64,000 nt of DNA from Mesotoga sp. BH458_6_3_2_1 (GTDB lineage Bacteria; Thermotogota; Thermotogae; Petrotogales; Kosmotogaceae). This document shows, piece by piece, positions 1 to 64,000 of the stretch. The DNA is taken from assembly GCF_003664995.1 (NCBI RefSeq), contig NZ_JFHL01000029.1:248001-312000 (forward strand), in the 5' to 3' direction. The notes beneath the pieces are model-generated. The model was not told the origin of the DNA. It searched no databases and saw nothing but the letters and a program-made list of their open reading frames with translations. How positions within the stretch are numbered: the first letter of the stretch is position 1; each line of letters begins with the position of its first letter. The position numbers were made by a program, and so were the translations under genes.

Positions 1-166
1 TCTTGTTGGAAAGAAGTTCTTTCTAGCCGATGATTCGGTCCGAGAGGATCCTTTTGGAAATCTCGATAAAGATTCTAGAGAGTACGTTGATGCAGTAATT
101 GCCGGACTTGGTTTGAAGGATGATATTGACAAAGGAAAGATAAAGATAGAGCTTGAGGAGGAGTAA
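1..166 (+). CDS. C-terminal end of an upstream CDS, possibly DNA polymerase III gamma/tau
   Basis: An open frame enters from the left edge (first full codon at 2) and ends at TAA 164-166. The visible 54 residues include KKFFLADDSVREDPFGN and an acidic end IKIELEEE. There is no catalytic motif. The stop overlaps the next start region, so the gene is translationally coupled to ybaB. In many bacteria ybaB follows dnaX, so a DnaX C-terminus is a reasonable guess from synteny only; the sequence itself does not prove it. Confidence 0.45.
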   Translation, partial: LVGKKFFLADDSVREDPFGNLDKDSREYVDAVIAGLGLKDDIDKGKIKIELEEE

Positions 167-168
167 TG

Positions 169-534
169 ATGGCAAAGAAATTTAGGGGCCTCGGTGGTAG
201 GAACTATGGTGGTTCGAAAAAGGGTTCCAATATGGGCGAACTTCTGAAACAAGCCCAGAAGGCACAGGAAGAAATGGAAAGCCTTGAAGATACATTCAAG
301 ACAATTGAGGTCGCTGCTTCAGCCGGCGGCGGGGCAATAAATGTTGTTGCGACTTGCGATTATCGTATCAAATCGATCGAAGTCGAGCCGGAGATAAGGG
401 AAGAGGATTATGAGATCATTCAAGATTTGATAATCGCGGGGATAAATGAAGCATTGGCCGAGGTAACAAAGAAGAGAGACGAAGAAACAGCGCGAATCAC
501 GGGAGGACTCAATCTACCGGACAATATACTTTAG
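169..534 (+). CDS. YbaB/EbfC family nucleoid-associated protein
   Basis: Small DNA-binding protein of about 121 residues that forms dimers and binds DNA, with a role in nucleoid organisation and, with RecR, in recombination. The family pattern is clear: a basic Gly/Lys N-terminus, a helix rich in Gln/Glu (LLKQAQKAQEEMESLEDTF), the core EVAASAGGGAINVVATCDYRIKSI split over two strands, and the C-terminal helix ending near GGLNLPD. Two ATGs (166 and 169) are possible; GAGGAGGAG at 155-163 gives better spacing to 169. It lies between a putative dnaX and gapdh. Confidence 0.93.
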   Translation: MAKKFRGLGGRNYGGSKKGSNMGELLKQAQKAQEEMESLEDTFKTIEVAASAGGGAINVVATCDYRIKSIEVEPEIREEDYEIIQDLIIAGINEALAEVTKKRDEETARITGGLNLPDNIL

Positions 535-543
535 GAGGTGTAA

Positions 544-1542
<999 letters not shown>

Positions 1543-1559
1543 TTCTGAGGATAATTCGA

Positions 1560-1581
1560 CGGGGCCTTCTGGCCCCGTTTT
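1560..1581 (+). terminator. Rho-independent terminator or attenuator after gap
   Basis: CGGGGCC (1560-1566), loop TTCT, GGCCCCG (1571-1577), followed by TTTT. It sits in the 61-bp gap between gap and pgk/tpi, so it may set the ratio of GAPDH to PGK-TIM rather than end transcription fully. Confidence 0.75.
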
Positions 1582-1603
1582 ACTGAGCAAAGGAGGATTA
1601 AGA

Positions 1604-3571
1604 ATGTCTAAGACCCTAACTCTTAGAGATGTTGATTTGAGTGGAAAAAGGGTACTTGTCAGAGTGGATTTCAATGTGCCTCTGAATAAAGAAACTGGCG
1701 AAGTAAGTGACGATACTAGAATCATGGCCGCTATACCCACCGTCGAATACATTGTAGAAAGAGGTGGGAAGGCAATTCTCGTTTCTCATTTGGGCAGACC
1801 CAAAGGAAAGAAAGATCCGAAGTATTCGCTGGAAAGAGTAGCCGAGAGGCTTAGTTCACTGATTGGCAAACCAGTCCGATTTGTTCCCGATTGTGTCGGG
1901 GAAGCTGTGGAGAGAGCCGTTTCTGAGATGAGTGATGGTGAGATACTACTTCTGGAGAACGTTAGATTCTACCCCGAAGAAGAGAAGAACGACCCTGACT
2001 TCTCGAAAAAGCTCTCTTCGATTGCTGATATTCACGTAAACGATGCTTTTGGCACCGCACACAGGGGTCATGCGTCAAACGTTGGTGTGGCACGAAACTT
2101 GATCAGTGTACCCGGATTTCTTATGCAAAAAGAAATCGAGATGCTTGGAATGGCAATCGAAAGCCCGGAGCACCCCTATGTCGTAATTCTTGGAGGCGCG
2201 AAGGTATCCGACAAGATAGGAGTGATAAGCAATCTTCTTGAGAAGGCCGACAGGATTCTCATTGGCGGTGCGATGATGTTTACATTCCTAAAAGCTTTAG
2301 GCAAGAGCGTTGGCGACTCTCTAGTTGAAGAGGACAAGATAGATCTTGCTAAAGAGATTTTGGAGAAGGCCGAAAAGAAGAGTGTGGAGTTTGTTCTTCC
2401 TGTCGATACGATAATTTCCAGAGAAATCGCGGCCGGTAGTGAATCTAAAGTTGTCAGCCTGGAAGAAGGTGTACCGTCAGGTTGGAAAGGTCTTGACATT
2501 GGCCCATCCACAATTGAGCTCTTTGAAGGAAAGCTAGGCGATGCGAAGACCGTTGTCTGGAACGGACCCATGGGTGTCTTCGAAATTGACGATTTTGCGA
2601 AGGGTACGGAGTCAATTGCGAAGGCGCTGGCCTCTCTTAATGACGCAGTCACGATAATCGGGGGAGGCGACAGTGCTGCAGCAATTAACAAGTTCGGACT
2701 TGCCGACAAGGTCTCCCATGTGTCTACTGGAGGAGGGGCGTCCCTTGAGATGCTTGAGGGAAAGGATATGCCAGGAATAATGAGCCTCTCAACTGAGGCC
2801 CACAAAAAAAAACGTAGAATAATGGTCGCGGGGAACTGGAAGATGAACAAATCCCCCGATGAGTCACGGATGTTTGCGGGATTCCTTGCCTCCTCAATAG
2901 GAAATGAAAAAGTCGTGGATGTCGTTGTTTTTCCGGCGACTATATCGGTTCCCGGTGTGGCCGATATCCTGAAAGATACTGCTATAAAGTTTGGAGTACA
3001 GAATGTTTATCCGGCTGACAGTGGGGCCTTCACGGGAGAAATCTCAGTGCCGATGCTCCCAGATCTGGGAGTAGAATACGTGCTTGTCGGACACTCCGAA
3101 CGCAGGCATATCTTCGGCGAAACCAGTGAGATGACCAACGAAAAGATCAAAGCGGTTCTTAAAGGCGGCCTAATTCCGGTCTTCTGTGTGGGAGAAACGC
3201 TGGAAGAAAGAGAATCAGGCAGAACAAATGAAGTTCTAAAGGAGCAGATCAGCAAGGGCTTTTCGGGACTTGATAAGAACGAAGCAGAAAGATTAATTAT
3301 TGCCTACGAACCGGTTTGGGCTATCGGAACTGGAGTTGTGGCCACACCTGAACAGGCCGAAGACACTATGAAATTTGTAAGGGATCTCGTCTCTTCTCTT
3401 TACGACAATGATCTGTCGGAGGAAATTCGGATTCTTTATGGTGGGAGCATCAAGCCTGATAACTTCGAGCCTCTAATTGCCATGGAGAATATTGACGGTG
3501 GGTTAGTTGGGGGAGCCAGTCTGCTTGAAAGCTTCGTTCAACTGGTTGCCATCGCCAAGAATCACGCTTGA
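1604..3571 (+). CDS. pgk/tpiA: Fused phosphoglycerate kinase / triosephosphate isomerase
   Basis: One 655-residue frame encodes two consecutive glycolytic enzymes. Residues 1 to about 400 are PGK (VRVDFNVPL near 20-28, [22 protein letters not shown]). Residues 408-655 are TIM: AGNWKMN near 409-415, catalytic His497 in GHSERR, catalytic Glu569 in [10 protein letters not shown], and a phosphate loop in GGASL. Thermotoga maritima also has a covalent PGK-TIM. At the junction lie nine A residues (2804-2812); a shift to either other frame meets a stop within a few codons (TAG 2815-2817 or TAA 2820-2822), so slippage would yield PGK alone. AAAGGAGG precedes ATG 1604. Confidence 0.97.
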
Positions 3572-3587
3572 TTACATTGATTTGACG

Positions 3588-3620
3588 GCCGCCCGACGGG
3601 CGGCTGTTTCGTTTTCTTTC
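3588..3620 (+). terminator. Rho-independent terminator after pgk/tpi
   Basis: GCCGCCC (3588-3594), loop GAC, GGGCGGC (3598-3604), then the T-rich tail TGTTTCGTTTTCTTTC. It closes the glycolytic block. Confidence 0.85.
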
Positions 3621-3633
3621 TAAGCCGAGGTGT

Positions 3634-3639
3634 TATAAT
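3634..3639 (+). promoter_or_regulatory. Promoter -10 box for the coiled-coil/zapA operon
   Basis: A perfect TATAAT stands 17 bp downstream of a weak -35-like T-rich stretch in the terminator tail and about 23 nt ahead of the next start codon. It fits a new transcription unit right after the pgk/tpi terminator. Confidence 0.55.
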
Positions 3640-3661
3640 CTCAAAATAGGAGGTGTCGTTC

Positions 3662-3898
3662 TTGGATAGCTATCAGGAGCTTGAACTTGTCGTAGACAAG
3701 ATGGTAGAGGAATTCAACCGTCTTAGAAAGGAAAACGAACAGCTCTGGAAGCAGGTTGAAGCAGAACAGAGAAAATCTGAAGAGTCTGAGCTCAGAATCC
3801 GGGAACTTGAACTCCGTCTTGAAAGTGAATCAAGGACAATCTCCTCACTTATAAAGAGAGTCAGAGGCAGCCTCGTTGAAGACAGCAAAAAAGCATAA
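3662..3898 (+). CDS. Small coiled-coil protein upstream of ZapA
   Basis: I do not recognise a named family. The product is 78 residues and almost wholly charged heptad-like helix (EEFNRLRKENEQLW, ESELRIRELELRLESE), with no signal peptide or membrane segment. AGGAGG at 3648-3653 is 8 nt from TTG 3662, so this start is preferred to GTG 3653, which lies inside the ribosome site. It is the first gene of a unit with zapA and murI. A role as a ZapB-like or other divisome coiled coil is inferred from position only. Confidence 0.75.
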   Translation: MDSYQELELVVDKMVEEFNRLRKENEQLWKQVEAEQRKSEESELRIRELELRLESESRTISSLIKRVRGSLVEDSKKA

Positions 3899-3909
3899 GG
3901 AGTCGAGCT

Positions 3910-4191
3910 ATGAAGCGATCAGTCTCACTTGACCTTGGAGAAAAGAAGTACACTTTTATTACCAGTGATCCACAAGAACTTGTGGATCAAGTCTTTTCTA
4001 AGATCACGGAAATGTACGATTCGTTAAAAAAGAACGAAGAAGAGATCGGCTATGAAAAAGTACTTGTGGGGATTTCGGTGAATCTTGCGCACGACCTTGT
4101 GAGAAGTCAGAATGAACTGCTAAGGCTTAAAGCAAAATACGAAGAGGTTCTTTCAGAATACTTCCAGGGACGTGACGGGGTTGAGAAGTAG
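3910..4191 (+). CDS. zapA: ZapA-like cell division protein
   Basis: 93 residues with the ZapA layout: an N-terminal globular part of short strands (SVSLDLGEKKYTFITSDPQELVDQVFSKI) and a C-terminal coiled coil (AHDLVRSQNELLRLKAKYEEVLSEYF). ZapA binds FtsZ and stabilises the division ring. The ILVALNLA-type segment appears as VLVGISVNLAHDL. It follows the small coiled-coil gene by 11 bp and overlaps murI. The family is short and variable, so the call rests on pattern and context. Confidence 0.75.
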   Translation: MKRSVSLDLGEKKYTFITSDPQELVDQVFSKITEMYDSLKKNEEEIGYEKVLVGISVNLAHDLVRSQNELLRLKAKYEEVLSEYFQGRDGVEK

Positions 4192-5002
4192 GTTAAGGAT
4201 AGGGATTTTCGATTCGGGGATAGGTGGCCTTACAGTTCTGAAAAGGTTATTGGAGGCTTTCCCTGAAGGAGTGAATTTTCACTATTTTGCTGATACTGCA
4301 AGGGTTCCGTACGGTTCAAAGCCAATTGAAACACTTCAAAGATACTTAAGAGAGATCTTCGATTTTTTTTCGCAGCTGAATGTCGATGCAATTCTTACTG
4401 CCTGTAACACCTCCGATTCCATACTCTCTCAAAGAGAAAAGTCAGAGCTCGGCGTTCCTTACTTCAGTATAATTGATCCCACAGTGAGAACTCTTGGAGA
4501 ATCAGCCCCGAAAGAATCGACAGTCGCAGTTATTGCAACTGAGAATACTGTAAAGAGATCGCTTTATTTGAGACGGCTCTTCCACTATGAGAATCTTACT
4601 ACCATTGTTCAGAGGGCCTGCCCACTTTTCGTCCCCTTAATAGAAGAGGGTATCTGGGAAGGCGAAATTGTTGATTCCATCGTAAAGTATTACTTGACTG
4701 ATCTGGCTAGAACCGAACCAGACTTTCTGATACTTGGATGCACTCACTATCCGCTAATTAGAAAATCGATCGAAGCATTTCTGCCTTCAAAAACAAGAGT
4801 TGTAGATCCTGCGGAGTATATTGTCAGTGATTTCACTGATTGGGCGGAAATCTCATCAACCGAACCATCTACGGTAGACTATTACGTTAGTGGGAATATT
4901 CGGTTTTTTCAGGAAATTCTGAAGAGGTATCTTCGAAAAGAAGAGAATGTGAGAGGTGTTGGTCTAACCTTTGCGGGGATAACTCTGAAGGAAAGCGTTT
5001 GA
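4181..5002 (+). CDS. murI: Glutamate racemase
   Basis: Makes D-glutamate for peptidoglycan. The motif GIFDSGIGGL at the N-terminus carries the catalytic-site Asp/Ser; the two catalytic cysteines are in TACNTSD and LGCTHYPL. About 273 residues, normal for the family. TTG 4181 is preferred because AGGGA at 4166-4170 is 10 nt away; a GTG at 4172 would leave only 1 nt. It overlaps zapA by 11 nt and ends 1 nt before yvcK, so it is part of one operon linking division and wall synthesis. Confidence 0.95.
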   Translation: MRSRLRIGIFDSGIGGLTVLKRLLEAFPEGVNFHYFADTARVPYGSKPIETLQRYLREIFDFFSQLNVDAILTACNTSDSILSQREKSELGVPYFSIIDPTVRTLGESAPKESTVAVIATENTVKRSLYLRRLFHYENLTTIVQRACPLFVPLIEEGIWEGEIVDSIVKYYLTDLARTEPDFLILGCTHYPLIRKSIEAFLPSKTRVVDPAEYIVSDFTDWAEISSTEPSTVDYYVSGNIRFFQEILKRYLRKEENVRGVGLTFAGITLKESV

Positions 5003-5003
5003 A

Positions 5004-5966
5004 GTGAGTAGAACAGTTCTGATAGGAGGAGGTACGGGCCTATCAACTTTCGCTAGAGTGATTAAGGATTTCGACTCTTCTCTTACTCTGGTTGTTGCAG
5101 TGACCGACGATGGAGGAAGTTCGGGGATTATAAGAGAAGCTATGTTGATTCCTCCGCCGGGTGATGTCAGGAACAACATAATTGCTCTGGCCGATGACGA
5201 AGAGCTTCTGACCAAGGTCTTTTCTTACAGATTCAGGGCGCCTGCAATGGACGGGCATTCTATTGGAAATATAATAATCGCCGGTCTTACTGAGATGTAT
5301 GGGAGTTTTCCAGAGGCAGTTGTTGCGGCATCAAATATGCTCAGCATAAAGGGCAGGGTTTTGCCTGTCGCCAATGATTTCGTTCATCTCGTGGCGGAGC
5401 TCGACGATGGATCAGTTATCAAGGGAGAGTCAAAAATATCGTCAGTAGGAAAAAGAGTGAGAAGACTATCCCTTGACAAGCCAGCTAAGGCTCTTCCAGA
5501 AGTAATCGATGCAATAGTATCTGCAGATACGATAATTGTGGGCCCCGGAAGCATTTTTACCAGTGTAGTTCCAAATTTTCTTGTTTCCGGTGTTCGAGAA
5601 GCATTCAGAGAATCGAGAGGCAGAAAGATTTATATCTGCAATATCATGACTCAACCCGGTGAGTCCGAAGGTTTCTCACTGGGCGATCACGTAGAGGTTG
5701 TTGAGGATTATTGCGGAGAAGCCTTTGATATGATTTTTTGGACGGAAGTGAGAGGTGTCGAGGCTTCGGTCTTGAAAAGATATAGGGAGAAGGGCTCCTC
5801 ACCGGTCGAGAACGACATGCTTTTCGACAGACGGGTTAAGGTAATCGATGGAGCTACGACAGAGCTAATAGATGACGGAAGAACACGTCTCGTCGTGCGG
5901 CACTCGAGAAACAGTATTTTGTCTATTCTTCATGAATTGTGCTTGTTGGGAGAGAGCAGGATTTGA
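5004..5966 (+). CDS. yvcK: YvcK/GlmR-type gluconeogenesis factor (CofD-like)
   Basis: 320 residues with GGGTGLST at the N-terminus, TDDGGSSG, PGDVRNN and GPGSIFTSVVPN, which mark the YvcK branch of the CofD-like fold. YvcK/GlmR binds UDP-GlcNAc and steers carbon to wall precursors in Bacillus. It starts at GTG 5004 just after murI and is coupled to whiA, as in Firmicutes, but the usual partner rapZ is absent here and murI takes its place. Confidence 0.93.
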   Translation: MSRTVLIGGGTGLSTFARVIKDFDSSLTLVVAVTDDGGSSGIIREAMLIPPPGDVRNNIIALADDEELLTKVFSYRFRAPAMDGHSIGNIIIAGLTEMYGSFPEAVVAASNMLSIKGRVLPVANDFVHLVAELDDGSVIKGESKISSVGKRVRRLSLDKPAKALPEVIDAIVSADTIIVGPGSIFTSVVPNFLVSGVREAFRESRGRKIYICNIMTQPGESEGFSLGDHVEVVEDYCGEAFDMIFWTEVRGVEASVLKRYREKGSSPVENDMLFDRRVKVIDGATTELIDDGRTRLVVRHSRNSILSILHELCLLGESRI

Positions 5967-6889
5967 GTTATGCCGATAAACTCAAGGAAGAGCTATGCCA
6001 TCTTCCTTTAGATGATCCGTCAGAATGCAGGTCTGAATACCTCGGTTTTGTCAAGTCAAGAGGGACTCTAAGACTTAGAGGCAGCACAGCTTTTCTCGTT
6101 ATACCTCTTACGTCGATCACGAGTCTTAAAAGGCTATTCCAGATAGCAAAAAAGCTTTCTATACCAATTTTCGAGACTCAATTAATCGAAGAAATGCGTC
6201 TAGGTCGGAAAAGGGGTGGAGAGCTTAGCTTTCGCTTTGAAGAAGTCGAGGAGTTCCTTCGCAGAAGTGGGATTTCGGTCAGAGACGATTCCATCCCGAA
6301 ACCGGTGAGAGAAGATCCGGTTTACTTCGGTGCGTTCCTCAGAGGTTTGTATCTGGCCGGTGGGTCCGTAGTTGACCCTTCAAAAGAGTATCATCTAGAG
6401 ATAACTCTAGACACGACAGAAGCTTTCGTGAATTCTCTGAGAATTTATATCGCCGAGAATTTCAATATAAAGATCGGTGTTGTAAAGGTCAGGGAAAAAT
6501 TCAAAGCGTATGTGAAATCATCACTTGATTTGATTGAGTTGCTGTCCCTGATGGGTGGCAAGAAGACCGTAACGAGGCTTTCGAGCGCTGTAGAAGTTAG
6601 GAAGATCAGAAGCGATGTGAGCAGAACCCTGAATTTTCTTACGGCGAATGCAAATAAATCAGGGCAGGCAATGGCGAAACACGTGAAGGCAATAAGGATT
6701 ATAGACAAGAAACTCGGTATTGACAGACTAGACGAAGATCTTCGACAGATAGCCATTCTCCGAATAGAGAACGAAGACCTCAATCTAAGAGAACTTGGGG
6801 AAATAATGAATCCGCCAATGAGTAAGTCAGCAGTATATAATAGGTTGAAAAAGCTTATGGCATTGGCCGAAGAGTTGGGAGATATTTAG
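5963..6889 (+). CDS. whiA: WhiA family DNA-binding protein
   Basis: 308 residues. An N-terminal LAGLIDADG-homing-endonuclease-like region (FLRGLYLAGGSVVDPSKEYHLEI, near residues 120-145) lacks the acidic nuclease pattern, as is usual for WhiA. A C-terminal helix-turn-helix ends LGEIMNPPMSKSAVYNRLKKL. WhiA regulates cell division genes. TTG 5963 is favoured over GTG 5939: it forms a TTGA overlap with the yvcK stop, and GGGAGAG lies at a good distance upstream. Confidence 0.93.
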   Translation: MSYADKLKEELCHLPLDDPSECRSEYLGFVKSRGTLRLRGSTAFLVIPLTSITSLKRLFQIAKKLSIPIFETQLIEEMRLGRKRGGELSFRFEEVEEFLRRSGISVRDDSIPKPVREDPVYFGAFLRGLYLAGGSVVDPSKEYHLEITLDTTEAFVNSLRIYIAENFNIKIGVVKVREKFKAYVKSSLDLIELLSLMGGKKTVTRLSSAVEVRKIRSDVSRTLNFLTANANKSGQAMAKHVKAIRIIDKKLGIDRLDEDLRQIAILRIENEDLNLRELGEIMNPPMSKSAVYNRLKKLMALAEELGDI

Positions 6890-7351
6890 ATGAAATGTCC
6901 TTTTTGTGGTGGAGATTCTACAAGGGTTCTGGATTCTAGACCGACCGATGAATCCACTTCCATTCGGAGAAGAAGGGAGTGCGAGAAGTGTGGTGCAAGA
7001 TTCACTACCTATGAGAGGTATGAGAAACTCCCCTTCTTGGTGGTAAAAAAAGACGGCAGAAGGGAGAAATTTAGCAGGGAGAAACTTCTTAATGGATTGC
7101 TGAAAGCCTGTGAGAAGAGGCCAATATCTGTTGATACGGTCAATGGTATCGTTGAAACCGTAGAAAATGGGATTGTGAAGGCGGGGAAACACGAAGTGAT
7201 CTCAAGTGAGATCGGCGAGATGATAATGACTGAACTTAAGTCTCTGGACAGAGTTGCTTACGTTAGATTTGCATCTGTTTACAAAGATTTCAGGGACATA
7301 GACCATTTCATGGATATAATTGAGGAACTCAGGAACGACAGAGATCGTTGA
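6890..7351 (+). CDS. nrdR: NrdR transcriptional repressor of ribonucleotide reductase
   Basis: 153 residues. Zinc ribbon with CPFC at residues 3-6 and CEKC near 31-34, followed by RFTTYER and an ATP-cone domain starting [20 protein letters not shown]. NrdR senses dATP/ATP and represses nrd genes. The ATG follows the whiA stop directly. No NrdR box or nrd gene is visible in this window. Confidence 0.96.
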
Positions 7352-7368
7352 ATGGAGGGATCCAGGTC

Positions 7369-7842
7369 GTGAAGAAGAAAGTAATTTACCTTACACAGGA
7401 AGGCTTCGACAGAATGAAAGAGGAGCTCGAGAGTCTTAGAAAGAAACTCATGTATGAAATTGCTGAAAGGATCAAGGAAGCCAGAGAGCTTGGGGATCTA
7501 AGTGAAAATAGCGAATACGATGAAGCCAAGAACGAACAGGGAAGAATCGATAGCAGAATAAAGCAGCTGGAAGAGATACTAAATAACGCTGAAATAATCG
7601 AGGACGACGGTGACTTGAGTACAGTGAAATTGGGTTATGTCGTTGAACTCCAGAACGCTGAGACAGGTGAGAAATCTCAATTTAGAATCGTCAACGCTCA
7701 GGAGGCCAACATTTTTGAGGGAAAAATCAGTTCCGATTCTCCTATTGGACGCGGAGTTTTAACTCACAAAGTGGATGAATTGGTAAGGGTAAAAACCCCT
7801 GCAGGTTGGGCGAAGTACAAGATTCTTACTATCGGCAAGTGA
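7369..7842 (+). CDS. greA: Transcription elongation factor GreA
   Basis: Rescues backtracked RNA polymerase by stimulating transcript cleavage. The N-terminal coiled coil starts YLTQEGFDRMKEELESL, its acidic tip is DLSENSEYDEAK, and the C-terminal FKBP-like domain ends SPIGRGVLTHKVDELVRVKTPAG. GTG 7369 has GGAGGG at 7354-7359 with 8-nt spacing and gives 157 residues, the usual length. A longer frame from TTG 7348 would overlap the nrdR stop and lacks a ribosome site. Confidence 0.96.
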   Translation: MKKKVIYLTQEGFDRMKEELESLRKKLMYEIAERIKEARELGDLSENSEYDEAKNEQGRIDSRIKQLEEILNNAEIIEDDGDLSTVKLGYVVELQNAETGEKSQFRIVNAQEANIFEGKISSDSPIGRGVLTHKVDELVRVKTPAGWAKYKILTIGK

Positions 7843-7854
7843 TGGGGGTATTTT

Positions 7855-9357
7855 ATGAGTGAAGAAGCAAGGAAACAGAGAATTGAAGAGATAAATCAAA
7901 TGCGCAGCGAGGGAATTGAGCCGTACCCATACCGTTTTGAGAAAACTCACTGGGCCGGCCAGATTAAGACGGATTTTTCCGATTTAAAGGATTCCGAGAC
8001 TAGAGAAGATATTACCTTAAGAATTGCCGGAAGAGTGGTTGCGATGAGAAACCACGGGAAATCCACTTTCTTTGTTCTTAGGGATAATACGGACCGGATT
8101 CAGGCTTATATCAGGCTCGACGGTGTAGGGGTGGAGAATTTCGAGGTCTTCAAGAAATTTGTAAACATTGGCGATTTCCTGGGGGTCACTGGATTCCCTT
8201 TCAAGACGCATACAGGAGAGATATCGGTCTTCGTAAAGCATTTCGAGATACTCTCGAAGGCAATAAGAATGATGCCTGAAAAGTGGCATGGAGTGAAGGA
8301 TAAGGAGATAATCTACAGACAGAGATACGTTGAGATGCTTTCGAGCGACGAAGCTCTTGAGAGGTTTCGGATTCGCTCTGAACTGTTTCGATTGGTCAGA
8401 GAGTTTCTTCAGTCCAGGGGTTTTATAGAAGTAGATACGCCCATGCTTCATTATCTGACTGGAGGAGCATCGGCAAGGCCCTTCAAAACTCATATCAATG
8501 TCTTCGAGTCGGAAATGTATCTGAGGATTGCAGAAGAACTATTCCTTAAGAGATTCCTGGTGGGAGGCTTTGAAAGGATTTTCGAAATCGGAAAGAACTT
8601 CCGCAATGAAGGGGTCTCCTTCAAACACCACCCTGAGTTCACAATGATGGAGCTATACTGGGCGTACGCAGATTACAACGATATAATGGATATCACTGAA
8701 GAGATGATCAACTACGTAGTCAGCAAAATAACAGGTTCAGAAATTATTACTTATCAGGGAAAGAAGATCGATTTTTCGAGGCCTTGGCGCAGAGTAAAGA
8801 TGGCTAGCTTTATAGAAGAGAATCTTGGAGTCGATATCTTGGAAGATTCAAGTGATGAACTGATAGCCGTTCTGAAGAAGCATAATGCTGAACCTGATAT
8901 CAAGGAAAGAGGACACTTGATCGAGAAATTGTGGGATCTTGTGGAGCACAACCTTGTGAACCCCACTTTTGTTACCGAGCATCCAGTAATAATCTCTCCA
9001 TTGTCGAAAATTCATAGAGAAGATCCGAGAGTTACAGAGAGGTTCGAGCTGATAATAAGCTCTATGGAGATGGCAAATGCTTTCAGTGAGTTGAACGATC
9101 CGATTGAACAGTATGATCGTTTCCTTCATCAAGCGGGTTTGAGGGACATCGGAGATGAAGAGGCTCAGATGATGGATCAGGATTTCATCAGGGCTCTTGA
9201 ATATGGGATGCCCCCCACGGGAGGATTGGGAGTGGGTTGGGATAGAATAATCATGCTTGTGACAGATGCACCTTCTATAAGGGATATTATTCCCTTTCCG
9301 CTCGTAAGACCAATCTCTTTTGATGAAGAAGAGGCTTTGAGTAATAGCGAGGAATAG
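7855..9357 (+). CDS. lysS: Lysyl-tRNA synthetase, class II
   Basis: 500 residues. An N-terminal OB-fold anticodon-binding domain ([21 protein letters not shown]) precedes the class II core: motif 1 in the [15 protein letters not shown] helix-strand, motif 2 [14 protein letters not shown], and motif 3 [12 protein letters not shown]. It charges tRNA-Lys. Start ATG 7855 follows a G-rich ribosome site (ATGGGGG), 12 nt after greA, so greA and lysS are co-transcribed. Confidence 0.97.
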
Positions 9358-9370
9358 TAGAGGTGATTCA

Positions 9371-9832
9371 ATGACGCTTTATGAGCAGATTCAACAGGAA
9401 ATGAAGGAAGCGATGAAGTCCCGAGATTCTCTTAAAACGAATACTTTGAGGAGTGTAATCGCTTCCGTAAAAAACTACCTTGTATCTTCAGAAGAGGCCA
9501 GAGCTCGAGAGGTCAACGATGAGCTTTTGATAGATCTTATTGCGAAGGAAGCAAAGAAACGAGAAGAATCAATTGAAGCCTACAAGAAGGTAGGGAGAGA
9601 TGATCTGGTTTCCAGCGAATCCAAAGAGCTTGAGATACTGAGTAAGTACCTCCCAGAAGAACTATCGGCGGATGAAATAAGGGCGATCGCCTTGCAGACG
9701 ATTGACGATTTGAAGGCCAACAATCCTTCAGATCTAGGGAAAGTCATGAGAGAGCTGATGGCAAGAGTAAAGGGAAGAGCAGATGGAAAACTTGTCAACA
9801 AAATTGTCAGGGAGCTTCTTGAGAGTAGATGA
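9371..9832 (+). CDS. YqeY/GatB-tail family protein
   Basis: 153 residues, the normal length for YqeY. The start LYEQIQQEMKEAMKSRD, the middle YKKVGRDDLVSSESKELEILSKYLP, and the end LGKVMRELMARVKGRADGKLVNKIVRELL match the family, which resembles the C-terminal tRNA-binding part of GatB. The exact role is unknown; a link to tRNA amidation is an inference. It follows lysS by 13 bp and overlaps the next gene by ATGA. Confidence 0.93.
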   Translation: MTLYEQIQQEMKEAMKSRDSLKTNTLRSVIASVKNYLVSSEEARAREVNDELLIDLIAKEAKKREESIEAYKKVGRDDLVSSESKELEILSKYLPEELSADEIRAIALQTIDDLKANNPSDLGKVMRELMARVKGRADGKLVNKIVRELLESR

Positions 9833-11199
9833 GAGTTGAGTTCCTGACCGCAGAAATCGGGAGCACCACTACGGTGCTCTCTGCTTTTTCATGTGATGCA
9901 TCGGGAAAAATGAAATTCGTTGGGCAGGGTGAATCTTACACAACCATAGATGAAAATGATGTCACTGTCGGTATAGAAAAGGCTATGAAAGCATTGAAAA
10001 AAAACCTTGGAACTGAGAGGCTCGAATGGGATGTCTTGGTTGCATCGTCTAGTGCTGCTGGGGGACTGAGAATGACGGTGCACGGTCTCGTTTACGATAT
10101 GACTGTCAAAGCTGCAAGGGAAGCGGCTCTTGGGGCTGGTGGGGTTATTAAGTTAGTTACTGCCGGCAAGTTGGCCCACAGAGACTTGAAAAGAATCGAG
10201 GAAGCCACTCCAAAGTTAATACTTCTTGCTGGTGGAGTTGATTATGGCGAAAGGGAGACGGTTATTCATAATGCAGAGATCCTCAAGAATGCAGATCCCG
10301 AGATTCCTATAGTCTATGCGGGCAATGTTGTCGCAGCGGACGAAGTCTGTGAAATTGTCTCGGTCAATGGAAGAGATGTTCACGTAGTGGAAAATGTGTA
10401 TCCAAGAATCGATGAGCTCAATGTCGAACCTACCAGGAAGATTATCAGGGACGTCTTTTCGAAAAACATAGTGAAGGGTCCCGGAATGGAGAAGATTTAT
10501 TCGTTAGTTGACAAGCCCGTTATCCCGACACCGGCCGCAGTTATGCTTGCGGCTGAAATTTTTTCTGATACTAAAGGTGATGTGCTCGCAGTAGATATCG
10601 GGGGTGCAACTACGGACGTTGATTCAGTTACTGATGGAGATCCCGAGATCGAGTCTATACTGGTATCACCGGAACCAAGAGCAAAGAGGACCGTCGAAGG
10701 AGATCTCGGAATCTACGTGAATGCCCGTCACGTTATCGAGCACATTGGGAGAAGTGAGTTGGAAAGAGAATTCCCCGATCTGGAAAGCATCGTTGAAAAT
10801 CTTACGCCTTACCCAAAGAATTCACTCGACGAAGCCTTCTCTGTAAGACTTGCCAAATACTGTTTCGAGTCTTCGATAAGAAGACATGCGGGAAGCATCA
10901 AACAGTTTTATGGGCCCACCGGAAGAATAGAAGTTGCTCATGGAAAGGATCTTACGGCTGTCAGATCGATAGTTGGTACTGGTGGAATCTTAAGCAGATC
11001 GAAATTTTGCTCTAAAATCATGGAAGGTATTAGAACTCTTTCCGAGAAACATGAAAAGGAATTGCTGCCAAAAGCTATTGTAAAGCTTTACAGAGATAAG
11101 CACTACATTTTTGGTGCTATTGGTCTAATATCGACCGTCGACTTCTCCTCTGCAAAGGATCTTCTGGAGAACTCTTTTGAAGAGCTTAGAAATTTCTGA
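9829..11199 (+). CDS. GlmL/MutL-like ASKHA-fold protein
   Basis: 456 residues. EIGSTTTVLSAF near the N-terminus and DIGGATTDVDSV near residue 258 are the phosphate loops of the actin-like ATPase fold; LLAGGVDYGERET and GTGGILSRSKF are typical of the GlmL family. GlmL proteins accompany B12-dependent aminomutases such as glutamate mutase and probably act in reactivation. No mutase gene is present nearby. ATG 9829 overlaps the yqeY stop. The gene ends the operon before a tRNA unit with its own promoter. Confidence 0.85.
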   Translation: MRVEFLTAEIGSTTTVLSAFSCDASGKMKFVGQGESYTTIDENDVTVGIEKAMKALKKNLGTERLEWDVLVASSSAAGGLRMTVHGLVYDMTVKAAREAALGAGGVIKLVTAGKLAHRDLKRIEEATPKLILLAGGVDYGERETVIHNAEILKNADPEIPIVYAGNVVAADEVCEIVSVNGRDVHVVENVYPRIDELNVEPTRKIIRDVFSKNIVKGPGMEKIYSLVDKPVIPTPAAVMLAAEIFSDTKGDVLAVDIGGATTDVDSVTDGDPEIESILVSPEPRAKRTVEGDLGIYVNARHVIEHIGRSELEREFPDLESIVENLTPYPKNSLDEAFSVRLAKYCFESSIRRHAGSIKQFYGPTGRIEVAHGKDLTAVRSIVGTGGILSRSKFCSKIMEGIRTLSEKHEKELLPKAIVKLYRDKHYIFGAIGLISTVDFSSAKDLLENSFEELRNF

Positions 11200-11225
11200 A
11201 CCACACAAAGCTAGTTTTCTCGCAA

Positions 11226-11255
11226 TTGACAAGCGTTTCCTTTGGATGATAGAAT
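11226..11255 (+). promoter_or_regulatory. Promoter of tRNA-Gly
   Basis: TTGACA (11226-11231), 18-bp spacer, TAGAAT (11250-11255), about 10 bp before the tRNA 5' end. A near-consensus housekeeping promoter. Confidence 0.8.
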
Positions 11256-11265
11256 CTCCATGAAT

Positions 11266-11341
11266 GCGGGTGTAGCTCAGTTGGTAGAGCATCAGCTTCC
11301 CAAGCTGAGGGTCGCGGGTTCGAGTCCCGTCGCCCGCTCCA
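11266..11341 (+). tRNA. tRNA-Gly (anticodon CCC)
   Basis: A 76-nt cloverleaf. The acceptor stem GCGGGTG pairs with CGCCCGC (one G-T pair), with discriminator T and an encoded CCA. The D arm has GCTC AGTTGGTA GAGC. The anticodon arm TCAGC-TTCCCAA-GCTGA gives CCC at positions 34-36. The T arm is GCGGG-TTCGAGT-CCCGT. Its 3' two thirds are antisense to the end of the DHFR gene on the other strand. Confidence 0.97.
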
Positions 11342-11852
11342 TTGGTATGACGTCGTAGATCAGCAGACTCGCTTGACCCAGTTCTCGAAACTCCCTATAC
11401 TTCAGTTGCACTTCGCTCTCCAGGTTTTCTCCCAGACCTTTGATTCCCTTTCTGATAGTTGGTTCGAAGGTAATATGGAGTTCATTCACCAACCCTTTAT
11501 CTGCAAACTGGTCGAATGTATCTGCTCCTCCAATGAGACAGACTTCCTCATAACCTTTTTTTTCAAGTTCTTCGAGGATTTCTTCCGGAGTCGATGACGT
11601 AAAAAACAGATTGTCGGAGCCTTCGAAATTGTATGGAGTTCTCGTCAGAACGATATTGAGCCTTCCGGGAAGCGCCTTTCCAATAGCATCGTAAGTTTTT
11701 CTGCCCATAATGACTACTCCGACCCTTGAAGTAAGGGATTTGAAGTAACTCTTGTCTTCTTTTGATGTCCACTCAGTTTTGTCTTCTTTAGAGAGCGATA
11801 TTTTACCGTTGACCGTACTTGCAAACACAGCTATTACCTTCAGCTCTCGCAC
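11292..11852 (-). CDS. Dihydrofolate reductase / RibD C-terminal family protein
   Basis: Similar in layout to Thermotoga DHFR: AVFASTVNGKIS near the N-terminus, VVIMGRKTYDAIGKALPGRLNIVLTR (the NADPH and substrate motifs are visible in short pieces), and VCLIGGADTF. It would reduce dihydrofolate with NADPH, though a RibD-type reductase is possible. The last about 16 residues, ending ATGLEPATLSLGS, are read from the antisense of tRNA-Gly. The start is uncertain: GTG 11850-11852 lies inside the GGGAGG ribosome site, whereas in-frame CTG at 11841-11843 is 8 nt beyond GGAGG and would give MKVIAVFAS. Confidence 0.88.
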   Translation of the reverse strand: MRELKVIAVFASTVNGKISLSKEDKTEWTSKEDKSYFKSLTSRVGVVIMGRKTYDAIGKALPGRLNIVLTRTPYNFEGSDNLFFTSSTPEEILEELEKKGYEEVCLIGGADTFDQFADKGLVNELHITFEPTIRKGIKGLGENLESEVQLKYREFRELGQASLLIYDVIPMERATGLEPATLSLGS

Positions 11853-11887
11853 CTCCCTCTACTTTGTCCTTCAATTTCTTACAGTTG

Positions 11888-11917
11888 ATTCTATCTTTTT
11901 TTTGCCTCTCCTGGCAA
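11888..11917 (-). promoter_or_regulatory. Promoter of the DHFR gene
   Basis: On the minus strand TTGCCA (11917-11912), 18-bp spacer, TAGAAT (11893-11888). The gap is shared with the divergent lipoprotein gene. Confidence 0.5.
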
Positions 11918-11968
11918 CATTTAGGAGTCAGTTTAGTCAGGATATGTTATTCTTCTTAAGATAGGAGT

Positions 11969-13903
11969 GTGAAGGACATCAAGAGGATTTTTGGGATTAT
12001 TTTTGTTTCTCTTTTGTTCATTTTGGTAGCTGCCTGCAGTGACGGCGGAAATTACTCTGTTTCTGTAAGACAAATAGACTGCAAAGGCTCGATCTGCAAC
12101 ATAGATTTGAACATATCGGCACCGGGCAGGGATCTTCCGCCGTTTCTTGTGACAATCGGTCGTCCTCCGGTTGATGGGAATGACGGCTTGAAATTCAGAG
12201 GAACTGAAGCTTCGTTTGAATTGAAGGAGCAGGGTGCTCACTTAATATATGTGACTTTGATTGAGGGCAAGAGATTTTTAACGACTCCGGTCTCGGCTAA
12301 GGTAACGATCAATCTTGAACCCCCGGAAAGGCCCGCTGTCCGATGGAGCCTTGCGCAAGGATTTCTGACCCTTGTTGTCAGGGCAGAGGATTCCAAAGAA
12401 GTGACTGACTATCGAATCCTAGTTAATGGTGAATCTTTCAGATCATCTAGTGGCGTGTTTTCGGTCCCTGTAGAGAGAGATAGGAAGTATATCGTCCAGG
12501 CGTTCTCAATGTCTGATGCGATAAGCTCTGAACCTGCAATTGTTGATCTCGAGCTTTCGGAAGACTTTGCTCCAGAAGTGAAGCTCTTCTTCACCTTCCC
12601 ATATAGAGGAGAGGCGATTCAAGTTGAGATTAGTGACGACTGGGACAGTCCTGAAGAGCTTGAGATAGAGGCCTTCGCTCAAGAGAGTGGAATTTCACTT
12701 CTCTTTGATGGAGCAAGGCTGATACCTGAGATACCTATTCCGGAGCACAAAAACACTCTAGTTGTTAGAGTAAGCGATTCTTCTGGCAACACTACCGAAG
12801 TGACGAAACAGTTGACGGTTGTAAGAAGTACTTCTCCTGATCTTCCCGAACTCTATATTGAGGAAGGCACAATAAGAAACGCAAGGTGGACTACTTCAGA
12901 AGGTTCAGTTGAACTTCAGAGATACAGAGACGGGGAGTGGATTACTCTCTCCAGCCATGATTCTGAAGAGAAATCGTCGATAATTTCGAAGGATAGTATA
13001 TCTGAGAATGGAGATCTTTACAGAATCGTCTTCACTTCCGAGAGCGAGATCTACATGCCTTCTGTCCCAGTTTTCGCTAAAGAGAGTTTCTTCAGGCGGT
13101 TCAGTACGGAGTACATCTCATCTTTCCTGGGAATGGATGCGCTGCTGGTAGGAGGAAATGATTACAGATTCTATGGGAATATAGTTGTGAGAGATAATTC
13201 GGTCATGAGAGTCGAGTCGGGTTCTTCTCTCACGATTCCAAAGGGAAATACTTTGCTCGTGAGCGGAGTCCTTGATCTAGAAGGTTGGAAGGACAGGATT
13301 GCAGTAAATCCGGGAGGTTCTTCTGGAACTATAGAAGTTACGAACAACGGCGTCTTGATTGCTAGAAGCGTGGATTTCAACAATTCGAGGGTCGTTGTAG
13401 AAGGAGCGGCCGTAGTAGTATTTGAAGATTGCACATTTTACGGTGGTTTGAAGATCAGTGGAGCCAGAACCGTCCAGATATACAAGAGCCAGATCGATGG
13501 AGAAATCAGCGTTGAAAATGTTAGAGAGCTCCTAGTTCATCTCAGTGAACTCTCCGGAACAGAGCTGACATACAGCAATTTGGGTTCAGCCTTACTCTCA
13601 AGAAGTACATTTAGTTCACAGTCAATGGAAGTCATGGACTCTCGTGTTGAAGTGGTTGGCTCGGTTTTCGAATACGGAGATATTGAAATCAATAAGACGT
13701 CTCGTCTGTTACTGACAGGAAGTTCACTGATAGATACTGGAATCGAAATTTCTGGAGCATCCTCGTTGCATATTGAAGAACTGGAAATAAGGGGACAGGT
13801 TAAGATAGACCTTAAGGGACTTTCGCGACTTAGTATTCAAGAGGACGCCAAAGAAATGATTGAGATTATCTCGGACGAAAAATCTGCCATTAAGGTTTAC
13901 TGA
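11969..13903 (+). CDS. Lipoprotein with predicted C-terminal beta-helix region
   Basis: I do not recognise a named family. 644 residues with a lipoprotein signal peptide: KR, a hydrophobic run, and the lipobox LVAAC with Cys23. The middle holds Ig-like or fibronectin-like strands (PPERPAVRWSLAQGFLTLVV). From about residue 400 on there are repeating short strand units (GSSLTIPKGNTLLVSGVLDL, EVTNNGVLIARSVDF, VVVEGAAVVVFEDCTF, EVMDSRVEVVGSVFEYG) typical of right-handed parallel beta-helices, as in surface or sugar-binding proteins. It is followed 2 nt later by a methyltransferase gene. Start GTG 11969 has AGGAG very close, so the start is not certain. Confidence 0.85.
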   Translation: MKDIKRIFGIIFVSLLFILVAACSDGGNYSVSVRQIDCKGSICNIDLNISAPGRDLPPFLVTIGRPPVDGNDGLKFRGTEASFELKEQGAHLIYVTLIEGKRFLTTPVSAKVTINLEPPERPAVRWSLAQGFLTLVVRAEDSKEVTDYRILVNGESFRSSSGVFSVPVERDRKYIVQAFSMSDAISSEPAIVDLELSEDFAPEVKLFFTFPYRGEAIQVEISDDWDSPEELEIEAFAQESGISLLFDGARLIPEIPIPEHKNTLVVRVSDSSGNTTEVTKQLTVVRSTSPDLPELYIEEGTIRNARWTTSEGSVELQRYRDGEWITLSSHDSEEKSSIISKDSISENGDLYRIVFTSESEIYMPSVPVFAKESFFRRFSTEYISSFLGMDALLVGGNDYRFYGNIVVRDNSVMRVESGSSLTIPKGNTLLVSGVLDLEGWKDRIAVNPGGSSGTIEVTNNGVLIARSVDFNNSRVVVEGAAVVVFEDCTFYGGLKISGARTVQIYKSQIDGEISVENVRELLVHLSELSGTELTYSNLGSALLSRSTFSSQSMEVMDSRVEVVGSVFEYGDIEINKTSRLLLTGSSLIDTGIEISGASSLHIEELEIRGQVKIDLKGLSRLSIQEDAKEMIEIISDEKSAIKVY

Positions 13904-13905
13904 GC

Positions 13906-14583
13906 ATGGGTATGAAATTTCGTGATTTTGATCCCAGAATTCTTGGGTGTCTTGATCTTGACCTTACTTATCTTCATGCTCGTGTCAATCACGGAACTCT
14001 ATTGCTATCGTGGTTTATTGATCCTCCAAAAGGTTCAAGGAAAGCACTCGAATTGGGTTCGGGCAGCGGTGTGATTTCAATCTATCTGGCAAAGGCCTTC
14101 GGACTGTCAGTAACTGGTTTGGAAATTGACAGCGAGCTTTACAACGTGTCCATTAAGAACGCTCGCGCCAACTGCACCGAAGATCTTACCAATTTCATAA
14201 ACTGTGACATCAGGACATATTCTAGTGAGAACAGAGGAGAGGTCTTCGATCTAGTTGTAGCTAATCCACCTCACTACGTCCATTCCGGTCTCGATAGTCC
14301 TGACGAAAGAAGAAACACTGCAAGACGAATCGACCGAGATTCTGCAAGAGTGTTTGCCTCTGCAGCTGGTAGTCTTCTAAAAAACAGAGGTGCTTTCTAT
14401 TTTATATTGCATCCGAGGGACTTGACAAAATGGGCACATCTCCTGGAGGATGAAGGACTGGGAATTCATAGATTGAGATTTGCGTACGGGTCTTTCGAAA
14501 AACAGGCTCAGCTGGTACTCTTAAGCGGGAGAAAGGGCTCATCATCTGAGATCGTTGTGGAACCGCCGATAAAAATGAGGTGA
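13906..14583 (+). CDS. TrmN6-like SAM-dependent methyltransferase
   Basis: 225 residues. The SAM-binding motif I is LELGSGSGVISIYLAK (near 47-62), GLEID is the acidic end of strand 2, and NPPH (near 119-122) is the catalytic NPPY-type motif of N6-adenine and related methyltransferases. The segment after it, SGLDSPDERRNTARR, resembles tRNA1(Val) adenine-37 methyltransferases (YfiC/TrmN6). The RNA target is an inference. It is coupled to tmk by a GTGA overlap. Confidence 0.85.
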   Translation: MGMKFRDFDPRILGCLDLDLTYLHARVNHGTLLLSWFIDPPKGSRKALELGSGSGVISIYLAKAFGLSVTGLEIDSELYNVSIKNARANCTEDLTNFINCDIRTYSSENRGEVFDLVVANPPHYVHSGLDSPDERRNTARRIDRDSARVFASAAGSLLKNRGAFYFILHPRDLTKWAHLLEDEGLGIHRLRFAYGSFEKQAQLVLLSGRKGSSSEIVVEPPIKMR

Positions 14584-15218
14584 AAACTTTGTTTATAAGT
14601 ATAGAAGGAATTGACGGATGTGGAAAAACTACTCAGATCAAACTTTTGGCCGAGTATCTCAGTCAATTAGGTGTGGAGTTCACCATAGTCAGGGAACCCG
14701 GTGGAACAAGGGCAGGCGAAGAGATCCGGCAGATACTGCTGCATAAGGACTTCCAGTTGTGTGCGGAATCAGAGCTGCTTCTATTCATGGCGGCACGTGC
14801 ACAAATAGTTAGGGAGGTTATACGGCCAGCACTGGAGAGTGGTAGACTGGTGATTGCAGATCGATTCATGGATTCATCAGTTGCCTATCAGGGAGTCGGA
14901 AGGGATCTAGGACAAAAGGTAGTCCAGTTCATGAATTCATTTGCTGTGGGGAATACGGTCCCGGATATTACGCTATACATTGATGTGCCGGCAGATGTAG
15001 CAATGTCGCGGATGAGAAAAGAAAAGAAAAATGATAAAATAGAAGTGGAAAGTTTAGAGTTTTTCGAAAGAGTAAGAAAAGGATATGAGAGGTTGATGGT
15101 AGAAAATGGCAAGAGATTCGTTCTCATAGATGGAAGAAAGGCTGTAGAGCAAGTGCAAGAAGATATCAGAAATTCTTTATCGGTTTTAATCGAGAAGCAA
15201 AAGCCAAATGGGAGGTGA
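14580..15218 (+). CDS. tmk: Thymidylate kinase
   Basis: 212 residues. P-loop [12 protein letters not shown] (near 6-17), [25 protein letters not shown] and a LID-like region [12 protein letters not shown]. Converts dTMP to dTDP. GTG 14580 overlaps the previous stop, and the tmk stop (TGA 15216-15218) lies just before the clpC start, so the genes are coupled. Confidence 0.97.
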
Positions 15219-15223
15219 CAAGA

Positions 15224-17713
15224 ATGTATTTCGACAAGTTTTCCGAAGGCGCTGCCCAGGTCTTTGTGACAGCCCAGGACGAGGCTAGAAGTCTCGGCCA
15301 CCCGTATGTTGGAACTGAACACCTCCTTCTAGCGATCATAAAAGTCGAAAATGAGCAAACAACTAGGATTCTGAGAAACTACTCGATCACATACGAGAGA
15401 ATCTCCAGAGAAGTAACTTCGATGGTTGGGACTAACGTACATCAGTCTGTAGTCGGAGCCCCGCAGATGACACCCAGAGCGAGACGAGTTATCGAACTGG
15501 CAAATGATGAATCGAAAATGCTTGGTCAAGACAAGATTGATGTTGAACACATAATGCTCGGGATCGTTCGCGAAGGAGAAGGTATCGCAGCTCACATATT
15601 GAAGCAAATGGGAGTAAACCTATCGCAGCTGAGAAGAGAGATTATTGAGAACATAACAGGTGACTGGGAAGAAGGAGGCGAACAGCCAGAAAACGTCTTC
15701 GTACAGCAGAGCCCTACGATGAGCTCTGCGATCAAACAGCTTGAAGGTTTTGGCACAGACCTTACTGCAATGGCCAAAGCTGGGAAGCTCGATCCAATTG
15801 TCGGTAGAGAGATTGAAAGGCAGAGGCTAATGGAGGTTCTTTCCAGACGCAAGAAGAATAATCCTGTTTTGATAGGAGAACCTGGTGTTGGAAAAACGGC
15901 AATCGTTGAAGGACTTGCACAAATGATTGTTGATGAAGAGGTTCCCGAGACACTGAAGAGCAAAGTCATTTTTGCACTGGATGTCGCTTCGCTCATTGCC
16001 GGAACGAAGTATAGAGGGGAATTTGAAAAGAGGCTGAAGAAGCTCATCCATGTTGTGAAATCCAACGGAAACATCATTCTGTTCATAGATGAAGTTCATA
16101 CTATAGTTGGTGCAGGTTCAGCTGAAGGTGCCGTTGATGCCGCCAATATTTTGAAGCCGGCTCTTGCAAGCGGAGAGATAAGATGCATAGGATCAACAAC
16201 TCCTGATGAATACAGAAAGTACATAGAAAAAGATGCCGCTCTTGAGAGAAGATTCCAGAAGATCTACGTAACCGAGCCTACTCCGGAACAGTCGGTAGAG
16301 ATTCTGAAAGGTATAAGGCACAAGTATGAACTTCACCACAAGGTTCGCTACACAGAAAAGGGACTGGAAGCTGCTGTCACATTGTCGCACAGATATGTCT
16401 CCGACAGATTTCTCCCTGACAAGGCGATAGATATCATTGATGAGGCGGGTTCGAGGGCAAGACTGCAGAAGCTTACAATTCCCGACGAGTTGAAAAAGAT
16501 GCAGGGTGATATTGAAGTCTTGAAGATAAAAAGAGAGACTGCTGCGGCCGATCAGGAGTATGAAAAGGCTGCCCAGCTGAAGGAAAAGGAGCGTTTGATA
16601 CAGCAGAAGTATAGGGATGGTTATAGCGAATGGAGAAACAGGGTTGATTCTGAGATAGTTACCCTCGATGACGATGAAGTCGCAGAAATCGTTTCAAACT
16701 GGACAGGAATACCGCTCAGAAAACTTGAAGAGACGGACAGTGAAAAGCTTCTAACTCTGGAGACTGCTCTGCATGAGAGAATAGTCTCTCAAGAAGAAGC
16801 CATTTCGGCGGTCGCCAAATCGATAAGGCGCGCAAGAAGCGGATTGAAGGACCCTCACAGACCGATTGGAGCTTTCCTTTTCCTTGGCCCAACGGGTGTA
16901 GGGAAGACCGAGTTAGCAAAGGCTCTTGCAGAGTACCTTTTTGGCGAGGATAAGGCGCTTGTGAGATTTGACATGTCTGAGTACATGGAAAGATTTTCGG
17001 TCTCAAGATTGATTGGGGCGCCCCCAGGTTATGTCGGCTACGATGAAGGTGGCACCTTGACCGAGAGAATCAGGAAGAGGCCATTTTCCGTAATACTCTT
17101 CGACGAGATAGAGAAGGCCCATCCTGATATCTTCAACATCTTGCTCCAGATAATGGATGATGGCAGACTCACCGATTCGCAGGGAAGACAGGTTGATTTC
17201 AGGAACTCAATAGTGATAATGACCAGCAATCTTGGCGGAGAATTCATAAACAAAACCAAGTCTTCTATAGGTTTCGTGGAGTCGATTCGTGAAGAGAAGG
17301 AATATGAGGCTATGAAAACCTCGGTACTCGAGGAAGTCAAGCGGACTTTCAGGCCCGAGTTTCTCAATAGGCTCGATGAAATAGTGGTCTTCCATCAGTT
17401 GACCAAGGCTCAAATCAAGTCGATAATCGATATACTTATGAATGACATGAGAAAAAGGCTGAAGGAGAAGCATTTAAAGTTGGTCCTATCGGAACCTGCT
17501 CAGGATTTCCTTGTAGACGAAGGGTTCAACCCCGTCTACGGTGCGCGTCCACTTAAGAGAGCTATTCAGAAGTACGTTGAGGACCCTCTTTCTGAAGAGC
17601 TTCTACGAGGAAGGTTCCAGGAAGGAGATCTCATTACCGCAGAGGTTGACAACAGAATTCTGGTTTTCAAGAAGAAAAAAGATGAAAAAACAGAAGTTAA
17701 GGCTGTGACCTAA
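15224..17713 (+). CDS. clpC: ClpC-type AAA+ chaperone/unfoldase
   Basis: About 829 residues. An N-terminal Clp repeat domain ([33 protein letters not shown] split in two repeats), a first Walker A GEPGVGKT at residues 218-225, a UVR-like middle segment ([17 protein letters not shown]), a second Walker A GPTGVGKT at 555-562, and a C-terminal D2-small domain ([24 protein letters not shown] in pieces). It unfolds proteins for ClpP; clpP is not in this window. GGAGG with 8-nt spacing supports ATG 15224 rather than GTG 15215. The order clpC-radA-disA matches the Bacillus ctsR operon, but ctsR, mcsA and mcsB are missing. Confidence 0.96.
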
Positions 17714-17736
17714 GGATCAGTTTCGAACGATATTGC

Positions 17737-17766
17737 AGGGGGGCGGTTTCAAGCCCCCCTTTATAA
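17737..17766 (+). terminator. Rho-independent terminator after clpC
   Basis: AGGGGGGC (17737-17744), loop GGTTTCAA, GCCCCCCT (17753-17760), followed by TTATAAAA. A strong hairpin; the T tract is short. Confidence 0.75.
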
Positions 17767-17815
17767 AATATTGAACATTTGCTCAACAGTCAAAAGAAGA
17801 CGGTGGGGTTCGTTT

Positions 17816-19141
17816 ATGAAGAAGAAGAGAAGTTATGTATGCGATGTTTGTGGCTATGAGTCTCCCGCGTGGTTTGGACGATGTCCTTCCTGCAACGAAT
17901 GGAATACTGCAATCGCTTTTGTAACTGAAAGTGATCGGGAGGATAGCACTTCGACTTACCAATTTGAAGCAAAGCCTCTTTCAGAAATAGACAGCGACGA
18001 ATCTCTGCGTATGAACACTGGAATTGAAGAACTGAATAGATCCCTTGGTGGAGGAATTGTTTCAGGGAGTGCAATTCTTGTAAGTGGAGAGCCTGGAATA
18101 GGTAAATCAACTCTCATGCTCCAACTATCCGACCTAGTCGCAGGAGAAAAGCCTGTCCTGTACATATCGGGCGAGGAATCTGTTCGTCAGCTGAGATTGA
18201 GAGCTGAAAGACTTCGTCTCTCGAACAAGGAGCGAATAGAAGTAGTGTCGGCAAATGAGATAGACTCTCTGAAAGTTTCGGGAATTGACAAATACAGTAT
18301 GGTAGTGGTCGATTCTTTGCAGACGATAAGGATGTCCAGCGTACCTTCCTTGCCAGGATCTGTCGTACAGGTGAGAGAATGTGCAAATCTGCTAGTCTCT
18401 TTGGCTAAATCATCCGACATCCCGTTTCTAATGGTATCTCATATAACCAAAGGGGGGCAGATTGCAGGACCGAAGCTCGTTGAACATCTAGTCGATACAG
18501 TACTGTACTTTGAATCGAGTAAAACGGGATACAGGTTTTTGAGAACTGTGAAAAATCGATTTGGCCCCTCGGACGAGATTGCAGTCTTTGAAATGACCTC
18601 GGAAGGGTTGCGTGAAGTATCCGACATCAGCAGTCTTTTTGTAGAAGACTATACAAGTGCGCCAGGTAATGTGGTCTCAGTGATCTATGAGGGTTCCAGG
18701 GCTTTTCTAATAGAAGTCCAGGCGTTGGTTTCCAAACCGGTTTATGGAACGCCCAGGAGACTTGCGTCCGGAGTGCCTCTTGAAAGACTCCTCCTAGTCA
18801 CCGCGGTGCTAACGAAGAGAGCCGGTATTCCTCTCGACAGTCTGGATCTTTATCTGAACGTTGCCGGAGGACTCCAAATAGAAGATACTGGAGTTGATCT
18901 GGCTATTGCCGCCGCTTTGGTGTCTTCCTATACGGACACTTCAATACCTGAAGGCATAGCTTTTTTTGGTGAGATTGGACTGGATGGAACTGTGCGTTCC
19001 GTTTCTTCAACAGAGAAAAGGGTCGAAAGGGCAAAAAAATCCTCTTTCTCAAGAATAGCTGCGCCAGAGGGAAGAAATGGTATAAAAGATGTGAAACAAC
19101 TACTGAAAATCATCGGAGGTATGAAGAGTGGAAAGGAGTGA
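17816..19141 (+). CDS. radA: DNA repair protein RadA/Sms
   Basis: About 441 residues. A four-cysteine zinc finger (CDVCGYES ... RCPSCNEWN) lies at residues 9-30, followed by Walker A GEPGIGKST, the RadA-specific KNRFG motif (VKNRFGPSDE), and a C-terminal Lon-like domain (DLYLNVAGGLQIEDTGVDLA in part). It helps branch migration in recombination. ATG 17816 is preceded by GGTGGGG; a longer frame from TTG 17771 has no ribosome site. Confidence 0.96.
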   Translation: MKKKRSYVCDVCGYESPAWFGRCPSCNEWNTAIAFVTESDREDSTSTYQFEAKPLSEIDSDESLRMNTGIEELNRSLGGGIVSGSAILVSGEPGIGKSTLMLQLSDLVAGEKPVLYISGEESVRQLRLRAERLRLSNKERIEVVSANEIDSLKVSGIDKYSMVVVDSLQTIRMSSVPSLPGSVVQVRECANLLVSLAKSSDIPFLMVSHITKGGQIAGPKLVEHLVDTVLYFESSKTGYRFLRTVKNRFGPSDEIAVFEMTSEGLREVSDISSLFVEDYTSAPGNVVSVIYEGSRAFLIEVQALVSKPVYGTPRRLASGVPLERLLLVTAVLTKRAGIPLDSLDLYLNVAGGLQIEDTGVDLAIAAALVSSYTDTSIPEGIAFFGEIGLDGTVRSVSSTEKRVERAKKSSFSRIAAPEGRNGIKDVKQLLKIIGGMKSGKE

Positions 19142-20207
19142 ACTCATAGAAAAGATCAAAAAGATTGCCCCGGGAACTCCGCTTCGTCACGCTCTCGATG
19201 ATATACAGGATGCAAGCGTGGGAGGCTTAATCTTTTTTGTAGACGATTACAAGAAGTACAGCCAGCTAATGCAGATAGGGTTCCTTCTGAATTGCCAGTT
19301 CAATCCAAACAAACTGTATGAGCTTGCCAAGATGGATGGAGCAATTGTTGTGGATGATGACCTTACAACGATAGTTGGAGCGAATGTTCAGTTGATTCCA
19401 GATCACACTATTCCTACTAATCAGACAGGTATGAGACACAGAGCCGCTGAGAGAATGGCTAGAGAAACCGGTAGAATGTTGGTAGCTGTATCAAAGAGAA
19501 GAAACACAATGACAATTTTTCTTGGAGATTATGTCTATACTTTGAACAGCGTAGAGACTCTCACATCCAAGATCACACAAACTATCAGGACTGCGGAGAA
19601 GTACAAAGAAGCCTTTATTGAGGCTTTGCAGGGAATAGAGTTCATGGAGCGTGCCGGTTCACTCACTCTTTTTGACGTAGTCAAGACTATTCAGAAGGGA
19701 TTGATGGTTGTACTGATTTGCGAGGAGGCAGATTTCACGATTGCCGAGCTTGGTAACCATGGCAGATTTCCCGCGATGCAACTTGCGGAGATTCTAGTGA
19801 ATGTTAATGAAGAAATCGAGAATCTAATTCTGGATTTCAGTGAGGAGTTAGTTGATCAAGATGATCTAGAAGAAGTCTTCAAAAAGATGAAGAGCCTAAG
19901 TGAAAAGGAAATAAGCAGCTTCGGCGTAATTCTGAGACACATGGGATATGAGATAAATACTGCTTCTCAAGCAGTTGAGTACTTCATTCGATCTAGAGGA
20001 ATCCGTTTTGCCAGGCACATCCCCAGAATACCTCTACAGGTCGCCATAAATTTGGGGAAAGAGTTCGGCACCTTCTCAAATCTTCTTGAGAGTACTGAGG
20101 ATGAACTTAAAGACGTCGATGGAATCGGCGAGAAGCGGGCCTCGGCAATAAGACACGCAATCGATGTCTACAAGAAATCCGGTGAAATCACAATTCCAGG
20201 CTTCTAA
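19128..20207 (+). CDS. disA: DNA integrity scanning protein, diadenylate cyclase DisA
   Basis: 359 residues. The DAC domain has DGA at 70-72 and RHR at 103-105, the residues that bind and condense two ATP into c-di-AMP. A helical spine follows, and the C-terminal helix-hairpin-helix DNA-binding part includes DVDGIGEKRASAIRHAI. GTG 19128 has GGAGG with 8-nt spacing inside the end of radA (14-nt overlap). Its 3' end overlaps the convergent amidohydrolase-like gene by 20 bp. Confidence 0.96.
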   Translation: MERSELIEKIKKIAPGTPLRHALDDIQDASVGGLIFFVDDYKKYSQLMQIGFLLNCQFNPNKLYELAKMDGAIVVDDDLTTIVGANVQLIPDHTIPTNQTGMRHRAAERMARETGRMLVAVSKRRNTMTIFLGDYVYTLNSVETLTSKITQTIRTAEKYKEAFIEALQGIEFMERAGSLTLFDVVKTIQKGLMVVLICEEADFTIAELGNHGRFPAMQLAEILVNVNEEIENLILDFSEELVDQDDLEEVFKKMKSLSEKEISSFGVILRHMGYEINTASQAVEYFIRSRGIRFARHIPRIPLQVAINLGKEFGTFSNLLESTEDELKDVDGIGEKRASAIRHAIDVYKKSGEITIPGF

Positions 20208-21474
20208 GCTCCTTTGTAAGATCCCTAAGCTCTTTCCTGGATATCCTTTGCGGGACTCCTTTGTCCATGATCAATTCCCCTGAGTTCCAGACTTTCTCGA
20301 AACTCGTGTCAAACGAGGATTTCAGAATCAACTGAAGTGTCGTCGGCAAGCGAGTGTCAAATTTCTCGAGATCCAGGGACGACTTGGACAGAATTAGATC
20401 GGCCGAGTAACCTTCTTTAAGTACTCCGGTTCGTTTTCCGAAGAATCTTTGGAACAACTTGCAGTTGTTGTCAAAAAGCGTTTTCCTTATCTCATAGTCG
20501 ATAATGGAATTCTCAAAGTTCCTTTGGTAACGTTCGGTAAGAAGAACTTCTTTAGCCTCTCCCAACATATCAGATCCGACGAATCCAGTGCCTATACAGA
20601 CCTGCATCCCTCTTCCAAGGAGGTCTGCTATGTTTGGCTTGAAGGTTCCCGCATACATTTCAGATCTCAGGGACTTCGTTACGAAGATTCTCCTTGAAGA
20701 GATTATGTCCATATCGGTTTCGCTCAGGTTTCCGCCGTAAATAACTCCACATTCAGGAACGAGTATCCCGTTTTTCAGCAGTCTTTCGACAAGGCTTTCT
20801 CCCCATCTGAAAAGGCAAATCTCATTATCCTGCTTCATATCGAATATGAATAGATTCAAGTTCATCCCCTTTTCGTAGAGACTCCTGAGTTTGAAAAGAG
20901 CTTCTTCACCGTAGGTGGCAAGTCCACTTACATAAACAATAGGACAGAAAGAAGAGTCACGAGAGACATTCTCCCAGCGCGCTGAGACTTCATCTATCGT
21001 CCGATCAGTCAATACGGGTCCGACAGCGAGATAGACACCATACTTCTGCGAAAGCCGTCTGTAGAACTCCGGGTCGATATCAGGGTGATCAATTACCGGA
21101 CCACTGATCGCAACTGAACCACTTCTTATTGACTTCAATATAGCTATCTCGGCAGAAAGTCTGACAAGAGAAGAATTAACCTCGCTCGTGCCTGATTCAA
21201 GTAGATTGCCGAAAAAATTTCTTCCTGTTTGAGCATCTTTCAGAAGTCTCAGGGGGTACGAAGAAATACTGGAATACACACTGTAATGAGCATTGAAAAT
21301 TGAAGGCAGAAGGATGCCTTTTTCACCGTCAACTATCTCTTCATCCTCCTGAATGCTGTACTCTCTTCTCGGTCCGACGAAAGTAATCTCCCCATTTTCA
21401 AATCTAATCAGCGCATCATCCACAAGAGGGTTCTTTAGATCATTCGTGAATGCCAAAACGTTGGTTACGATCAT
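20188..21474 (-). CDS. SsnA/chlorohydrolase-like amidohydrolase with degenerate active site
   Basis: 428 residues that follow the SsnA/TrzN-type amidohydrolase pattern from end to end, but the metal ligands are changed. The HxH position reads NAHYSVYS, the HLAE position reads FIFDMKQDNE, the later aHc(V) His position reads IYGGNLSE, and the GTDG Asp position reads GTGFVGSD. It is therefore probably not a metal-dependent hydrolase. The start ATG 21472-21474 overlaps the end of the WecG-type gene (ATGA-like coupling). Its function is unknown; a binding or structural role is possible. Confidence 0.8.
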   Translation of the reverse strand: MIVTNVLAFTNDLKNPLVDDALIRFENGEITFVGPRREYSIQEDEEIVDGEKGILLPSIFNAHYSVYSSISSYPLRLLKDAQTGRNFFGNLLESGTSEVNSSLVRLSAEIAILKSIRSGSVAISGPVIDHPDIDPEFYRRLSQKYGVYLAVGPVLTDRTIDEVSARWENVSRDSSFCPIVYVSGLATYGEEALFKLRSLYEKGMNLNLFIFDMKQDNEICLFRWGESLVERLLKNGILVPECGVIYGGNLSETDMDIISSRRIFVTKSLRSEMYAGTFKPNIADLLGRGMQVCIGTGFVGSDMLGEAKEVLLTERYQRNFENSIIDYEIRKTLFDNNCKLFQRFFGKRTGVLKEGYSADLILSKSSLDLEKFDTRLPTTLQLILKSSFDTSFEKVWNSGELIMDKGVPQRISRKELRDLTKELRSLEL

Positions 21475-22211
21475 CTGGAACCACCTCTTCTTGATTTGAA
21501 ATAAGATCCGACAACGTAAGTCTCGAAACTCACAAGCTTAGGGACAATCTTCAGCCGTTTCCCCGGTTCTTGAACTATCCTGTATAGCCATTCAAGTCCA
21601 GCCTTCTGCATCCACAAAGGGGCTCTCTTCAGATCGCCGGAAATAACATCGAAAGATCCCCCTACACCCATCAAAACACTTGCATGAAGCTTATCAATGT
21701 TTTCTGCAATCCAAATATCTTGTTTAGGAACGCCCATACCAACAAATACAATATCTGCAGATGAAGAATTTATTTCTGAGACGATTGTATCACTTTCCTC
21801 TTGCGTGAAAAAGCCGCTGTGATACCCCGCAATATCGATTAGTGGAAATCTTTGTTTCAGTTTTTCAATGGTCTTTGTAACAATGTTCTCCTTCGAGCCC
21901 AAAAGGAATATCCTTAAACCAGTTTCGGAAGACAGCTCACAGATTTTGAGCATCAGATCGATTCCGGGGACCCTTTCCACTCTCTTTTTCGAAATGAGTT
22001 TTATTGCTTTTAGGACACCGCTACCATCTGGCACAACATAGTTCACGGTTTCGAGGGCATTCTTGTATTCCGAGTTGTGGATGTATTCATATGCGATCAA
22101 AGCGTTTAAAGTGAGTACATGTGATCTCAAGCCCGATTGTGTTCGCTGAATAAGCTCATTGGCCGCAGAAATCAGGTTTCTTTCCTGAAGATTAAAATCG
22201 AGAAATCTCAA
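21471..22211 (-). CDS. WecG/TagA/CpsF family glycosyltransferase
   Basis: 246 residues with the hallmark motifs LTLNALIAYEYIHN, VVPDGSGVLKAI, LLGSKENIVTKTIEKLKQRFP and VFVGMGVPKQDIWIAEN. The family adds N-acetylmannosaminuronate or ManNAc to lipid-linked sugars at the membrane for surface polysaccharides. TTG at 22211-22209 has GGAGG with 7-nt spacing and is preferred to ATG 22232, which lies ahead of that site. It forms a two-gene unit with the amidohydrolase-like gene. Confidence 0.93.
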   Translation of the reverse strand: MRFLDFNLQERNLISAANELIQRTQSGLRSHVLTLNALIAYEYIHNSEYKNALETVNYVVPDGSGVLKAIKLISKKRVERVPGIDLMLKICELSSETGLRIFLLGSKENIVTKTIEKLKQRFPLIDIAGYHSGFFTQEESDTIVSEINSSSADIVFVGMGVPKQDIWIAENIDKLHASVLMGVGGSFDVISGDLKRAPLWMQKAGLEWLYRIVQEPGKRLKIVPKLVSFETYVVGSYFKSRRGGSR

Positions 22212-22256
22212 CCGAACACCTCCAAACTTCATTAAAACACAACGAGCGCTGTATTT

Positions 22257-22286
22257 AACGAAAAGAGGAAGGCTTAGCCTTCCTCT
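22257..22286 (-). terminator. Terminator of tRNA-Leu
   Basis: On the minus strand AGAGGAAGGC, loop TAA, GCCTTCCTCT, then TTTTCG. It starts flush with the tRNA 3' CCA end. Confidence 0.75.
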
Positions 22287-22375
22287 GGTGCCGAGGGCGG
22301 GAATCGAACCCGCACGGGGCTCTCAACCCCAGCGGATTTTGAGTCCGCCGCGTCTGCCAGTTCCACCACCTCGGC
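22286..22375 (-). tRNA. tRNA-Leu (anticodon CAA)
   Basis: 90 nt with the long variable arm of a class II tRNA. The acceptor stem GCCGAGG pairs with CCTCGGC, with discriminator A and an encoded CCA. The anticodon arm GCGGA-CTCAAAA-TCCGC gives CAA. The variable arm is TGGGGTTGAGAGCCCC. The T arm has GGGTTCGATTCCC. Confidence 0.97.
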
Positions 22376-22385
22376 CAGCAATAAA

Positions 22386-22414
22386 ACTTTACCATCAATG
22401 ATTATTGGTGTCAA
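22386..22414 (-). promoter_or_regulatory. Promoter of tRNA-Leu
   Basis: Minus-strand TTGACA (22414-22409), 17-bp spacer, TAAAGT (22391-22386), about 10 bp before the tRNA. Confidence 0.75.
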
Positions 22415-22470
22415 CGAGTCACTCGAATCTACACTTCCGAAAGACTCTATGACAAGAGACTAAGCTTTCT

Positions 22471-23175
22471 TCATCTCTGATTGAGCAGTTCTTTCAGAGG
22501 GAAGCAGAACTCAGGCATTCCCGAAGCCCAGGGTCCTATGTCGTAAGGCTGAAAGCATACGCACAATCTTCCCGCTTTTAGGTAGAAGCTCTGATCAGTT
22601 GTAACTCCGTCGAAGTAATCCGGCCAAAGGTCCTCACGCTCTGCAATCTCTGATTTTATTGACTCATTTAATGCATCTTCAACGGCCTTATTGTCGAGAA
22701 TATTGTGTAAGGCCACAAGACGAGATTTCGATAAATCTATATTGTAAGTTCTTCTCGATGCATTGGGATGTGCTCCACCCGTGAATTCGCTGAAGATCAT
22801 ATCCAAGGTGAGAATTCCGTCGCTCACATATGCTGAATAGACTACATAGACATTGAAAACTCGAAAGGGCCATTCAGATGTCTTTGATTCCTCAAAGGCC
22901 TTTCTGGCCATCTCTTCGATTTCACTTCTATATTGAGCAATTTCCGATTCCAGAGCTGCATTGAAATAGTCTTGAAACGGCTTATCCTTCAATCCGTTGA
23001 TAGAAGGCACCTGAATATTGACGGCGCAAATTTCTGAATCCTCAATTACCTGCTTTCCGAGAACAGAAATCAGGTCTCCTTGGGAAACAAAAACCTGCTC
23101 AGGAAGATCCTGTGTGAAAGAAAACGCAGTAACAAGAATCAGCAAAATATAGCTTGCAATAAACAATTTACGCAT
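22471..23175 (-). CDS. DUF3298-type exported protein
   Basis: About 234 residues with a signal peptide (MRKLFIASYILLILVTAFSF). The C-terminal motifs FTGGAHPNAS and FQPYDIGPWASGMPEF match the DUF3298 family, found in envelope and anti-sigma-like proteins; the molecular role is unknown. ATG at 23175-23173 follows GAGGAGGGG with good spacing; an upstream ATG at 23199 has no ribosome site. It stands alone between tRNA-Leu and a non-coding gap. Confidence 0.88.
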   Translation of the reverse strand: MRKLFIASYILLILVTAFSFTQDLPEQVFVSQGDLISVLGKQVIEDSEICAVNIQVPSINGLKDKPFQDYFNAALESEIAQYRSEIEEMARKAFEESKTSEWPFRVFNVYVVYSAYVSDGILTLDMIFSEFTGGAHPNASRRTYNIDLSKSRLVALHNILDNKAVEDALNESIKSEIAEREDLWPDYFDGVTTDQSFYLKAGRLCVCFQPYDIGPWASGMPEFCFPLKELLNQR

Positions 23176-23581
23176 TTTATCCCCTCCTCGTAATTGCACG
23201 TAACGAAAGAATCAGTTGCTGTTTCCGATGTCCTAAAAATGGAATTGCTCTTAACTAGATGATATCACCGATGGAAGAGGTTTTATGCAAATGAAAGCAG
23301 TTCACTTCTAGTATTTAGAAATCTCTTCTCCCAGAGCTTTTCGATTTCCTGAGCACTCTGTTGAAGCTTTCTTGATCATCTTCTGTTCACTTGATGGATG
23401 AGTTTGTCAATCTCTATTCCGCCACATAAACAGTTATCAGTACGATGTCTTCACAGTGCAAGATGTAGAACAATGAGACCTGGAGCTTTCGGCAAAGAGA
23501 TTTACTGCTTGATTGGTAATTAGTTGAGAGTCGGCGAAAAAACTGCATTCCGATGCTATGATTTAGCAGGGGGTGATTGTA
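23176..23581. other. Intergenic region between divergent DUF3298 and glpX genes
   Basis: About 400 bp without a supported gene. It holds the ribosome sites of both flanking genes and the extended -10 element of glpX. I see no tRNA, long palindrome or repeat. Confidence 0.6.
23555..23562 (+). promoter_or_regulatory. Extended -10 promoter of glpX
   Basis: TGC followed by TATGAT (23557-23562), an extended -10 without a clear -35, about 20 nt before the start codon. Confidence 0.45.
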
Positions 23582-24595
23582 TTGATTCCAGAAATAACCC
23601 TTGATATGGTAAGGGTGACTGAAGCGGCGGCTTTGTTCTCAAGTGTCTATCTTGGTAGAGGTAATAAGGAAGCCGTAGATCAAAGGGCTGTCGACGCAAT
23701 GAGGGGGATTCTCGATCTTCTTGAGATGAAAGGGACAATCGTTATTGGCGAAGGAGAGAAGGACCAGGCGCCAATGCTTGCGGCGGGAGAACATGTAGGC
23801 AAATGGAACGACGACGATCCCGAAGTACTTATAGCAGTCGATCCCGTTGATGGCACGAGACTGGTAGCAAATGGAAGATCAAATGCATTAAGTGTCATTG
23901 CAGCTACTGAAGGAGGAAAAGTCGCTCCTCTTCCGACTTATTATGTGGACAAGCTGGCCGTTGGAAAGGAACTTGCTGGCAATCTTGATATAGAAGCAAC
24001 TCCACGAGAGAACCTGCGTATTGCGGCTGCGATTCTTGGCGTAAAAGTATCGGAACTGACTGTCACTATTCTAGACAGAGAGAGGAATTATCCTCTGGTT
24101 GAGGCAGTAAGAACTGTGGGAGCAAGAATCAGGTTGATAAATGATGGAGATATAGCTGCCGCAATTGCGACTGCTCTGCCAGATGGAGGAACGGAGATAT
24201 ACATGGGAATAGGAGGCTCGCCCGAAGCGGTTCTCGCAGCCTCTGCGCTTCAGTGCATGGGAGGCGAAATCCAGGTGAAATGCTGGCCAAGGGATTCCGG
24301 TGAGATTGAAAAGGTCAACAATTCGTCTTTTGAGCTCAATAGAGTTTACGGGACAAAGGACCTTATTGATGGTGAAGAAGTTGTATTCAGCGCAACCGGG
24401 ATTACTGATGGTTCATTCTTAAAGGGTGTACGATTTACTCATAATCAGGCGATAACTGATTCAATTGCAATGCGATCAAGTACGAGAACGGTGAGAAGAA
24501 TAAGGGCCTATCATGAGATCGCCTACAAAACAATCACAACAAAATCCGGAGGAGAGGTCTTTATATTCAACAGCTTGCTGGGAAAGAGAATGTAG
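23582..24595 (+). CDS. glpX: Fructose-1,6-bisphosphatase class II
   Basis: About 337 residues. The lithium-sensitive phosphatase metal sites are visible: GEGEKDQAPML and VDPVDGTRLVANG, and the C-terminal part has GIGGSPEAVLAA and ATGITDGS. It removes the C1 phosphate from fructose 1,6-bisphosphate in gluconeogenesis. TTG 23582 is 8 nt after AGGGGG; the alternative GTG 23573 lies in that site. Confidence 0.95.
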   Translation: MIPEITLDMVRVTEAAALFSSVYLGRGNKEAVDQRAVDAMRGILDLLEMKGTIVIGEGEKDQAPMLAAGEHVGKWNDDDPEVLIAVDPVDGTRLVANGRSNALSVIAATEGGKVAPLPTYYVDKLAVGKELAGNLDIEATPRENLRIAAAILGVKVSELTVTILDRERNYPLVEAVRTVGARIRLINDGDIAAAIATALPDGGTEIYMGIGGSPEAVLAASALQCMGGEIQVKCWPRDSGEIEKVNNSSFELNRVYGTKDLIDGEEVVFSATGITDGSFLKGVRFTHNQAITDSIAMRSSTRTVRRIRAYHEIAYKTITTKSGGEVFIFNSLLGKRM

Positions 24596-25160
24596 AATAA
24601 TCCTTTGATTCTTATAGATCAGAAGACAAGAAAGAGATCTTTCCCAGTTAATCTGCTAGTTTGGCGTTTGAGGTTCACTTCTGGAAAACATGACAGCCTT
24701 CGGGTTAGATATTGAACCACAGGTGAAAGAGAATGAATTCCTCAGTCAATAAGTATTCAAGAAGACGCTTCCATGAGGGTCAAGGTACCAAAATTACCAC
24801 CCGTACAGAAAAAGAGTTCTCCAGACAAAAGCTAAAAAGTGATAAGAGCCATTTCTACCCGTTGCCGTCCTGTAGTAGAAAAGATGGCATCGCACCTTTG
24901 ATTACTTACAGTGCGAAGTGTATTGAGATTTATTCCTCGTTTTAGAAGATACAGAGAAGGAAGAGAAGTGAAGAGCCTCCCAAGTAATCTCCTTTGTATT
25001 TTTTGGCAATATCGAGTAATCCATGCGTTCAGTCTGGAATTTGATCTGTCTGGTCTAGCTTTTGCAGGAAGCGTTTGATTTGATAAATCTTGTTGCGTCT
25101 CCGAGAGAATCTGTACGTCTTGAAGTGCTATAATAACCGCAAATGGCGGAGGTAAGTAGT
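24596..25160. other. Intergenic region between glpX and the amidotransferase gene
   Basis: About 560 bp. One 70-codon frame at 24733-24945 has a possible AGGTGA site, but its product is basic, low in pattern and without recognisable domains, so I do not call it. The only signal I support is the extended -10 promoter at its right end. Confidence 0.55.
25126..25134 (+). promoter_or_regulatory. Extended -10 promoter for the proline operon
   Basis: TGC plus perfect TATAAT (25129-25134) without a good -35. Transcription would start near 25141, giving a very short leader to GTG 25161. Confidence 0.6.
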
Positions 25161-25748
25161 GTGATCTGCATTTTGGTTAACGATATTGATTTTGAAACAG
25201 TGGTATCTCCTGTTGAAAGGGCTCTGGAGATGTTAGGTGTCGAGTTCAGAACCTGGAAAACCTTTCTGAAGGGATTTCCTGAAGAAGAACTCCGGTGCGA
25301 CGGGCTGATCCTTACTGGCGGCTTTTCGATGAGTGGTTATTTCAAAGGAGTTGTGCCGGTGCTAGGAGCCTCTTATGTGAAGAGTTTTCCTGGTCCCGTT
25401 CTAGGGATTTGTCTGGGAATGCAAATATTGGCCCGGCTATCTGAGGAATCACTTGTTGTATCCAGAGAGCTAGGAGTCTCAAAGATTCGGCTTAATAACT
25501 CATGCGAGCTATTCTCTGGAATGAAGGGTGAAGTTGAAGCGTATCAACGACATAACTATGGTCTACCCTATGTTCCCTGTGGGTACGATCAGATTGCATG
25601 GGGAGATGCTACTTTCATCCAGGGAATCGCCTCCAAAGACGGTACTAGGTTTGGTGTTCAGTTTCACCCCGAAGAAACCGCACTTGGTTCAGAGGAGGAG
25701 TTGATGCGAATTTTTCCCAACTTCTCCAGGATTGTTTGTTCCCATTGA
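25161..25748 (+). CDS. Class I glutamine amidotransferase
   Basis: About 195 residues. The triad is complete: the nucleophile Cys in LGICLGMQ and the His/Glu pair in VQFHPEET. It should release ammonia from glutamine, but no synthase domain or partner is evident. GGAGG with 8-nt spacing supports GTG 25161 rather than ATG 25143. It is the first gene of a unit with proC, proA and proB, which do not need an amidotransferase, so its partner or substrate is unknown. Confidence 0.88.
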   Translation: MICILVNDIDFETVVSPVERALEMLGVEFRTWKTFLKGFPEEELRCDGLILTGGFSMSGYFKGVVPVLGASYVKSFPGPVLGICLGMQILARLSEESLVVSRELGVSKIRLNNSCELFSGMKGEVEAYQRHNYGLPYVPCGYDQIAWGDATFIQGIASKDGTRFGVQFHPEETALGSEEELMRIFPNFSRIVCSH

Positions 25749-25769
25749 GGAATGATTGGGGAGGAGAAA

Positions 25770-26600
25770 ATGAAAATAGGAATTATCGGAGTAGGAAACA
25801 TAGGCAGTATTTTTGCAGATAGACTCCTTGGAGAGCTAAGGGATCTCGATAGACTCTATTTGCTAGATAGAAATCAAGAGCGCCTTTCAAACTATTCAGC
25901 AGAAGACGAGAGAGTCAGAATTGCTTCGAGTCCGGATGAAGTTCTGTCGAACTGCACTCATGTAATCATTGCTGTTAAACCTCAGGATTGCCTGGAGTTA
26001 TTCTCGGAGATAATTAACGGCGAAAACTCTTGCCCGATTATTATAAGCACAATCACAGGGATAGAAATTAGTCTGATTTCAGAAAAGACGGGTTTGGAAA
26101 AGGTCGCACGAATTATGCCAAATGTCCCGAGTGCTATTGGCCGTGGAGTTACGGGTTTTGTCTGCTCAAGTTCGCTAACTGGAAAGGATAAGAGGGATGT
26201 TGAAAGAATTCTTCTCACGATGGGCGAGATTGTGGAGGTCCGTGAAAAGGATCTAGCCGCAGTAACAGCTTTGAGCGGTAGTGGACCGGCCTTTGTTTTT
26301 GTCATAGTCGAGTCTCTGATAGATGTAGGTTTGAAGATGGGTCTGTCCTACGATGTTGCCAGAGAGCTGATTCTTGGTACTCTGGGGGGTTCTGTTGAGC
26401 TGCTGAAGGTGAAGGGCAATCACCCTGGTGAATTCCGTCATCTTGTGACCTCTCCTGGGGGGACAACTATCGAGGGAATTTACTCACTGGAAAGAGAAGG
26501 ATTGAGAGGTACCATAATGAAGGCGTTGTTCGACACTTATCTTAGAGCTAAGGAGATAAACTCGGAGCTGGAGGTGACCAATGACAGATCTTCTCGATAA
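25770..26600 (+). CDS. proC: Pyrroline-5-carboxylate reductase
   Basis: About 276 residues. The N-terminal NAD(P) motif is GIIGVGNIGSIF; the family signature is ALSGSGPAFVFVIVESL and later VTSPGGTTIEG. Last step of proline synthesis. ATG 25770 follows GGGGAGGAG; an earlier ATG at 25752 precedes that site. The 3' end overlaps proA by 20 nt. Confidence 0.96.
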   Translation: MKIGIIGVGNIGSIFADRLLGELRDLDRLYLLDRNQERLSNYSAEDERVRIASSPDEVLSNCTHVIIAVKPQDCLELFSEIINGENSCPIIISTITGIEISLISEKTGLEKVARIMPNVPSAIGRGVTGFVCSSSLTGKDKRDVERILLTMGEIVEVREKDLAAVTALSGSGPAFVFVIVESLIDVGLKMGLSYDVARELILGTLGGSVELLKVKGNHPGEFRHLVTSPGGTTIEGIYSLEREGLRGTIMKALFDTYLRAKEINSELEVTNDRSSR

Positions 26601-27825
26601 AGGTGAAAAAGTAAAAGCTGCCTCGCGAAAGCTGAGGTTGCTCAGTACTGATGAGAAGAACGAAGCGATCTTGTCTATCTGCCTAGAAATCGAGGCTCAG
26701 AAAGAGAAGATTCTGCGGGCCAATTCCATTGACGTTGAGAATTCAAGAAAGAAGGGAATGAAGGAGTCTCTAGTCGATAGACTCGCCCTTTCAGAAGATA
26801 GAATAGCGGCGATGATCGAATCATGTAGAAGTGTTGTCTCTTTGGCTGACCCCGTTGGCGAAATTGAAAATACCTGGGTCCAGAAGGAAGGGCTCCAAAT
26901 CTCCAGAGTGAGAGTGCCCATAGGTGCTATAGGAATGATTTATGAATCCAGGCCAAATGTGACCGTCGATGCATCGATTCTCTCTATAAAATCCGGCAAT
27001 TCAGTCCTCCTTAAGGGAGGAAGTGATGCGATTAACTCCAACAAAGCGATTGTGTCGGTTATAAAGAAAGCACTGACTACGGCCGGACTTCCCGAGGGTT
27101 CAGTGGAACTTGTCGAAGATACTTCTCACGAAGCAGTTGAAGAGATGTTGAAGATGAACCAGTACCTTTCTTTGATTATTCCAAGGGGAGGGACCGGCTT
27201 GATCAAATTCGTCGTCAATAACTCCAGAATACCGGTAATAGAAACCGGAACCGGCAACTGTCACATCTTTGTTGATTATAATGCCGATGTCGACAAAGCG
27301 GTGATGATTGTTGATAATGCCAAGACTCAAAGGCCCGGAACCTGTAACGCAGTTGAAACAGTTCTTGTTCACAAGTCGATTGCGGCTGAGTTTATCCCCC
27401 GTGTCGCAGAGGTCCTAACTGCAAAGGGAGTTGAGCTCAGAGGCTGCAATGAATCGATAAGATACTGGAAAATGCTACCTGCAACTGAGGAAGACTATTC
27501 TACAGAGTTTCTCGATTTGGTTCTGGCGGTGAAAATAGTTGATGACGTCGAGGAAGCGGTATCGCATATCGAGAAGTACTCAACGGGTCACTCTGAGGCC
27601 ATCTTAACAAATGATTATGCCAACTCTAGACGTTTTCTGAAAGCTGTGGATTCCGCCGCCGTTTATGTAAATGCATCGACTCGATTCACAGACGGCGGTG
27701 AATTCGGATTTGGCAGCGAGATTGGAATAAGTACTCAGAAGCTTCATGCTCGAGGCCCGTTTGGCCTGAAAGAGCTAACTAGCTATAAGTACACTGTACT
27801 GGGTGACAATCAGGTGAGAAAGTAA
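26581..27825 (+). CDS. proA: Glutamate-5-semialdehyde dehydrogenase (gamma-glutamyl phosphate reductase)
   Basis: 414 residues of the aldehyde dehydrogenase superfamily. Catalytic Cys in QRPGTCNAVETVLVH, plus IYESRPNVTVDA and FGFGSEIGISTQKLHARGP in part. It reduces gamma-glutamyl phosphate in proline synthesis. GGAGGTGA precedes ATG 26581 inside the end of proC; the stop overlaps the proB start (TAATG). Confidence 0.97.
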   Translation: MTDLLDKGEKVKAASRKLRLLSTDEKNEAILSICLEIEAQKEKILRANSIDVENSRKKGMKESLVDRLALSEDRIAAMIESCRSVVSLADPVGEIENTWVQKEGLQISRVRVPIGAIGMIYESRPNVTVDASILSIKSGNSVLLKGGSDAINSNKAIVSVIKKALTTAGLPEGSVELVEDTSHEAVEEMLKMNQYLSLIIPRGGTGLIKFVVNNSRIPVIETGTGNCHIFVDYNADVDKAVMIVDNAKTQRPGTCNAVETVLVHKSIAAEFIPRVAEVLTAKGVELRGCNESIRYWKMLPATEEDYSTEFLDLVLAVKIVDDVEEAVSHIEKYSTGHSEAILTNDYANSRRFLKAVDSAAVYVNASTRFTDGGEFGFGSEIGISTQKLHARGPFGLKELTSYKYTVLGDNQVRK

Positions 27826-28886
27826 TGTCAAGGATAGTTCTTAAGGTTGGCTCAAACCTGTTGGTAAAAAAGGATGGAGAAATTGACAAGAAGTATATAA
27901 CTGAGCTTGCAAGGGAAATCTCTATGCTCAAGTCCAACGACAACCAGGTTGTTTTAGTATCTTCAGGAGCAAAGGCGGCCGGTTTTGGTTATCTTGAAGG
28001 AAGGAAACGTACCAGCGACCTTTACATGAAACAAGCTCTTTGTGCAGCAGGTCAGGTTCAGCTTATGAAGCTCTACGAAACGGTCTTTGGACTGTTTGGG
28101 GAGAAGATTGCCCAGATTCTCGTAAACAGGGACGACTTCGGCGACAGAAAAAGGTTCCTTAACTTGAGGAATACTCTGATTGGACTTCTGGAGCTTGGGC
28201 TCGTTCCTGTAGTCAATGAGAATGATACGACATCTACTGAGGAGATAATGTTTGGGGACAACGACATACTTGCATCTATGTTTGCAATTGGATGGCAGGC
28301 AGATCAACTTGTATTGATGTCGACCGTTAGGGGATTGGTAGACGAAAATGGTGAAGTCATCTCGATATTTGATGCGTCAAGGAGATTGAAGAACATAGAA
28401 AGCTCGTCGTGGGGCACCGGGGGCATAGATACCAAGATAAGAGCCGCGCGGGCCGCATCTGCGAGCGGAATCAGAAGCTGCATCTGCAACGGCAGAGAGC
28501 TTGGGCAGATAGAAGACTTTGTTAGAGGGAGAGATATCGGTACGGTCTTCACTCCGATAGAGTCGCCCGGCGCGAGGAAGGCATGGATTGGATTTCTATC
28601 AACTCCTAAGGGGGTAATCAAGATAAATCGTGGGGCCGAGGGCGCAATTAGAAGAGGAAAGAGCCTCCTTGCCGTAGGCGTGGAGGATGTTTCAGGAGAC
28701 TTTTCTGAGGGAGAGGTAGTCAGCATATCTTCGCTCGAAGGTGAAGAGATAGCCAGAGGAATCTCAAACTTCAGTGCGTTTGAAGTCAAGAGAATCAGGG
28801 GAGTGAGGAGCGACAGAATATCTTCAGTACTGGGGCATGACTGCGCGAAAGTAGTAGTCCACATTGACAATTCTTATCATATTTAG
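27825..28886 (+). CDS. proB: Glutamate 5-kinase
   Basis: 353 residues. The amino acid kinase domain has KVGSNLL at the N-terminus, VSSGAKAAGFG, VNENDTTS and GTGGIDTKIRAA. A C-terminal PUA domain starts near GVIKINRGAEGAI. First step of proline synthesis and the usual point of proline feedback. Together the three pro genes give a full glutamate-to-proline route in the order C-A-B. Confidence 0.97.
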   Translation: MSRIVLKVGSNLLVKKDGEIDKKYITELAREISMLKSNDNQVVLVSSGAKAAGFGYLEGRKRTSDLYMKQALCAAGQVQLMKLYETVFGLFGEKIAQILVNRDDFGDRKRFLNLRNTLIGLLELGLVPVVNENDTTSTEEIMFGDNDILASMFAIGWQADQLVLMSTVRGLVDENGEVISIFDASRRLKNIESSSWGTGGIDTKIRAARAASASGIRSCICNGRELGQIEDFVRGRDIGTVFTPIESPGARKAWIGFLSTPKGVIKINRGAEGAIRRGKSLLAVGVEDVSGDFSEGEVVSISSLEGEEIARGISNFSAFEVKRIRGVRSDRISSVLGHDCAKVVVHIDNSYHI

Positions 28887-29134
28887 ACATATGTTCTTCA
28901 CAACAATTCTCTTTGTTATACACTCTTCAAGGTAGTCGTCACGTGATGCCAGGAAGTAAAAGGGGATGCTTATCTATAGTGACAATTCGACCAAGAAGAG
29001 TTACTTTAAATTGACGCTAGTCAATAGCGAGCCTGGATCTATACGGACTTGATAGGGCTAGTTATGGGAATCTATGAACTGAGGTTGGTTTATCCCGTTA
29101 TATACTTTTGTTGAACAATTGCTGGAGGTGAAAT

Positions 29135-30475
29135 ATGTATAGTTTTCCGGATAATCTTTACTCCGATGTGAGAGTCGAGGATGTTTCAAAGAGCGACATT
29201 GTTGTTTCTCTCGGGCGGACTGATAACATGAAAGAGCAGAAGTATGTAGCGGCTTTCGTAAGGGTCTTTGATGGAGAAAGGTGGTACTATAGCTCGACTA
29301 CGAATCTAGATTCCATTCAAGAGGAACTAGATAGACTTGCCAGTCTAGCAAAAGAAAACTCCAATATCGAAGAAAACAGTATCGTTCGAAAATTCGAAGT
29401 CAACAAGGGATCCTATTTGAGCTACAAAGAAGGTGAAGATTTCTCTCTTGTCTCTCTCAGAGAGAAATTTGATTTACTCTCAAGCTATTTTCCTCTCATT
29501 GGGAAGAGCGAGCTTGTGAAATTCTGGAGAGGTCAATATATTGATCAGAGAGTCGTCAAGAGCTTCTTTTCAAGCAAAGGTGCAGATCTCACATTTGATT
29601 ATCAACGGGTCGGTTTTAGACTGCTCTATCAAATGGTTTGCGGTGAGGATCAGTTCATGGATAGATTTGATTTGGCGGGAAACAAACTGGATGAGATTAG
29701 GGGTCTCCACGAAGAAGTTAGACGGACAATCAAGACCTCTGAAGACTTCATAAGACATGCCAAACCCATTACCCCAGGAAAATACCCGGTAGTTCTTTCT
29801 CCTGAAGCCGCAGGAGTCTTTGCCCACGAAAGTTTTGGACATAAGAGCGAAGCAGACTTCATGCTTGGAGACAGGACCATGATGGAAGAGTGGAAAATTG
29901 GACGAAAAGTCGGAAGCGAAATACTTTCAATCATCGATGACGGAAACAAACCTGGCGTTGGCCATGTCGTGTTCGATGACGAAGGAACGAAGGCGGTAGA
30001 AACTCACCTGATAAAAGACGGTTACCTGTCGGGAAGATTGCACAGTGCAGAGACTGCAGCTGCACTGGAAGAAGAACTGACGGGAAATGCCAGAGCCGTC
30101 AACTTCGAGTATGAACCAGTAGTGAGGATGACAACAACTTTCATATCCCCTGGAGAATTGTCTTTCGAAGAACTTCTTTCCGGGATCAAAGACGGAGTAT
30201 TTGTCGATTCTCTCAATCACGGGTCTGGGATGTCGACCTTCACTCTTGCACCAAACAGGGCTTATTTGATAAGAGAAGGAAAGATCACGGAGCCGGTGAA
30301 AATTTCCGTTGTAACTGGGAGCGTTTTCCAGACGTTGAACGAGATAGAAGGGCTTACTGAGGACTTCAAACTTCTCTCATTCTCTCTTGGAGGGTGTGGA
30401 AAGATGGAGCAGTTTCCTCTTCCAGTTGGATTTGGCGGACCCTTTGTTCGAGTCCGTTCGCTGAACATTCATTAA
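29135..30475 (+). CDS. tldD: TldD family metalloprotease
   Basis: 446 residues. The zinc motif HExxxH appears as HESFGH in VFAHESFGHKSEADF, and the late SLGGCGKMEQFPLPVGFGGP segment matches TldD. With TldE it forms a heterodimer that cleaves unfolded or modified peptides. Start ATG 29135 follows GGAGGTGA. It is followed by tldE with the order seen in many bacteria. Confidence 0.93.
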   Translation: MYSFPDNLYSDVRVEDVSKSDIVVSLGRTDNMKEQKYVAAFVRVFDGERWYYSSTTNLDSIQEELDRLASLAKENSNIEENSIVRKFEVNKGSYLSYKEGEDFSLVSLREKFDLLSSYFPLIGKSELVKFWRGQYIDQRVVKSFFSSKGADLTFDYQRVGFRLLYQMVCGEDQFMDRFDLAGNKLDEIRGLHEEVRRTIKTSEDFIRHAKPITPGKYPVVLSPEAAGVFAHESFGHKSEADFMLGDRTMMEEWKIGRKVGSEILSIIDDGNKPGVGHVVFDDEGTKAVETHLIKDGYLSGRLHSAETAAALEEELTGNARAVNFEYEPVVRMTTTFISPGELSFEELLSGIKDGVFVDSLNHGSGMSTFTLAPNRAYLIREGKITEPVKISVVTGSVFQTLNEIEGLTEDFKLLSFSLGGCGKMEQFPLPVGFGGPFVRVRSLNIH

Positions 30476-30488
30476 GGAGATGATATCT

Positions 30489-31724
30489 ATGACAGAAGAG
30501 AAGTTGGTAGTCCATTATATAGAGAATGCAGTGAAGATTGTTCAGACTCGTGTTAGCTCACTGAGAAAAAAGGATGTTCTGCGTACTTCTGTTCGGCTTT
30601 ACGACGGTAAAACGATGGGAGTTGCAGGTTCGCTTGGCGAATGCGATGAAAAAGAGCTCAACACCAGAGCTAAACGATCTCTGGAGCTGGGAATACCTTA
30701 TCCTTCCGAGGCATCGAAAGATCTCGAACGAGAAGAATACGTCCAGTCCGATCTCCAAAACAGTGCGGAGCTGCTTGAAGCAACCGAAGAGATCCTCGAA
30801 AGGCTTAGGATCGACCAACCCGAGTTTAGCTTCAGTCACATCTTTAGGAGTAGTAAGATTGAATCTCAACTGAGAAACAATCTGGGCCTTAATCTCAAGT
30901 CTTCGCGAGAATCGGTAAGTCTCTCACTCGTGATAAAAGACAAGAAATCGTCGAATATCATCGATGCCATGACAGGTTACGAGGGCAGGAAATTCCAGAA
31001 GAAAAGATTTATCGAACTCACTAACATGATTTGCGATGCTTACAAGAATCAGCTAGAGGGAATCGAAGCGGGAGAATATCCGGTGGTCTTCATGTCAGAC
31101 GATATAACCTACTACAAGAAACTGTATGAGTCCCTTAACGGGATGCTCTTTGCGACAGGTGGATCTCTGCTTTCCGGGAAGACTGATATGAAAGTCTTTT
31201 CTGAGAAGGTCACCCTTTTGCAGACCAGAAATATCATGGACGGTTTCAACGAACCATTCTTCGATTCGGAAGGGACGGTCAATGATGCCGATCGATTCGC
31301 TTTGATCGAAAACGGTGTAGTAAGGTCCCCATACACAGATAAGAAGACGGCGTCCACTTATAGTCTGCCGCTCACTGGCTCTGCCGGCGGGGAATTCGAT
31401 GGGCTACCTGAACTTGGCACACCGATGCTCAAGTTTTCTGAATCGGAAGAGACTATTAAGCAACTCCTGGGAGGTCAGAAGGGAATCTTTGTTCTTATCG
31501 CCAGCGGAGGAGACTTCACTCAAGATGGCCATTTTGCGACGCCTGCCCAGCTAGCGTTTTTGTTTGATGGCGAAAGGTTCATTGGAAGACTACCCGAGAT
31601 CAGTATTTCTTCTCATCTATATGATATGTTCGGAAAAGACTTCCGCGGAGTTTCAAGTAATGACTTCCTTGGGCTCGAAAACGCAAAATTGACCGTAATG
31701 AATATGAAAGTTGAGAAACTGTAG
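30489..31724 (+). CDS. tldE: TldE/PmbA family protein
   Basis: About 411 residues; the non-catalytic partner of TldD. No HExxxH is present, as expected. IEAGEYPVVFMSDDITYY and the ending SGGDFTQDGHFATP fit the PmbA fold. ATG 30489 has AAGGAG at a good distance, while ATG 30480 lies inside that site. A hairpin terminator follows. Confidence 0.9.
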   Translation: MTEEKLVVHYIENAVKIVQTRVSSLRKKDVLRTSVRLYDGKTMGVAGSLGECDEKELNTRAKRSLELGIPYPSEASKDLEREEYVQSDLQNSAELLEATEEILERLRIDQPEFSFSHIFRSSKIESQLRNNLGLNLKSSRESVSLSLVIKDKKSSNIIDAMTGYEGRKFQKKRFIELTNMICDAYKNQLEGIEAGEYPVVFMSDDITYYKKLYESLNGMLFATGGSLLSGKTDMKVFSEKVTLLQTRNIMDGFNEPFFDSEGTVNDADRFALIENGVVRSPYTDKKTASTYSLPLTGSAGGEFDGLPELGTPMLKFSESEETIKQLLGGQKGIFVLIASGGDFTQDGHFATPAQLAFLFDGERFIGRLPEISISSHLYDMFGKDFRGVSSNDFLGLENAKLTVMNMKVEKL

Positions 31725-31746
31725 TGTTTCCGGCTGACAAATGAGG

Positions 31747-31779
31747 AGCGCTTCCTCCTATTTTGGAGGACCGCTTTTT
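31747..31779 (+). terminator. Terminator after tldE
   Basis: An outer stem AGCG/CGCT and an inner stem TCCTCC/GGAGGA with loop TATTTT, followed by TTTTT at 31775-31779. Confidence 0.65.
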
Positions 31780-31801
31780 GAGTTGGATCAGGAGGTGTTC
31801 G

Positions 31802-32812
31802 ATGCACTCGATAGCTATACTTGGAGCGGGGATGATGGGCAACGTCCATGCGAGGGCCTGCAGGGCCATGAACCAAATGAGCTCGCTCTGGATAGTCGAT
31901 CCAGTAGTGAGCAGGGCTAGAGTGCTCGCGGAGCGTTATGGAGCGGTTGTTGCTAGCTTTGAGGAAGTCCTTGAAAACGATGGTATAGATATTGTAGATA
32001 TCTGCACGCCCACATTTACTCACAGGAACCTTGCCATCAGGGCGCTGGAGGTTGGGAAGCACGTTTTCTGTGAAAAACCTATCGCTCTCAATTTGGAAGA
32101 CGCCATTGCTATGGACGAAGCGGCCGGAAAGAGCGGCAATAAGTTCATGGTAGGTCACGTTGTACGATTCTTTCCGCAATATAGTGTGGTAAAGGAACTC
32201 TCTGTGGCAAAGGACATCGGTGAGATTGTGATGGCACGACTCTACAGAGGTGGCTCTTTCCCGTCTCATGGGATTGACAATTGGTTTGCAGATCCAGAAA
32301 AGAGCGGAGGCGTCTTTGTTGATCTATCCATACACGATTTTGATTTTCTCAGAAAACTACTCGGCCCAGTGGCCACGGTGGAAGCCAGGTCCTCCATTCT
32401 GAGTTCCGATGGGAAAAAGAGCTCTTTCGATCATGGAATGGCAATTCTGAAGTTCGAATCCGGCGCCCTGGTGCACGTTGAAGGTAGTTGGGCCGAACCG
32501 CCCGGGATGCCTGTAAATTTTGGGACGTTCTACGAATTCATCGGTACTAGGGGAATGATCACCAACAGTTACGAGAGAGAAACGACACTTAAGCTGCAAA
32601 CCTCGATCGACGGAAAACCAAAATACGTACAGGAGAATCCCGCTTATTTCGATCCTTATGCTGCTGAGCTGAAATCGTTTATACTCTCGGTAGATGAAGA
32701 AAAGGAAGTACCTGTGAACGGAAAAGAGGCCATCGAATCATTGAGAATCGCGCTGGCGGCCAACCTTTCGGCAAGACTGCTCAGACCGGTCGAACTTTCG
32801 GAGGTGCACTGA
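31802..32812 (+). CDS. Gfo/Idh/MocA family oxidoreductase
   Basis: About 336 residues. The N-terminal Rossmann fold has ILGAGMMGNVHARAC and the family motif CEKPIALNLEDA; the C-terminal half has the dimer-forming sheet with GVFVDLSIHDFDFLR. It would use NAD(P) to oxidise or reduce a sugar or polyol; the substrate cannot be read from sequence. AGGAGG precedes ATG 31802. It is coupled to a second member of the same family, so they may act on the same compound. Confidence 0.92.
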   Translation: MHSIAILGAGMMGNVHARACRAMNQMSSLWIVDPVVSRARVLAERYGAVVASFEEVLENDGIDIVDICTPTFTHRNLAIRALEVGKHVFCEKPIALNLEDAIAMDEAAGKSGNKFMVGHVVRFFPQYSVVKELSVAKDIGEIVMARLYRGGSFPSHGIDNWFADPEKSGGVFVDLSIHDFDFLRKLLGPVATVEARSSILSSDGKKSSFDHGMAILKFESGALVHVEGSWAEPPGMPVNFGTFYEFIGTRGMITNSYERETTLKLQTSIDGKPKYVQENPAYFDPYAAELKSFILSVDEEKEVPVNGKEAIESLRIALAANLSARLLRPVELSEVH

Positions 32813-32813
32813 G

Positions 32814-33788
32814 ATGATGAAAATAGGGATTCTCGGTATTGCACATATGCACGCTTACAGCTATGCAAGAGCGCTTGACGGAATGAATAATGTCGAAATT
32901 TCTGGGCTTTACGACGACGATGAATACAGAATGAACAAAGCATGCAGAGATCTTGGGATAGAGTCCTTCGAATGCCCCGAAGAACTCGTTGCTGGAAGCG
33001 ACGGAGTAATAGTAACCAGCGAGAATTCGACTCACAGAAAGTTCGTTGAGATCGCCGCCCTAAAGGGAAAACACGTCCTCTGCGAAAAGCCGATAGCAAC
33101 AACTGTGGAAGACGCGAATGCAATGGTGGAGATTTGCAAGGAGAATAGCGTTAAGCTTCAAATGGCCTTTCCGGTTAGGTACAGCGCTTCTGTCAGAAAA
33201 GCAAAAGAGATCATAAGGGCCGATTCTCTGGTCGATATAATTAACTTGGTCGGAACTAACCATGGGAGAATGCCAGGCGGTTGGTTCACTGACCCCGAGC
33301 TTAGTGGGGGCGGAGCCGTGATGGATCATACCGTTCATGTGGTCGACATTGTGAGGTGGCTTCTTGACTGTGAATTCTCAACGGTCTACGCCACTTTCGG
33401 TACCCTAATACACGATATACAGGTCGAGGACTGCGGACTGGAGATGTTCAAACTCTCAACGGGTCAGTACATGACATTGGACTGCAGCTGGTCGAGACCA
33501 AGGGCTCACCCTTACTGGGGAGATGTTACGTTGCGCATTGTAGGAACGAAGGGAACACTCTTTCTTGACATCTTCAACTCGAAAATCGAAGTCTACTCAA
33601 ATGAAAATGGTTCAAGCTGGGAGAACTACGGCGATAATCTTGATCAGCTAATGATTGAGGAGTTTGTTGAAGTGATAAGTTCAGGTAGAAGCCCGTTTAC
33701 GATAGGAGAAGATGGATTACAAGCCTTGAAGGTAGTTTGTTCTGCATACAGGAGCTATGAAGAAGGAAGAGAGACAGAAATTGTGTAA
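32814..33788 (+). CDS. Gfo/Idh/MocA family oxidoreductase, second copy
   Basis: 324 residues. The expected glycine-rich loop is changed to GILGIAHMHAYSYA, with AHMH where GxGxxG would be, while CEKPIATTVEDAN and GGGAVMDHTVHVVD are typical. The pattern resembles the AHMH subgroup of this family, so it may still bind NAD(P), but less certainly than its neighbour. Two adjacent ATGs (32814, 32817) follow GGAGGTG. It ends a two-gene unit. Confidence 0.9.
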   Translation: MMKIGILGIAHMHAYSYARALDGMNNVEISGLYDDDEYRMNKACRDLGIESFECPEELVAGSDGVIVTSENSTHRKFVEIAALKGKHVLCEKPIATTVEDANAMVEICKENSVKLQMAFPVRYSASVRKAKEIIRADSLVDIINLVGTNHGRMPGGWFTDPELSGGGAVMDHTVHVVDIVRWLLDCEFSTVYATFGTLIHDIQVEDCGLEMFKLSTGQYMTLDCSWSRPRAHPYWGDVTLRIVGTKGTLFLDIFNSKIEVYSNENGSSWENYGDNLDQLMIEEFVEVISSGRSPFTIGEDGLQALKVVCSAYRSYEEGRETEIV

Positions 33789-33828
33789 AACCGTTCCAGC
33801 CTTTTCTTCTCAGTTTTCAGCTCTGAGG

Positions 33829-33834
33829 TATAAT
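33829..33834 (+). promoter_or_regulatory. Candidate -10 box for the methyltransferase gene
   Basis: A perfect TATAAT about 36 nt before the TTG start; no good -35 is seen. Confidence 0.4.
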
Positions 33835-33869
33835 CGAGAAGAGATGAACACATTTATGAGGTGAGCTAA

Positions 33870-34532
33870 TTGAAGCATCAGTACGATCGAAGAAAATTGG
33901 AGCAGGAGTTTGACAACCTTCCTGACGCTTCACCGATAGCAGACATAGACCCATTCAAGGGAGACATAATCGCTATGGTTGGAGCGCTTGCGCTCGACTA
34001 TCTTGAGCTTGGTTTGGAAGACACTTTGCTGGACATTGGAACGGGTCGGGGAAGATGGGCTGTGGCTGCGAGTCCTTACTGCAAGAGAGTAATTGGAATA
34101 GATATTAGTAGAAGGATGTTGGAGGACGCCAGAATAAATGTGGCCAGTTCTGGTGTCGAAAATGTGGAATTCTTCAGAGGCTCCTTTGAGGACCCTTGTG
34201 AAGAGACGGACGTTTTTCGGCAAAATGTGAATAAGGTTGTCGCAATCTATTCTCTTCACCATCTAACTGATCCGATGAAGAAGGAGGCCATCTCTGGGTT
34301 GGCAGAAATGCTAATGAGACCCGGGAGGATAGTTATTGGTGATATTATGTGGTTCGACGATCCAGGTAAGCACAAGGATACGTGGGAAGAAGTATATTTT
34401 GATGACAGCGAAACAGATCACCCGGCGAGCATTTCATTCATGAGAGAAGTTTTTGAGACCTCCGGCGCGAGCGAAATCGAAATCCTTCAGGTCCATCCAC
34501 TAGTGGGGTTGATAAGTGCAAGCTTTATCTAA
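33870..34532 (+). CDS. Class I SAM-dependent methyltransferase
   Basis: 220 residues. Motif I LLDIGTGRGRWAVAA (near 53-67) and the acidic strand 2 end IGIDISRRML mark a class I methyltransferase of the UbiE/Methyltransf_11 type. YSLHHLTDPMKKEA is the post-II region. The substrate is unknown. TTG 33870 follows GAGGTGA. It is a single-gene unit facing a convergent SIS-domain gene. Confidence 0.88.
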   Translation: MKHQYDRRKLEQEFDNLPDASPIADIDPFKGDIIAMVGALALDYLELGLEDTLLDIGTGRGRWAVAASPYCKRVIGIDISRRMLEDARINVASSGVENVEFFRGSFEDPCEETDVFRQNVNKVVAIYSLHHLTDPMKKEAISGLAEMLMRPGRIVIGDIMWFDDPGKHKDTWEEVYFDDSETDHPASISFMREVFETSGASEIEILQVHPLVGLISASFI

Positions 34533-34747
34533 AGGATTCATGGCAAGTGTGAAGTTATTACTATGACCTATTAACCCAACGGAGTTCATAAGAAGTCATT
34601 ATTATTGTCTGAAGTGCTCTGCTCGATTCGTAACTGAAGTGTCATTCTTCTCTTTTCGGCGAGTAGAATACTATTTGAGTTAAGTCTTAGGTTTTTTTGT
34701 GGGTCTTTGAGTAAGAGCCCTTCTGAAGAGTAATGGCAGTGAAAATT

Positions 34748-35752
34748 CTACTCTTTTGTAGTGACCTTAGTTCCGTACACCCCGGCTCCGGGATCAAAGC
34801 CTCTCTTCTTAGCAATCTCTTCCACGGTCTTCTGAAGTACATTCATCATTGGAATCGATGCAAGCACTTCATCAAGGCCCTCGGATACGTAAACGGTCTC
34901 AACGCTCCCGTTCTTTGAGTTAGAAAGAGTTATCAAGTCACACTTGTCGGAAATGTCACTGTGAAGTTCCTTCATTAAGTCGTGAGTGGCTCCGGATGGA
35001 TTCAGGGTAAGTACAACGGGTTTGTCTATCAAAAGCTCGACCGGGCCATGCCTGAAAGCAGCGCCTGTGTAGAATATCAAGCTCATTTTCGCAACTTCAG
35101 CAAACATCAGTCTTGCCATCCTGCCTACCCCGATTCCGAATCCTCTGGCCACAAGTATCCTTTCCCTCTTTTCAGATAGGAGAGTTGCGAGCCATGAAAC
35201 ATCAAGTGCAAGAGCTTCTTCCATTCTAGAAGGCAGGTTGGAGAAGTCAATCTGCTTGGTCGTCTTAGAAGCTGCGATTATCAGCATCAAAACAATGCTA
35301 TTCACAAAGGTCTTCGTGGCTCCCATAGATCTTTCATCTCCTGCATTGAGAAGAAAGACTCTCTCTTCAGGGAAATTCTTCGCAGCACTGCTCTGGCCGT
35401 TGTTTGTTATTAGAGCCATCCTCCGTGCGAGATTCCTGTTGTCTTCGATAAACCTTATTAGTTCAGCGCTTTCTCCAGATTGGCTTATTAAAAAGATTGT
35501 CGTATACTTCTTGATTGTTTCTCCAGAAGAATAAGAGATTATCTCGGACATCTCCGCGCTTACCGCGTCTATACCGGAGGATCTGAGAAAGGAAGCAGCT
35601 ACTTCTGCAGCGTGTAGTGACGCCCCCATTCCAGTGAATAATACTTTGTCAAAGTCCAGTCCCTCTACTTTTGCGGATACAACATCGGAAGTTGAGATAA
35701 GCTTTCTGACTGCTTCGGGTTGTTCCAACGTATCCTTCATGAATTTAGACAT
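34748..35752 (-). CDS. Double SIS-domain sugar isomerase/deglycase-like protein
   Basis: 334 residues with two SIS domains: FTGMGASLHAAEVAASFL and ISQSGESAEL in the first, VARGFGIGVGRMARL and FRHGPVELL in the second. It looks like the isomerase half of GlmS without the amidotransferase, the layout of AgaS, FrlB and NagB-II-type enzymes that act on amino-sugar phosphates or fructosamine phosphates. The exact substrate is not readable. It is divergent from an alpha/beta hydrolase gene. Confidence 0.88.
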   Translation of the reverse strand: MSKFMKDTLEQPEAVRKLISTSDVVSAKVEGLDFDKVLFTGMGASLHAAEVAASFLRSSGIDAVSAEMSEIISYSSGETIKKYTTIFLISQSGESAELIRFIEDNRNLARRMALITNNGQSSAAKNFPEERVFLLNAGDERSMGATKTFVNSIVLMLIIAASKTTKQIDFSNLPSRMEEALALDVSWLATLLSEKRERILVARGFGIGVGRMARLMFAEVAKMSLIFYTGAAFRHGPVELLIDKPVVLTLNPSGATHDLMKELHSDISDKCDLITLSNSKNGSVETVYVSEGLDEVLASIPMMNVLQKTVEEIAKKRGFDPGAGVYGTKVTTKE

Positions 35753-35886
35753 TCAGACCATCCCTTCTTTTAGTAATTCAGTGCTCTCGGCATCGTGTTT
35801 GGCTCTCATTTATGAGTTTATCATCAAAGGGCGGTGTTTTGACTAACTGCCCGAATCGGTGCCATAATCATTACGGAGGTGAAGAT

Positions 35887-36696
35887 ATGTCACTATTTAG
35901 AACAAAGGATGGCACACAGATCTATTTTGAAGAACATGGAAATGAGAAGAATCCACCACTTCTCATTCTAAATGGAATTATGATGTCAACGCCATCATGG
36001 GCGGGTTTTATCTCGGGTTTCGCTAAGCATTTCAGGCTGATCTTGATGGATTTCAGAGATCAGGGCCGGTCAGAAAGAAAGGACCTGCAATACCACATCT
36101 CCGTTCATACGAGTGATGTCGTTGATCTTCTAGATCACCTGAGAATTGCTCAAGGAAACATAGTTGGCCTATCCTATGGCGGACAGGTCGCTGAAATGCT
36201 GGCTGTTGCCAATCCCGGCAGAGTCAAATCATTAGTGCTTGCAAACACCCCGGCAAGGATCTCTCCTTATCTCGCAGAACTCGGTGAAGCATGGAAGGAA
36301 GCGGCAGAACTTTTCGACGGCGAGCGATTTTTCAAACTCGCAATACCTTTCATCTACTCAGATTACTTCTACAACCGAAACCTTGCATGGCTAAAGGAAC
36401 GTCAGAAGATGTTCAAATCGACTCTTGATAGAGCTTGGTTTGAAGGATTCATAAGACTCATCTCTTCCAATCCCGACTTCAACGTTCTTGACAAACTAGA
36501 CAAAATTCAATGCCCCACTTTGCTCCTTGGTGCCGATCGGGACATTATTACTCCGATAGAAGAGATGAAAATGATCCATGAAAGAGTTGAAAACTCAGAA
36601 TTTCTAATTATTAAGGATGCCGGTCACGGAGCTTTCCTTGAAAAGCCTGGAGAATTCATGACGTCAATAATAGGTTTTGTACTGAAGAATTGTTAG
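35887..36696 (+). CDS. Alpha/beta hydrolase
   Basis: About 269 residues, cytoplasmic. Nucleophile elbow GLSYGG, acid in LLGADRDIITP, and the His in DAGHGAFLEKP complete the triad. It resembles 3-oxoadipate enol-lactonase-type esterases (LILNGIMMSTPSWAGF). GGAGGTGA at 35875-35882 supports ATG 35887, not the earlier in-frame ATG at 35812. It stands upstream of the KASIII/SDR/CoA-transferase cluster and may supply substrate to it. Confidence 0.9.
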   Translation: MSLFRTKDGTQIYFEEHGNEKNPPLLILNGIMMSTPSWAGFISGFAKHFRLILMDFRDQGRSERKDLQYHISVHTSDVVDLLDHLRIAQGNIVGLSYGGQVAEMLAVANPGRVKSLVLANTPARISPYLAELGEAWKEAAELFDGERFFKLAIPFIYSDYFYNRNLAWLKERQKMFKSTLDRAWFEGFIRLISSNPDFNVLDKLDKIQCPTLLLGADRDIITPIEEMKMIHERVENSEFLIIKDAGHGAFLEKPGEFMTSIIGFVLKNC

Positions 36697-36807
36697 TAAA
36701 AGAGACAATCAACGAGCTAATCACCTTGTCTTATGAATAATCAAGCTTAAACGCCCCAGATCGAATTTAATAAACTGAGAATAATAATGTAATCTAGAAG
36801 TGAGAGA

Positions 36808-36839
36808 TGATTCAGCTTTCATTTATGAGAGATGAATCA
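36808..36839. promoter_or_regulatory. 32-bp near-palindrome, candidate operator for the tandem TetR protein
   Basis: Half sites start TGATTCA and end TGAATCA. The two 16-bp halves match in 13 of 16 positions when one is reversed. It lies 29 bp before the first gene of the cluster, which encodes its own TetR-type regulator two genes on. That the regulator binds here is an inference. Confidence 0.55.
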
Positions 36840-36868
36840 CGACATGCAGATAATGAGAGGTGATCTTA

Positions 36869-37891
36869 GTGGGTTCAGTTCCAGTGATTGGAATAGCGGG
36901 AATCGGGACATACATACCCGAGGGATTCATGACACCAGATGAGATTGCGGAGGCGACAGGAATTCCTCGAGACGTAATCGAATTGAAGTTTGGAGTGAAG
37001 AGAAGATTGATGCCCGGTCCCCATGACACCACAAGCAATTTGGGAATCAAAGCGGCATTAAAAGCTCTTGAGAATGCCGGGACTGATCCCAAGGACATTG
37101 ATCTAATAATCTGGAACGGCGCTCAACATAAAGACTACCCGTGCTGGCTGGCGGGACTGAAGGTTGCTGACGAAATCGGCGCTATCAACGCTTGGTCTTT
37201 TGATATGGAAGCAATGTGTGGATCTATGATGGCCGGTATTGACGTAGCAAAGAGTTTAATGATCGCTAGAGACGATGTTCATACAGTCCTGCTTGTAAGC
37301 GGCTATAGAAATGTGGATCTCATGAATCTTTCTGAACCATCTACTTCGTTTATGCTTGACGTTGGGGCAAGCGGAGCTGCTGTGGTTCTTAAGAAAGGCC
37401 ATAATGAGAACGTTGTTCTATCTTCGGCGTTCAAGGGTGACGGGTCATTCTCCGAGCTGTGTATCGTCCCAGTCGGGGGAACAAAAAAATGGCCTATGAG
37501 TCCTGAAGACGCAATGAACTATCATTTCTCTGTCCAAGGAGACCCTACGGAGTTCAAGAAACGCCTTGGAGAGACTACAATGCCGAATTTCTACTGGGTA
37601 ATCAGAGAGTCACTGAGAAAGAGTGGCTATTCTGAAAGTGATATCGATTATTTAGCGATTTTACATTTCAAAAGATCGGCTCATTTTGCAGTTCTTGAAG
37701 AGCTCGGACTGAAGGAAAATCAGAGTACGTACCTTGATTATTACGGCCATCTTGGACAAAATGATCAGATTCTCTCAATTGAATTGGGTTTGAAAGAAGG
37801 AAAGATCAAAGATGGTGATGTGATAGTTATGGTCGGCGCCGGATTGGGTTTCGTCTGGGCCGCGACAACAGTGAAATGGGGCAAGAATTAG
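36869..37891 (+). CDS. 3-oxoacyl-ACP synthase III-like thiolase-fold enzyme
   Basis: About 340 residues. FabH-like start GIAGIGTYIPEGFMT, active Cys in EAMCGSMMAG, and a His in LAILHFKRSAH. The position of the FabH Asn (YGN) reads YGHLGQND, so the third catalytic residue is His. It may condense or hydrolyse acyl-CoA thioesters other than fatty-acid primers. GTG 36869 has GAGGTG with suitable spacing. It is the first gene of a cluster with SDR, TetR, CoA-transferase, thiolase and a Liv-type importer. Confidence 0.85.
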   Translation: MGSVPVIGIAGIGTYIPEGFMTPDEIAEATGIPRDVIELKFGVKRRLMPGPHDTTSNLGIKAALKALENAGTDPKDIDLIIWNGAQHKDYPCWLAGLKVADEIGAINAWSFDMEAMCGSMMAGIDVAKSLMIARDDVHTVLLVSGYRNVDLMNLSEPSTSFMLDVGASGAAVVLKKGHNENVVLSSAFKGDGSFSELCIVPVGGTKKWPMSPEDAMNYHFSVQGDPTEFKKRLGETTMPNFYWVIRESLRKSGYSESDIDYLAILHFKRSAHFAVLEELGLKENQSTYLDYYGHLGQNDQILSIELGLKEGKIKDGDVIVMVGAGLGFVWAATTVKWGKN

Positions 37892-37902
37892 GAGGCGAAA
37901 AG

Positions 37903-38649
37903 GTGAGAATGGAAGGTAAAGTTGTCATCATAACTGGTGGCGCAAGTGGACTGGGTAAAGCTGCAGTCGAAAAGTTTGCCGGTGAAGGCGCGATTGTCTA
38001 CGCCTGCGATATGGACGTCGAAGGATTGGATAATCTGAAAAAGGAATTCTCCGCGCTTCCAGGCAAAGTAATTCCGAAAAGGCTCAACGTTACAGACAGG
38101 CCCGCAATAGCTGAATTGATTAATGAAATCAAAAGCGAATTTGGTCACATTGATGGGCTTGTCAATAATGCCGGAGTGACGAGAGACGCGTTGATTCAGA
38201 GGATGTCCGAAGAGGATTGGGACATGGTTATCAACGTCAACTTGAAAGGTGTATTCAACATGACGCAGGCGGTCGCTCCAGTGATGATAGATCAAGGTAG
38301 AGGCGCTATAGTGAATACTTCATCGATCGTCGGTGTATACGGGAATATCGGTCAATCTAACTACTCCGCTTCAAAGGGAGGCGTTATTGCAATGACCAAG
38401 AGCTGGGCTAAAGAGTTGACAAGAAAGGGTGCGAAGATCAGAGTAAACGCCGTGGCACCTGGATTCATAAAGACGCCTATGACTGAGAAAATGCCTGAGA
38501 AGATACTAACTTCGCTTGAAGAGAAGATCCCACTGAAGAGAATGGGACTCCCTGAGGAAATTGCAAATGTCTACTTCTTCTTGATTTCCGATGAGTCGAG
38601 TTATTTAACCGGTCAGATAATTGGCGTAGACGGGGGCCTCGTAATTTGA
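37903..38649 (+). CDS. Short-chain dehydrogenase/reductase, FabG-like
   Basis: About 248 residues. TGGASGLGKA for the cofactor, NNAG, and the catalytic Ser-Tyr-Lys in SSIVGVYGN and YSASKGG. The closest type is 3-oxoacyl-ACP reductase or 3-hydroxybutyrate/acetoacetyl-CoA reductase. In this cluster oxidation of a 3-hydroxy acid is plausible. AGGAGG with 7-nt spacing points to GTG 37903. The stop overlaps the tetR start (TTGA). Confidence 0.94.
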   Translation: MRMEGKVVIITGGASGLGKAAVEKFAGEGAIVYACDMDVEGLDNLKKEFSALPGKVIPKRLNVTDRPAIAELINEIKSEFGHIDGLVNNAGVTRDALIQRMSEEDWDMVINVNLKGVFNMTQAVAPVMIDQGRGAIVNTSSIVGVYGNIGQSNYSASKGGVIAMTKSWAKELTRKGAKIRVNAVAPGFIKTPMTEKMPEKILTSLEEKIPLKRMGLPEEIANVYFFLISDESSYLTGQIIGVDGGLVI

Positions 38650-39824
38650 AGGTCTCTCGAAGCGAGAGAACAAGACTACAAATAAAAGAGGCGGCTGAAG
38701 AGCTGTTCAGTCGCCTGGGTTTCGAAATGACCTCTGTCGCCAACATATGCAGAACCTGTGGACTTTCAAATGGAGCGTTTTATAGGCATTACACGGGTAA
38801 GGAGCAAGTATTCAAAGAGATCGTCCAGGATATCAAGACAAGATTTGAGTCTGCCTCTACGCTTGTAGTGGGACGAACTGCAGAAGAAAAGCTCTATTAC
38901 CTTTACAGGACAGTCTTCGATATTCTTTGGGAATCGCGGAGGAAGTTCATGGCCTTTCATGAGGCTGAGTATAGGTTTCCAGACGTAGAAAGCTCAGTTG
39001 ACAAGACTTACAAGGAGGCTCTTCTCTCAACGGTCTTAGACGATAGATCTTCACTTTCAATGCCTGAACTGTGGTTCATTATCGGAAGCTCAAGGTTCGC
39101 TGCGATCTACTGGATCATTTACAACGATACAAGGGTGCCCGATTTCACAGTGCAATCTCTCGTCGACTTCACCCTAAAAGGTTTTGTGAAGTCTGAAGAA
39201 CTGGATCGTACGTCTCTGGACTTCACTTTGGATAGAGTGAAAGTAAACGGCGAAGCAAAGGCCAAAGAAGTAATCCTCTTGGCAGCAGAAAGACTAATGG
39301 GTGTAAAGGGATATTTCGGGACATCGATCTATGACATCACTAGCAAAGCGGGCTACGGACAGGGCACGTTCTATCTTCATTTTGAAAGTAAGGGGAAACT
39401 CCTTCAAGAGCTTGTCTACCAGGCGAACAGGAATCTAAGAAGGACAATGAAAGACGCAGTCACTGGCGTTGAAGGCAGGTTAAACAGAGAGGTTAGATCC
39501 TTCAAGGCGTTTTTGCTCTTTATGGATGTTCACAAAGAGCTTTACAACATAGTGCGTGAATCTGAGTTTGTGCAGCCCGAGACAGGTCGTTTCTATTACG
39601 AAAGGCTTCTTACATCGTATATTAGCGCTCTTGAAGAAGCTAGATTGAAGGATGAGATCAAACCGATAGAATCTCGAGATCTAGGAGTCTTCCTCATGGG
39701 AATAGGACATTTCATGGGCCTTGATCTGCTTTTCGGCAAGGAGAAGAATTATGAGAAATGGGATGAATATCTGATAGAGCTGGCTTCTCTTATGGCAAAA
39801 GGTTATGGAGGTGCTTTTAGTTGA
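38646..39824 (+). CDS. Tandem TetR-family regulator with two HTH domains
   Basis: 392 residues, twice the usual length. The first TetR N-terminal HTH is near residues 8-55 (IKEAAEELFSRLGFEMTSV, then CGLSNGAFYRHY); the second is near 205-255 (VILLAAERLMGVKGYFGTS, then AGYGQGTFYLHFESKGKL). Each is followed by helices of a ligand/dimer domain. A pseudo-dimer in one chain is likely. TTG 38646 and the stop each form a TTGA overlap with a neighbour, so it is co-translated with the enzymes it probably controls. Confidence 0.9.
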   Translation: MKVSRSERTRLQIKEAAEELFSRLGFEMTSVANICRTCGLSNGAFYRHYTGKEQVFKEIVQDIKTRFESASTLVVGRTAEEKLYYLYRTVFDILWESRRKFMAFHEAEYRFPDVESSVDKTYKEALLSTVLDDRSSLSMPELWFIIGSSRFAAIYWIIYNDTRVPDFTVQSLVDFTLKGFVKSEELDRTSLDFTLDRVKVNGEAKAKEVILLAAERLMGVKGYFGTSIYDITSKAGYGQGTFYLHFESKGKLLQELVYQANRNLRRTMKDAVTGVEGRLNREVRSFKAFLLFMDVHKELYNIVRESEFVQPETGRFYYERLLTSYISALEEARLKDEIKPIESRDLGVFLMGIGHFMGLDLLFGKEKNYEKWDEYLIELASLMAKGYGGAFS

Positions 39825-41119
39825 ACTGGAATGATGAATACAGGAAGAAAAAGATATCGATTGAGGAAGGTTTGAGGAACATCAGATCGGGAACTAAGAT
39901 TGTAACAAGCATGGCGGCAATGGAAGCTCAGGGACTTCTGAAGAACCTCCACAGGGTTGAAGGCGTTGAAAATGTTGCCGTTGCTACATGTTTGAACATT
40001 GGGGAATACCCCTTCTTTGTGAATAAAGAATACGAAGGCAAGTTTCTCAATGAGTCCTGGTTCCATTCGGTAGGGGCCAGAAAGGCAGTTAGTAACGGTC
40101 TCAGGACAGTCACATACATTCCGAACAATCTTCACACTGCCGGTGTGGAAAGGATCATGGCAAACACACCAGACATCTTCTGGGGAGTCGCCTCGCCGAT
40201 GGATAGAAATGGATACATGACTGTTTCTTTATCCACTGTGTACGAAAGAGACATGGTCGAGAACGCAAAGATGGTAATTATGGAAGTGAATGAAAAAGCT
40301 CCAAAGACTCACGGAGATACTCACGTACATATAAGCGAAGTCGACTATGTGATCGAGAATAGTTTTGAAATCCCCGAACTGCCAGATACTGAGCCTTCAA
40401 AAACGGAGATGAGCATTGCGGGTCACATTTCGTCGCTTGTTGAAGATGGTTCGACTCTGCAGATCGGAATCGGGGGCATTCCAAATGCCGTCGCAAAGCT
40501 TATGGAGGACAAGCACGACCTCGGGATCCATACCGAGATGTTCACAGAGTCGATGATTCATCTATTTGAGAAGGGCGCCATAACCAACAGGAAGAAAAGT
40601 CTGTGGAAAGGCAAGTTCATTGCAACTTTCGCCCTTGGAACAAAGGAAATGTACTCTTTCATTGAGGATAACCCGGGTGTTCTTCTGCTCAGAGGCAACT
40701 ATGTCAATGATCCGTACGTGGTCGCGCAGAATGACAAAATGGTTTCGATAAATACGGCCATCTCTGTCGATCTAACAGGGCAGGTATGTTCTGAAGCAAT
40801 TGGTACTCGACACTACAGTGGCACTGGCGGACAGCTTGACACACATAGGGGAGCCTCGATGGCGAAGAATGGGAAGGGAATAATTGCCCTCAGATCAACC
40901 GCCAAGAAAGGAACCGTCTCGACAATAGTGCCTCTTCTCCCTATGGGCTCGCCGGTAACTGTACCAAGACAGGATATCGATTATGTCGTTACGGAGTTTG
41001 GATTGGCGAGATTGAAGGGACTTAATGTATTCCAAAGAGTAGAAGCATTGCTCAATATTTCTCACCCGGATTTCAGATCAGAGCTTAGAAAACAAGCTAG
41101 CGATATTGGATTAATATAG
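39821..41119 (+). CDS. Acetyl-CoA hydrolase/4-hydroxybutyrate-type CoA-transferase
   Basis: 432 residues. LGIHTEMFTESMIHLFEKGAI contains the region of the catalytic Glu in short pieces, and GTGGQLDTHRGA and DYVVTEFGLARLKG are C-terminal family marks. Such enzymes move CoA between acetyl-CoA or butyryl-CoA and an organic acid. TTG 39821 follows GGAGGTG and overlaps the tetR stop. Followed 11 bp later by thiolase, which suggests CoA activation of a 3-keto acid and thiolysis. Confidence 0.93.
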   Translation: MNWNDEYRKKKISIEEGLRNIRSGTKIVTSMAAMEAQGLLKNLHRVEGVENVAVATCLNIGEYPFFVNKEYEGKFLNESWFHSVGARKAVSNGLRTVTYIPNNLHTAGVERIMANTPDIFWGVASPMDRNGYMTVSLSTVYERDMVENAKMVIMEVNEKAPKTHGDTHVHISEVDYVIENSFEIPELPDTEPSKTEMSIAGHISSLVEDGSTLQIGIGGIPNAVAKLMEDKHDLGIHTEMFTESMIHLFEKGAITNRKKSLWKGKFIATFALGTKEMYSFIEDNPGVLLLRGNYVNDPYVVAQNDKMVSINTAISVDLTGQVCSEAIGTRHYSGTGGQLDTHRGASMAKNGKGIIALRSTAKKGTVSTIVPLLPMGSPVTVPRQDIDYVVTEFGLARLKGLNVFQRVEALLNISHPDFRSELRKQASDIGLI

Positions 41120-41130
41120 GAGGTTTCTTG

Positions 41131-42330
41131 ATGAAAAAGGTCTTCATAGTTGGTGCAAAAAGGACAGCAATCGGTACTTTTGGAGGAACTCTGAAGGATG
41201 TACCGGCTGTGGAAATTGGAGTGACTGCTTCAAAAGCCGCAATAGAGCACTCTAAGGTCGATCCTAAGAACATTGAAGAGGCAATAATGGGCTGCATTCT
41301 AACTGCGAATCAGGGTATGGGACCGGGAAGACAGGTATCAATTGGGGCAGGTCTTCCAATTGAGAGCCCAGGGTACTCAGTCAATATGCTTTGTGGTTCT
41401 GGAATGAAGTCGACAATGATAGGGGCGCAAGATATTCTCTTAGGCGAAGCCGAGCTAGTACTTACAGGGGGTATGGAGAATATGTCTATAGCACCCTATA
41501 TGTTAGACAAAGCCAGGTTTGGATACAGAATGGGCAGCGGGTCGATTGTAGATCACATGATACGGGATGGCCTTACAGACGTATTCAATGACTATCACAT
41601 GGGAGTGACTGCTGAAAATCTGGCTGAGAAATATGGCATCAGCAGGCTTGAGCAGGACGAGTTTGCACTTGAAAGTCAGAAAAGAGCCAAGGAAGCCATC
41701 TCGGCAGGAAAGTTCAAAGATGAAATCGTTCCTTTGGTTATTAAAGGAAGAAAGGGAGACGTCGTTTTCGATACCGATGAGCACCCAAGAGATACGAGCA
41801 TGGAAATTCTGGGCAAACTCAGACCGGCCTTCAAGAAGGATGGTTCGGTAACAGCCGGGAATTCTTCGGGAATAAACGATGGGGCAAGTGCGACAGTCCT
41901 TGCGAGTGAAGAAGCAGTAGAAAAGTACGGACTGAAACCGATCGCGGAGATAGTCTCTTTTGCGCAGGCCGGAGTGGACCCCGCAATTATGGGATACGGC
42001 CCGGTGCCAGCCGTTGAGAAGGCTCTGAAAAAAGCGTCCATGGATGTCAAAGCCATCGATCTTATCGAGCTAAATGAAGCCTTTGCTTCTCAGTCACTGT
42101 CAGTATTGAAGGGTCTTATGGAGATCTATGGGGTTTCCAAGGAATGGCTTCTCGATAGAACTAATGTCAATGGAGGCGCGATTGCTCTTGGCCATCCGAT
42201 AGGTGCGTCTGGTAACAGAATCATAGTTACGCTCCTATATGAAATGGAGAAGAGAAATCTTGAGTTCGGCCTGGCTTCACTTTGTATAGGCGGCGGAATG
42301 GGAACCGCAGTAGTAGTGAAGAGAGTCTAA
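41131..42330 (+). CDS. Acetyl-CoA C-acetyltransferase (thiolase)
   Basis: About 399 residues. Nucleophile Cys in NMLCGSGMKS, His in ALGHPIGASG, and the second Cys in CIGGGMGTA; all three active residues are present. It splits or forms acetoacetyl-CoA. AGGAGG with 7-nt spacing supports ATG 41131. It lies between CoA-transferase and the importer genes. Confidence 0.96.
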   Translation: MKKVFIVGAKRTAIGTFGGTLKDVPAVEIGVTASKAAIEHSKVDPKNIEEAIMGCILTANQGMGPGRQVSIGAGLPIESPGYSVNMLCGSGMKSTMIGAQDILLGEAELVLTGGMENMSIAPYMLDKARFGYRMGSGSIVDHMIRDGLTDVFNDYHMGVTAENLAEKYGISRLEQDEFALESQKRAKEAISAGKFKDEIVPLVIKGRKGDVVFDTDEHPRDTSMEILGKLRPAFKKDGSVTAGNSSGINDGASATVLASEEAVEKYGLKPIAEIVSFAQAGVDPAIMGYGPVPAVEKALKKASMDVKAIDLIELNEAFASQSLSVLKGLMEIYGVSKEWLLDRTNVNGGAIALGHPIGASGNRIIVTLLYEMEKRNLEFGLASLCIGGGMGTAVVVKRV

Positions 42331-42424
42331 TTCATTGAGTATCAAAAGCGTCGCTTTTTTGAAAGAGGTTCGGAAGTACACAGTTTCTAAACCATCTGTA
42401 ACAACCTACGTAGGAGGTGGGAAA

Positions 42425-43660
42425 GTGAAAAGAGTATTGTTGGTTCTACTTGTGGTTGCAGTGGCGGTATCAATAACATTTGCGGCCACACCAATCAAGA
42501 TCGGAGCAGTTCTTCCCCTGGGAGATATCACGGGAGATCAGGCTGCAAAGGCAATGAAGCTCGCGGTAAGCGAAATCAACGCAGAAGGTGGTCTGCTTGG
42601 AAGGCCTCTAGAACTGATCATAATCGATGATGAACTGACGCCCGAAAAGGGAGCGGCCGCGATTTCCAGGCTTGCAACAGTGGACAGAGTCGATTTCTTC
42701 GTTGGTGGAATGAGCACTGGAGTACACTTCGCGCAGATTCCTGTTATGAAGAGCTTCCAGAAAGTCACGATTTGGATAGGAGCTGCTGGCTCTCAGTGCG
42801 AAGTAGCCGTCGGTCCAGATGCTGACTGGTATTTCCATTTGCATCCATGGGATTATCAGCAGGGTGCAAGTTATGGTCAAGGTTGGACAGACCTCGCAGA
42901 AGCCTATTCGAACATTGAAATCAACAAGGTCTTCCTGGCCTATGAAGAAGGCGCGTTTGGAACCGGTTCCCATGAATCTTATATAGCTTTGCAAGCACTG
43001 GCGGCAGAAGGCCAAGGTGCCTGGTCCGAAGTTATGGGCGATTACATGGGAGTCTCCTTCAAGAGTGCCGCTCTTGGCGGAGGAGATTACAGAGCGATGC
43101 TTCAGCAGGCTAAGGCGTATGACCCCGATCTCTTTGTCTGGGCGGGTTACGATGCCGATGCTCTTCCAATGCTTCAGCAGGCCAAAGAAGTTGGCTTTGC
43201 ACCTAGGTTTTTCGTCGGAGCGCCTCCAGGTTGGCCGGCACATTTCGGCGACTCCCCTCTGGCAGAAGGAGTGACACTCTACGGGATGTGGGCTCCAACA
43301 ATAAACAAGGTAAGCCCAGTTGCCGAACATTTCTGGAATGCATATATTGAGATGTTTAACGAAGAACCGGCGACATATTTTGCACCGCTCGGCTACACAA
43401 ATATCTACTTCCTGGCGGAAGGAATCAAAGCCGCAGGCACAATCGATAAGGAACCACTCATCGAAGCCCTGGAACAGGTGGAGTACCCCTCACCAATTGG
43501 AGAAGTTCTTAAGATAGCTCCAAGCAACGTAATTAAGCATCAGGGTTTCACCGCCCAGAAGATACTACAGTGGCAGGGTGGCGAACAGCATGTAATTTGG
43601 CCTCTCGAACTCAAGACGGCCGAGCCGAAATATCCATTCCCTTCCTGGGATGGGAGATAA
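42425..43660 (+). CDS. Branched-chain-type ABC transporter substrate-binding protein
   Basis: About 411 residues. Signal peptide KRVLLVLLVVAVAVSITFA, followed by the LivK-type start PIKIGAVLPLGDITGD and INAEGGLLGRPLELI. It is a periplasmic binding protein of the Leu/Ile/Val or amide type; the ligand may be a short organic acid here, judging from the neighbours. GTG 42425 follows GGAGGTGGG. A hairpin separates it from the permease genes. Confidence 0.94.
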   Translation: MKRVLLVLLVVAVAVSITFAATPIKIGAVLPLGDITGDQAAKAMKLAVSEINAEGGLLGRPLELIIIDDELTPEKGAAAISRLATVDRVDFFVGGMSTGVHFAQIPVMKSFQKVTIWIGAAGSQCEVAVGPDADWYFHLHPWDYQQGASYGQGWTDLAEAYSNIEINKVFLAYEEGAFGTGSHESYIALQALAAEGQGAWSEVMGDYMGVSFKSAALGGGDYRAMLQQAKAYDPDLFVWAGYDADALPMLQQAKEVGFAPRFFVGAPPGWPAHFGDSPLAEGVTLYGMWAPTINKVSPVAEHFWNAYIEMFNEEPATYFAPLGYTNIYFLAEGIKAAGTIDKEPLIEALEQVEYPSPIGEVLKIAPSNVIKHQGFTAQKILQWQGGEQHVIWPLELKTAEPKYPFPSWDGR

Positions 43661-43671
43661 CAAATAGTGCA

Positions 43672-43703
43672 GGTCGGGCAGTGATGCCCGACCTTACTGT
43701 CTT
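43672..43703 (+). terminator. Intra-operon hairpin after the binding-protein gene
   Basis: GGTCGGGCA (43672-43680), loop GTGA, TGCCCGACC (43685-43693), then TTACTGTCTT. Weak T tract, so it may act as partial terminator or RNA-stabilising hairpin that raises binding protein over permease. Confidence 0.6.
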
Positions 43704-43732
43704 AAAAAGTTGTTACCAGGGTGGTGAAGGAC

Positions 43733-44662
43733 TTGGAAAAGATCTCTTTCTTAAAAAAGCATAGAGGCGTTTTTATCCTTGTTGCAATACTTGTTATCGT
43801 AGCAATTTGGAAGCCATTAGCTGCGATTTATGGTATTCAAAGGGGCAGTCTATATGCGTTGATAGGGCTGCCATTAGCTCTGACTCTTGGAGTTGTCGGG
43901 ATAATGAATCTCGCGCATGGTGATCTCCTTTCATTGGGGACCTACTTTGTGTATCTTTTTGCAGTCAACGCAGGCATGGATCCTCTAGTTTCTATTATTC
44001 CGGCCTTTATTTTGCTTTTTGTTCTGGGAGTAATAATCTATAAGTTGACCATTACGAAGGTTCTTAAGGCTGGTCATCTAAACCAGTTGCTACTGACATT
44101 CGGTATTTCAATGATCGTGCTGGAGCTGATGAAGGTTATCTGGACGACTCGACCAAGAAGCGTGTATGTGGAGTACGCATCAGAATCTGCGTCAATCGCG
44201 GGTGTAAGATTCGGAACATATGAACTACTGTACGTTGCGTTTGCATTCGGAGTTCTGATTGCACTTCAGCTCTTCTTGAAAAAGACTAGATTGGGTCAAG
44301 CGACATTTGCCGTTGGTCAGAATCCTCAGGGTGCGAAGATTGTTGGGATTAATACGGGTTTCGTCTACCTCTTTGTATTTGGGATATCCGTTGCGATTCT
44401 AGGTATTGCTGCGGGAGTCATGGTCCCAAGATTTGCCATCTTTCCTTCGGTAGGTGCTGCATATACAATGAAATCCTTTTGTCTCGTTGCAATGGCAGGT
44501 CTTGGCAATCTGACGGGTATCTTAATAAGCGGACTCGTACTTGGAGTTGGAGAGGCAATCGTTCAATCGATACCGGGTTATTCGGGTTGGTCGGACATAG
44601 TCTTCTTCGGAGTTCTGATAGCTGTCATCATGATAAGATCGTTGAGGAGGCAGTCACTATGA
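43733..44662 (+). CDS. LivH-type ABC transporter permease
   Basis: About 309 residues, with 8 or so membrane helices and the LivH marks GLPLALTLGVVGIMNLAHGD and AVGQNPQGAKIVGIN. Start is uncertain: TTG 43733 lies 8 nt after GGTGG, GTG 43721 lacks a ribosome site. The stop overlaps the next permease (ATGA). Confidence 0.92.
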   Translation: MEKISFLKKHRGVFILVAILVIVAIWKPLAAIYGIQRGSLYALIGLPLALTLGVVGIMNLAHGDLLSLGTYFVYLFAVNAGMDPLVSIIPAFILLFVLGVIIYKLTITKVLKAGHLNQLLLTFGISMIVLELMKVIWTTRPRSVYVEYASESASIAGVRFGTYELLYVAFAFGVLIALQLFLKKTRLGQATFAVGQNPQGAKIVGINTGFVYLFVFGISVAILGIAAGVMVPRFAIFPSVGAAYTMKSFCLVAMAGLGNLTGILISGLVLGVGEAIVQSIPGYSGWSDIVFFGVLIAVIMIRSLRRQSL

Positions 44663-45597
44663 AGATTACAAAACCTATTCTCGTTCTGATTCTTCTCGCG
44701 GCAGCTATTGCGCTTCCATTAATGACTGAATCATACTTCATAACTGTCGCCATAACTATACTGACTTTCATGAGTCTGGCCTTGAGTTGGGATATGATGT
44801 TGAGAACTGGCCAGCTTTCATTTGGTACTGCAGGTTTCTTTGGACTTGGAGGATACGCAGGAATTATTGCTGTTGCAGATTCTGGAGTTGATCCAATCAC
44901 AGGGATAATAATTGCCGGGTTGGTTGCAGGGATAGTCTCGCTAGTCCTGGGTATGGCAATTCTAAGACTTAGAGGACTGTACTTCGCAATTACAACGATG
45001 GCCTTGGCAAGCGTGTTTATGGTGATTATTAGGAATATTCACAAAATCTCGGGAGGACCTAGCGGAAAGGTCGTGCAGAATACTCTGTTCAACTACGATT
45101 CCAACAAGGTCTACTGGTTCATGCTAGGAATTGCCGTTGTAACGATTATTGTCTCGGAAGTCTTCCAGAGAACAAGGATACACTTTGCTATCGATTCCAT
45201 AAGGGCAGATGAGACTGTAGCGAAATCTCACGGAGTTAACATATACAAGTATTTGATTCTTGTATTTGTAATCACTTCCATTATCCAAGGCGTCATTGGC
45301 GCGACATATGCTTTGCAGTATGGCTTTGTCTTCCCAGAAAGTAGCTTCTCAGCTCATTACTTGCTTCTTCCGATAGCTATGGCTCTTGTTGGGGGCATAT
45401 ACTCTACCGTCGGTTCGGTAATTGGGGCAATCATCCTCGGTCTTTCATCGGAGTATCTGAAGCTGATAATGCCCTATGGACATTTGATTATTTACGGCGT
45501 AATTATTGTTGTAGTAGTTCTCTTTTTGCCCAACGGTGTATATGGCGCAGTGAAAGACATAATGGGATTCAGAAAACGCCGTCTGGAGGAAAGATAA
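44659..45597 (+). CDS. LivM-type ABC transporter permease
   Basis: 312 residues, multi-helix membrane protein. GQLSFGTAGFFGLGGYAG and the loop SIRADETVAKSHGVNIYKYL are typical of LivM. GAGGAGG with 8-nt spacing sets ATG 44659, which overlaps the livH stop; a longer frame beginning inside livH is not real. Confidence 0.94.
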   Translation: MKITKPILVLILLAAAIALPLMTESYFITVAITILTFMSLALSWDMMLRTGQLSFGTAGFFGLGGYAGIIAVADSGVDPITGIIIAGLVAGIVSLVLGMAILRLRGLYFAITTMALASVFMVIIRNIHKISGGPSGKVVQNTLFNYDSNKVYWFMLGIAVVTIIVSEVFQRTRIHFAIDSIRADETVAKSHGVNIYKYLILVFVITSIIQGVIGATYALQYGFVFPESSFSAHYLLLPIAMALVGGIYSTVGSVIGAIILGLSSEYLKLIMPYGHLIIYGVIIVVVVLFLPNGVYGAVKDIMGFRKRRLEER

Positions 45598-45598
45598 A

Positions 45599-46315
45599 AT
45601 GAGTATTCTCAAATTGGAAGGAGTAACAAAACGCTTCGGTGGACTTGTCGCAGTTGACAACGTCACGATGGAGGTCCAGAAGGGCGAAATACTCGGCCTG
45701 ATAGGACCAAACGGAGCAGGAAAGACAACTCTAACGAACCTTATATCCGGTGTTCACACTGTTAGCGAGGGGAAGATAGTATTTGATGGAACAGATATTA
45801 CACTTCTTCCTGCTCACAAAAGATGTAATCTTGGCATCGCAAGAACCTTTCAGATTGCAAGGCCACTGAAGAACCTCACGGTAATTGAAAATATAATGAT
45901 AGGAGGTCTCTTTGGAAAGGGCGAAAAGCTAAGTGAGAGTCGAAAAAGCGCTTTGAAGCTTTGCGAAACAATCGGTTTGTCTAAGCCTGACGAAACCCTT
46001 GACAAGATAACTGTGCTTGAAATAAAGAAAATTGAAATCGCTAGGGCGATGGCTACGAACCCGAAGATTCTGTTCCTTGACGAAGTGATGTCTGGATTGA
46101 ACATGGATGAAACTAGAGAGATGATAGAAACGGTCAGGAAGATTAGGAATACTGGAGTGACAATCTGCATTATTGAGCACGTAATGAGCGTAATAAGGGA
46201 GATTACAGAGCGAGTTGTTGTTCTGGATAGAGGAGAAATCCTTGCAGAGGGTCCGTACAGTGAAGTGTCGCAGCAACATAACGTTATCACAGCTTATCTG
46301 GGGGAGGATGCCTGA
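45599..46315 (+). CDS. LivG-type ABC transporter ATP-binding protein
   Basis: 238 residues. Walker A GPNGAGKTT, IARTFQ after the Q-loop region, and Walker B KILFLDEVMSGLN. The signature LSGGQ is poorly kept (TVLEIKKIEIARAMA), an odd change for this family. One of two ATPases of the importer. TGATG overlap with the next gene. Confidence 0.93.
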   Translation: MSILKLEGVTKRFGGLVAVDNVTMEVQKGEILGLIGPNGAGKTTLTNLISGVHTVSEGKIVFDGTDITLLPAHKRCNLGIARTFQIARPLKNLTVIENIMIGGLFGKGEKLSESRKSALKLCETIGLSKPDETLDKITVLEIKKIEIARAMATNPKILFLDEVMSGLNMDETREMIETVRKIRNTGVTICIIEHVMSVIREITERVVVLDRGEILAEGPYSEVSQQHNVITAYLGEDA

Positions 46316-47019
46316 TGCTTGAAGTCAAAAATCTATATGTTTCGTACGGAAGAATTCAAGTTATTTCGGACTTTTCCTTCTCAGTTGGAAAGGAAGCAGT
46401 CGGTCTTTTTGGTCCTAACGGAGCGGGAAAGACAACTTTGATAAATTCCATTATTGGTCTTGTGAAACCGAAGGAAGGAGAAATCCTCTTTGAGGGCGAA
46501 TCCCTTCTTCCCTTTGAAACTCATACGATTGTTAGGAAGGGAATTTCTGTTGTTCCGCAAGACGGTGAGTTATTCCCAATCATGACGGTTCTTGAAAACT
46601 TGAAAATCGGAGCTGCCTATATCAAGGAGGCAAGAGACAGAGTCGATGAGAGGTTAGACTTTGTCTTCAAAATATTCCCGATCCTCAAAGAACGCGCTTA
46701 TCAGTTGGCTGGAACGATGAGCGGAGGGCAACAGCGAATGTTGGCCGTCGGCCGATCGCTAATGGCAGTTCCAAGGCTGCTGATTCTTGACGAACCATCA
46801 GTGGGACTTCAGCCTTCTTTGGTTTCCGAGCTTTTCGAGAAGCTGTCCGTAATAAAGTCTGAAGGAGTATCTATGATCCTTTCGGAACAGAATGTTAGAC
46901 AGGGTTTGAAGGTCATAGATAGGGGTTACGTTATCGAGAACGGGACCCTAGCAATTGAAAGCAACGCCGACGATCTGATGCACAATGAGCATGTCAAGCG
47001 CTCTTATCTCGGCTTGTGA
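46315..47019 (+). CDS. LivF-type ABC transporter ATP-binding protein
   Basis: 234 residues. Walker A GPNGAGKTT, signature MSGGQQRMLAVGRSLM, Walker B LLILDEPSVGLQP and the H-loop region replaced by SEQN. Pairs with the LivG-type ATPase. Ends the cluster. Confidence 0.94.
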   Translation: MLEVKNLYVSYGRIQVISDFSFSVGKEAVGLFGPNGAGKTTLINSIIGLVKPKEGEILFEGESLLPFETHTIVRKGISVVPQDGELFPIMTVLENLKIGAAYIKEARDRVDERLDFVFKIFPILKERAYQLAGTMSGGQQRMLAVGRSLMAVPRLLILDEPSVGLQPSLVSELFEKLSVIKSEGVSMILSEQNVRQGLKVIDRGYVIENGTLAIESNADDLMHNEHVKRSYLGL

Positions 47020-47050
47020 CACAAGGCGAGAAGCCTGGGATTGAACGGCG

Positions 47051-48013
47051 ATGCAAGAAAGGCGGTTTGTGGCAATCATTATTGTTCTCTCTTTTTTGAT
47101 TGGTGTTTTTCTGGCAGAACAAGTCTTTGCGGACGGTATTGAAGATAATGCTTCATTCGCCTTCATGGATGTTAATATCAAGGGTGACGAAAAAGAAACT
47201 TCAGTGCCAGATAGGGGGGAGTTAGGAATGAAGAGGATGGTTGTCGAAAATTATGCAAGGATAGTGGACAAGAAGATCTTCTATCTTGAGACTGTAGGTT
47301 CTGAAGGAATTCCTGTCGTCTTTGTTCACGGGAATTTTGCTTCGAGTACTTGGTTCGAGCCTTCTCTAGAGATTCTACCTGAGAGATTTAAGGGCTATGC
47401 AATTGATCTACCGAGTTTTGGCAGATCCGACAGACTCGAGGAAATAAGCATTGATAACTATGCGAACTATGTGATTGATTTCATACTTGAAATGGAAGCA
47501 GACGGAGTTGTTCTAGTTGGACACTCTTTGGGAGGTGCAGTTGCTCAAAGCGTTGTCATAAAGAGACCTGATCTGATTGATAGGGTCATCTTGGTAGACC
47601 CGGCCCCGCCAGATGGGTTAATCACTCCGGAAGAAGTTTATCCATATCTGGAGATGTACAAAGGAAACAGAGAGCTTCTCAAAAAGGCGCTCATGGGTGT
47701 AATGCCTACTCGTAAGGAAGATGATTTTCTTGAACGCCTTGTTGACGATGCTCTTCTGATGGACGAAAAGTGTTTTGTTGAAAATGCCAGAGCGTTAGAT
47801 AGATACGATTTCGGTGACGAGCTGAAAAAGACAGAAGTGCCTCACTTGGTGATAGTCGGAAAACTCGACCAGATAATCACCGAGGAGATGGCAAGGAGAT
47901 TCGAAAAGCTCGTTAAGAACATCGAAGTTAAGGTGCTCCAGGAATATGGTCACAGTGTAATAGTAGAGAATACTGAGCTTTTTATGGAGATGTTCATCGA
48001 TTTCACCGACTAA
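47051..48013 (+). CDS. Alpha/beta hydrolase with N-terminal signal or anchor
   Basis: 320 residues. RRFVAIIIVLSFLIGVFLA forms a signal peptide or anchor. Catalytic parts: VHGNFASSTW (oxyanion), GHSLGG (Ser), GKLDQIIT (acid) and EYGHSVIVENT (His). A second start at ATG 47228 has AGGGGGGAG upstream and would give a cytosolic form of about 261 residues beginning just before the fold. It follows the importer genes by 31 bp and may hydrolyse an ester for uptake. Confidence 0.9.
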   Translation: MQERRFVAIIIVLSFLIGVFLAEQVFADGIEDNASFAFMDVNIKGDEKETSVPDRGELGMKRMVVENYARIVDKKIFYLETVGSEGIPVVFVHGNFASSTWFEPSLEILPERFKGYAIDLPSFGRSDRLEEISIDNYANYVIDFILEMEADGVVLVGHSLGGAVAQSVVIKRPDLIDRVILVDPAPPDGLITPEEVYPYLEMYKGNRELLKKALMGVMPTRKEDDFLERLVDDALLMDEKCFVENARALDRYDFGDELKKTEVPHLVIVGKLDQIITEEMARRFEKLVKNIEVKVLQEYGHSVIVENTELFMEMFIDFTD

Positions 48014-48029
48014 TGACTTCTAGAATGTG

Positions 48030-48053
48030 CGGGGCCATTGGGCCCCGTTATTT
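48030..48053 (+). terminator. Terminator after the hydrolase gene
   Basis: CGGGGCC (48030-48036), loop ATTG, GGCCCCG (48041-48047), then TTATTT. It lies between convergent genes. Confidence 0.75.
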
Positions 48054-48084
48054 CGCCGGGAAAGATCTCTTCTTCTACCTCAAC

Positions 48085-49182
48085 CTAGTTCTCATCCAAT
48101 AACTTGTCGAGTGATTCATTAACCAATCTTCTTATATTTTCGGACTTGACTGTATACTTCACATGTTCACCATCATAAACACTTTCCAGCAATCTTCCCT
48201 TCTTCAGCTTTTCAAAATGATTGCTGAGGTCCCCTGCAGAAATTTTCAGCTTCTTAGCAAGAGAAACCGGGCGGTTGGGTTCCCTGCTGAGTTCTTTAAG
48301 GATCGCAAGCCTTTCTCTATCTGCCAGAGCATCAAAAACATCGATACACTCCAGTCGCTCATCCTTCTTTCTGAATGGAACCTCCACCCTGTCGTAACCT
48401 AGAATGAAAAGATACCGGTCCTTATTGACCATTAGGCTTGCCTGGTCGAGACCAAGAAAAGGAGAGACACTCAGTTCTAGAGTAGTGACCGTTTCAAGAA
48501 CGTCAAAAAGACTGACGATATTTAGTCTCTCAAGATATGTTGTCCCATCCTCTTGAATATTTTTTTCGAGCAATCTAAGATATTTCTGGTTAGATTTCCT
48601 TACATCATTCTTGATCTTGTTGAAAACATTTTCCAGAAACCATTCAAATAGATATAAAAGATCCTCCTTTGTCTGAGATGGGTTTTCAAGGAGTTCAAGA
48701 AGATTTGCTTTCTGAACCGATGAGAAGATTGTGCTCTCGGTTATGAAAAGTAGCATCTCCTTCTCGTCCAGGGTGAGTTTCTCTATCAACTCTTCAAACT
48801 GAAAATCCTCTTTTTCGTTTATGTCCGAACCAAATCCAGTCCTGAGGAAACGTCCGAGTATGCTCTTCTCAGAAGTCTGTTTCAGAGCTTCAATGAACTC
48901 TTCCGGGCTTTCAAGATTTCGTTCCTGGATCAGAGCAAATGTGCCTGCTCCGAAATACGTTTCACAATCAAAAAAACGTTCGAGAAGTTCATCAATGTCC
49001 GAGGGAAGAGACCTCTTAGTCTCATTTACCCAATCAATAATCTCAAGATCAGGTTTGAACTGCTCAATAAAATCCTGGTCTTTGTACGCGCCAAGTATCA
49101 TTTCGTTGCAGTTGACCCTCATAATGCTCAAAAGAAAATCGTAGGACGGCCAATCTATGTACTTTATCTTTCCTAGCAGCAT
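48085..49182 (-). CDS. ArsR-type winged-helix regulator with large N-terminal domain
   Basis: About 365 residues. The C-terminal 90 residues are an ArsR HTH: FDALADRERLAILKELSRE, then KKLKISAGDLSNHFEKLKKGRLL. The first about 270 residues, rich in Asp/Glu and Leu (ELLERFFDCETYFGAGTFALI in part), match no domain I know and may sense a ligand or protein. Minus-strand ATG at 49182-49180 has GAGGAGG with 8-nt spacing. No metal-binding Cys/His cluster is visible. Confidence 0.85.
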   Translation of the reverse strand: MLLGKIKYIDWPSYDFLLSIMRVNCNEMILGAYKDQDFIEQFKPDLEIIDWVNETKRSLPSDIDELLERFFDCETYFGAGTFALIQERNLESPEEFIEALKQTSEKSILGRFLRTGFGSDINEKEDFQFEELIEKLTLDEKEMLLFITESTIFSSVQKANLLELLENPSQTKEDLLYLFEWFLENVFNKIKNDVRKSNQKYLRLLEKNIQEDGTTYLERLNIVSLFDVLETVTTLELSVSPFLGLDQASLMVNKDRYLFILGYDRVEVPFRKKDERLECIDVFDALADRERLAILKELSREPNRPVSLAKKLKISAGDLSNHFEKLKKGRLLESVYDGEHVKYTVKSENIRRLVNESLDKLLDEN

Positions 49183-49682
49183 GAATAAGACCTCCTCTAT
49201 CGGGTTCTCACTTAACATTATACTAAACAAGTCACTACCTAGTATTTGATGGAAGAGATAGTTTGTTCAGCGGCATGGCATTCTCGGATCTTCTCTACTA
49301 ATCTGATTAACTTTGGCTGATTATTCAGGTAAATTGTTGAGGCGGTAAGTGACCTAGAAAAGACTCAGAAATGGAGGAAATGCTAAATCGATAGTTTTCC
49401 AGTTGTTTGTCTTCAATAAGAATGGCTTCTTGAGACTGTATCTTCATCCTTTCCCTCTGTTAGAATTGTCATACAATAAGGTTGAATTGTTTTCAGACAG
49501 CGAAAGAAGAATTATCAGAGGTTACCAACTGCAAAACTCTTTCATTTTTTTGCGGCAATAAATAAATTAGGAATAGACAAGTTGAGAGTGATATTCCTTA
49601 ACAACCGTCTCTAAATGCTTCTGTTGAGATTTATTCTAATCTGGAATTGGTAGTAAGCTAGAGTAGAAAGGGGGATTTCTGC
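49183..49682. other. Divergent intergenic region before the xylose operon
   Basis: About 500 bp. Minus-strand TATAAT at 49222-49217 is the likely -10 for the ArsR-type gene. An inverted pair AGGAATA (49569-49575) and TATTCCT (49592-49598) with a 16-bp spacer lies before the ROK gene and could be an operator. No gene is seen. Confidence 0.5.
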
Positions 49683-50858
49683 TTGGTCGGCAAAAAGCTG
49701 GATTCAGAAAATATTGGAAGATCTAATAGAAAGCTGATACTTCAGTTATTGAGGAAGAGCCCGGTGACGACGAGAAGAGATCTTGCGATCGCATCTGGTC
49801 TAAATCCCAGTACTGTGACAAAGATAATAAAGGACTACCTTTCTATGGGACTTTGCGAAGAGATCAAGGCCGAAGATACTGGCCGTATAGGGAGGAAGGC
49901 GATTGTTCTTAGACTAAACAGGAAAGCCTTCATGTCAGTGGTAATAGATATTGGAGTCGAAGAAACAATAGTAGGCAAGGGCTTCTTCGACGGTTCAGTA
50001 TCTGTTGTCAACAAATTCAGTACCCCTCATGACTTCGATGAATTCATGAAAGTGCTTTCTGCAGAGACATACATGATCTCTAGAAATATTCCCAAGTACA
50101 GATTTCTCGGTTATTCAGTTTCGGTTCCTGGAATAGTTGACGTTGAGAATTCGAGGATTGTTTACGTACCTCATCTCGGTTGGAAGGATCTTGTTCTGCG
50201 AGAAAGGCTTTCCAGACGTTATCCGGTTTTTCTTGACAATGAAGCGAACCTATCGCTGATAGCGGAGAAATGGAACAACCCTTCTCTGGTTTCTGTCGGG
50301 GATGTTGCGTTCGTATATGTATCTGAGGGAATTGGCTGCGGAATAATGTTCGACGGACAGATTTACAGGGGACGTGACTATTCTGCCGGCGAACTGGGAC
50401 ACATGACTGTCCAGATTGATGGAAAGAAATGTTATTGTGGGAATTTCGGCTGCTGGGAAACAGTAGCATCCACTGAAGCGATCGTGGCCAGGGCAAATGA
50501 AATGGGATTTTCGCTTGTAGGAAATAGCAACAACGAGAAGTATTTGAGTATCCTGAGTTCATCTGAACCCGTTTTTGAGCCTCTTTTGAACCAGATTGAG
50601 AAGAGTCTAGCTGTTGGTATAGTCAACATTGTGAATTCGCTTGATACTGAGGTTGTTATTCTGGGCGGAGTCGCTTCGATGATTCCAGAAAGCTCATTGC
50701 ACAACCTGACTGGTTTGGTGAATTCGAGGGTTCTGTATGCAACTGGTCAGAACATCAAGATAATCAGAAGTGTTCTACATGAAAAAGGAATGGCTAGTTC
50801 GAAAATGATAGGAGCCGCTCTGCACATTATTGATAAGAAGACAGCTGATTTTGTCTAG
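49683..50858 (+). CDS. ROK family transcriptional regulator, probable xylose repressor
   Basis: 391 residues. N-terminal winged helix (LRKSPVTTRRDLAIASGLNPSTV in pieces) and a ROK sugar-kinase-like domain with VIDIGVEETIV, EGIGCGIMFDGQIYRG, and the zinc motif GHMTVQIDGKKCYCGNFGCWE in short pieces. It sits directly before xylB and xylA, so it likely represses them and responds to xylose. TTG 49683 follows AAAGGGGG. Confidence 0.9.
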   Translation: MVGKKLDSENIGRSNRKLILQLLRKSPVTTRRDLAIASGLNPSTVTKIIKDYLSMGLCEEIKAEDTGRIGRKAIVLRLNRKAFMSVVIDIGVEETIVGKGFFDGSVSVVNKFSTPHDFDEFMKVLSAETYMISRNIPKYRFLGYSVSVPGIVDVENSRIVYVPHLGWKDLVLRERLSRRYPVFLDNEANLSLIAEKWNNPSLVSVGDVAFVYVSEGIGCGIMFDGQIYRGRDYSAGELGHMTVQIDGKKCYCGNFGCWETVASTEAIVARANEMGFSLVGNSNNEKYLSILSSSEPVFEPLLNQIEKSLAVGIVNIVNSLDTEVVILGGVASMIPESSLHNLTGLVNSRVLYATGQNIKIIRSVLHEKGMASSKMIGAALHIIDKKTADFV

Positions 50859-50871
50859 AGGGAGTAGAATT

Positions 50872-52347
50872 ATGACCACATACTTTGGAATAGACGTCGG
50901 TACGAATTCTGTGAAGGGAATCGCAGTTGATGAAAAGGGACATGTTATCGACTCTTCGATTCGTCAAATAACAATGGAGACTCCCAGACCTGGATGGGCT
51001 CAACAGAATCCCGAGGTATGGTGGAATGCAGTTTCGGTTGTTTTGAAAGCTCTCGCCAGTAGGAATGGAACCTGTCCCTCTGCAATATCTGTCAGTGGAC
51101 AGATGCATTCTCTCGTTGCGCTCGACGAAAAAGGCGATGTCGTTTATCCCGCGATCTTGTGGTGTGATCAGAGGACGGAACGTCAGTGTTTGAGGATAAC
51201 CGAGCAGTTTGGTGGAGAAAAGAGAATCATCGAGAAATTTGGAAACCCTGTACTGACTGGATTCACGCTTCCAAAAATGCTGTGGCTTGCCGATAACGAA
51301 CCTTCGATCTTCAGAAGAATTCGAACCTGGATGCTGCCGAAGGATTACATAGTTATGAAGCTGACAGGAGTGATTGCTACCGATTTTTCGGATGCTTCGG
51401 GAACCTCTATGCTAGATGTCAACGGTAAATTTGACAGGCGAATTGAGGAGATTGCAGGTATTAGTTTCTCCGCGAATCCTGCTTTGATTGCATCGGGTGA
51501 AATTGCTGGAAGAATCACTCATCCTTCACTCTCTGAGTTGAGAGATGTTCCGGTCGTGATCGGCGGCGCGGACAATGCTGCTTCTGCTTATGGTTGCGGG
51601 GTTGAACAACCGGGAGATGCAATGGTAAGCATCGGAACTTCGGGAACGGTTGTTGCTCTTACCAAACAAGGAGTTCCAGATGCGCAAGGTGGAGTACATC
51701 TTTTCAGACATGTGACAGGGAATGACTTCTATCATATGGCAGTGATTCTTTCAGCCACAAACTCACTTAATTGGTTCAAAGAGAGATTTGGAGAAAGCCT
51801 CTCCTTTGAAGCACTTGAAAACTTGGTCGAAAAAACGCCGGCAGGCTCCAACGGAGTGGTCTTCCTTCCATATCTTAACGGCGAAAGAACGCCGCACCGC
51901 GATCCGAACGCTAGAGGAACCCTCTTTGGTTATTCCACTTTTCACAGCAGAGGAGACGTCTTTCGTAGCATTTACGAAGGTGTGGGCTTTGCTCTTAGAG
52001 AGGGAGCAGAACTAATTGAGAGTCTTGGGTCGGATCTTAGCAACGTGAGGATTGTGGGGGGAGGTTCAAGGAGCGATACGTGGTGCCAGATCATTGCAGA
52101 CAATCTTGGCAAGTCGATCTGGTTACCAGAAGTTGATGAGGGTCCGGCATATGGATCGGCACGTCTCGCTGCAGGAGCTGTTGGGATCGATTCCTCTTCA
52201 TGGATTAGGATGAAAAAGGAGTATAGGCCGAGTGAGAGTGCTAAGAAAATCTATGACAGTGTTTTCAGCATTTATAAGAAGCTTTATCGGAGCATAAAAG
52301 ATAACTATAGAGAGATAAGTGAGTTGCAGGAAAGAATAGTTGATTGA
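50872..52347 (+). CDS. xylB: Xylulokinase
   Basis: About 491 residues of the FGGY kinase family. [46 protein letters not shown] and [12 protein letters not shown] are visible. It phosphorylates D-xylulose. ATG 50872 follows AGGGAG. It lies between the ROK regulator and xylA. Confidence 0.96.
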
Positions 52348-52361
52348 AAGGAGGAAGTGGA

Positions 52362-53684
52362 ATGGGCATTTTCGACAAGATAGAGAAGATCCAGTACAAG
52401 GGGCCTGACAATCGCGACCCCATGGCTTTTAGTTTTTACAACCCTGACGAAGTTATAATGGGGAAAACTATGAGGGAGTACTTGAGGTTCGCTATTGCCT
52501 TCTGGCATACATTCCAGGGAGATGGACTGGACATGTTTGGCAAGCCTACTATGAAAAGAAACTGGGATTCGGTTCAGGATCCGATGACTCTCGCAAAGCT
52601 TAAGATCGATGCGGTATTTGAACTCTGTGAGAAGTTGAGTGTTGACTACTTCTGTTTTCACGATCGCGACATTGCACCTGAAGGAGAAACTCTGAGAGAA
52701 ACCAACAGTAAGCTCGATCAGGTTGTTACTCACATTGTCGATCACCTGAAAACAAGTGAAGTCGGCATACTGTGGGGAACTGCAAACCTCTTCGCCAATC
52801 CGAGATTCATGCACGGGGCAGCTACTTCCTGCGATGCAGATGTCTACGCCTACGCTGCTGCCCAGGTGAAAAAAGCAATTGAAGTTACTAAGGAGTTGGG
52901 CGGAAAGAACTACGTATTCTGGGGTGGAAGGGAAGGCTACGAAACCTTACTGAATACGGATATGGGCTTCGAAATGGACAATTTAGCGAGGTTCTTCCAC
53001 ATGGCGGTCGACCATGCCAGGGAGATCGGTTTTACTGGTCAGTTTCTCATTGAACCCAAGCCTATGGAACCTACGAAGCATCAGTACGATTTTGATGTTG
53101 CTAATGCATTGTCTTTCTTAAGAAAATATGGTCTAGAAGGGCATTTCAAGTTCAATGTCGAGGCAAATCATGCAACTCTTGCAGGGCATACCTTTCAGCA
53201 TGAACTAAGATTTGCGCGGATCAATGGTTTGCTTGGAAGCGTAGATGCCAATCAGGGAGATTCGCTGCTGGGATGGGATACGGATCAATTCCCAACAGAC
53301 GTCTACTCAACAACCCTCGGAATGTACGAGATAATCAAGAACGGAGGGCTGTACCCCGGTGGTCTGAACTTCGACGCTAAGGTAAGAAGAGGTTCATATG
53401 AAGAGCGAGATCTTTTTGTGGCTCACATTGCCGGTATGGATACATTTGCTCTGGGCTTGAAAGCTGCTGCCAAACTGATAGATGAAGGGACTCTCGAAAG
53501 GCATCTTAAGGAAAGGTACGGGAGCTTTGAGACTGGAATTGGGAAAGATATCTTAGAAGGTAGAGCCAGTTTTCGATCGCTTGAAGAGTATATTATCGAC
53601 AAGAAGAACCCTCTTCCAGAACCATCAAATCAGGAATACCTCGAGAGGCTTCTGAACTGGGCAATAATCGCTGCCGGTAAATAA
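52362..53684 (+). CDS. xylA: Xylose isomerase
   Basis: 440 residues. [12 protein letters not shown] with catalytic His and Asp, [30 protein letters not shown], and [15 protein letters not shown] with metal ligands; all are in place. It converts xylose to xylulose. AAAGGAGG supports ATG 52362. A terminator follows. The set regulator-xylB-xylA has no xylose transporter in this window. Confidence 0.97.
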
Positions 53685-53709
53685 GGGCCCAGAGACTTAT
53701 GTGATTTAG

Positions 53710-53740
53710 AAAGAGCAGCCAAACGGACTGCTCTTTTTTT
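53710..53740 (+). terminator. Terminator of the xylose operon
   Basis: AAAGAGCAG (53710-53718), loop CCAAACGGA, CTGCTCTTT (53728-53736), with a run of T to 53740. Confidence 0.9.
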
Positions 53741-54142
53741 CTTGAGAGAGACACTACGGGTACCTTATAATGACCTCTAATTGGTCCAAAATGGCGGTGA
53801 TGTCAAGTTCTTTGCAGGGACGAGAGCTATAGAGTCCCGTAAATCAAATTGGGAAGTTTTCTGCTCAAAAGATAGTTGTTCACTGCGTATCAAAAGACGT
53901 ATGTGTGATAGAATTCAGGACAAAACGCCTTTCAGAGCGGACACTCTCCGCCGCGTGAGCAAAGATTCAGTGGAAGTCCTTCTTCGTTGATCGTCTAGGA
54001 AAATGAGCCCATTCATCGAAAGAGCAGTTGCAAGCTCTAGAGCAAAATGAGTAGAATTCCGTTATGCTGAAATGAGGTCCGTTCTTGAAGTGTTCAACAC
54101 ACCCCGTTAACGATGGAACCGTTGATATCCCTCTTTAGAGCT

Positions 54143-54303
54143 CATCATTACCCACATTGTCTTTCTGGAGCTCAATCATCTTATCCTCAGTTCCAGAATT
54201 GGCTAGAATACTCGCGTCTCTTCAGTCTCCCCTCTCTCTTTTTCTCTAGCGCTCTTAAAAGAACCTGGATTCGTAGCGTCAGAATTAGAGCCGCTTTCCT
54301 CTC
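54143..54303 (+). repeat. 160-bp direct repeat, copy A
   Basis: Runs from CATCATTACCCACATTG to a T/C-rich end. Shares blocks GGAGCTCAATCATCTT, TTCCAGAAT, GGCTAGAATA, CGCGTCTCTTC, TTAAAAGAACC and TAGCGTCAGAA with copy B, with scattered substitutions and small indels. Confidence 0.85.
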
Positions 54304-54409
54304 TTGCGAGGATTCAGTTTACGGCTCCTAAATGTTATCTCATCAAGTCGGTATCGCGCACGCCCGATACATATAGAGATGACAGGAATGAACATAGAGG
54401 TTAGAAAGG

Positions 54410-54570
54410 CATCATTACCCACATTGACTTTTCTGGAGCTCAATCATCTTGTTCCTCAATTCCAGAATCGGCTAGAATAATCGCGTCTCTTCGGTCTCCC
54501 GTCTCTTTTTCTCTAGCTTTCTTAAAAGAACCCGGACGCGTAGCGTCAGAACTAGAGCTGCTTTTCTCTA
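54410..54570 (+). repeat. 160-bp direct repeat, copy B
   Basis: Second copy, 267 bp downstream of copy A in the same orientation, with the same block order. Neither copy holds a frame of useful length in common, so the unit is probably non-coding. Confidence 0.85.
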
Positions 54571-54587
54571 TTCACTTTGGCCTCTTA

Positions 54588-54690
54588 AGTCTTGTTGCCT
54601 CCTGCGAAGCAGCATCACTTCCCCAGATGCTACTCTGGGCATCACTTCTGGTCTTTCCAGATCCTACACCCCACAACCCCAGACCCGGCT
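54588..54690 (-). repeat. Hairpin/CATCACTTC array, copy 1 (two units) with G-rich flank
   Basis: Plus-strand order: CTGC-GAA-GCAG (54602-54612), CATCACTTC (54613-54621), CCCAGA-TGCTAC-TCTGGG (54622-54639), CATCACTTC (54640-54648), then a C-rich tract (CACCCCACAACCCCAGACCC). Preceded by TTGCCTC. Same overall order as copy 2 at 55732-55887. Orientation is given as minus because the spacer then reads GAAGTGATG after a G-rich leader. Confidence 0.85.
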
Positions 54691-54696
54691 CTTCAT

Positions 54697-54756
54697 GGCT
54701 CTTGATCTAAATCCCCGCTTGAGCGGGGGGGACCGCTTGCGGTGGGGAGTGTGCAC
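54697..54756 (-). repeat. 60-bp hairpin-pair repeat, copy 1 (inverted)
   Basis: On the minus strand: CAC.CTCC, hairpin ACCGC-AA-GCGGT, hairpin CCCCGC-TCAA-GCGGGG, then GATTTAGATCAAGAGCC. The same frame occurs in reverse orientation at 54936-54995 with different but still paired stems. Confidence 0.8.
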
Positions 54757-54935
54757 GTCTCTTTGAACAACGTTTAGAATAGGTTGGCCTGTTCGAAATT
54801 GAACTGCAAATTTATTCTTCACGTTATTTGGTCTGTGATCCATATGTATGCTCCTAGCAGAGACCAAGAACTAACATCGAGCGACCACGCACATCGGACT
54901 ATTTCAGAGCATTGGCTTTTCTCGTCTACAAAGAC

Positions 54936-54995
54936 CTACACCCTCCGCCACTTCGTGGCCCTCCTCCCTCAAGGGAGGATTTAAGATCAGGAGCC
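54936..54995 (+). repeat. 60-bp hairpin-pair repeat, copy 2
   Basis: Plus strand: CACCCTCC, hairpin GCCAC-TTC-GTGGC (54947-54959), hairpin CCTCCC-TCAA-GGGAGG (54963-54978), then ATTTAAGATCAGGAGCC. Inverted relative to copy 1. Confidence 0.8.
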
Positions 54996-55560
54996 AAATA
55001 CAAATTTGCGCAAGAAGCAGCTAATTGATGGTATATGACTCCCTGACTCATGTGTAATGAAGAGCTCTCAAGAGTGGATTTAGGAGCGAAGATAAGAGTC
55101 AACGAGAAAGATCATTTTTCGAGAGTTCGCTGCGCTCACGAGAAGGTGAGAAATAGAAAAGCCAGTCAGCCTCCGCCTGGCCAGTCTTTGCTTTGCAAAG
55201 GCTAGTTCCGAGTTCGTCGGGCGAAAGACTCGCCCACCGACTAGAGGATTGTCAGATAACGAGAACAAGAGAAAACTGTCATCTGTAGAGCCTGCTCTGA
55301 AAGTTTGCCCCAAAATTCTCCTGTTTTGGGTTCCTGTTCAGGGCCTCTGTACAGGATCTAGCTTCTAAGAAGCGTTGCACGCTGATGAAAACTGCGTAGC
55401 CAGTCAACGGTTCAGCGTTCTCCGAGACCTTCGTCAAGATCAAACCCGAGATCTTGAAACAAGTTTGGGATGACAGCGAATGTTTATTCCGAAAAGGATA
55501 GATTCCATCATTCCGACAAAGCTGGTCGGAATCTCGATACTATTGCTTCACGGCTCTCCT

Positions 55561-55620
55561 CGACGAACGGAGAACCGTCCAACGGCCAACCAGTTCCTTT
55601 GCTCTTTCCAACCTCTTACC
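55561..55620 (+). repeat. 60-bp repeat with ACGG/CCGT hairpin, copy 1
   Basis: Contains CGAACGGAGAACCGTCC and AACGGCCAACCAGTT, then CTTTGCTCTTTCC. The core folds as ACGG-AGAA-CCGT. A second copy in the same orientation lies at 55923-55983. Confidence 0.8.
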
Positions 55621-55731
55621 ACTGACCTCTACCCTCGGTTTTTCGAAGCCCAGATCCTGAACAGGAGCATTTCAGTGACAGAATAAGTTCGTTCTTATCA
55701 GATAACTTTAATTTGCTTGCACTTTTTCTTT

Positions 55732-55887
55732 GGTTTTTGCCTCCTGGTGCTTAAGCGCCAGCATCACTTCCCCGGATGCTCTTCCGGGCATCACTTCCTC
55801 GCGCCAGCGAGCCTCACTTCCTGCCGGAGGCAGCATCACTTCTGATCTTGATGCCACCAACCCCCGACCTCCGACCCCGGCCTTTTT
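55732..55887 (-). repeat. Hairpin/CATCACTTC array, copy 2 (four units) with G-rich flank
   Basis: Plus-strand order: CTGGTGC-TTAA-GCGCCAG (55744-55761), spacer, CCCGGA-TGCTCT-TCCGGG (55771-55788), spacer, CTCGC-GCCA-GCGAG (55798-55811), spacer, CTGCC-GGA-GGCAG (55821-55833), spacer. Every spacer is exactly 9 nt: CATCACTTC three times and CCTCACTTC once. A C-rich tract (CAACCCCCGACCTCCGACC) follows, and TTGCCTC precedes, as in copy 1. Confidence 0.88.
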
Positions 55888-55922
55888 GGAACTCACATCT
55901 TGGAACTTGCAACTGTTCTTTT

Positions 55923-55983
55923 CGGCGAACGGAGAGCCGTCCAACGGCCAACCAGTTTCTTTTGCTCTTTCCGATCCCCTACC
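55923..55983 (+). repeat. 60-bp repeat with ACGG/CCGT hairpin, copy 2
   Basis: Contains CGAACGGAGAGCCGTCC and AACGGCCAACCAGTT, then CTTTTGCTCTTTCC. The loop differs from copy 1 (AGAG for AGAA) while the stem is kept. Confidence 0.8.
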
Positions 55984-56335
55984 CCGCACCCGCTAATACG
56001 AAATGATCCAGAATCCTGAGTCAATCTCGGGATGCCAACTTACGTTTATTTAAAAGCCTAATATGATGTTATGTGAACTTTTCCACATCCCGTTCCTTCA
56101 TCTTCGATGCCTCTTGTTCGGCTCCTTGCCCATATCGCTGGAAAGAAAAATCGCAGACGTTTAATCGGTTTTCTAGGTATCTTTCCTGACCGTAATCCCT
56201 ATTGGCTTCTGCCAAGACGGTTGCTACCTGTTTCTCTTTGTCGGAGTTATTCTGCAGAGAATTAACATTTGAGGAATTGATTTGTCTTTTCAGAAGTGAG
56301 AAGATCTAACCAGTGTGCTTGAGGAGGTAGTTTTG

Positions 56336-56965
56336 TTGATTAGCGGGTTACCGTTTGATGATCTATACAAAAAAGCAAGCGAGATTCAAGAGATTTTGGA
56401 TTCGGTTGAAGAGACAATTAGGAATGTCCAGCTTGAGACAGGTCTTAGATGTCCCCCTTCTTGCAGGGAGTGTTGCAAGACTTCCGGTGATGTCATTCAA
56501 GTTACTGTCACGGAATTTCTTCCTCTTTCTTTGAGACTCTGGAATGAAGGAAAGGCCAATCAGTTACTTGAGCGACTTGATTCAGTTTACGACAGTGATC
56601 AGTGTATTCTCTTTGAAAGTTCCTCAGCCATAAGTGAAGAGGGTGGATGCACAGAATACTCAAGTAGACCACTCCTCTGCAGATTATTTGGTTTTTCCGG
56701 AATTATCAACAGATTGGGACAGGTAACCCCTGTAGTTTGCAAGCACATGAAAAAGCACTGTCCGCTATCTGTAAAGAATCTATTTGGAAAACTTTCTTGT
56801 GGGTTGGAGATCCCCGTCTTTGCTGACTATTCGAGCCAGATTAGAGGAATTGATCCATATATGGGTGCAAACACATTCTCAGTCAACTTAGCACTAAGAA
56901 GGGCCCTTGAATATGTGGGGCTGAGGTTTGACTTCACTGGAAGAGGTTACGACAGAACTGCTTGA
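56336..56965 (+). CDS. YkgJ-type cysteine-cluster protein
   Basis: About 209 residues. The cluster CPPSCRECC near residue 41-49, then GGCTEYSSRPLLCRLFGF, a later C in VVCKHMKKHCP, and more Cys match the family of putative zinc/iron-chelating proteins (CxxxCxxCC). The function is not established. GAGGAGG at 56321-56327 with 8-nt spacing supports TTG 56336; TTG 56333 or GTG 56315 are possible. Confidence 0.85.
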   Translation: MISGLPFDDLYKKASEIQEILDSVEETIRNVQLETGLRCPPSCRECCKTSGDVIQVTVTEFLPLSLRLWNEGKANQLLERLDSVYDSDQCILFESSSAISEEGGCTEYSSRPLLCRLFGFSGIINRLGQVTPVVCKHMKKHCPLSVKNLFGKLSCGLEIPVFADYSSQIRGIDPYMGANTFSVNLALRRALEYVGLRFDFTGRGYDRTA

Positions 56966-57072
56966 TTTTCTTGTTAGTCACTCGACAGAAGTATCAATTA
57001 TGAAATTACGGTAGTAGAATTCTCTTAAAGAAGTCATGAGATCTGAGACTGTGATAACTTGGAGGTGTACGT

Positions 57073-58317
57073 ATGAAGAGAATTTTTTTTATGCTGCTTA
57101 TAGTGCTTTGCGCTGCAACCCTTATGGCGCAGCTTGGACTCAGAACCCTTACCCCTGAACCGACCGAAACAGCGGATGCAACGGAAACCGAAGTTGATTC
57201 TCCTGATTCAGAAGGACTTACTACTCTAACTCTACGAACAGTTGATTCTCTATTGGCAAGTTTCAGAGATGGATGGAAAGCTCCCGATGACAGCACCTGG
57301 AAGGTCGAACTAATAGGTCCTACTGAGATAATGATACCTGGAGATTTCTCGATTTTTCAAGAGAAATCCGGCTTGAACTACGACGTTCAGGTCTATGACA
57401 AAGACGAATTGCTGTTTGGTAGACTTTTCTTTTACCAGCTTGAGTCCTACGAACGAGATGAGCTACTCCAGGCAGTAGTGACCTCCCTGTATGGTGAAAA
57501 CGCTTCGACGGAGAAGAGTTACGAAGAGACTGCAGAGCTAGACAATGGGCTTGCAGTGTATCTAGCATCTCTTAAAGTGAAATCGGAAGTAGATTACCCG
57601 TTCATTATTGTGTATTATCCGTCTGAAGAGGTTGGTATTACTGAGCCTGGCCCTGTCACAATGTTTGTTTTCGAACCTACAAACTACTCAGGTGCCGATC
57701 TCGAAAAAGCCAAAGAGATCATCGCGGGAATTGTGGGAAGCTTCATCACTGATGAAGAAGAGCCTGAAAAAGTGGATGTCGTGCTCCCCCCAGAAGAAGA
57801 GGAACATACCGATCCTTTCATAAGAATGGTGGATTCGTTGCTTAGTGAAGACGACATAGAGTTCTCCATTGATGATTGGATAGAGGTAAATGGAGAGTAT
57901 TTCGGGTTCATGATGCCCCCGGAGTTTTCCGTTGAGTTCTACTTGTCAGATACTTTTGAAGTTGCTGATCTGGGACTGCGTGGAACGATTGTGGGAAAGG
58001 TCTTTGTTGGTGAATCTCCTGAGACATTGTATACGAACGAGGTGCTGGATGAGTTTGTATATCAGTATCTTGGTGGTTTTGGAGACTATGAGATAGTTGA
58101 TGAATATGCCGGCAATATAGATGGGGAATCTACTATAAGCATCTTTGCTCTAGACTTTTCAGGGCAGCTTTGCTGGCTTGCTCTCTTCTCTGAATCCACT
58201 GATGTTGATATTTTTGGTCCCGGAGAATACTTTGTACTCGTAGCTCTCGCCGATTCAGAGGACGCTTTTACCTGGGCAGAGTGGTACACTGGCATCCTTG
58301 CAACATTGGACTTCTAG
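57073..58317 (+). CDS. Exported protein with two divergent repeat modules
   Basis: 414 residues; I do not recognise the family. A signal peptide (KRIFFMLLIVLCAATLMA) is followed by a Thr/Glu-rich linker. Two modules share order: TVDSLLASF ... EIMIPGDFS ... GRLFFYQ ... GPVTMFVFEP ... IVGSF (about 56-218) and MVDSLLSED ... GFMMPPEFS ... GKVFVG ... GPGEYFVLVAL ... ILATL (about 250-413). It is strongly acidic overall. GGAGGTG precedes ATG 57073. Confidence 0.82.
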   Translation: MKRIFFMLLIVLCAATLMAQLGLRTLTPEPTETADATETEVDSPDSEGLTTLTLRTVDSLLASFRDGWKAPDDSTWKVELIGPTEIMIPGDFSIFQEKSGLNYDVQVYDKDELLFGRLFFYQLESYERDELLQAVVTSLYGENASTEKSYEETAELDNGLAVYLASLKVKSEVDYPFIIVYYPSEEVGITEPGPVTMFVFEPTNYSGADLEKAKEIIAGIVGSFITDEEEPEKVDVVLPPEEEEHTDPFIRMVDSLLSEDDIEFSIDDWIEVNGEYFGFMMPPEFSVEFYLSDTFEVADLGLRGTIVGKVFVGESPETLYTNEVLDEFVYQYLGGFGDYEIVDEYAGNIDGESTISIFALDFSGQLCWLALFSESTDVDIFGPGEYFVLVALADSEDAFTWAEWYTGILATLDF

Positions 58318-58347
58318 TTTTCCGTTCAGCAGAATAGATGTATCTAT

Positions 58348-58385
58348 GGGAGACGCTGACGCAACAGAAGCGTCTCCCTGTTTCT
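58348..58385. terminator. Hairpin terminator between convergent genes
   Basis: GGGAGACGCT (58348-58357) and AGCGTCTCCC (58369-58378) with an 11-nt loop, then TGTTTCTG. It can serve either strand. Confidence 0.7.
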
Positions 58386-58401
58386 GAAAGGAAATTCCAC
58401 T

Positions 58402-58911
58402 TCATTTAGCTGAATTGTCCTCGGTCGCTTCTTCATCTGTGTCAAATAGCCACTGTAGGAATTGAACAAAACCGCTTCCAGCTGACTTTATTGTGGTCTT
58501 AAGTGCTTCAGCGGCGGTTCTGGCGTCTTCTTTGTACACAGCAATAGCTGAAGAGTTTTTTGCATTACTTTTGAAGGACTCCAGTTGTTCCTCGAGTTCC
58601 GTGACCGTAGCCCTTTCCTCGGCAAGCTCTCTTTCTAGCCTCTGATTCTCTTCCAGAAGGCTCGCAATTTTATCTCGAAGCTCTGTGAGTTCTTCAGTAA
58701 CGTAAGTATCAGCATCCTTGAGGACAACTGCTCTATGGGCAGCCTCAACAACTGTGAAGCCTTTGGAAGTGTAGTCCGGCATTTTCTTCACAATCTGAAC
58801 TACATCTTCGTTGACCTCATCGATAAGTCCTTCTTCAATCAAGACTTTCACATAATTTCTTACTGTTTCATACTTGATTCCACTTGTCTCGGATAGTTCT
58901 TTGAAATTCAC
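58402..58911 (-). CDS. Small winged-helix protein with coiled coil
   Basis: 169 residues. The N-terminal part (LSETSGIKYETVRNYVKVLIEEGLI in pieces) is an HTH like those of DNA-binding regulators; then comes a coiled coil (ELRDKIASLLEENQRLERELAEE) and a hydrophobic C-terminal patch FVQFLQWLF that could touch a membrane. The family is unknown to me. GTG 58911-58909 follows GGGGG. Confidence 0.78.
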   Translation of the reverse strand: MNFKELSETSGIKYETVRNYVKVLIEEGLIDEVNEDVVQIVKKMPDYTSKGFTVVEAAHRAVVLKDADTYVTEELTELRDKIASLLEENQRLERELAEERATVTELEEQLESFKSNAKNSSAIAVYKEDARTAAEALKTTIKSAGSGFVQFLQWLFDTDEEATEDNSAK

Positions 58912-58949
58912 TGCAATCCCCCCAGAAACCCTTTTTCATCAACATACTC

Positions 58950-58958
58950 AGTATATCA
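58950..58958 (-). promoter_or_regulatory. Extended -10 promoter of the winged-helix gene
   Basis: Minus strand TGA plus TATACT (58955-58950), about 40 nt before the GTG start. Confidence 0.45.
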
Positions 58959-59067
58959 GAAGAATGAACGGCGGAACTTATTCAGATAGACTTATGAGCA
59001 TCTCAGATACTTGGTAGCCATCCATTTGATATTATTGATTTAGCCAAGAGCAAAGCGAGGAGATAGA

Positions 59068-59847
59068 ATGAGGAAAATGATAGTGATATTTATTTTGTTA
59101 GTGGTCTCACTAAGCACACTGGTAGGAGTCTTCATGGAAGAGGAACTGACCGCTCAGCAGTTTGGCTTCTCCGGAAAGGTCAATACTGCCAAAATCGAGA
59201 TTGTAAAATTGGGAGCCGAACTCATGGTTTCTGATCCTGAGATACTAACTTTCAATCAGGCCGGTTTTATGATCTCCAGGGAAACAGAAGGGGGAAAAAC
59301 AGAATACAAATACGATGATCTGGGAAGGTTAGTCAAGAAGGAATTCATTGGTGAAGAAGGGTCTGTTTTCCAGAGAGTAGATATCTACTATGATGGAGAT
59401 TTCTACGATGCGGTTGCCTTTGACGAATCGGGAATTGAACTTGAAAGAACACGCTACTGGTATGATACAGAAGAAAGAACGCTTGTCTTTTCAGTTTTGA
59501 CGGAGACCGGAGTTTCGACCAACACTCTTATCTTTGATGAGAATGGGAAAAAGCTTGAGAGCTTTTCAGTAGTCAGGGAAAATATCCTCGAACTCGAAAC
59601 AGACGTTTACATTGTTGTGGAAAGTAAGTTTTCCTATGATTCATATGGGTCGCTTATTGGCGAGAGGATGATCGTCAGAATCAGAAAAGAAGGCAAAGAG
59701 CAAGCAACGGAGTATCGTAAGAGGGTGGATATTCTCTCCAGGGATGACAATGGCAATCCAGTTCGGGAGTTTCATAGAACTGAATTTCTCGACGGTTCAA
59801 GTCCTCCCGAAGAATTCATCTACTCAAGAGAGTTCACCTACTATTGA
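59068..59847 (+). CDS. Exported protein with YD-repeat-like strands
   Basis: 259 residues with a signal peptide (MRKMIVIFILLVVSLSTLVG). The body has YD/RHS-like units (YKYDDLGRLVKKE, YYDGDFYDAVAFDESG, FSYDSYGSLIGE, DDNGNPVREF), which suggests a small beta-rich surface or periplasmic protein. No catalytic site is seen. ATG 59068 follows GCGAGGAG. Confidence 0.8.
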   Translation: MRKMIVIFILLVVSLSTLVGVFMEEELTAQQFGFSGKVNTAKIEIVKLGAELMVSDPEILTFNQAGFMISRETEGGKTEYKYDDLGRLVKKEFIGEEGSVFQRVDIYYDGDFYDAVAFDESGIELERTRYWYDTEERTLVFSVLTETGVSTNTLIFDENGKKLESFSVVRENILELETDVYIVVESKFSYDSYGSLIGERMIVRIRKEGKEQATEYRKRVDILSRDDNGNPVREFHRTEFLDGSSPPEEFIYSREFTYY

Positions 59848-59860
59848 TTTATCACTCAGT

Positions 59861-59874
59861 GTAACAATTGTTAC
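59861..59874. promoter_or_regulatory. Perfect 14-bp palindrome upstream of hcp
   Basis: GTAACAATTGTTAC, a perfect palindrome of the CRP/FNR size class. If TAATAT at 59898-59903 is the -10, the centre lies near -42, the usual place for an activator of this family, for example HcpR. The regulator is an inference. Confidence 0.55.
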
Positions 59875-59930
59875 CGATAACGCGGCGACCTTGACTGTAA
59901 TATATTCTTGTTGATGAAGGAGGGATTTGC

Positions 59931-61589
59931 TTGTTCTGTTTTCAGTGTTCCGAAACGATGAAGGGAACCGGTTGCACTGTAAAAGGTGTTTGTGGAAAAG
60001 AGCCAGAGGTAGCAAATCTTCAGGATTTGCTAATTTGGATTCTGAAGGGAACTTCATATTGGGGAGTTAGAGCTAGAGAAATAGGAATAACTGATTTGGA
60101 GACAGGCCTTTATATTGCCGAGGGTTTGTTTACAACGATCACTAATGTCGATTTTGATTCCGAGAGCCTTGGCAAAAAAATAGACAGGGCCTTGGAAGTA
60201 AGAGAGAGGATCGAACGGCTCTTCAAAGATGGCTTCAGAAGGAAATACGGAAGGGATTTCAATGATCTGGTTCCCGAAGCCTGCACCTGGAAGCTTTCCG
60301 GTGGGCTTGACGTTTACGAAATGAAGGGCGCGGAAGTTGGCGTACTGGATACTTCAGACGAAGATATCCGTTCCTTGAGGGAGCTTCTCACCTACGGACT
60401 AAAAGGAATTGCTGCGTATACCGATCACGCATATATTCTTAAACATTCGGACAGCTCAATACTTGACTTCCTTCAGGAAGCGCTTGCAGCCTGCCTGGAT
60501 GATTCGCGTACGATTGATGATTATGTTTCTCTGGTTCTCAAAGCAGGTGAATATGCAGTGAAGGCAATGGCTTTGTTGGATGAAGCAAATACCGGCAGTT
60601 ACGGTAATCCAGAGATCACTTCTGTTTTTACGGGCACGGTTGAGGGACCGGGAATTCTCGTCAGCGGACATGATCTTCTTGATCTGGAAGAGCTTCTAAA
60701 ACAGACCGAAGGAAAGGGAATAAACATCTACACTCACGGTGAAATGCTTCCCGCCAACGCTTATCCTGGATTGAAAAAGTTCTCTCACCTGAAGGGCAAT
60801 TTTGGTACCTCCTGGTATAACCAGCAAAAGGAATTCGAAGAGTTCCAGGGCCCAATTCTCATGACCACGAACTGCATTCAGAAACCCAGGGAATCTTACA
60901 AGGACAAGATATTTACTACAGGTCTTGTCGGTTGGCCCGGAGTGGCTCATATCCCAAACAGAGTTGATGGAAAAGAGAAGGATTTCTCCCCGATTATCGA
61001 AAAGGCTCTTGAGGTAGGGGATATAGGTGCAAGACCCGGCAAGAGCATTATTGTCGGTCTCGCTCACGACCAGCTTTCGAAAGTCTCTGACAAGATAATC
61101 GATGCGGTTAAATCCGGAGCAATAAAGAAGTTTGTGGTGATGGGCGGTTGCGACGGACACGCCAAGGAGAGACAGTATTACACAGACCTGGCAGAGAAGC
61201 TTCCGAAAGATATGGTAATACTTACCGCAGGTTGTGCAAAGTACAGGTATAACATGCTAGACCTTGGCGATATCGGAGGCATCCCCAGAGTCGTAGACGC
61301 AGGCCAGTGCAACGATTCATATTCGTTGGTAGTGACTGCTCTGAAACTCAAGGAGGCTTTCGGCCTTGAGAATATCAATGATCTGCCGATCGAGTATGAC
61401 ATTGCCTGGTATGAGCAGAAGGCCGTCGCGGTACTTCTCGCGCTCCTATACATGGGTGTAAAAGGCATTCGTTTGGGGCCGGTGCTGCCAGCTTTCGTAT
61501 CACCTAATGTCTTGAAGGTACTTGTTGATAATTTTGACATAAAGCCGATCAAGACCGTTGATGAGGATATTTCCGCAATTATTGGGTAG
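59931..61589 (+). CDS. hcp: Hydroxylamine reductase (hybrid-cluster protein)
   Basis: 552 residues. N-terminal cluster Cys in MFCFQCSETMKGTGCTVKGVCG in short pieces, GHDLLDLEELL, THGEMLPANAYP, TTNCIQKP, GGCDGH, LTAGCAKYRYN, DAGQCNDSYS carry ligands of the hybrid iron-sulfur cluster. It reduces hydroxylamine or nitric oxide under nitrosative stress. AAGGAGGG supports TTG 59931. It stands alone with its own upstream palindrome. Confidence 0.96.
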   Translation: MFCFQCSETMKGTGCTVKGVCGKEPEVANLQDLLIWILKGTSYWGVRAREIGITDLETGLYIAEGLFTTITNVDFDSESLGKKIDRALEVRERIERLFKDGFRRKYGRDFNDLVPEACTWKLSGGLDVYEMKGAEVGVLDTSDEDIRSLRELLTYGLKGIAAYTDHAYILKHSDSSILDFLQEALAACLDDSRTIDDYVSLVLKAGEYAVKAMALLDEANTGSYGNPEITSVFTGTVEGPGILVSGHDLLDLEELLKQTEGKGINIYTHGEMLPANAYPGLKKFSHLKGNFGTSWYNQQKEFEEFQGPILMTTNCIQKPRESYKDKIFTTGLVGWPGVAHIPNRVDGKEKDFSPIIEKALEVGDIGARPGKSIIVGLAHDQLSKVSDKIIDAVKSGAIKKFVVMGGCDGHAKERQYYTDLAEKLPKDMVILTAGCAKYRYNMLDLGDIGGIPRVVDAGQCNDSYSLVVTALKLKEAFGLENINDLPIEYDIAWYEQKAVAVLLALLYMGVKGIRLGPVLPAFVSPNVLKVLVDNFDIKPIKTVDEDISAIIG

Positions 61590-62613
61590 GCAAAGCGTTT
61601 TTGAAGAAATGAACTACCTTCTCTGCAACTTCCAAAATTGAAGGTCTTACTTCTCCTCCGTCGGGCACTAATCCGTGCCCGGCGTTTTCTACAATGATCA
61701 ACTCAGCACTACACTCTTTGTCTATGAGCTTCTCGAACAATCGTACTGATTGATAGGGAGGTACAACGGCATCTTTGTCTCCCTGAACAATAAGAAAGGA
61801 AGGGGAATCACTTCTGACATATGAGATAGGACTAGCCTTCTTGAGCACATCTTCTTCGCTGCCGAAAATCAACTCGGCTAGCTCCTTCTCAATCCCCGTG
61901 AATAGCGCTTCCAGATCGGTAGGGCCATACAAATCCACAACACAGATCAATTCTTCACTCTGATCAGAGAATTCGTCACTTGAAAACAACCCTTTGTCGG
62001 CAGTTAGGGCGGCTAGAGCTACAAGGTGTGCCCCTGCACTAGTTCCAAAAGCTCCAATTACGGCTGGATCTATCATGAATTCAGAAGAGTGCTTTCTGGC
62101 AAAACGCACAGCCGTTTTGACATCAATTATCTGGGAAGGAAACTTCCACTTCGGTGCAAGCCTGTAATCTATAGAGAAGACAATGAAGCCCGCTTTGATG
62201 AGTTCGCTTACAATAACTACTCCTGGACCGCTTCTCTTATCGCCTGTAATCCAAGCACCACCGTGAACGTACAGTACGCCGGGTCTCGGCGTATCTGTAT
62301 CGCTGGGAATATAAATATCCATTGTGAGAGTTTCTCCGCCAGCCCGAGAGTAAATGACATCTTCTTCGAATCTATAATCAATTAACGGGTTCCCCGAAGA
62401 ATCGACTTCAAGATTCTTTAAATCGAAGCCTTCGCTGCTTCTAGAAGCCAGAAACAGCTGTTCCACTAAATCGGCAAATGCCCTGATCTCCGAAAATGGT
62501 GAGACAGCCAGACCAGCAGAGTAAATGAGACAGAAGACCACAATTATAAGCGTCTTTCCAGTAGGACTCATTTTTCTTAGAACGTCTCCCTGCAACGATT
62601 TCTCAAATTTCAA
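61579..62613 (-). CDS. Membrane-anchored or secreted alpha/beta hydrolase (esterase)
   Basis: 344 residues with an N-terminal hydrophobic helix (TLIIVVFCLIYSAGLAV). The hormone-sensitive-lipase-like pattern is seen: YVHGGAWITGDK (oxyanion), FGTSAGAHL (Ser), GDKDAVVP (acid) and NAGHGLVPDGG (His). It probably cleaves short-chain or acetyl esters outside the cytoplasm. TTG 62613 overlaps the upstream stop (TTGA); ATG at 62571 is an alternative with CAGGGAGA upstream. The 3' end overlaps hcp by 11 bp. Confidence 0.88.
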   Translation of the reverse strand: MKFEKSLQGDVLRKMSPTGKTLIIVVFCLIYSAGLAVSPFSEIRAFADLVEQLFLASRSSEGFDLKNLEVDSSGNPLIDYRFEEDVIYSRAGGETLTMDIYIPSDTDTPRPGVLYVHGGAWITGDKRSGPGVVIVSELIKAGFIVFSIDYRLAPKWKFPSQIIDVKTAVRFARKHSSEFMIDPAVIGAFGTSAGAHLVALAALTADKGLFSSDEFSDQSEELICVVDLYGPTDLEALFTGIEKELAELIFGSEEDVLKKASPISYVRSDSPSFLIVQGDKDAVVPPYQSVRLFEKLIDKECSAELIIVENAGHGLVPDGGEVRPSILEVAEKVVHFFKNALPTQ

Positions 62614-64000
62614 GGAAGTATATTTATTATTCCGAGAACGATAGCCGCCAGAGATGAAATCACTGCGACCGTCAACCAGATGTTGTTCGTCCTTCTCAGT
62701 GAAGCAATCTCTTGTGCCGTATCTTCTCTGGATTTATTCACAAGTTCTTCAGCGATAGCGATTATTTCTTCTCTGGAAACGACCCTTGCCTCCAAGTCCT
62801 GGGATAGTGAACTGAGGTCTTTTCTGGCTTTCATAAGTTCTTCCTCAGTTGCGGACAGATCATCCTGAAGTCTCTTGATTGTCTTCAAATTGCTGTCAAT
62901 TGCAGCAACTGATCCGTCGAAGTTTCCCTTCATACTATCGAGGTCTACTGAAACGGTTTCAAGAGAATCTTGAAGGAGCCCGAACGATAGACCAAGCTCT
63001 GTCAAGGAGCTCTTGAATTCAGCAAGATCGCCATAAATAGTAGTTATCTCTTCTGTGAACTCGCTACGCGTTTCTTCAAAGGCTTCTATAGATACTCCTT
63101 CAGGAGGAATCGATTCTCTCAAAGTTATCAGATCTGAGTTGAATCTTACAAAACCTCTTGAAAGGCTGTCGGCAATTTCCCGCAATTCGAGTATCTCTGT
63201 CTCGACTTCTTCCATGTTAATTGCTCCCGTTCCAAAAACGCCGACTTCTAGGTTATCAACCTTTTCCACAAGGTCTAAAATGGTATTTTCGACTGAGGAA
63301 AATGTATCACGTAGATTATCCATTCTGTCGGACAGATTTCTTGTCGTTGATTCGGAGGCAGCCAATCTTGCTCTGATTTCTTCGATATCGTACAGCGAAC
63401 TCTCGGCTGCCAACAGCCTCGCTTCAACATCTGACAGTATTTCAGTCACTGAACTCACCTTCTCCATCTGAGAAAGTGCTGTCTCCGATACGTAAACAGA
63501 AAGCTCCTTCAGCTCTGAAGAGACTTCTTCCAGTTGCTCAGTGTTAATTGCGAGGTTCTCAATATCGCTCTCGACAGACTCTTCGACAATCACCAAGCGA
63601 TTTGTCAAAGAGTCGATTTTATCGCCCAAGTTTTCTCTAAGTGATACTACCTCATCATATTGGGTAACAATTGATTCTCCGAGTTCTTCAAGTCTTTTTT
63701 CAGCCGCAGACAGTCCTGCATTAATTTCCTCGATCTTCGCAATAATTGATAAAACCTGGTCGGAATCAGCTTGTTTTCCTGCAGTCTCCTTGAGCTCTAC
63801 TACCTGGTTCTGAAGACCGAGTACTAATTCTTGAAGCCGGCTCTGAGAAGCAGCCAGTGTTTCAATTCTCGAGATCTCATCGCTCCAGTCTGCAAGAGAT
63901 GAGTAAAGACGGTCAAGAGAATCGCCAAGCTCTTCAAACTCTATCCTTCGGACGGGATTATCTACTACGGACTCTTCTAGTGCAGCAATTCGATTCTCTA
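62610..64000 (-). CDS. Long coiled-coil protein with C-terminal membrane anchor, partial (Omp-alpha-like)
   Basis: The frame stays open from its TGA at 62610-62612 to the window edge, at least 463 codons; TTG 63629 is only an internal codon. The body is heptad-rich coiled coil (LSVSLD, DRMDNLRDTFSSVENTI, SLSQDLEARV) with almost no Cys or Trp, and it ends in one hydrophobic helix, WLTVAVISSLAAIVLGIIN. Thermotoga Omp-alpha, which spaces the toga from the cell wall, has the same layout: coiled coil and C-terminal anchor after an N-terminal SLH domain. The N-terminus is outside the window, so this is an inference. Confidence 0.75.
   Translation of the reverse strand, partial: ENRIAALEESVVDNPVRRIEFEELGDSLDRLYSSLADWSDEISRIETLAASQSRLQELVLGLQNQVVELKETAGKQADSDQVLSIIAKIEEINAGLSAAEKRLEELGESIVTQYDEVVSLRENLGDKIDSLTNRLVIVEESVESDIENLAINTEQLEEVSSELKELSVYVSETALSQMEKVSSVTEILSDVEARLLAAESSLYDIEEIRARLAASESTTRNLSDRMDNLRDTFSSVENTILDLVEKVDNLEVGVFGTGAINMEEVETEILELREIADSLSRGFVRFNSDLITLRESIPPEGVSIEAFEETRSEFTEEITTIYGDLAEFKSSLTELGLSFGLLQDSLETVSVDLDSMKGNFDGSVAAIDSNLKTIKRLQDDLSATEEELMKARKDLSSLSQDLEARVVSREEIIAIAEELVNKSREDTAQEIASLRRTNNIWLTVAVISSLAAIVLGIINILP

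Follow-up and report, generated by a model that had tools for sequence, protein, structure and literature searches.

A clade-specific family of mosaic hairpin repeats with an exact 9-nt linker in Mesotoga

The window analysed here is a 64,000-nt stretch of the Mesotoga sp. BH458_6_3_2_1 genome (contig NZ_JFHL01000029.1; G000, a genome assembly of 36 contigs totalling 3.23 Mb). A gap of 2.6 kb separates the end of a xylose isomerase-like gene (53684) from the start of a CxxCxxCC-domain gene (56315). Within this gap, the DNA between about 54050 and 55990 consists of modules that recur elsewhere in G000, and the DNA to either side is unique and has no repeat coverage. Two hairpin arrays lie inside this composite mosaic of multicopy intergenic modules, which was delimited by its coverage with repeats found elsewhere in the genome and has no assigned strand. 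The longer array can be read directly from the sequence as four hairpins with unrelated stems at 55744-55842 of the forward strand; the interval first pointed out, 55732-55887, comprises this array and its flanks. A degenerate leading linker, TTTTGCCTC (55735-55743; compare the linkers CATTGCGTC and CATTGCCTC), precedes hairpin 1 (55744-55761; CTGGTGC TTAA GCGCCAG, 7 bp including one G.T), which is followed by hairpin 2 (55771-55788; CCCGGA TGCTCT TCCGGG, 6 bp, the most frequent 18-nt class), hairpin 3 (55798-55811; CTCGC GCCA GCGAG, 5 bp) and hairpin 4 (55821-55833; CTGCC GGA GGCAG, 5 bp). Each is followed by a 9-nt linker: CATCACTTC at 55762-55770 and 55789-55797, the variant CCTCACTTC at 55812-55820, and CATCACTTC again at 55834-55842, where it closes the array. 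The 3' flank (55843-55885, forward strand) is a module beginning TGATCTTGATGCCACCAACC that is common to the array copies L039, L120, L136 and L137 and is present as a variant in L147.

Folding of this strand with DNA parameters yielded these four hairpins, bare 9-nt linkers and nothing else as the minimum-energy structure (z -2.45). The sequence and the DNA fold thus bear out what a sequence-only reading had described at this locus, namely four hairpins with different stems and exact 9-nt spacers, CATCACTTC three times and CCTCACTTC once. The linker CATCACTTC occurs seven times in the window against 0.98 expected. The second, shorter array, CTGCGAAGCAG - CATCACTTC - CCCAGATGCTACTCTGGG - CATCACTTC, lies 1.1 kb upstream (54602-54648, forward strand), and its stem is a compensated variant of hairpin 2 in which G-C is replaced by A-T. 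The gap between the same two genes measures only 0.5-0.9 kb and is array-free in G001, G002, G004 and G005, implying that the window array was either gained in the G000 lineage or lost in all four others.

Hairpin arrays of this kind are one module type of larger intergenic mosaic repeats, and other repetitive patterns were also seen. A second linker-hairpin system, with short hairpins (TTTGCGAAGCAAA, ACCGAAGGT and TGCGTTAGCA) joined by (GA)CTGGCC, is present at 55150-55240 of the window (minus strand), at 5510-5590 of L036 and in L109 of G001; it is visible as lesser peaks at 6 and 7 nt (linkers ACTGGC and AACTGGC) in the neighbour-distance scan presented below. A third pattern, AACCCG followed by about eight variable bases, forms runs upstream of hairpin arrays in L109 (9520-10720) and L146. 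L110 and L111 (G001, 1.71-1.745 Mb) and L142 (G000, contig C25) contain long arrays, probably of CRISPR type, whose period is about 66-67 bases, with CCCGGGATGATCTTCCCGG hairpin units nearby. Hairpin arrays also stand at several contig ends of the G000 assembly, and they may therefore confuse assembly and gene calling in Mesotoga.

Across G000, CATCACTTC has 231 exact occurrences, compared with 35 for the reversed control, and linked pairs of the form TCACTTC-N(11-20)-MTCACTTC number 138, compared with none for the reversed pattern. Some 275 units in distinct contexts were collected from G000 (about 40 stretches) and G001 (17 stretches), with 111 different hairpin sequences in G000 alone. The unit is a short self-complementary hairpin of 11, 13, 14, 18 or 19 nt plus a 9-nt linker, either the main form C[A/C]TCACTTC or a sister form C[A/C]TTGCGTC that has a hairpin set of its own (stems CACTGA, CGCCGA, CCGGC and CTGGC). 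Hairpin starts and ends are locked to the linker ends, and most hairpins have one of these five lengths, whereas the linker always has 9 nt. The spacing was also recovered by a sequence-blind scan in which only perfect hairpins with short loops were taken and the distances between neighbours counted: in stretches picked around arrays, a distance of 9 nt was by far the commonest, with 68 neighbours in G000 (8 nt, 2; 10 nt, 5), 78 in G001, 94 in G004, 14 in G002 and 9 in G005. Counts were low at 8 and 10 nt, and also in shuffled sequence. No 9-nt peak appeared in the array-free G008, the one genome whose stretches were not so picked. Sampling G001 and G008 at even spacing and equal size gave a smaller effect, with 7 such neighbours in the former and 2 in the latter (linked pairs, 10 and 0); apart from these two samples, the composition statistics rest on stretches picked around arrays.

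Pairing is retained as the stems change. Of the 558 stem cells in 93 distinct hairpins of 18 nt, 503 hold Watson-Crick pairs, compared with a mean of 367 (maximum 395) after the 3' arms were re-dealt, although the variation may descend largely from few founder units, in which case the compensated changes would represent fewer events than cells. Stems therefore stay paired between copies, and eight distinct perfect stems in the same frame of the 18-nt class, with up to five of the six pairs changed and a loop that keeps its TG start, uphold the earlier proposal of a free stem sequence combined with fixed pairing and a fixed spacer. Arrays run head to tail, as in the 92 linked pairs of G001, and identical hairpins are neighbours in only 5 of 373 pairs against 41 expected, a scarcity that could reflect selection on independent folding besides a mutational rule. 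Unit order is partly conserved: CCCGGA precedes CTGGGA 24 times to 0, and CCCGGA and CTCGC are found in both orders (16 and 12).

The further copies that the sequence-only reading had suggested looking for in the genome and its relatives were found in 7 of the 10 Mesotoga genomes, with 138 linked pairs in G000, 92 in G001, 86 in G004, 39 in G005, 29 in G002, 15 in G006 and 13 in G009; the remaining three had 0 (G003), 2 without a hairpin (G007) and 0 (G008). Each of the other 93 Thermotogota genomes (of 103) had 0-2 linked pairs, with no hairpins among the matches listed, as expected by chance. A scan for the 27-nt form in one genome per species, covering 84,980 species, returned only Mesotoga/Kosmotogaceae contigs and two misfiled contigs. 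One of these, a match in a Bacteroidales MAG (L144, JALHHH010000130.1), has 72% of its 16-mers in common with the Mesotoga loci compared, and the other, in an Acidobacteriota MAG (L147, JAKQCT010000020.1), matches G001 at 98.6% identity along 3.7 kb; both were set aside as Mesotoga contamination. Neither the viral contigs nor the plasmids searched contained a match to the arrays, and a phage or plasmid origin was rejected on this basis. Identity of the xylose isomerase gene is 91-100% in G000, G002 and G005, falls to 78% for G001 and G004, and is lowest, at 70-71%, for the array-free genomes G003, G007 and G008. Taken together with the array distribution, these identities fit a single gain within Mesotoga, with G006 and G009 not placed by this gene.

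Turnover of the arrays between strains is recent. In array-dense regions of G000 and G001, genes are up to 99% identical and the arrays are different. Orthologous arrays (L136/L113, L137/L120, L134/L118 and others) have one flank and part of the array in common and then continue into different modules, with junctions that coincide with a linker or hairpin foot or lie close to one. Comparison of L147 with G001 showed that, beyond the gene next to the 98.6% identical flank, two arrays on one strand in the former correspond to a different array on the opposite strand in the latter. On the sequences compared, this difference and those between orthologous arrays point most strongly to recent movement or recombination. 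A FAD-linked oxidase-like gene is open in L147 (3600-4990) and has a large internal deletion in G001 (L230, about 4040-4290). In G001, the regions at about 1.80-1.84 Mb and 1.895-1.93 Mb of contig C1 form a segmental duplication of tens of kilobases, hairpin arrays included. Arrays within a region of G001 tend to be co-oriented (9 runs against 16 expected, p = 0.005), which local duplication may explain. An orientation bias by replichore in that genome (p = 0.004 per array, with an assumed terminus) was discarded, as it fell to p = 0.27 once local same-strand clusters were collapsed.

In our view the window array is probably a single member of a mosaic palindromic repeat family, non-autonomous and specific to one Mesotoga clade, whose copies are reshuffled at the DNA level by recombination or template-switching. 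Units that follow one another head to tail, in an order only loosely conserved, form one module of the larger intergenic repeats, and arrays would spread as part of this composite module; we infer that the copying step is recombination between repeats. Units may be gained, lost and exchanged between copies through recombination or through replication template-switching at hairpins, with the common linkers and hairpin feet serving as putative joints for exchange. Pairing could be kept by a requirement that each unit fold into a hairpin, or by correction of imperfect palindromes from the opposite arm, and no host function would be needed. In the orthologous loci compared for the marks of a MITE, no common inverted ends were seen at the arrays and the junctions lay in mosaic repeat DNA, for which reason no clean empty site was resolved; nor was a candidate mobilising enzyme other than Y1 found. 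As neither terminal inverted repeats nor a target-site duplication nor a transposase was demonstrated, we do not claim that the mobility is self-directed. A purely passive repeat, however, would not obviously keep an exact 9-nt linker while hairpin length varies. It is conceivable but rather unlikely that the arrays represent a mobile or recombinogenic DNA class of their own, whose hairpins, each folding independently and set at a pitch of exactly 9 nt, would be recognised by a putative enzyme or structural protein, with stems free as long as neighbours differ. If so, the array would be a substrate for copying and module exchange coded by shape instead of sequence.

The three identities that had first been offered for the array, a REP-like mobile unit, a protein-binding array and a structured RNA, fared differently, and the first, which is partly supported, is the best of them. 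The family is indeed palindromic and intergenic, occurs in many dispersed copies and has been moved or rearranged recently, yet it does not belong to the Y1/RAYT type of REP. For REP/BIME elements mobilised by a Y1 transposase (HUH, RAYT-type) that reads single-stranded hairpins, one would cite the short palindromes clustered between genes and the two Y1_Tnp genes of G000, one of them in the array-dense contig C7. A Y1_Tnp search, however, gave no match in the array-bearing G001 (near-complete, with a 2.97-Mb main contig), G002, G006 and G009 (the last two incomplete assemblies), and Y1_Tnp is present in the array-free G007 and G008. Arrays thus persist in genomes without Y1_Tnp, so that a RAYT is not needed for their persistence, and RAYT mobility was rejected for the array-rich genomes. 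The hairpin feet, moreover, carry CACTTC or GCGTC and no GTAG tag. The RAYT-like gene of C7 (L036, 7339-8202; flanks 6900-8250) is itself flanked by a different palindrome, GGGGACTGAC...GTCTGTCCCC/GTCTGTACCC (GGGGACTGAC...GTCTGTxCCC), which constitutes a separate REP family in G000. A Y1 transposase is therefore largely refuted as the source of present activity, and we regard it as very unlikely. A putative nucleoid or recombination protein that recognises hairpins or cruciforms spaced at a constant 9 nt would account for spacing that is exact despite free stems and several linker sequences, for the avoidance of identical neighbours and for a DNA fold that equals the array; the array number nevertheless varies, and arrays are lacking in three Mesotoga species and in every other genus searched. 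We consider a protein-binding array unlikely.

An RNA element transcribed from the arrays as mRNA stabiliser, attenuator or small RNA, with hairpins and single-stranded 9-nt linkers would be consistent with the conserved pairing of the stems and with an RNA fold more stable than shuffled sequence (z -3.16), but the best structure predicted with RNA parameters pairs hairpins 2 and 4 with each other around hairpin 3, and the array is not formed. If selection acted on RNA, G.T mismatches in stems on one strand should exceed A.C mismatches; on the CATCACTTC strand the slight excess of 38 to 23 was not significant (p = 0.07), nor was that among distinct hairpins (32 to 22, p = 0.22). Placement appears blind to genes: unidirectional, divergent and convergent gaps hold 77, 37 and 18 arrays and 53, 29 and 17% of intergenic bases, and 43 arrays are co-oriented with genes against 34 in the opposite orientation (p = 0.36), with no preference for 3'-UTRs. 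The median distance to the next gene is 329 bases on the 3' side of the array and 935 on the 5' side, as the array sits at one end of the composite repeat. With no Rfam match for the array and neither promoter nor terminator predicted at it, the structured RNA is not supported, and a role of this kind seems quite unlikely. Gene-blind placement and the lack of a clear G-T signal, taken as evidence and not as proof, lead us to infer an element that acts at the DNA level without a general transcript role.

Several established classes were also rejected. The earlier view that the array resembles neither CRISPR, terminators nor coding sequence proved correct: the repeat has only 9 nt and the 'spacers' are hairpins drawn from a common vocabulary; there is no T-run and no terminator call at the array; and hairpin lengths of 11, 13, 14, 18 and 19 nt break the frame, and the ORFs that cross arrays are short. 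Integron attC-like cassettes were discounted, given that the arrays of contigs C7 and C8 lie among ordinary and accessory genes and not one per cassette.

The literature searched contained no description of arrays with a 9-nt linker, which may be mentioned in the M. prima genome paper, and the Mesotoga family is apparently an undescribed, fast-changing interspersed repeat. How short palindromic repeats multiply without a dedicated transposase is an open question, stated as such for CGTC REPs (PMC3733652). The Mesotoga family offers a well-defined case for this question, with its rule of free stem, fixed 9-nt linker and no identical neighbours, a sharp phylogenetic boundary within the genus that leaves array-free sister species as controls, and near-identical strains of differing array content that can be followed by resequencing.

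Among known systems, BIME/REP (GTAG) elements with RAYT are likewise high-copy, short intergenic palindromes that form mosaics with linkers, but BIME orientation alternates (PMC2817692, PMC3116915), whereas the Mesotoga arrays are head-to-tail with a linker fixed at 9 nt and several unrelated stems per array, and lack both the GTAG tag and the dependence on a Y1 transposase. M. prima contains CGTC-3 REPs (PMC3733652), and the RepRanger table gives 1,814 and 824 predicted elements for this species (PMC12306157). CGTC REPs, CGTC-3 included, share with the arrays the absence of an associated transposase and an unpaired tag at one palindrome foot (PMC3733652). In that superfamily the tag beside the stem is CGTC, or else TGTC or CCTC; of the Mesotoga linkers, the minor one, C[A/C]TTGCGTC (CATTGCGTC), ends in CGTC, and the main one ends in CTTC. 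CGTC REPs, however, have 8-9 bp stems that start with paired A-T, a CCA-like tail and mostly head-to-head dimers, CGTC-3 having 9-bp stems that start with A-T pairs (PMC3733652), whereas the Mesotoga units have 4-7 bp stems that start with C, are followed by C[A/C]T... with no CCA tail and run head to tail; the separation from CGTC-3 is based on its published description. Nor do the arrays show the preference for sites downstream of genes that is known for REPs (PMC3733652). The mosaic elements of Neisseria, built from dRS3 and RS (PMC3898611), are similarly intergenic mosaics of short palindromes and other modules, 0.2-2.7 kb long and thought to promote rearrangement; in dRS3 the stem ATTCCC...GGGAAT is kept and the loop (N8) varies, whereas in Mesotoga the stems vary and the linker is fixed. 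Streptococcal BOX elements (PMC3049150) are also modular hairpin repeats with variable module number, strain variation and no dedicated transposase gene inside, but they have boxA and boxC ends around tandem copies of the same boxB, whereas neighbouring Mesotoga modules are almost never identical. The closest kin of the family would thus be BIMEs, Neisseria NIMEs and pneumococcal BOX elements, from all of which the Mesotoga arrays are set apart by the exact 9-nt linker and the head-to-tail, non-repeating order of their hairpins.
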